24,391 bases of DNA. Source: Cyanobacteria bacterium UBA11153. Its GTDB lineage: Bacteria; Cyanobacteriota; Cyanobacteriia; Cyanobacteriales; Coleofasciculaceae. The position numbers and the translations under genes were made by a program. Location: contig DOIX01000342.1 in the NCBI GenBank assembly GCA_003511885.1, positions 1-24,391 on the forward strand, in the 5' to 3' direction. Positions 1 through 24,391 of this stretch are shown in pieces. The notes beneath the pieces were generated by a model. That model saw only the letters and a list, made by a program, of their open reading frames with translations, was not told where the DNA came from and searched no databases. How positions within the stretch are numbered: the stretch's first letter is position 1; each line of letters starts with the position of its first letter.

Positions 1-1
1 T

Positions 2-97
2 ATGGTTGAAACCTTGACAGGCTATGCTTTTAAAGCAATGCCAATCCCGAAAAAAGTACCCATGTTAGGGAAAATTAGCCAAGAAATCTGGTGGTGA
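2..97 (+). CDS. 3' end of an unidentified reading frame at the window edge
   Basis: A frame is open from the first bases and stops at TGA 95-97, giving 31 residues that end in ...KISQEIWW. The ATG at position 2 may be an internal methionine of a longer gene that begins before the window. The peptide (GYAFKAMPIPKKVPMLGK region) is basic and proline-containing and looks like a plausible C-terminus, but I do not recognise the family. No terminator-like hairpin follows. Confidence 0.3.
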   Translation: MVETLTGYAFKAMPIPKKVPMLGKISQEIWW

Positions 98-185
98 AGG
101 ACGAGAGCATAATACTTGTAGCTACCCGTATTTTCAAATAGTCTCAATAATGCCAAAAAATAGACTCAATTTTCAGGGGAGGTTA

Positions 186-373
186 ATGTGCTACAAGCTA
201 GACGGTGTAATGGTTTTATCCATAGTTGTCGCCCCGCCAGGTATTGGTCAGAAGAAAAAAAAATTGATGCGGCTCAATTAAAAAATACCTTGAGTGCAAT
301 TAGAATCAAAGGGCGGTATATTCCACCTAGGAACCACCCTTTACTGAGTTGGTGGGAAAATGCGATGGAGTGA
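186..373 (+). pseudogene. Small unidentified ORF, probably frameshifted at an A9 run
   Basis: A strong Shine-Dalgarno-like GGGGAGG lies just before overlapping starts: ATG at 186 and GTG at 188. The ATG frame gives a hydrophobic start (MCYKLDGVMVLSIVVAPPG) and stops shortly after a run of nine A (255-263). The GTG frame runs to the stop at 371-373 and has natural-looking composition only after the A run (IDAAQLKNTLSAIRIKGRY...). Joining the ATG frame before the run to the GTG frame after it gives a smooth protein of about 62 residues. This suggests either a one-base indel that broke the gene or slippage on the A tract. I do not recognise the product. It could also be non-coding. Confidence 0.3.
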
Positions 374-490
374 TATTTATTGTTTGGGTTGAGCTAATTG
401 GAGAAGTGGTATTAGTTTCACTTCCTTCTACCCAATCTACATTTTTGAATAGGGACTAGCCCCCAGTCCCTCGCTATACCTTTAACAAAC

Positions 491-527
491 AAAAAAAAAA
501 CGATCGCTCCTGCAAAAAGAGCGATCG
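491..527 (-). terminator. Intrinsic terminator of ndhD
   Basis: Read on the minus strand, a perfect 9-bp stem (CGATCGCTC at 501-509 with GAGCGATCG at 519-527) and a 9-nt loop are followed by ten consecutive T (491-500). It starts 27 nt after the ndhD stop codon. The stem is built on a GCGATCGC (HIP1-like) motif. This is a classic rho-independent structure and fits only ndhD. Confidence 0.85.
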
Positions 528-554
528 CAAATGATACGATTGAGGTTGAAAAAA

Positions 555-2261
555 CTACTTGACAATTCCCAAAACTGGCTCGACTTCAGCCTTGGCAATT
601 TGGGGCATCAAGAAACCTTGGGCGTAAATTTGAGGATTGCTTTGGGCAATTTCTACATAAGATTGACGGACTTCAGCGTTTACTGCTACTGTCTTGGCAT
701 CATAGAATTGTGTCGCCATTTTGGGATATACGCCGATACCGATAATTAGGGCGAGGAAGCTGACTGCAATAAAGACTTCGCGAGGAGAAGCATCGTTAAA
801 TTTGGCTTGGGCAGGTAAGACGCAGTTTGTACCGAAGCAAACGGCTTCTTGATTTCCTTGAGTCTTTAATTCTGGATCGTTAATGTCGCAAGTAGGTGTA
901 AGATCGCAGGTAGCCACTGTACCTGGATTGTAGAAAATCTGCCGCAGCATGGAGAGTAGATAAATCGGGGTGATGATAACGCCTACGGCAGCCAGAAATA
1001 CGGTGACAGTGCGGAATGGAGAACTATAAATATCGCTAGTAGCCACGCCAACGAATACGGAAAGTTCGCTGACAAAACCACTCATGCCGGGAAGTGCTAA
1101 GGATGCCATTGCACCAGCAGTAAAGAGGGCGAAGACTTTGGGCATAGCTTGTCCAATATTGCCCATTTCTTTCAATGCCATTGTATGGGTGCGATCGTAG
1201 GTTACGCCAGCGAGGAAGAATAATACTGAGGCAATTAAACCGTGGGAAATCATTTGCAACATCGCGCCATTGATACCCAAGTCGGTAAATGAGGCAATTC
1301 CTAATAAGACAAACCCCATGTGCGAAACCGATGAATAGGCGAGGCGACGCTTCATATTGGTTTGGGCAAAGGAGTTAAATCCACCATAGATAATGTTGAC
1401 AACACCCAACATTGCCAGAAGCGGTGCGAAGTAAATATGGGCATCGGTGAGAAGTTCAAGATTGAGGCGAATTAGTCCATATCCGCCCATTTTTAAGAGT
1501 ACGCCAGCCAGAATCATCGAAACAGGAGAAGATGCTTCGCCGTGGGCATCAGGTAACCAGGTATGGAGGGGGAAAACAGCTAGTTTGACACCAAAGGCAA
1601 TCAGTAATCCCGCATATAGTAGTAATTCTAGAGCAAGAGGATAGTTCTTCAAGCCGAGTTCGACCATATCGAAGGTGATATTACCACCACCATAAAGTGC
1701 CATTCCCAATCCTGCTACCAGAATAAATATAGAAGCGGCTGCGGTATAGATTAAGAATTTAGTTGCGGCGTATTGACGATTTTGTCCGCCCCAAATGGAG
1801 ACTAGTAAATAGACGGGAATTAGTTCTACTTCCCACATAATAAATAGAAGGAGAATGTCTTGAGCGACGAAGACTCCAATCTGTGCCGCATACAGCACCA
1901 GCATTAAGAAGTAGAATAGGCGAGGTTTGCGATCGACTTGCCACGCGGAAAAAATCGAAAGTGTGGTGACTAATCCAGCGAGAAGTACTAAGGGGGCAGA
2001 AATTCCATCCACTGAAACTGCCCAGCTTAATCCTATCTGAGGCATCCAGGTGTACTTTTCCACCATTTGGAAAGTGGTGGTACTTGGATCGTAATGCTTC
2101 CAAAAGGCATATAACATCAACATCAAGTCGGCGATGCCTACTCCCAAGGCATACCATCGCACCCGCTTACCCTCTTTATCGGGGATGACGGGGATGGCTA
2201 AGGAACCAAGGAGTGGGAGGAGGACAATCGCGGTGAGCCAGGGAAATTGAGCCGCTGTCAT
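555..2261 (-). CDS. ndhD: NAD(P)H-quinone oxidoreductase chain 4 (NdhD)
   Basis: NdhD is a proton-pumping membrane subunit of the cyanobacterial NDH-1 complex (thylakoid respiration and cyclic electron flow), homologous to NuoM/ND4. The 568-residue protein has about 14 hydrophobic segments. Hallmarks of the antiporter-like family are visible: MWEVELIP with Glu144, [17 protein letters not shown] (Lys226, residues 223-240), LLKMGGYG (Lys257) and SSVSHMG (about 310-315). The length is normal for cyanobacterial NdhD. Between the last transmembrane segments lies a loop with four cysteines (452, 458, 475, 480), which I associate with one NdhD paralogue subset. It is probably the respiratory NdhD1/D2 class rather than the CO2-uptake NdhD3/D4 class, but I cannot fix the number. 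It stands alone, transcribed away from the Lgt-like gene, and no Shine-Dalgarno is obvious before the ATG. Confidence 0.95.
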
Positions 2262-2721
2262 GGGAGTAAGAAAAAATACCTATTCGTGTCTAAACTGATT
2301 GTACTAAATTTTTTAAGCTTTCGTTCATAAATCTTTATCTCACCTCAACATATATATATATTTATCGCAGACATGGTTACTAAACTTCATGTTGACTCAG
2401 GTGCTCAGTGGTGTTAGGACAATTTATATTTTGGATAATTGTATCTATATATCCAAATCTATGTATGTAATATGTAGTACTTTTGTTATTTGCTTACTAG
2501 ACAATTAAAGGGGATGATTTGCTGGATATGATATAAATAGATCGAGATTGTCAAGCAGAGCGATCGATAGAAACCCGGTTTATTAAAGAAACTGGGTTTC
2601 TAATATTCTGTTGTTTGATGTTTAATTTTTTTTCTGTGAAAGAGTAACTTTAGGAAGATCTGATTGTCATGGAAATCTTGTACCTACAACCCAACCAGCA
2701 ATAACCAATAATCAAGAAAGA
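2262..2721. promoter_or_regulatory. Divergent intergenic region between ndhD and the Lgt-like gene
   Basis: These 460 bp must hold the promoters of both divergently transcribed neighbours. The stretch is AT-rich with an (AT)n tract near 2349-2362. A short interrupted palindrome (TTGGATA 2431-2437, TATCCAA 2450-2456) could be an operator, but chance is not excluded. The hairpin repeat at 2568-2602 is listed separately. I see no further coding frame and no convincing -35/-10 pair. Confidence 0.35.
2568..2602. repeat. Hairpin repeat 'AGAAACCCGGTTT...AAACTGGGTTTCT'
   Basis: A 15-bp inverted repeat with one mismatch (TAGAAACCCGGTTTA against GAAACTGGGTTTCTA) and a loop of about 5 nt. I recall this type of sequence as a frequent dispersed intergenic palindrome in filamentous cyanobacteria; its presence here is direct, its genome-wide abundance is not visible. 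It has no adjacent T tract, so it is not an obvious terminator. It lies 120 bp before the Lgt-like gene. Confidence 0.7.
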
Positions 2722-3465
2722 ATGAAATTTCCCATGTATTTTTGGATTGGGGATTGGCGGATTCATCCTCATTTATTATTTGAAGCTTTAGCTTATGCGA
2801 TAGCGTTTCGTCTTGCCCTCGTTAATTCTCGCAAGGATACAATTACTGCGAGTCAGCGTAGTTCGGTAATTGTAGGGGGGATGGTGGGGGCTTTAGTGGG
2901 GGCAAAGGTGTTAGTATTATTTCAACATATTTATCTGATTGGGCAGGATTTAAAGCTATTTATTTTGCTGTTGATTCAGGGAAAAACGGTGGTGGGTGCG
3001 CTGTTAGGTGGATTAATGGGGGTAGAGTTAACTAAAAAATGGATTGGCGTGAAAAAATCGACGGGTGATGTGTTTGTCTATCCGTTGGCTGTAGGGACGG
3101 CTGTGGGGAGGATTGGGTGTTTTTTGACGGGATTGAGCGATCGCACTTACGGTATTGCAACTAGTTTACCTTGGGGTGTGAATTTTGGTGATGGGATTTA
3201 CCGACATCCTACCCAAATTTATGAAATCATATTTTTATTGTTATTGATGCTATTTTTAAAGATTCGCAGTGGCTATCTACGGGAAGAGGGGGATTTATTT
3301 AAGTTTTATATAGTGGGTTATCTGGGTTTTCGTTTTTTGATTGATTTCATTAAGCCTGATTTTCATCCTATCTTGGGGGTTAGTGCGATTCAGATTGCTT
3401 GTTTTCTGGGTTTGGTGTATTATCGTAGCAGTATTTTGCCAATGTTCGATTTGCACGGCAAATAA
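2722..3465 (+). CDS. Prolipoprotein diacylglyceryl transferase (Lgt) family paralogue, atypical
   Basis: This is a 247-residue polytopic membrane protein (about 7 hydrophobic segments) with the Lgt fold signature: GRIGCFLTG (129-137), HPTQIYE (162-168) and FRFLIDFIKPD (203-213). Lgt transfers diacylglycerol from phosphatidylglycerol to the lipobox cysteine of prelipoproteins. Several hallmarks are changed. The usual GR-G-N-F carries Cys133 instead of the conserved Asn, the segment matching the conserved His-Gly-Gly loop reads TVVGALLGGLMG (89-100) without the His, and the acidic residue after the GRxGNF motif is replaced (LTGLSD). It is therefore probably not the housekeeping enzyme. It may act on another acceptor or lipid, or be inactive. 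The start sits after an AAGAAAG stretch, and the gene stands alone. Confidence 0.75.
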   Translation: MKFPMYFWIGDWRIHPHLLFEALAYAIAFRLALVNSRKDTITASQRSSVIVGGMVGALVGAKVLVLFQHIYLIGQDLKLFILLLIQGKTVVGALLGGLMGVELTKKWIGVKKSTGDVFVYPLAVGTAVGRIGCFLTGLSDRTYGIATSLPWGVNFGDGIYRHPTQIYEIIFLLLLMLFLKIRSGYLREEGDLFKFYIVGYLGFRFLIDFIKPDFHPILGVSAIQIACFLGLVYYRSSILPMFDLHGK

Positions 3466-3519
3466 AGATCCTCAGTCTGTTGATAATTTATAACTTCCGT
3501 CAGTTTCCCAAAAATCGAA

Positions 3520-3618
3520 AAACCTAACCCCCCAGCCCCCTTCCCTACAAGGGAAGGGGGAGTGGGAAATTTTACCCCCCTCCCCTAACAGGAGAGGGGT
3601 TGGGGGAGGGGTGAAACA
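3520..3618. repeat. GC-rich dispersed hairpin repeats after the Lgt-like gene
   Basis: Within the 325-bp gap 3466-3790 there is a perfect 10-bp stem (CCCCCTTCCC 3536-3545, GGGAAGGGGG 3551-3560, 5-nt loop). A second pyrimidine/purine block (CCCCCCTCCCC...GGAGAGGGGTTGGGGGAGGGG) follows. The same family recurs inside the methyltransferase gene (11203-11245) and in tandem after acnB. The stem could help end Lgt-like transcription although no T tract follows. The rest of the gap is AT-rich; an AGGAG ribosome binding site at 3780-3784 serves the next gene. Confidence 0.75.
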
Positions 3619-3790
3619 ATTAATTGACAATTGTATACTGTTGACCATCTAAATTGAATAGAAGATATTAAGATGGAGAATGGGGAGTTGGGAATGATTT
3701 TGGCAAAAAACTCTTTTTGACAAAATACAGTTTAAATACCTAGCAGTTTACAAGTTATCAGTTAAGAACACATTTTTCTAGGAGATAGCA

Positions 3791-4717
3791 ATGAGTCTAA
3801 CACGCCGTAAATTTATCGTTTTAAGCAGTTTCACTAGTTTGGGTTTAATTGGAGTTTTTACTAAACTATTTCTCAGTCAGACTGCCCAAAGTAGCGATAT
3901 CGCTAGTAACACTAACAGGATTAACTTACAACCAATTGAGCCACCAACAACTCCGTTACTGCTAAGATTTGTTTCTGTTGCCGATACGGGTACGGGTGCG
4001 AAAGGACAATATGCTGTAGCAGATGCCATGACTCGCTATCGCGAACAAAATCCCTACAATTTAGTTATCTTGGCTGGAGATAATATCTATACTAATGGGG
4101 AAATTGAAAAGATTGAAGCTGTTTTTGAGAAACCTTATGCAGCTCTACTTCAACAAGGTGTAAAGTTTCATGCTTGTCTGGGTAATCATGATATTCGTAC
4201 TGATAATGGCGATCCGCAGGTTAAGTATCCTGGATTTAATATGTTGGGAAGATACTATACTTTCCGCGAGGGAGATGTTCAATTTTTTGCCCTGGATACC
4301 AATAGTAATGCTGACTGGAAAAATCAGTTACCATGGCTAGAAACACAACTGAGCAGCAGCGACGCACCATGGAAGATAGTATTCGGACATCATCAGATTT
4401 ATTCTTCTGGTCATTATGGATTAAATCAAGCATTTATCAAAACCCTATCGCCCATTTTCCAAAAGTATGGAGTACAACTATATATTAACGGTCACGAGCA
4501 TCATTATGAAAGGAGTAAATCGATTAATGGTACAACTTATTTAATTTGTGGCGCTGGCGCGGGAACTCGCCCAGTTGGTAGTTCAGAATCGTCAGCTTAT
4601 GCCGCAGAAAGATTGAGTTTTGCCGCTTATGAAGTGTATCGCGATCGTATCATTATAAGTGGTATTGGTACGGATGGGGAATTATTCGATCGAGGGGTTA
4701 TTTTAATTAGAGGCTAG
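3791..4717 (+). CDS. Tat-exported metallophosphoesterase (purple acid phosphatase-like)
   Basis: This 308-residue protein begins with a twin-arginine signal (SLTRRKFIVLSS, then a hydrophobic stretch to about residue 28), so it is predicted to be exported folded, with its metals, to the periplasm. The calcineurin-like dinuclear-metal site is complete: ADTG (Asp65), GDNIY (Asp97, Tyr100), GNHD (Asn132, His133), GHH (His200) and GHEHHYE (His235, His237). The Asp-Tyr spacing in GDNIY is the pattern of purple acid phosphatases. Substrate is unknown; a phosphomonoesterase releasing phosphate is the likeliest role. The ATG is supported by AGGAG six bases upstream. It is not obviously in an operon: 73 bp separate it from the Septu-like ATPase, which has no clear promoter of its own, so read-through is possible. 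Confidence 0.88.
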   Translation: MSLTRRKFIVLSSFTSLGLIGVFTKLFLSQTAQSSDIASNTNRINLQPIEPPTTPLLLRFVSVADTGTGAKGQYAVADAMTRYREQNPYNLVILAGDNIYTNGEIEKIEAVFEKPYAALLQQGVKFHACLGNHDIRTDNGDPQVKYPGFNMLGRYYTFREGDVQFFALDTNSNADWKNQLPWLETQLSSSDAPWKIVFGHHQIYSSGHYGLNQAFIKTLSPIFQKYGVQLYINGHEHHYERSKSINGTTYLICGAGAGTRPVGSSESSAYAAERLSFAAYEVYRDRIIISGIGTDGELFDRGVILIRG

Positions 4718-4790
4718 GGGATAGGGGATGGGGAGGAGGGTTTTGAGTTTTATCTGTGGGCTAAATATTCTGGATGATTAAGTTAAAACC

Positions 4791-6119
4791 ATGAGAGTTA
4801 AGAGATTACAAATGACCTCCTTTCGAGGCATCGAGAATTTAACTTTGGATTTTCATGAAACTCAGCCTACTGTTTTGATTGGGATTAATGGAGTTGGCAA
4901 ATCGAGTATTCTTGATTGTCTGGCAATACTTATATCTGGATTTATATGTAGGATAAAATACAATCCTAAATCTGGAACTATATTTGTGAAAATGGCAAAA
5001 CAAAACTTGTTTCCAGCAAGTGAAAAAGAAAGAGATTTAGCGAAGGGACGTTCATTTAATAAAGAAGACATCGCCAATGATCGAGATAAAACCAATTGCG
5101 ATCTTTTGATTTCAATTCCAGGAACAGAAAATTTGGCTTTGCATCTCAATAAATATCGACAAGACAAGAGTGAAAATACCAATAATAAACATGACAAATT
5201 AGACATGGTGGCTAAAGATATTCGAGAACAGTGGAAAACCAGCGATCAATTTAATATTCCCATAGCCGTCTACTATCCAGTCAATCGCGCTGTTTTTGAT
5301 ATTGATTTAGAAATTAAAGACAATTCTATTTATAAGCAAATTGACGCTTATGAACAAGCACTTGATGGAGTACGAATAAGCTTTGATAGCTTCTTTAAAT
5401 GGTTTAGACTTATAGAAGACTTAGAAAATGAGAAACTACGAGATAACCATGATTATAGAAACCGACAGATAGAAGCAGTGAGACAATCTATTTATTCAAT
5501 AATTCCAGAGTTTTCCAACTTAAGAGTACGTCGTTCCCCCTTACGAATGACAGTAAGAAAACAAGACGAGGAACTAATTGTTAATCAATTATCGGATGGG
5601 GAAAAGTGCTTGCTAGCGATGGTAGGAGATTTAGCCAGACGATTAGCAATCGCCAATCCTGGCTTACCCAATCCATTAGAAGGCAGTGGTGTTGTCATGA
5701 TTGATGAAATTGAACTACATTTACATCCAAAATGGCAAAGAGAAATTATTCCGGCTTTGACAGAAACATTTCCCAATTGTCAGTTTATTATTACTACTCA
5801 TTCGCCACTGGTAATTAGTCATGTTAAACCGGATAGTATTTACATTTTGGAAAAGACAGATGATGGTATTGTTGCTATCCATCCAGAAAGTTCCTATGGT
5901 AGAGATAGCAATCGTATTTTAGAAGATTTAATGGATACTTCGGAACGTCCACAGCACATTAAAGAGAATCTTCAAAAGTTATTTAGACTAATTGATGATG
6001 GAAAACTAACAGAAGCTCGCGAAATGAGGAAATATCTGGTAGATGAGATAGGATATTCTGAGCCAGAGTTTGCTAGTGCAGATATGCTAATTCGGCGGAA
6101 GGAAATATTAGCTAGATGA
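4791..6119 (+). CDS. ptuA: Septu-like AAA/ABC-type ATPase (PtuA-like)
   Basis: This is a 442-residue SMC/OLD-type ATPase. An N-terminal strand with SFRGIENL leads to Walker A GINGVGKS (31-38). A variable middle follows, then the ABC-like signature LSDGE (267-271), Walker B VVMIDEIELHLHP (301-313, Asp305/Glu306) and the H-loop TTHSP (His337). The tail carries SYGRDSNRILEDLM (368-381), common in the AAA_21/AAA_23 group, and a short conserved-looking end. Its stop overlaps the start of a TIGR02646-type HNH gene by four bases (ATGA), the arrangement of Septu PtuA-PtuB, where the ATPase is thought to gate the nuclease. Similar ATPases also occur in retron-Ec78-like systems, but no reverse transcriptase is visible here. 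The name rests on this pairing more than on the ATPase alone. Confidence 0.8.
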   Translation: MRVKRLQMTSFRGIENLTLDFHETQPTVLIGINGVGKSSILDCLAILISGFICRIKYNPKSGTIFVKMAKQNLFPASEKERDLAKGRSFNKEDIANDRDKTNCDLLISIPGTENLALHLNKYRQDKSENTNNKHDKLDMVAKDIREQWKTSDQFNIPIAVYYPVNRAVFDIDLEIKDNSIYKQIDAYEQALDGVRISFDSFFKWFRLIEDLENEKLRDNHDYRNRQIEAVRQSIYSIIPEFSNLRVRRSPLRMTVRKQDEELIVNQLSDGEKCLLAMVGDLARRLAIANPGLPNPLEGSGVVMIDEIELHLHPKWQREIIPALTETFPNCQFIITTHSPLVISHVKPDSIYILEKTDDGIVAIHPESSYGRDSNRILEDLMDTSERPQHIKENLQKLFRLIDDGKLTEAREMRKYLVDEIGYSEPEFASADMLIRRKEILAR

Positions 6120-6787
6120 AATATATCAAGAAGAATCAGGAACCAGAAAATTTTACCGGATGGAAAGGATGTGCCAACGCAGACTGGCAACCAAATTGGG
6201 ATAACTTTCAATCACCAGAAAAAACGGCTGTCCATAAAGCATTATTACAGGAGCAAGGTTATATCTGTTGCTACTGTGGAATGCGGATTGCTAAAGAAAT
6301 CAGTCATATTGAACATTTGCAGCCGCGAGAAATATATCCAAACATAGCACTAGACTACTCTAACTTATTAGCTTCTTGTCCTGGAGAAGGTGAAAATCCA
6401 GATTGGAAAAAACCGCAAAAAATACCAACGTCACAGAAACATTGTGGCCCCAAAAAAGATAATTGGTATGATGCTAATCTGATGGTTTCTCCTCTCCAGC
6501 CAAATTGTGGAGATTTCTTTACATATACTGGTTTCGGAGAAATTAGAGCTACCAATAACCCTACCATGCAGCCTGCGGCACAGGAAACTATTGATAGATT
6601 AGGGCTAAACGATGGTAAACTGCAAGATGCAAGACGGAGGCAGATTGAAAAAATATTACCGTTGATTGAGGTTGGTACAAAGGAAGAAATACAACAACTT
6701 ATTCAAGGTTATGAGGAACTGGATTCACAGGGAGAGTATACACCATTCTGTTTTGCGATCGCGTATATTCTCAAGCTGTATCTTTAA
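6116..6787 (+). CDS. ptuB: HNH endonuclease of the PtuB/TIGR02646 type
   Basis: This 223-residue protein has an HNH core with a zinc-binding frame: CCYC (Cys51/Cys54), SHIEHLQP (catalytic-type His67 in the IEH motif), YSNLLASC (Asn83, Cys88) and HCGPKKDN (Cys110). The IEH-P-R / Y-NLL-SC / CG-K order is what I know from TIGR02646 ('retron-associated HNH') and PtuB proteins. It is translationally coupled to the ATPase by an ATGA overlap, so both are likely made in a fixed ratio. The expected role is DNA or RNA cleavage on phage infection, held in check by the ATPase complex. The C-terminal half (about 150-223) is helical and has no motif I recognise. All key residues seem present, so the pair looks intact. 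Confidence 0.83.
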   Translation: MKYIKKNQEPENFTGWKGCANADWQPNWDNFQSPEKTAVHKALLQEQGYICCYCGMRIAKEISHIEHLQPREIYPNIALDYSNLLASCPGEGENPDWKKPQKIPTSQKHCGPKKDNWYDANLMVSPLQPNCGDFFTYTGFGEIRATNNPTMQPAAQETIDRLGLNDGKLQDARRRQIEKILPLIEVGTKEEIQQLIQGYEELDSQGEYTPFCFAIAYILKLYL

Positions 6788-6872
6788 AACTATATTATGG
6801 TAGCACGATCGGGACTTACTCAGACACATTACCTCATAACAGCGGTTCCCGTTGTCAAACCTGATATCGGGA

Positions 6873-6947
6873 TGTAGGGGTGAAGCATAAGCGCCCGAAT
6901 TTATTGGGTAAACCTGACGATTCATACGCTTATGCTTCACCCTGTTG
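6873..6947. repeat. 75-bp inverted-repeat (MITE-like) element, intergenic copy
   Basis: Perfect 16-bp inverted arms (GGGTGAAGCATAAGCG 6878-6893, CGCTTATGCTTCACCC 6927-6942) lie in the gap between the convergent HNH and nuclease genes. Aligned to the element at 10902-10976, the left end is TGTAGGGGTGAAGCAT and the total length is the same 75 bp, though the rightmost five bases have diverged. It has no T tract and a long loop, so it is not a typical terminator. It encodes nothing; any mobility would need a transposase elsewhere. The rest of the 278-bp gap (6788-7065) shows nothing further. Confidence 0.75.
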
Positions 6948-7065
6948 TTGTGAGACATGATAGCAATTCTCAATCATTCGCCAAGATAATCTAAACGATA
7001 ACCCTTGTAGTGCGGGCATCTTGCTCGCTTCTGGTTTTCAGCCATTAGCGATTAGCCAGTAAATT

Positions 7066-8148
7066 TTACTGTTTTACACAATTAACCTTACTCTCAATCT
7101 GATTTTGGATAGATTTAGGAATATGTGATAAAAAATCGTATCCTGTCACTTCTTCCACAGTATCGACTGACACGCAATAGTCTTGCCAACTAGTCTGACG
7201 CACTGCTTCTGAATTGGGCATTAAGACTGCTATTACCTGGGAATCTTTGGTGATTTTCTCGATATCAAAATTAGGGCTATCTACGACAACAATAACTTTC
7301 CAGGTTTTTTCTGGTACAGATATCTTACCATCAGAAATCCTTTCCTTTTCCCCACTACCGCCAGCAATAATATAGAGAGATTTGCCCTCAGCGACTAAAT
7401 CTCTCGAATAGTCTTCCAACTCTCGCCAGACTTCCCGATTATTTGCTGGGGATTGGGGTATCATATTCGTCATCAAAAAAGTAGCGCTATTATCTGAAAT
7501 ACTGAGAGTGCGATCGCTAGATGGGGTCAAATGTCCCTTATCATAGTTAGTATCGGCATAATCGCTGGGTTTGACACGATACCACTCTGGCGGAAGTGCG
7601 TTATTAGGGCGAAAATCGTTTTGTCTTTCCACACTACCCAGCCAGGTTTGATTTAACTGCCAGCTTACCCAATTAGGAATACCTTTATCTCGGTTGTATG
7701 ATAGGGCATATTCTTCCTCTTGAATTAGATAATTATTCGGGTTGTTGATATCTGATGTGGCGAATGTAGGATTGCCAAGTACTAAATGATCGCTATCCGT
7801 TGGAGATACAATTGGAATAGCTACCACTTTAGAGTGACTGGGCAAATTATCGCACGCCTTGCCATTAGGAGGGTTGCCATCTAAGTGGTGAGAATCCCCA
7901 GACTCCAAATCGAAAACTGCTTGAGCATCTTCTTGATACTGAAAATCAGAACAATCGCAATCGGTATTGATACAAGCTGGTAAACTATTGCTATCCTCTG
8001 TCAAAACTGGTGGGGAATTAATTGGCGAAGCGATAGCAGCGATGGGGCTGAGGGAGGAAATAGAGGCGAAACTCAATATCACCCCGATTGCCAAAGCCAA
8101 AACCCTGTTTATAGATAGTACCATTCCTAGCTTACAAAAAATTAACAT
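7066..8148 (-). CDS. Secreted DNA/RNA non-specific endonuclease with Excalibur-like domain
   Basis: Counting from the chosen start (ATG at 8146-8148), the protein has 360 residues. It opens with a Sec signal peptide (VLSINRVLALAIGVILSF..., probable cleavage after SPIAAIA). An Excalibur-like calcium-binding module follows: Cys-Asp-Cys-Ser-Asp-Phe, then AQAVFD and a DGNPPNGKACD loop. The C-terminal NUC domain (PF01223 type, like Anabaena NucA) has YDKGHLTPSSDR, where DKGH replaces the usual DRGH and its His is the general base. It also has NMIPQSPANNREVW, which should supply the metal-binding Asn. It probably degrades extracellular nucleic acid for nutrients, competition or defence. The open frame extends upstream to 8205, but those 19 extra codons lie mostly in a repeat (8156-8208) and look non-native. 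An alternative start is the ATG at 8124, preceded by AGGA with almost no spacing. Confidence 0.82.
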   Translation of the reverse strand: MLIFCKLGMVLSINRVLALAIGVILSFASISSLSPIAAIASPINSPPVLTEDSNSLPACINTDCDCSDFQYQEDAQAVFDLESGDSHHLDGNPPNGKACDNLPSHSKVVAIPIVSPTDSDHLVLGNPTFATSDINNPNNYLIQEEEYALSYNRDKGIPNWVSWQLNQTWLGSVERQNDFRPNNALPPEWYRVKPSDYADTNYDKGHLTPSSDRTLSISDNSATFLMTNMIPQSPANNREVWRELEDYSRDLVAEGKSLYIIAGGSGEKERISDGKISVPEKTWKVIVVVDSPNFDIEKITKDSQVIAVLMPNSEAVRQTSWQDYCVSVDTVEEVTGYDFLSHIPKSIQNQIESKVNCVKQ

Positions 8149-8155
8149 AGATTTT

Positions 8156-8208
8156 GCGATGCCGAAGGCGAGCGAAGCTATTGCATAGCCGACACCGGGT
8201 GTCATCGC
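8156..8208. repeat. Palindromic repeat abutting the nuclease 5' end
   Basis: A block with outer arms GCGATG (8156-8161) and CATCGC (8203-8208) and an inner GACACC/GGTGTC palindrome (8191-8203). The central GAAGGCGAGCGAAGC stretch resembles the short GC-rich repeats common in filamentous cyanobacteria. It supplies most of the 5' extension of the nuclease reading frame. The following gap to 8413 is AT-rich and shows no gene; it must hold divergent promoters for the two secreted proteins. Confidence 0.6.
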
Positions 8209-8413
8209 CTAAATTATATGAGATCGGTTAATATACATTAACGTCTATTAACCAAAGTTGCTACTTCTCTCCTCTAGGATATGGTAATCTAAGACTGGCA
8301 AATAGTCCAGTTACCAAGATCCCAATTAGCAATTAGCCATTACCCGTTAGCATTTTAAGCAACAAATCAGTTGATAAATTCCCATCTACTTTATTAATGT
8401 TAGTGGTTTCTCA

Positions 8414-8938
8414 ATGGACAAGCAAACTCAGTTAATCAAAAAAATCATCGCCAGTACCCTATTATGTTTAGCTTTCATCCCTCCAGGGCAAAAAATCGCT
8501 CAAGCTGATGACAAGCCATCTACTTTTCTCCTCAGACTTGATTGTGTCGAAGCCGGGATTGGTAATTGGGGTTATCGGAATCAAAATATCGTGGTTGGCA
8601 AAGCTGTCTACTCATCAAGATTCTATATGGGACCTGGTGATAATGCCGTCTCCCTAACTTGTAGATTACAACCTAACGATAAGGAAGTCAACTTTGACAA
8701 CCTTCAACTAGCTTTTGGCATACCAGATAACAATCGCAATAGCTCCAATGTTACTGTTAATATTTATTTAGATGGGATATTAACCACATCTCGCAGCGTT
8801 TTCTCTGGTACAGCAGAATCAGTATCCCTCGATGTCACCAACGTCCAAAACGTCTCCATAGAAACCATCTGCGCCAACCAATTCCAATATTGCGATCGCG
8901 TTTATTTTTGGGATGCTACATTAGGTATCATTCCTTAG
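8414..8938 (+). CDS. Secreted NPCBM-like protein, function unknown
   Basis: This is a 174-residue protein with a Sec signal peptide (KKIIASTLLCLAFIPPG..., probable cleavage after AQA at residue 31). The mature part is all-beta in appearance. Its segment NVTVNIYLDGILTTSRSVF, followed by a SVSLDVTNVQNVSIET strand pattern, resembles the NPCBM/galactose-binding-like domains that bind carbohydrate at the cell surface. Four cysteines in the mature chain (LDC, LTC, TIC, QYC) could form two disulfides, fitting export. It is divergent from the secreted nuclease. No enzyme motif is visible. The fold assignment is an inference from pattern, not from a profile search. Confidence 0.65.
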   Translation: MDKQTQLIKKIIASTLLCLAFIPPGQKIAQADDKPSTFLLRLDCVEAGIGNWGYRNQNIVVGKAVYSSRFYMGPGDNAVSLTCRLQPNDKEVNFDNLQLAFGIPDNNRNSSNVTVNIYLDGILTTSRSVFSGTAESVSLDVTNVQNVSIETICANQFQYCDRVYFWDATLGIIP

Positions 8939-9045
8939 TTATTGGTTGTTGGTTATTAGTTATTAGTTATCCTTCCCTATTTATCATCCCCAAACCTTTG
9001 CGCCCTTTGCGTGAATCTTTGCGCTCTTTGCGTAAAAAAAAGATA
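8939..9045. repeat. TTGGTTATTAG and TTTGCG-type low-complexity repeats
   Basis: Directly after the stop come short tandem iterations of TTATTGGTTGTTGG/TTATTAG (8938-8969), then a block of repeated CTTTGCG units ending GCGTAAAAAAAA (about 8996-9041). Both types recur in the window: TTTGCGTATCTTGGCGT before a run of A at 10211-10238, the CTCTGCG version at 18151-18199, and the ACCAACAACC type near 23845. The block sits just before dusA and may carry part of its leader. No stable terminator is evident. Confidence 0.6.
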
Positions 9046-9059
9046 TAACTAAAATTGAA

Positions 9060-10103
9060 ATGAACCCAATACAACAAACAACAAATAACCAAAAACTAAG
9101 TATAGCACCAATGATGGATCGCACGGATCGCCATTTTCGATATTTTATGCGGCAAATTACCCGCCGGACTTTACTATACACCGAAATGGTAACCAGTCCA
9201 GCTATTATACATGGCGATCGCAAACGTTTACTAGGCTATTCCCCCGAAGAAAAACCGCTAGTATTGCAAGTCGGTGGAGACAATCCCACAGAATTAGCTG
9301 AATGTGCCAAAATTGCCGAAAATATGGGATATGACGAAATTAATCTCAATGTCGGTTGCCCTAGCAGTCGGGTGCAAGATGGTAATTTTGGGGCATGTTT
9401 GATGGCGCAACCGGAAAAAGTAGCAAATTGCGTAAAAGCGATGATAGATGCCGTCACTATTCCCGTGACAGTTAAACACAGAATTGGGATTGATGACTTA
9501 GATAGTTACGAGTATATGGCAAACTTTGTCCGGATTATTTCCGAGGCTGGATGCCACCATTTTACCGTACACGCCCGTAAGGCTTGGTTAAAAGGATTAA
9601 GTCCCAAAGAAAACCGCACAGTACCACCTTTAAGATACCATGATATCCATCGTTTAAAACAAGAATTTCCTCATTTATTTATCGAAATTAACGGAGGATT
9701 CATTAACCTATCACAAGTAAAAGAGCAGCTACAATTTGTCGATGCCGTCATGATTGGGCGAGCCGCTTACGATAATCCCTATTTATTTGCCACAGTAGAT
9801 AGTGAAATATATGGAGAAAAAGACACACCCCCAACTCGTCATCAGGTAGCAGAAGCCATGTTACCTTATATTGATTTTTGGGTAAGCAAAGGTTTGAAAC
9901 TCAATAAAATTACCAGACATATCCTGCAATTATTTTCCGGGCAACCAGGTAGTCGAATTTGGAAACAGATATTGACAGAAAAGTCTTGTATTCTTGGAGC
10001 AGGTGCGGAAGTAGTGCGGGAAGCTTTAGAAAAAATACATGAGGCAGGAAATAGAAAATTATCAATTAGTTATAATTGCTATATCAAAAAAATTAATAAT
10101 TAA
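9060..10103 (+). CDS. dusA: tRNA-dihydrouridine synthase A
   Basis: This is a 347-residue FMN-dependent enzyme that reduces uridines in the D-loop of tRNA (positions 20/20a for the DusA class). The N-terminus has SIAPMMDRTDRHFRYF (14-29), the DusA-type flavin entrance. LNVGCPSSRVQDGNFGACLM (96-115) contains catalytic Cys100, VKHRIGID carries Lys139, HARKAWLKGLSPKENR (171-186) is typical of DusA, and GRAAYDNPY (233-241) binds phosphate. The TIM barrel is followed by a helical tRNA-binding domain (about 260-335). Length is standard for DusA. The lysine/asparagine-rich tail after residue 335 is probably non-conserved. It stands alone and converges with the MidA-like gene. Confidence 0.95.
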   Translation: MNPIQQTTNNQKLSIAPMMDRTDRHFRYFMRQITRRTLLYTEMVTSPAIIHGDRKRLLGYSPEEKPLVLQVGGDNPTELAECAKIAENMGYDEINLNVGCPSSRVQDGNFGACLMAQPEKVANCVKAMIDAVTIPVTVKHRIGIDDLDSYEYMANFVRIISEAGCHHFTVHARKAWLKGLSPKENRTVPPLRYHDIHRLKQEFPHLFIEINGGFINLSQVKEQLQFVDAVMIGRAAYDNPYLFATVDSEIYGEKDTPPTRHQVAEAMLPYIDFWVSKGLKLNKITRHILQLFSGQPGSRIWKQILTEKSCILGAGAEVVREALEKIHEAGNRKLSISYNCYIKKINN

Positions 10104-10198
10104 GGTAATTAGGGATAATACCAATAGGGTAGGCATTCCCCACGTTTAACTCAAAAACCAGATTGTTGCGTTGCTAAAGAATGTCCACCCTAGAATTA

Positions 10199-10238
10199 TT
10201 TACTGCAAACCCTTTGCGTATCTTGGCGTTAAAAAAAA
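10199..10238. repeat. TTTGCG-type short repeat before an A tract
   Basis: A short copy of the CTTTGCGTATCTTGGCGT motif followed by eight A lies between dusA and the convergent methyltransferase gene. It is related to the longer block at 8996-9041. The rest of this gap holds a loose inverted pair (GGTAGGCATTCC near 10130, GAATGTCCACC near 10179). Confidence 0.45.
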
Positions 10239-10255
10239 TATCTTTGATCCCAAAA

Positions 10256-11707
10256 TTAAACCATCGGAGGCACAGTCAATCCTTTAAGCTGTTGCCTCTT
10301 TTCCATCTCAGATAATCCCTTACTTTGCACCAAAATTCCAAATCCTCCCAAACCCGTCGGATTAATAAGTTGATGTAGTACATCTCGCCGCCGCATAATA
10401 TTAATTATATCCTCTCCTTTGGCAATGCGGTTACTGGAATTAGTAGAAAGGGCAAAAATGCGATCGCCTAATCCCAATGCCATGAGGAATAATCCTTGCT
10501 GCGTAAAGCCTACCGTCTCCAAACCGCACAATTCACCTTGTCTTTCTAAAGTAGTAAAATTAACATGGGCGGTAATATCTTGTTCTCCTATATATAGATA
10601 AGGATTGTTATGATGTTGGTGGCGATAATAACATTGTAAGGTTCCCTGATTACGCGCTGGTAAATAATAACGTTGGGCTGAATAGCCGTAATCAATAGTT
10701 AAGATAAATCCTCGTTTTAGTTTAGTTGCTACTGTATTTAACCAATCCAATGTCGCCAGGTTTACTTCACTGCGATAACCATCGGGATAAGCGCCATCAA
10801 ATAAATTAATTCCCACCAAATCGAAATAATCGTTAAGCCCAGAAGTTGAAGGAATATCTGTCACTTCAACAAACTTAATTGTATTATCTTCTCCCCACTC
10901 CTGTAAGGGCGAAGCATTAGCAGAAGAATATCCAGGTGAAAACGATATCGTATCCCCCGAATGCTTCGCCCCTACAACTCCCCATTCCCCAATCCCTTCA
11001 AAGGTGACATAAATTTCTTTTAGCTTTCCCTCTTCAATGATAAATTGATGGATTGGGAAAGCATCGACTAATTCATTAGAGAAAAAGCAGCCCGTTATTG
11101 AATTTTCCGATATATCTTCAAAAGAACACCACCGCACAGGTATTCCACCAACATCAATTTTATTTAATTCTCCCTGACTACTAAAATAAATATCTTGTTC
11201 TTGCCCCCTCCCCTTAATAAGGGGAGGGCTGGGGAGGGGTGATTCAAGGTTTAATTGCTGGATTTGCTGTTGCTGTTGGGCAATCAATCCAGCAGCTTTT
11301 TCGACAATAATATATTCTAAGGCATTGAATAAGTCAGGATAGTGTTGGTGTAAATACCCTAAAATATCAGCCGCAAGCAATCCTTGTCCAGCCCCCATTT
11401 CGATTAAAGTAAAAGGTGTAGGATTACCTAAAATATCCCACATTTGGGCAAATTGTACAGCGAGGAGTTCGCCAAAATCTTTACTAAGGTGAGGTGAAGT
11501 AAAAAAATCACCTTCTGAACCAATATTAACTGCACCTGTAGCGTAATATCCTGCCTCTGGATGATAGAGTGCTAACTCCATAAATTGGGCAAAAGTAATT
11601 CGTTTATTGGGGGAGGTAGCGATTTGATTGGCGATGATTTGCAGTAGATGCTGGTTGTTGCTGGTTAAGGATTGAAGGTTGGGTTTCCGGTTGAATAAAT
11701 TAGTCAT
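10256..11707 (-). CDS. MidA/NDUFAF7-family SAM-dependent methyltransferase, with repeat-derived inserts
   Basis: This 483-residue protein belongs to the COG1565/MidA family. Its eukaryotic member NDUFAF7 methylates an arginine of a complex I subunit; the bacterial substrate is not established. Motifs: FAQFMELALYHPEAGYYA (39-56), SEGDFFTSPHLSKDFGELLA (64-82), SAM-binding LIEMGAGQGLLAADIL (101-116), NELVDAFPIH (211-220) and LTIDYGY (336-342). It is longer than the roughly 400 residues I expect for this family. Two stretches explain much of that: residues about 155-168 (SPLPSPPLIKGRGQ) come from a GC-rich hairpin repeat, and 244-268 from a 75-bp inverted-repeat element with a duplicated EWG on each side. 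Both keep the frame, so the enzyme may still work. A link to NDH-1 (ndhD lies 8 kb away) is speculative. Confidence 0.85.
   Translation of the reverse strand: MTNLFNRKPNLQSLTSNNQHLLQIIANQIATSPNKRITFAQFMELALYHPEAGYYATGAVNIGSEGDFFTSPHLSKDFGELLAVQFAQMWDILGNPTPFTLIEMGAGQGLLAADILGYLHQHYPDLFNALEYIIVEKAAGLIAQQQQQIQQLNLESPLPSPPLIKGRGQEQDIYFSSQGELNKIDVGGIPVRWCSFEDISENSITGCFFSNELVDAFPIHQFIIEEGKLKEIYVTFEGIGEWGVVGAKHSGDTISFSPGYSSANASPLQEWGEDNTIKFVEVTDIPSTSGLNDYFDLVGINLFDGAYPDGYRSEVNLATLDWLNTVATKLKRGFILTIDYGYSAQRYYLPARNQGTLQCYYRHQHHNNPYLYIGEQDITAHVNFTTLERQGELCGLETVGFTQQGLFLMALGLGDRIFALSTNSSNRIAKGEDIINIMRRRDVLHQLINPTGLGGFGILVQSKGLSEMEKRQQLKGLTVPPMV
10902..10976. mobile_element. 75-bp MITE-like element inside the methyltransferase gene
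   Basis: Terminal inverted repeats of 17 bp with one mismatch (TGTAAGGGCGAAGCATT 10902-10918, AATGCTTCGCCCCTACA 10960-10976). The flanks form a direct repeat, CTCCCCACTCC (10891-10901) and CTCCCCATTCC (10978-10988), identical at 10 of 11 positions and consistent with a target-site duplication. Element plus one flank copy plus one base is 87 bp, i.e. 29 codons, so the frame is preserved. Length and arms match the intergenic copy at 6873-6947. No transposase is encoded. Confidence 0.75.
11203..11245. repeat. GC-rich hairpin repeat inside the methyltransferase gene
   Basis: A perfect 10-bp stem (CCCTCCCCTT 11206-11215, AAGGGGAGGG 11219-11228) with a 3-nt loop, continued by CTGGGGAGGGGTGATTC. 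It is the same family as the intergenic repeats at 3520-3618 and 20998-21353. On the minus strand it is translated as a Pro/Leu/Gly-rich segment without disrupting the frame. Confidence 0.75.
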
Positions 11708-11775
11708 TTACAATTTTGTTTAAGAGTTACGAAAGAATTTATTTGAGAGTTTATACCTTTAGCATCATAACCCGC

Positions 11776-11823
11776 CAGGGATTAAAATCCCTGTCTCATA
11801 GCTAAAGTCCATTGAAATGGACT
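11776..11823. repeat. Double hairpin repeat between methyltransferase and Uma2 genes
   Basis: Two small perfect palindromes in tandem: CAGGGATTAAAATCCCTG (11776-11793) and AGTCCATTGAAATGGACT (11806-11823). The joining segment (CATAGCTAAAGTCC) is similar, in reverse orientation, to GACTTTAGCTGTGA near 13039-13052, so both belong to one dispersed family. A TATAAT at 11831-11836 could serve the next gene as a -10 box, but no well-spaced -35 is seen. Confidence 0.6.
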
Positions 11824-11904
11824 GAAAGGTTATAATACTGATATAACACTGTAATCCGTGCCCGTAGCTTGATGGCATGGAGTCCTCGCTATTGCGATCG
11901 CACT

Positions 11905-12768
11905 ATGACCGACATATTAACTGTAACTCCTACAACAACTACAACTGATGCAACTTTACCACCTCCCTTTCCCGATCACACTCAATTACCAGAATCGGAT
12001 GGTACATTTGTGAAGAATTTTCAGGAGCATCCCCAAGGTATTATTTTAACTGAATCTTTAGTTCCCATCTTACAAAAATTACATCCTGATGGGAACTATG
12101 CAATTGGACAAGATTGTGGTATTTATTGGCGAGAAACTGAACCCCCAGAAAAAGGTGCAGAAGCACCAGATTGGTTTTATGTTCCTGGTGTACCACCACA
12201 ACTTAAAGGTAAAACTCGCCGTTCCTATGTATTATGGAGGGAACATCGAAAACCGATAATTGCTTTAGAATTTGCTAGTGGTGATGGTAGCGAAGAAAGA
12301 GATCGAACCCCTTCAGCGATTACTGAGGAAGGAGAGACTCAAAAACCGGGCAAATTTTGGGTATACGAACAGATTATTTCTATCCCTTACTATGGGATAT
12401 TTGAAGTTAACACTGGCAAGTTAGAAGTTTACCATCTGGAGGATAATACTTATCGTAAATTAGAACCAAATGCACGAGGACATTATCCTATTTTACCAAT
12501 GGGAGTAGAGTTAGGATTATGGCAGGGAACTTATTTGGGACAAACCCGATTATGGATGCGGTGGTGGGATAATGAAGGGAATTTGTTATTAACAGGTAAT
12601 GAAAGGGCTGAATTGGAAAAACACAGGGCAGAGATAGCGGAAAAACGTGCTGAATCTGCTCAACAGATTGCTGAATCTGCTCAACAGCGTGCTGAATCTG
12701 CGGAACAACGTGCTGCACGTTTGGCAGAGTTACTGAGAGAAAGGGGGATCGATCCGGATTTAATTTGA
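11905..12768 (+). CDS. Uma2-family (DUF820) PD-(D/E)XK-fold protein with coiled-coil tail
   Basis: A 287-residue protein from the ATG at 11905; the frame is open from a TTG at 11869, but the extra 12 codons (MAWSPRYCDRT) look non-native. The core has the Uma2/DUF820 nuclease-fold pattern: APDWFYV (Pro88-Asp89), IIALEFASGDGSEERD (Glu122, with Ser where classical nucleases have Lys) and GKFWVYEQ (Lys150). A C-terminal region (about 233-280) of repeated RAE-AEKRAESAQQ-type heptads is a coiled coil, common in cyanobacterial Uma2 proteins, and ends with the conserved-looking LAELLRERGIDPD. Uma2 proteins are very abundant in cyanobacteria; the biological role is not established. It is a single gene, flanked on both sides by dispersed repeats. 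Confidence 0.8.
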   Translation: MTDILTVTPTTTTTDATLPPPFPDHTQLPESDGTFVKNFQEHPQGIILTESLVPILQKLHPDGNYAIGQDCGIYWRETEPPEKGAEAPDWFYVPGVPPQLKGKTRRSYVLWREHRKPIIALEFASGDGSEERDRTPSAITEEGETQKPGKFWVYEQIISIPYYGIFEVNTGKLEVYHLEDNTYRKLEPNARGHYPILPMGVELGLWQGTYLGQTRLWMRWWDNEGNLLLTGNERAELEKHRAEIAEKRAESAQQIAESAQQRAESAEQRAARLAELLRERGIDPDLI

Positions 12769-12825
12769 TTGTTCAATAATTCTTAGATTTGATCTTGCAT
12801 AATTCAATGGTAAGTACCAATCTCA

Positions 12826-12980
12826 ATGGGGCGGTTGAAACCGCAGCTACACAGACAAAACCCGCCTTCGCGGGTTCTGAAACCCTCGATTTTTCGATAG
12901 TCTGCGCAGGCAGACTACCCTTCGGGAAGGCTAACGCCTAGGTTTGTGTAGCCGCGATTTCCAATCGCCGAGGCTTATTA
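12826..12980. repeat. Composite palindromic repeat with nested hairpins
   Basis: The outer arms GCAGCTACACAGAC (12843-12856) and GTTTGTGTAGCCGC (12942-12955) are imperfect inverted copies. Inside are CCCGC-CTTC-GCGGG (12861-12874), TCGATTTTTCGA (about 12886-12897), AGTCTG-CGCAGG-CAGACT (12899-12916) and CCCTTCGGG. I recognise the outer 'GCGGTTGAAACCGCAGCTACACA...TGTGTAGCCGCG' as a dispersed cyanobacterial type. The inner hairpins look like a second repeat nested in the first. There is no coding potential. It fills most of the gap between the convergent Uma2 and DUF3226 genes. Confidence 0.7.
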
Positions 12981-12998
12981 CGAGTGGTGCAAGTTATC

Positions 12999-13052
12999 AG
13001 TTGAAATGGACTAAAATATGGCGGAGTTGTCTTTACACGACTTTAGCTGTGA
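12999..13052. repeat. Copy of the 'TTGAAATGGACT / CTTTAGCT' repeat
   Basis: TTGAAATGGACTAAA (13001-13015) and an imperfect palindrome AGTTGTCTTTACACGACT (13025-13042) followed by TTAGCTGTGA lie just beyond the stop of the DUF3226 gene. It shares motifs with 11776-11823. It could act as a weak hairpin at the 3' end of the minus-strand block. Confidence 0.5.
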
Positions 13053-13054
13053 TA

Positions 13055-13840
13055 TTATTGGTCAATCCCTAAAACTTCCTTTAAAAATTGTCTAATCAGA
13101 ATCATATTACTTAACTTCAGCGTTTCTTCGTCTATCCAACGATTATCTTGGAGTGAAACCTGTATAGCTTTACCAGGTTTTAATACACTGCTTATTATAG
13201 ATATAATTGCCTTGTTTTTCCCAGCAGGTTTCTTTATCTCTCTCAAATCTTTTTTATCTAATTTTGATCTATCTATAAGATTAACATAGTTTTTAGACAA
13301 TTCTAGTAGATTAGCATAATTTAATTCAGCACACTCAATTAAAATGTCTTCTAAAGTACCTGATTCTTCATTGTTAGGAATAATAAAGATGCCAAACCTA
13401 GGTGAATTTTTGATAACCTCACCTAGTATTGAGGGTAAAGATAATTTGAAATCAGCGAAATCTGGAGATGATAGTTTCTGAATTAAAAGCTGAAATCGTT
13501 CCGATGGTTTTTCGTTAGTATCTGCATCTAATAATAGACATATACCAAATAGCTGAGAAGATTCAAGTATAGCTAGGCTTTCTTCTAAAGTTTCAACTAT
13601 ACGTTCAATTCCCGTAGCACTATGTAAGGCAACAGATATTTGAGCGTTTTGCAAAAATATCGGAATAGGAACACGCTTCATTAAATCGTCATCGATAGGA
13701 AAAGTTTTGGGAATTAGTTCCTTCCAGAATCCGTCTAGAGTAGAGTATTTAGTAATTCTGGATAAACCAAAAGGTTTAATCAATTGAACCAAAAACTCAA
13801 TATCATGCTGTCCCTCTGCCACAATATAACAATATCTCAT
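13055..13840 (-). CDS. DUF3226 Toprim-like protein, partner of the SMC/OLD-like ATPase
   Basis: This 261-residue protein has Toprim-like acidic motifs: YIVAEGQHD (Glu9), ICLLLDADTNE (Asp105, Asp107) and IIPNNEESGTLEDIL (153-167, Glu164/Asp165). The last is the hallmark I associate with DUF3226. Toprim nucleases use such residues to bind Mg2+ and cut DNA or RNA. The start lies only 5 bp after the ATPase stop, so the two are co-transcribed and probably coupled. An ATPase plus a separate Toprim protein resembles a split OLD/Gabija nuclease or the AriA-AriB (PARIS) and AbiL/RloAB pairs, but I would not assign it to any of these by name. The region after residue 170 is helical and unrecognised. 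It ends next to a small repeat. Confidence 0.75.
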   Translation of the reverse strand: MRYCYIVAEGQHDIEFLVQLIKPFGLSRITKYSTLDGFWKELIPKTFPIDDDLMKRVPIPIFLQNAQISVALHSATGIERIVETLEESLAILESSQLFGICLLLDADTNEKPSERFQLLIQKLSSPDFADFKLSLPSILGEVIKNSPRFGIFIIPNNEESGTLEDILIECAELNYANLLELSKNYVNLIDRSKLDKKDLREIKKPAGKNKAIISIISSVLKPGKAIQVSLQDNRWIDEETLKLSNMILIRQFLKEVLGIDQ

Positions 13841-13845
13841 CCTGA

Positions 13846-14988
13846 CTATCTCACATCTAATCCACGTTCTAAGCGTAGTCGATTTAAAAGATTACCAGAG
13901 AATCTTTTAATTGGTTCATCTGTAGTATTTAAACGAAAAGCAGCAAGATCATCCGTACTTACATTTGACTGAATAATTGCATCAACAGCTTCCAAGCTAT
14001 GGGTTGTCACAAAAAGTTGTACTTCTTTCGCTAAACATGCTGCTACTAGCCAAGAGAAAAATTGATTTAGGGCTGATACATGGATAGATGTTTCAATTTC
14101 ATCAATCAGTAATACGCCTTTTTTCGCTGAGTGTAGTGCTAAAATAATCCCTAATGTTCGCTTCAATCCATCGCCAAAGGCGTAGAGAGGAGTTAATCCT
14201 AATTTTTGATGGTCAAGATAAAGGATTGCAGCTTTTTTAGGGGAGAGAATCAATATGTCAGTAATATCGGGATCGAATAATCGAATTAAATCTATAATTT
14301 CATTCTTATTAGTTTTATCTTCTAGTATGCTTTTAGTAAAACGAGTTGATTCAGCGGTAGAATAAGCAGGGGATATAATAGCACTATTTATACCATAGTT
14401 AGCGGATTTTTTTTGAATAAACCTTTCATTTTCCCAAAACTGAAAGGTTTCTGTAGCAACCCCAGATTCCTGAGAACTAAATAAACTCATTTGATGAAAT
14501 GAAGTATGATGAGCAATAACTTCTAGTTCTAGTCCTTCAAGAGAATATTCAAGATCGTAGCTTAAGTTCTCATTATCTTCATCTGATTGAGTGCTGATAA
14601 GTTGTTTACTTGGACTTCCCCAAATTTCTAAAAGGTTGGTTTCTAATTTTTTTATTGGTGCATTACCGCTAGCTTCTATTTCCATTTTCCAAAAATATCC
14701 CGATCCTGATAGATTTTCCTGTTTTTGAAAAATCCATCTAATCGACTCCAAATCAGGTCGATAAGTTAAGTTTCTACCTAAAGACAACCTACGTTGTGAT
14801 ACTTCCAGCCAACGAAAGGGATTGAGTGGATTACAAAAAATTGAAATAGCCTCAAGTAAACTAGTTTTCCCTGAATTATTTATACCAACAATAATATTTA
14901 TCTGTCTTAAATCGGACAGATGTACCTCTGGAAACCGACGAAACCCACGAATTGTTAAATCATTAAAGAGCTGAGTCATGTAAAACAA
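13846..14988 (-). CDS. SMC/OLD-like AAA ATPase of a two-gene defence-like module
   Basis: This is a 380-residue ATPase from the first start; the ATG three codons later (MTQLFNDLTIRGFRRF) is the likelier initiation. Domains: N-terminal LTIRGFRRF strand, Walker A GINNSGKT (35-42), a variable insert (about 60-235), ABC signature-like FGDGLKR (271-277), Walker B GVLLIDEIETSIH (291-303, Asp296/Glu297) and the H-loop TTHS (328-331). The protein ends shortly after this core and lacks a fused Toprim domain. That function seems to be supplied by the next gene, 5 bp downstream. The family occurs in phage-defence pairs where ATP hydrolysis or a phage trigger releases a nuclease. It shares little beyond motifs with the Septu-like ATPase at 4791, so it is not a recent duplicate. 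Confidence 0.8.
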   Translation of the reverse strand: MFYMTQLFNDLTIRGFRRFPEVHLSDLRQINIIVGINNSGKTSLLEAISIFCNPLNPFRWLEVSQRRLSLGRNLTYRPDLESIRWIFQKQENLSGSGYFWKMEIEASGNAPIKKLETNLLEIWGSPSKQLISTQSDEDNENLSYDLEYSLEGLELEVIAHHTSFHQMSLFSSQESGVATETFQFWENERFIQKKSANYGINSAIISPAYSTAESTRFTKSILEDKTNKNEIIDLIRLFDPDITDILILSPKKAAILYLDHQKLGLTPLYAFGDGLKRTLGIILALHSAKKGVLLIDEIETSIHVSALNQFFSWLVAACLAKEVQLFVTTHSLEAVDAIIQSNVSTDDLAAFRLNTTDEPIKRFSGNLLNRLRLERGLDVR

Positions 14989-15003
14989 ACAAAAATATAG
15001 TTA

Positions 15004-15042
15004 GGGGCTAGGGGCTAGGGGCTAGAGACTAGAGACTAGGGG
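15004..15042. repeat. Heptanucleotide tandem repeat (GGGGCTA/GAGACTA)
   Basis: Three exact GGGGCTA units (15004-15024), two GAGACTA units (15025-15038) and a partial GGGG lie 15 bp upstream of the ATPase start. A degenerate version of the same type (GGGGATAGGGGATGGGG) lies at about 4717-4733, before the Septu-like ATPase. Such heptamer arrays are known in cyanobacteria (short tandemly repeated repetitive sequences). The rest of the 204-bp gap to the NACHT gene shows no hairpin terminator. Confidence 0.75.
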
Positions 15043-15192
15043 AAGAAAGGACTAGAATCTTAGGTTTCAAGAATTCAGAATGTCCTAATTCCTTTGGCTG
15101 TTGCTATATCTACTCACTTAAACTGACCAGCTTAAATCATAATTATACCCTGATCAAGTAAAGGCTGATCCCTCAAAGTATAGTCCAAAAAC

Positions 15193-18099
15193 TTAGGGTA
15201 AAAATCCATCGGGTACGTTAATTGCTGTTTCCAATCCGCGTACATTTTCCCGGTTTGTATTCTCATCCCAGGATATGTTAGTGAGGTCTGCATGACTGAG
15301 GTTTGCACCACTAAGGTTTGCGCCACTGAGGTTTGCGCCACTGAGGTTTGCGCCACTGAGATTTGCGCCACTGAGATTTGCCTCACTCAGGTTTACATCA
15401 AAGAGGTATGCGTCACTAAGGTTTGCCTCACTAAGGTTTGCCTCACTCAGGTTTACACCAATGAGGTATGCGTCACTAAGGTCTGCGCCGCTGAGATCTG
15501 CGTAATTTAGGTGTGCGTAACTGAGGTCTGCGTTACTTAGGTCTGCACGAATGAGGTGTGCGCCGCTGAGGTCTGCGTTGCTTAGGTATGCCTCATTAAG
15601 GTATGCGTTATTGAGGTATGCGTCACTCAAGTCTGCCCCACCGAGGTCTGCGTTACTGAGGTCTACACCACTGAGGTATGTACCACTGAGGTTTGCGTCA
15701 CCAAGAAAGAAGCACAGTATAAAAGCACCAATGCTAAGACTATCGCTGTAGCTGATAATCCGCAGCAATCGCGTTTCATCAAAACCCGTGCTATCTTTTT
15801 TCCCACAGGGATAGAAGTCAATTTTATCCTTCAACTCATCCTTTTCTTGACCATAGCTATGTAATTCAAACAGTAAAATCATCACATTCAACCCTGCAAA
15901 AACATCCACTTCTCGCAGTCCCAATTTACTGCCATTTGAACGCAACTGTAGCATCTTATTCTGAGGCAAGTTTTTTGGATAGGCATTAATAAATTCACCA
16001 TTGCACCAGTCCAGATAGAATTCTTCTAAGCGCTGGAATAACTCAATCGCCTGAAACTTGTCACTCCCCTTGAGTAAGGTCATCAGATAGTCTATAATTT
16101 CTGGAGTTAACCAACCATAACCCAACAAATCATAAATATTTTCTGCTAGCTGATTGCGATCAATATAAAATTTTTGGCGTTTTAGACCGGGTTCAGTCCA
16201 CTCTTCTAAACTTTCCTGTAGCCGTTTTGCACATAAAAATTCGCCAAAACTTTTATGAATAAATTCCACTCCACCGTCTTTATTATCCGATGAAACAGCG
16301 GGCTGTAGGTAAAAGGCTGCTAAAGCATTTCTCAGGGGATTCTCCCCTATACGTTTTTGAGCTTTTTCTAGCAAAGCTTTCACGCCATCATCCCCTTTTA
16401 ACCGTTCCTCAATAGTTTTAATTGATACCCATTCTCCACCAGATTGAGTGACAGCTAACCCTGCTTCCATGAGAATCTGGCGCAAGTCTTCGGTTTCATA
16501 TTCAGTCAGGTCAATATTGAGTGCTTCAGGACGTTGCTTAGTCAGTACCCAATCAATAGTAGTTTCATAAACCAGAATTTTAGCATTAGTACTATCAGCC
16601 CCAGCAAACATATCCGGAGTCAATTTACCATCCCGGTACATGGCAGCTAAAAGATATAGTAATAGGGGTTCCTGTGCTAATTGCTGCACTCTTTCTGGAC
16701 AATTTCGATCTCGCAAAAATGCCTTAAACTCATTTGTTTTATCCTCTCCAACTAACATTCCCCACTTACCAAGCCACTCCTCTTGCAGGGATTCATCCAT
16801 TAAAGCAATTTCCACCCTTTCCAGATTTCTGGGCACGACAATTCCCTGCAACGCCAATTCCCTTCCCGTGACTAAAAATCTATGTCCTAATTGGGGGTTT
16901 TGCTGACAGCTTGATTGAAAATATCCCACCTTTTTCAGAAACTCTTCAATCCCGCCAGAAGTTCTCCCTTCCATCCGCAATTCATCAAAGCCATCCAGGA
17001 GAAATAAAAACCGAGTATTACTATCCGTCAACCAACCATCATCACTTTTCGCAAAATCTGCTTGCACCGCAGCACGAAGAGTATTCTCAATATTCGGTTC
17101 AAAAGCATTAATATCCCGTAGGCGAATTAATATCGGTGTCCAAATCGGATGGAGATGTTCTCGCACCCAATTAGCAAACATCCGGCAAAATACACTTTTA
17201 CCTCGCCCTGGTCCGGCTTGAATAAACATAACTTGACCATTTTTATCGGAGTTAACAAGTAAGTCTTTTGCCCAGGTTTCTAAATTAATTAGTGCTTCAT
17301 TTTCCTTGCCCTTTCCATTTCCATCCACTAACTTAGCTTTCAGTGACACATAGATCTCAGAAATATTAAAAGGTTCATCAAAAACTTGCCACCGTCCCCG
17401 AATCAGCGGATTGCTGGAATTGGGGGATATTTGATCCTCTAAATAGGACTCAATCCCACCATATTTTTGATTCTTGCCAATTTCCCATCCCGCCTTAGCA
17501 TAGAGATTTAACTGTTCGCGAATTGCACCAGATTCGGAAGAGAGGAGTGAATTAATATAAGTCTTTGTTTCCCAAGCTACCCATCCGGTTATAATTGGAA
17601 TCGTATATTTATCCAGTCCAACACCTTCCAAATAACCAGTAAGATGGGAATTTAACCCTAATCCTAAAGTGGAATCAGGGAAAGACTTAAAAGCCTCTTG
17701 AATCAGTTCATCAGTTAAATAAAGATTACCTAAATCATCGAATTGTGTCTTAATATCCTTCCCCAATAATCCCGCCCCGATTCTGGATTTTAACCAATCA
17801 TTACGCTGTACCAAACCATCAAAACTTGCCAGATAAGCCAGAGGAAAAGCGATCGCCCCCCATTCTCCCAGACTTTGCTCCTTATTTTTCCGCTCCCGAT
17901 AAAACTGTAAACCCCGTCTCGCCAAACCCACAAACGACAATCCCGCCGCTACAGGTGCAAGAGGAGTAAACATACCAAGTGCGATCGCTAATTCTAACCC
18001 AGCCTTAGAAACCTCAGCCCCAGACTCAATAATTTCTCCCGGTTTCCCCAAATCACGGATATCTCTATTCAGGAATTGCCAAACTTGCTTAATCTTCAC
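15193..18099 (-). CDS. NACHT-domain STAND NTPase with C-terminal pentapeptide repeats
   Basis: This 968-residue protein starts at a GTG with no clear ribosome binding site. Residues 1-280 are a helical N-terminal region with a hydrophobic stretch near 36-62. The NACHT NTPase follows: Walker A QAGPGRGKSVF (294-304), Walker B FLFLLDGFDEL (364-374), a sensor-like LVTGRE (409-414), and a winged-helix end with FIHKSFGEFLCAKRL (613-627). A linker (630-798) leads to about 28 pentapeptide repeats of A(D/N)LSx type (799-942), which should fold as a quadrilateral beta-helix, then a tail ending in PDGFLP. Bacterial NACHT proteins include antiviral NLR-like factors, with the C-terminal repeats usually the sensor. 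The N-terminal 280 residues may be the effector and match nothing I know. It lies upstream of, and in the same direction as, the ATPase-DUF3226 pair. Confidence 0.87.
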   Translation of the reverse strand: MKIKQVWQFLNRDIRDLGKPGEIIESGAEVSKAGLELAIALGMFTPLAPVAAGLSFVGLARRGLQFYRERKNKEQSLGEWGAIAFPLAYLASFDGLVQRNDWLKSRIGAGLLGKDIKTQFDDLGNLYLTDELIQEAFKSFPDSTLGLGLNSHLTGYLEGVGLDKYTIPIITGWVAWETKTYINSLLSSESGAIREQLNLYAKAGWEIGKNQKYGGIESYLEDQISPNSSNPLIRGRWQVFDEPFNISEIYVSLKAKLVDGNGKGKENEALINLETWAKDLLVNSDKNGQVMFIQAGPGRGKSVFCRMFANWVREHLHPIWTPILIRLRDINAFEPNIENTLRAAVQADFAKSDDGWLTDSNTRFLFLLDGFDELRMEGRTSGGIEEFLKKVGYFQSSCQQNPQLGHRFLVTGRELALQGIVVPRNLERVEIALMDESLQEEWLGKWGMLVGEDKTNEFKAFLRDRNCPERVQQLAQEPLLLYLLAAMYRDGKLTPDMFAGADSTNAKILVYETTIDWVLTKQRPEALNIDLTEYETEDLRQILMEAGLAVTQSGGEWVSIKTIEERLKGDDGVKALLEKAQKRIGENPLRNALAAFYLQPAVSSDNKDGGVEFIHKSFGEFLCAKRLQESLEEWTEPGLKRQKFYIDRNQLAENIYDLLGYGWLTPEIIDYLMTLLKGSDKFQAIELFQRLEEFYLDWCNGEFINAYPKNLPQNKMLQLRSNGSKLGLREVDVFAGLNVMILLFELHSYGQEKDELKDKIDFYPCGKKDSTGFDETRLLRIISYSDSLSIGAFILCFFLGDANLSGTYLSGVDLSNADLGGADLSDAYLNNAYLNEAYLSNADLSGAHLIRADLSNADLSYAHLNYADLSGADLSDAYLIGVNLSEANLSEANLSDAYLFDVNLSEANLSGANLSGANLSGANLSGANLSGANLSHADLTNISWDENTNRENVRGLETAINVPDGFLP
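15274..15705 (-). repeat. Pentapeptide-repeat coding array (15-bp periodicity)
   Basis: The 3' end of the NACHT gene is a DNA array with 15-bp period and about 28 units. Near its end (about 15309-15368) several consecutive units are identical or differ by one base (GTTTGCGCCACTGAG), encoding repeated GANLS. Units farther upstream in the gene are more diverged (AYLSN, AHLIR). This gradient suggests recent unit duplication at the C-terminal side. Frames open on the opposite strand and in another frame here are by-products of the repeat. Confidence 0.85.
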
Positions 18100-18399
18100 A
18101 GTATCAATTTATTAAATTTTGTCCTACTCCCAAAATAACTCCTTCTTCCCTCCTCTGTGTACCTCTGTGCCAACCTCTGCGCACCTCTGCGTAAAAAAAA
18201 ATTACTCATTTCTAAACAAAAGTTAAATTTAACGCAAAGAGCGCCAAAGTAAATGCAAAGGTACGCAAAGGTTATATTGGCGATGCAGCTTACGCATCAG
18301 GAATATTCACCCGCAATAGAGAATAGTGCCAGGAGACTTGAAAAATCTTTACATTAACTGTCAGAATGTGATAGAGATGAGATCCAGGAGACCCCTACA
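18100..18399. promoter_or_regulatory. Divergent region between the NACHT gene and acnB, with two repeat blocks
   Basis: This 300-bp gap holds a CTCTGTG/CTCTGCG repeat block ending in a run of nine A (18151-18201) and an inverted-sense relative, AACGCAAAGAGCGCC...GTACGCAAAGG (18230-18272). Both resemble the blocks at 8996-9041 and 10211-10238. acnB has a good AGGAG (18386-18390) nine bases before its ATG. No clear -35/-10 pair or operator stands out. The promoters of both genes must lie here. Confidence 0.5.
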
Positions 18400-20997
18400 A
18401 TGTTAGAAGTATATCGCCAACACGTAGCAGAACGAGCAGCTTTAGGGATTCCCCCTTTACCTCTTTCCGCGCAGCAAACCTCCCAATTGTGTGAATTACT
18501 GAAAAATCCGCCTGCGGGAGAGGAAGAGACATTAATTGAATTATTACGCGATCGCATTCCTCCGGGTGTGGATGAGGCGGCATACATAAAGGCTGGGTTT
18601 TTGACTGCTGTTGCTAAGGGTGAAGTTACTACTCCGCTGGTTTCGCCGCAGTGGGCGGTACATTTATTGGGGACGATGATGGGTGGTTATAATGTGCAAT
18701 CTTTGATTGATTTACTCAAATCAAGTCACCCTTCGATGGCTGCAAGTGCGGCGACGGCGTTAAGTAAAACTTTATTAGTTTTTGATGCGTTTAACGATGT
18801 TTTGGCTTTGGCAGATACTAATTCTTATGCGAAGCAGGTGATTGATTCTTGGGCAAATGGGGAATGGTTTATTAGTCGGGATAAGTTAGCGGAAGCAATT
18901 ACGGTTACTGTGTTTAAAGTGCCGGGAGAAACGAATACTGATGATTTATCTCCGGCTCCTCATGCTACTACTCGCCCGGATATTCCTCTTCACGCTACGG
19001 TAATGTTGGAATCGCGAATGCCGGGTGGTTTGGAAACCATTGCTAAATTGAAGGAAAAGGGACATCCTGTTGCATATATTGGTGATGTTGTGGGTACTGG
19101 TTCATCCCGAAAGTCGGCAATAAATTCTTTACTTTGGCATATTGGTGCGGATATTCCTCATGTTCCGAATAAGCGGACTGGTGGATATATTTTAGGTGGC
19201 AAGATTGCCCCAATTTTCTTTAATACTGCGGAAGATTCTGGGGCTTTACCGATTGAATGCGATGTGGAACCTTTGGAAACGGGGATGGTAATTACTATAC
19301 ATCCTTATCAAGGGAAAATTACCAATGAAGCTGGGGAAGTTATTTCCACTTTTACTCTAAAACCGGATACGATTCTGGATGAAGTACGGGCTGGCGGACG
19401 AATTCCTTTATTAATTGGTCGTTCTTTAACTGATAAAACTCGCCAAGCTTTAGGATTAGCCTCTACTTCTCTCTTTATCCGTCCTAGTATGCCAGAAGAT
19501 ACTGGGAAAGGCTTTACTTTAGCCCAGAAAATGGTGGGTAAAGCTTGCGGTTTACCAGGTGTTCGTCCCGGCACTTCTTGCGATCCAATTATGACGACAG
19601 TTGGTTCCCAAGATACCACAGGACCGATGACTCGCGATGAATTAAAAGAATTAGCTTGTTTGGGATTTAGTGCTGATTTGGTAATGCAAAGTTTCTGCCA
19701 TACTGCTGCTTATCCTAAACCTGTGGACATCAAAACTCACAAAAATTTACCGGATTTCTTCTCCACTCGTGGCGGTGTTGCTTTGCGCCCCGGTGATGGA
19801 ATTATTCACTCTTGGTTAAACCGAATGTTAATGCCAGATACGGTAGGCACAGGTGGCGATTCTCATACTCGTTTTCCGTTAGGAATTTCTTTCCCAGCGG
19901 GTTCTGGTTTGGTGGCTTTTGCAGGTGCTTTGGGTGTCATGCCTTTGGATATGCCGGAATCTGTTTTAGTCCGATTTAAAGGTGAATTACAACCAGGTGT
20001 AACCCTGCGCGATATTGTCAATGCCATTCCTTATGTTGCTATCCAGGAAGGTAAGTTAACTGTTGCTAAACAGAATAAGAAAAACGTCTTTTCTGGACGG
20101 ATTCTGGAGATGGAAGGTTTGCCAGATTTAAAAGTAGAACAAGCCTTTGAACTAACAGATGCTTCCGCCGAACGTTCTTGTGCTGGCTGCACCATTAAAT
20201 TAGGAGAAGAGACTGTTTCTGAATATCTTCGTTCCAATGTAGCGCTATTGAAAAATATGGCAGCGCGAGGCTATCAAGATGGACGAACAATTATGCGTCG
20301 CGTCGCTAAAATGGAACAATGGTTAGCTAATCCAGAGTTAATGTCAGCCGATAGCGATGCCGAATATGCTGATATTATCGATATCGATTTAAACCAAATC
20401 AAAGAACCCATAGTTGCCGCCCCAAATGACCCCGATAATGTTAAGTTAATGTCCGAATGTGCCGGAGATAAAATAGATGAAGTCTTCATCGGCTCCTGCA
20501 TGACAAATATCGGTCACTATCGCGCCGCTGCTAAAATATTAGAAGGTGCAGGTACAGTCAAAGTTCGCCTCTGGATTTGCCCCCCAACTCGTATGGATGA
20601 AAAACAATTACGAGAGGAAGGAATTTACGGTACTTTTGCCGCAGCCGGAGCGAGAACAGAAATGCCGGGATGTTCCCTTTGTATGGGAAATCAAGCGCGA
20701 GTTGAAGATGGCGCAACCGTATTTTCTACCTCAACTCGTAACTTTAATAATCGCATGGGTAAAGATGCGCGAGTCTATTTAGGCTCCGCTGAATTAGCCG
20801 CAGTTTGTGCTTTATTAGGCAAGATTCCCACTGTGGAGGAATATATGGAAATTGTAGCGAAGAAAGTCGATCCTTTTGCTGGCGATTTGTATCGCTATTT
20901 GAACTTCGATCAAATTTCTGGTTTTGAGGATGAAGGGCGGGTAATTCCCTTGGAGGAAATGCCTCGAATTGAGGATATTTTGGGAATGCCTGCGTAA
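18400..20997 (+). CDS. acnB: Bifunctional aconitate hydratase 2 / 2-methylisocitrate dehydratase
   Basis: This 865-residue enzyme has the same length as E. coli AcnB. It interconverts citrate and isocitrate in the cytosol, feeding 2-oxoglutarate synthesis for nitrogen assimilation. AcnB order is visible: an N-terminal HEAT-like domain (1-160), a swivelling domain with VGTGSSRKSAINSLLWH (about 230-246), then the catalytic domains with GGDSHTRFPLGISF. The [4Fe-4S] ligands should be Cys700 (IGSCMTNIGHYRAA) and Cys758 and Cys761 (MPGCSLCMGNQ). The ATG is supported by AGGAG nine bases upstream. It is a single gene, and a strong GC-rich hairpin begins 13 bp after the stop (CCCCTCCCCT 21010-21019, AGGGGAGGGG 21023-21032) that could aid termination. 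Nothing looks broken. Confidence 0.97.
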   Translation: MLEVYRQHVAERAALGIPPLPLSAQQTSQLCELLKNPPAGEEETLIELLRDRIPPGVDEAAYIKAGFLTAVAKGEVTTPLVSPQWAVHLLGTMMGGYNVQSLIDLLKSSHPSMAASAATALSKTLLVFDAFNDVLALADTNSYAKQVIDSWANGEWFISRDKLAEAITVTVFKVPGETNTDDLSPAPHATTRPDIPLHATVMLESRMPGGLETIAKLKEKGHPVAYIGDVVGTGSSRKSAINSLLWHIGADIPHVPNKRTGGYILGGKIAPIFFNTAEDSGALPIECDVEPLETGMVITIHPYQGKITNEAGEVISTFTLKPDTILDEVRAGGRIPLLIGRSLTDKTRQALGLASTSLFIRPSMPEDTGKGFTLAQKMVGKACGLPGVRPGTSCDPIMTTVGSQDTTGPMTRDELKELACLGFSADLVMQSFCHTAAYPKPVDIKTHKNLPDFFSTRGGVALRPGDGIIHSWLNRMLMPDTVGTGGDSHTRFPLGISFPAGSGLVAFAGALGVMPLDMPESVLVRFKGELQPGVTLRDIVNAIPYVAIQEGKLTVAKQNKKNVFSGRILEMEGLPDLKVEQAFELTDASAERSCAGCTIKLGEETVSEYLRSNVALLKNMAARGYQDGRTIMRRVAKMEQWLANPELMSADSDAEYADIIDIDLNQIKEPIVAAPNDPDNVKLMSECAGDKIDEVFIGSCMTNIGHYRAAAKILEGAGTVKVRLWICPPTRMDEKQLREEGIYGTFAAAGARTEMPGCSLCMGNQARVEDGATVFSTSTRNFNNRMGKDARVYLGSAELAAVCALLGKIPTVEEYMEIVAKKVDPFAGDLYRYLNFDQISGFEDEGRVIPLEEMPRIEDILGMPA

Positions 20998-21353
20998 CCC
21001 CTCCCCCAGCCCCTCCCCTCTTAGGGGAGGGGGAACAAGAGAAGAGAAGAAATTCCGGCTCCCCTCTCCTCGCAGGAGAGGGGCTGGGGGAGAGGTGATT
21101 CGCACATCGGAACAACCTAACCCCCTAACCCCCTTCCCTGCGAGGGAAGGGGGAACAAGAGAAGAGAAGAAATTCCGGCTCCCCTCTCCTCGCAGGAGAG
21201 GGGCTGGGGGAGAGGTGATTCGTACATCGGGACAACCTAACCCCCTAACCCCCTTCCCTGCGAGGGAAGGGGGAACAAGAGAAGAGGAAGGGAGAACAAG
21301 AGAAAAGGCTCCGGCTCCCCTCTCCTCGCAGGAGAGGGGCTGGGGGAGAGGTC
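20998..21353. repeat. 120-bp tandem array of GC-rich hairpin repeats
   Basis: After acnB, a unit of exactly 120 bp recurs: units at 21033-21152 and 21153-21272 differ at only a few positions, and a third partial copy (21273-21352) carries changes near its start. Each unit contains GAACAAGAGAAGAG, CCCCTCTCCTCGCAGGAGAGGGG (a perfect palindromic stem), and CCCTTCCCTGCGAGGGAAGGG (another stem). The period is a multiple of three, so a 145-codon frame stays open across it, but its product is repetitive and not credible. A short related piece (CCCCCTGCCCTTTGAGGGAAGGG) follows at 21854-21876. Confidence 0.9.
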
Positions 21354-21415
21354 AAATATTTCTCAACAAAAAGGGAACTATCTATTTGATAATCAAACCC
21401 AAATAGTATTAGTTA

Positions 21416-21844
21416 ATGGATAACCAAACTCCTCAAGAATCCTCCCCATCGCCAAAACAAGAAACTCTCAATTGCAGCAATATTATTGTCGGACAAAAAA
21501 TATCCCCTATTAAATTGGAGCGTGCCAAACAACTCCGTCGCCAAATGACTCAGGCAGAAAAAATTCTCTGGCAACACCTTCGGGCTAATCGATTGAATGG
21601 TTTACACTTTCGCCGCCAGCAGATTATTGATGGATTTATTGTAGATTTTTACTGTCATTCTGCTAGACTAGTTGTTGAAGTAGATGGAGGAATTCATAAA
21701 CAACAAGTAGAATATGATGAAGAACGCGATCGCATTTTATCAGGAAGGGCATTGCGCTTGTTGCGAATTCAGAATGAGGAAGTAATGGAGAATCTCGATC
21801 GAGTATTATTGTGTATTTCTCAAGCGTGCTGTGAAAAAATATAG
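21416..21844 (+). CDS. DUF559 (Vsr-like endonuclease fold) protein
   Basis: This 142-residue protein matches the DUF559 pattern: KLERAKQLRRQMTQAEKILW (33-52), HFRRQQIIDGFIVDFYC (64-80, Asp77), RLVVEVDGGIH (84-94, Glu88/Asp90/His94), DEERDRIL (101-108) and LRIQNEEVMENL. The family shares the very-short-patch-repair/restriction endonuclease fold, and its Asp/Glu/His set is intact. The cellular role is not known, though these genes are widespread as single units. The first 30 residues are not part of the domain and may be a late addition or a start called too early. It sits right after the tandem repeat array with no evident ribosome binding site. Confidence 0.82.
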   Translation: MDNQTPQESSPSPKQETLNCSNIIVGQKISPIKLERAKQLRRQMTQAEKILWQHLRANRLNGLHFRRQQIIDGFIVDFYCHSARLVVEVDGGIHKQQVEYDEERDRILSGRALRLLRIQNEEVMENLDRVLLCISQACCEKI

Positions 21845-21892
21845 CCATCCAACCCCCTGCCCTTTGAGGGAAGGGTAATAATCAATCTAATT

Positions 21893-22423
21893 ATGCAATT
21901 TATCCTACAACCTTTCCCTACAACCCAACCCCTACCGAATATCCAAATTATCGGCAATATTACGCGGAATGAAAATAAACTAAACCTCGACTACACCCTT
22001 AAGGGCAATCTAGCAGAAATTGACATTGCCCCACCATCAGATACCGCTAGCCGAAAGGACGAATTGTGGCAAGACACTTGCTTTGAATTTTTCCTTGGTA
22101 TTAAAGATACTCCTGAATATTGGGAATTCAATCTTTCTCCTTCCGGAGATTGGAATGTTTATCGATTTACAGGATATCGTCAAGGAATGGCAGAGGAAAA
22201 TGCTTTGACTACACTGCCATTTACTGTGGAGAGGAGATTGGATAGTTTAGTGATATCTTTAGATGTAAATTTGGATCTAATTGTTTTGCCACAACAAGCG
22301 ATAGAAGTGGCAATTACTACAGTGATTAAAAGTAAAAATGGTGAGGTTAGTTTTTGGGCGTTAACCCATCGAGGTGCAGTGGCCGATTTTCACTTGCGAG
22401 ATAGTTTTGCGATCGAGTTGTGA
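21893..22423 (+). CDS. DOMON-like domain protein
   Basis: This 176-residue beta-rich protein has no signal peptide or membrane segment. The pattern LWQDTCFEFFLG (58-69), YWEFNLSPSGDWNVYRFTGYRQGM (about 76-99) and the closing SFWALTHRG...DFHLRDSF are what I recall for cyanobacterial DOMON-like proteins related to the carbohydrate-binding CBM9/DOMON fold. This suggests binding of a sugar or other ligand; no catalytic motif is visible. It starts 48 bp after the DUF559 gene and ends 30 bp before the small antitoxin-like gene, all on one strand. Confidence 0.72.
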   Translation: MQFILQPFPTTQPLPNIQIIGNITRNENKLNLDYTLKGNLAEIDIAPPSDTASRKDELWQDTCFEFFLGIKDTPEYWEFNLSPSGDWNVYRFTGYRQGMAEENALTTLPFTVERRLDSLVISLDVNLDLIVLPQQAIEVAITTVIKSKNGEVSFWALTHRGAVADFHLRDSFAIEL

Positions 22424-22453
22424 TATAATCTTGAGAGGGAAGGAGTTTAACCT

Positions 22454-22708
22454 ATGAAAGTTATCGACATTTCGTTGGATTCAATATCATTAGCAACTCT
22501 CTTGACAGAAGCTAGGCATCAAAATCTAATCTTGCGAACTCCTGATGGTGTAGAATTTATCCTCGCTGAGTTTAATGATTTCGATCGAGAAATTGAGTTA
22601 ACCCGCCAAAATAAAGAATTTATGGAGTTTCTCGATGAGCGAGGACAGGAAACAAAAACTCTTTCAGTAGCAGAAGTGCGGGCTAGGTTGGGGTTAACTA
22701 GCGATTAA
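22454..22708 (+). CDS. Small antitoxin-like (Phd/YefM-type?) protein, orphan
   Basis: This is an acidic 84-residue protein with a good AAGGAG ribosome binding site about eight bases before its ATG and a TATAAT at 22424-22429. The first 40 residues (DISLDSISLATLLTEARHQN, then LILRTPDGVEFILAEF) follow the short strand-helix-strand pattern of Phd/YefM-type antitoxins and their cyanobacterial relatives. The rest is charged helix ending EVRARLGLTSD. No same-strand toxin gene follows. The next module is hicBA on the other strand, so this is an orphan or a small protein of another kind. The family call is tentative. Confidence 0.5.
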   Translation: MKVIDISLDSISLATLLTEARHQNLILRTPDGVEFILAEFNDFDREIELTRQNKEFMEFLDERGQETKTLSVAEVRARLGLTSD

Positions 22709-22763
22709 TTTTTTGACTTTGTATCTAAATCTAATTGGAGAAGTCGGGTATCTAGGCTTACCC

Positions 22764-22940
22764 CTAGTCAGCGAGCATTTTGATAATGTGCTTGGCAAGC
22801 TGCTCTTTGATTTCCCGATGTCTTGGAATAGGCTGAGATACCTTCGTCTGTGGATTCTGATACCAATCATGTTTGCCGCCGTGACGGACAAAAATACAGC
22901 CCATTTCCTCAATCTCTTTGATAAGATCCCGTCTTTTCAC
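22764..22940 (-). CDS. hicA: HicA-type mRNA interferase toxin (58 codons, GTG start)
   Basis: Reading the minus strand from GTG (22938-22940) gives MKRRDLIKEIEEMGCIFVRH, then GGKHDWYQNP, PIPRHREIKEQLAKHI and the stop TAG (22764-22766). This is a full HicA: the double-stranded-RNA-binding-like fold with the catalytic His24 in GGKH and the C-terminal helix. HicA cleaves mRNA and stops growth unless bound by HicB. Its start overlaps the hicB stop by four bases (GTGA), so translation is coupled and HicB comes first. The gene is easily missed because of its length and GTG start. All expected key residues are present, so it should be active. Confidence 0.9.
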   Translation of the reverse strand: MKRRDLIKEIEEMGCIFVRHGGKHDWYQNPQTKVSQPIPRHREIKEQLAKHIIKMLAD

Positions 22941-23128
22941 GATACTTCAAGCTCCGCCACTCTTCGGACATTAATAATCCTTCCGCTCGTTAGCTCTTTG
23001 TAAATATCCACTAAATTTTCTTTCAACTCATCTTCAGTTTCTGCTTGTGTCCAATAATCTGGATACTCCTCCAGATAACCGATCCACATATCCTCATCTT
23101 GCCAGTAAATATATCGCTGAGTATTCAT
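22937..23128 (-). CDS. hicB: HicB-family antitoxin (short form)
   Basis: This 63-residue protein has the HicB partial RNase-H fold pattern: RYIYWQDEDMWIGYLEEYPDYWTQ-type strand pair, then ETEDELKENLVDIYKEL helix (about 31-47) and a short end. It lacks the C-terminal helix-turn-helix or ribbon-helix-helix seen in longer HicB proteins, so it may neutralise HicA without binding DNA, or repress only as a complex. It is encoded directly upstream of hicA with a 4-bp overlap. It begins 22 bp after the start of the Uma2 gene that lies upstream on the same strand is read in the opposite order, i.e. the Uma2 stop is at 23151, so read-through from that gene is possible. Confidence 0.85.
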   Translation of the reverse strand: MNTQRYIYWQDEDMWIGYLEEYPDYWTQAETEDELKENLVDIYKELTSGRIINVRRVAELEVS

Positions 23129-23150
23129 CGCTTAAAATATAGTAAATCCT

Positions 23151-23723
23151 TCAAACAATACCAGGCTTTAACCAACCAAATAACTCCCCAACCGTAAGTT
23201 TAAAATTCTCCATAAACTCTGGAGTTGGCATTACCAAATCCGCCTCTGATAAAAATATAGGTTGTTTTCCAGCCGGATATGCGATCGCAGATTTTTCCGC
23301 CGGGTCCAGCAACCAACCCATCTCACAACCATGATTCAGACAATGGAGGATATTATTCGTTACTTTTGTCTGGCTTTGATCCGGAGATAAAATTTCAATT
23401 GCCCAGTCGGGATTAGCCGCGAAAACATTAGCAATATCTCCCTCTTCATCCAAAGGAATGTGATTCCAAGTAAAAACAGCAATATCTGGTACAATGGAAC
23501 GTCCACCAAAGGTACAACGTAATTCGGGAAGGGCTAAAGCAATTCTTTTTTTTTCTACAATCTTATTAATTACCGTAAAAAGTTCACCCCTAAGTAAACT
23601 ATGTTTTCCTTGTGGCATGGGTTTTTGGATAATTTGACCGTCGATATATTCGCTAGCAGGTTTAGTTTCTGGTAATTCTAAAAACTCTGCCAATGTTAAT
23701 GGTTTAGTAGGAGCTTGTACCAT
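23151..23723 (-). CDS. Uma2-family (DUF820) PD-(D/E)XK-fold protein
   Basis: This 190-residue protein is of ordinary Uma2 length. Motifs in order: LTLAEFLELPETKPASEYIDG (9-29, with conserved Glu25), GKHSLLRGELF, SIVPDIAVF (Pro79-Asp80), WAIEILSPDQSQTKV (107-121, Glu110, then Lys120), and the end LTVGELFGWL. These are the DUF820 core residues. The family is expanded in cyanobacterial genomes and its role is not established. The gene lies 22 bp upstream of hicB on the same strand and could be co-transcribed with the toxin-antitoxin pair. It lacks the coiled-coil tail of the Uma2 protein at 11905 and is not a close copy of it. Confidence 0.88.
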   Translation of the reverse strand: MVQAPTKPLTLAEFLELPETKPASEYIDGQIIQKPMPQGKHSLLRGELFTVINKIVEKKRIALALPELRCTFGGRSIVPDIAVFTWNHIPLDEEGDIANVFAANPDWAIEILSPDQSQTKVTNNILHCLNHGCEMGWLLDPAEKSAIAYPAGKQPIFLSEADLVMPTPEFMENFKLTVGELFGWLKPGIV

Positions 23724-23837
23724 ATCTTTAAACTTTAACCTATACTAATATAGTAATTGCCTTGGCAGTTAAAACATTCTAAATTACTGAAATCCTTGAT
23801 TTTGATTTTATAGTTTTGTTTCCTAGCCTCTGGCTAT

Positions 23838-23876
23838 AAACTAAAAAACAATAACCAACAACCAACAACCAAAAAC
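23838..23876. repeat. AACCAACAACCA low-complexity tract
   Basis: The tract ATAACCAACAACCAACAACCAAAAACTAATT is a reverse-sense relative of the TTGGTTGTTGG run after the NPCBM-like gene (8940-8969). It lies just past the 3' end of the last gene in the window. The gap 23724-23875 otherwise holds AT-rich DNA that must contain the Uma2 promoter. Confidence 0.5.
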
Positions 23877-24259
23877 TAATTAGACTCACCACCACGACGG
23901 CCTAACTCATAAACGCCGCCGCTGATACAAGCCATAATACCCATACTAATCGCCCAACTGCGCCCCAGGGTTAGTTCCACCCCATAGTTGCACAAGCCTC
24001 CGATCATTAAAAATGGCAGGATACTGAAAATGGAAGCATAGAAGGCATTTTGTGCTTCTCTGGCTTTGCGAGTACGTTCAAATTCCTCAACAGAGATGTA
24101 GAGGGATCTTTCCGCAAAGTTAAACCAGCGATTAAATTGCTCCATTACCCACTGATTTAACGTGGAAAAGCCTAAATACAGCGCCAGTGCCCACAATGAC
24201 GTACCCGCGATTGCGATCGCACTCACCTCGAATCTAAATGGCAAAAATTCACTCAGCAT
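23876..24259 (-). CDS. Small membrane protein, function unknown
   Basis: This 127-residue protein has three hydrophobic segments (about 11-31, 72-92 and 101-118). A polar, partly amphipathic linker between the first two (33-70) carries SVEEFERTRKAREAQNAFYA. The C-terminus is GGVYELGRRGGESN. I do not recognise the family; it looks like a normally composed cyanobacterial protein rather than a spurious frame. The ATG at 24257-24259 has only a weak purine-rich stretch upstream. It has no clear operon partner in the window; 132 bp remain before the end, in which I see nothing certain. Confidence 0.6.
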   Translation of the reverse strand: MLSEFLPFRFEVSAIAIAGTSLWALALYLGFSTLNQWVMEQFNRWFNFAERSLYISVEEFERTRKAREAQNAFYASIFSILPFLMIGGLCNYGVELTLGRSWAISMGIMACISGGVYELGRRGGESN

Positions 24260-24391
24260 CAGTTCTTTATCTTCTATCGCAAAACTTTAATAATTATTAA
24301 TGTAGCTTAACAAAAGCTGGAAATGCCTGACTCTGCCATTTTCTGGCTGACTGGGATCCTTATCTAGTAACTGTCAACTATCCACTGTCAA

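Follow-up and report, generated by a model that had tools for sequence, protein, structure and literature searches.

Results

Arrangement of the genes

Three adjacent minus-strand genes in a 24,391-nucleotide stretch of DNA from Cyanobacteria bacterium UBA11153 (the window) raise the question of whether a NACHT protein, an ABC/SMC-type ATPase and a DUF3226 protein constitute one undescribed defence system, as the original prediction proposed, or whether they are separate modules. The arrangement that had been described is present: open reading frames of 261 aa (13055-13840), 380 aa (13846-14988) and 968 aa (15193-18099) follow one another on the minus strand, with 5 bp between the DUF3226 and ATPase genes and 204 bp between the ATPase gene, read from TTG 14988, and the NACHT gene. 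We consider ATG 14979 the probable start of the ATPase (13846-14979, 377 aa, with the TTG start as an extension to 14988), because 8 of the 11 closest homologue loci align only from residue 4 of the longer form onwards (13/31 over all loci). If this start is taken, the gap to the NACHT gene becomes 213 bp.

A scan of this gap revealed no terminator-like site, in agreement with what had been predicted, though the scan itself was no better than shuffled sequence (5 sites versus a mean of 4.3). Within the gap lies a dispersed intergenic repeat (14996-15111) that is similar to at least 40 further sites of the same genome (40 candidates were scored) and contains a tandem array of the heptamer TAGGGGC (TRF period 7, 15002-15042). 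A second dispersed repeat, at 12813-13012, lies downstream of the DUF3226 gene and has dozens of partial matches in G225, the nearest genome examined, which belongs to the same genus.

The ATPase and DUF3226 genes form a near-obligate pair

The DUF3226 protein and residues 1-790 of the NACHT protein each served as a query against 291 genomes of the order. An ATPase gene was located directly 5' of DUF3226, on the same strand, at all 31 of the best non-self places (each at least 101.8 bits), for which the flanks were mostly ~9 kb per side, with some limited by contig ends (4.4 kb for L108). The 30 best places for the Pfam DUF3226 family, mostly a short form of ~220 aa, gave an upstream same-strand match to an ATPase profile in every case (30/30) and direct adjacency in 29; the ATPase of L024 is split, and for L016 the match was limited to a remnant lying over 1 kb upstream. 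When the DUF3226 alignment was run against named genome contigs, it picked out 53 loci, all with an ATPase on the same strand and no more than 300 bp away. This set overlaps the 31-locus set in part (e.g., Dolichospermum and Spirulina records), and the counts must therefore not be summed. We conclude from these computations that the ATPase and DUF3226 are a near-obligate pair. No third conserved gene was seen beside the pair among the loci surveyed.

The record titles of the named-contig loci include Planctomycetota, Myxococcota, Desulfobacterales, Acidobacteria, Bacteroidetes and Verrucomicrobia; with few exceptions these are MAGs, for which misbinning is possible. In 6 of the 53 loci (L258, L262, L263, L264, L265 and L267), DUF3226 is spread over several frames while the ATPase is present, which may mean that the effector is decaying or may be an artefact of assembly. 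In two Hormoscilla loci, L249 (4283-8777) and L265 (5609-8940), DUF3226 is preceded by several ATPase frames of the PDC-M38 type in tandem; in L249, three frames matching the ATPase profile precede a single DUF3226.

Predicted folds and conserved residues of the pair

The DUF3226 protein (13055-13840, minus strand), a predicted Toprim-fold nuclease, scored 75.6 bits against the Pfam model (cut-off, 27). The structure closest to its predicted fold is PH0156 (PDB 2p62), followed by the Toprims of OLD nucleases. PDB 2p62, the nearest solved relative of DUF3226, is itself an orphan archaeal structure annotated 'hypothetical protein'. Four acidic residues, E9, D13, D105 and D107, are invariant in an alignment of the window protein with those of 27 loci and 23 of 120 listed proteins, from which the long-form loci L092, L097, L099 and L112 were excluded. 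The same residues are kept in 48-49 of the 53 named-contig sequences, the remainder being gaps. The N termini of the short forms fell in alignment gaps, and a motif search was used for them instead; EGxxD and DxD were found in 29 of 30, the exception being a truncated frame. As judged from the predicted fold, the protein has the Toprim architecture with a two-metal acidic site that is characteristic of the OLD superfamily, and the model gives its Toprim identity good structural support.

The ATPase (minus strand) matched AAA_21 (92.3 bits) and AAA_15 (74.2 bits). Its AF2 model (pLDDT 78.7) resembles the heads of Rad50, SMC, GajA, PtuA and AriA, with the Rad50 and SMC heads as the best matches. 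The Walker motifs are conserved in the family, which we aligned using the window and 30 loci; L095, whose ATPase contains a stop, was excluded. Numbered from ATG 14979, the Walker A lysine of the window ATPase is K38.

The pair matches a catalogued defence candidate

We compared both proteins with the PADLOC models. The best model for the ATPase was PDC-M38A (238 bits, compared to 149 for AbiLi and 88 for AriA), and that for DUF3226 was PDC-M38B (55.6 bits). All of the aligned ATPases (31/31) matched PDC-M38A and all of the aligned partners (51/51) matched the PDC-M38B family, indicating that the pair is a catalogued candidate rather than the undescribed one that had been proposed. Both window genes match the paired profiles and are adjacent (5 bp apart), although the match of the window DUF3226 to its best profile covers only residues 95-242. 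From its profile matches, we classify the pair as a further member of the candidate family PDC-M38. The source of the PDC models is reportedly a preprint by the PADLOC group. Neither 'DUF3226' nor 'PDC-M38' appears in any paper of the literature we searched, which does not include bioRxiv preprints as such, and in that literature we found no published experiment on PDC-M38. The term 'phage defence candidate' is used for PDC entries in PMC11514479.

The original prediction had also ascribed to the pair the logic of OLD and PARIS systems, and this part held: an ABC/SMC-type ATPase is tightly spaced with a predicted Toprim partner. In layout the pair is like class 4 OLD, that is, PARIS (AriA-AriB), in which the ATPase and the Toprim nuclease are likewise encoded by separate, adjacent genes (PMC12796447 and PMC10568477). 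The Toprim partner in PARIS, AriB, is of the DUF4435 type. It is described in PMC12409363 as a two-metal nuclease that cuts tRNA-Lys and loses its activity in E26A. Class 1 and 2 OLD proteins and Gabija GajA share with the pair an ABC ATPase head and an OLD-type Toprim, to which the DUF3226 model is near. However, in OLD classes 1-3 and in Gabija the ATPase and Toprim are fused, whereas here they are separate reading frames, and GajA is accompanied by a UvrD-like helicase, whereas the pair has no conserved third gene. With AbiL, the likeness resides in the ATPase, since it matches the AbiLi profile (as do 31/31 members of the family); yet this score is below that for PDC-M38A, and no AbiLii match is listed for DUF3226 at E<=1.

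What the pair may do

Following the OLD/PARIS logic, the pair would work as a sensor ATPase with a nuclease effector. We infer that the ATPase subunits would form an ATP-dependent assembly, which may recognise an infection signal and restrain or activate the Toprim subunit. The latter would then cut DNA, as OLD and Gabija do, or tRNA, as does PARIS AriB, and this cutting would stop the phage or the cell.

A defence role is favoured because of the kinship to defence profiles and because a Septu-type pair is present nearby. This pair (4791-6787, plus strand) consists of a PtuA ATPase of 442 aa (517 bits) and a PtuB HNH nuclease of 223 aa (242 bits), which overlap by 4 bp, and is 6.3 kb from the ATPase-DUF3226 pair, thus placing the latter in a defence neighbourhood. 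The flanks of the pair's relatives gave no clear added support for such a role. The window also encodes an Endonuclease_NS protein (DNA/RNA non-specific endonuclease, 188 bits; 7066-8205, minus strand) adjoining the Septu pair, and two Uma2 putative restriction endonucleases (11869-12768, plus strand, and 23151-23723, minus strand), the second of which matches the PADLOC candidate PDC-S03.

Could the pair instead be a housekeeping or DNA-repair unit, with a RecF/Rad50-like ATPase and a Toprim nuclease? The top fold matches of the ATPase, the Rad50 and SMC heads, are consistent with this, as is the presence of a RecF model among its matches, below cut-off (42.4 of 172 bits). There is also a precedent in the archaeal OLD protein Cran1, which acts in the cell cycle and is seemingly not defensive (PMC12796447). 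Furthermore, relatives of the pair were sought in phage, plasmid and viral collections and none were found, giving no evidence of mobility. We nevertheless regard a housekeeping role as unlikely. The distribution is patchy: of the 291 genomes sampled from the order, 148 contain the Pfam DUF3226 family, as do 7 of 20 from the window's own family; a single genome can have as many as 8 matches, and the same-genus genome described below gave no match. The window's own DUF3226 subfamily is rarer (66/291 genomes at E<=0.001, many of them weak matches). Broken copies also occur, both of the ATPase (L095, L016 and L024) and of DUF3226 (the six loci named above), for which assembly or sequencing error is possible, and the closest profiles are those of the defence candidates PDC-M38 and AbiL.

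A role for the pair in toxin-antitoxin-like stabilisation, in which the ATPase would do no more than restrain the Toprim protein and phage would not be specifically sensed, seems to us improbable. Two tightly spaced genes would suit such a module, and Pfam labels AAA_21 as 'putative AbiEii toxin, Type IV TA system'. However, the searches above revealed no plasmid or phage carrier, and the ATPase resembles the heads of the sensor-effector proteins GajA, PtuA and AriA.

The NACHT gene encodes a separate NLR-like candidate

The remaining gene (15193-18099, minus strand) encodes an NNH3-NACHT-pentapeptide STAND protein. The NACHT N-terminal helical domain 3 (NNH3, PF22735; 67.1 bits, cut-off 27) corresponds to residues 45-244 (17368-17967) and was aligned with 33 homologues. 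The NACHT model itself scored 23.3 bits, below its cut-off of 26.7, but the protein does carry a Walker A motif, GPGRGKS. At the DNA level, the pentapeptide array (15282-15701) comprises 28.0 copies of a 15-bp unit by TRF, which is the number of repeats that had been estimated, and a permissive pattern finds a run of 29 pentapeptides in the protein. Of 47 homologues, 39 have a closed frame of at least 792 aa, and in these the same pattern gives a longest run of between 11 and 47 pentapeptides; the other 8, broken or open at a contig end, were excluded.

Relatives of the NACHT protein were present in at least 139 of the 291 genomes, a lower bound since at most three candidates were scored per genome. 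At 12 of 47 loci the gene is near a gene for what we take to be ribosomal protein L21, and at 11 of 47 near one that we likewise take to encode L27; this proximity suggests that the NACHT gene has its own, partly vertical, history.

Bacterial NACHT proteins with a phage-defence function are known (PMC12169576). The window protein is like these bNACHT proteins in having an N-terminal domain, a putative NACHT-type switch and a C-terminal region in a single polypeptide, the Pentapeptide match (167 bits) providing the C-terminal repeat region. It differs in its NNH3 N terminus, its pentapeptide C terminus and the lack of any PADLOC match at E<=1; the word 'pentapeptide' is absent from the main text of PMC12169576. 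Judging by its domains, the protein is likely a single-gene NLR-like switch, in which NNH3 would be the effector or signalling domain, NACHT the switch and the variable pentapeptide solenoid the sensor.

The NACHT gene and the pair are not linked in the loci surveyed

To ask whether the NACHT gene belongs with the pair, we surveyed the neighbourhoods of both. No NACHT gene was detected in the fetched flanks of the 31 DUF3226 loci, and neither an ATPase nor a DUF3226 gene was detected near any of 47 NACHT homologues (both by tblastn, E 1e-4, >35 bits). These 47 loci were drawn from the best 52 non-self places, and several lie at contig ends with one-sided or short flanks; one further NACHT place falls inside L155. 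Likewise, none of the 53 named-contig pair loci had a NACHT profile match (E<=1e-5) in flanks of up to 8 kb. The same-genus genome G225 encodes the NACHT protein at 84% identity, and the NACHT-acnB stretch is 85.6% identical over 5,455 bp. Neither protein search nor the Pfam model found DUF3226 in G225, whose contigs break at the would-be junction.

Given these three surveys and the presence in G225 of the NACHT protein without DUF3226, the NACHT gene and the ATPase-DUF3226 pair appear to be two independent, neighbouring modules. The original prediction had allowed the NACHT protein to be either an independent NLR-like factor or a sensor for the pair, and had held that rare neighbourhood in other genomes together with separate transcripts would count against a single system; rare neighbourhood is what we found, which favours the first alternative and leaves the second unsupported. 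The common strand, the short gap and the missing terminator-like site notwithstanding, a three-gene system with the NACHT protein as sensor controlling the pair is scarcely credible, since the surveys and G225 speak against it and a dispersed repeat sits in the gap; it was rejected by neighbourhood.

Discussion

We think it probable that this locus holds two neighbouring but unrelated modules: an ATPase-DUF3226 operon working as a split OLD/PARIS-like sensor-nuclease and a stand-alone NLR-like STAND protein. More broadly, DUF3226 could be a distinct branch of Toprim effector nucleases that, with its own ABC ATPase, makes up a further class of split OLD-type immunity that is distinct from PARIS, has a trigger and a nucleic-acid target of its own, and is found in Cyanobacteria and, by record titles, other phyla. 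We see this proposal as evenly balanced between right and wrong.

The NLR-ATPase-Toprim system that was proposed thus shows indications of being no unit. Instead, DUF3226 would gain a concrete, testable role, supplying the nuclease in a split OLD-like pair that is widespread, with exact residues to mutate, and the NNH3-NACHT-pentapeptide protein becomes a separate NLR-like candidate.
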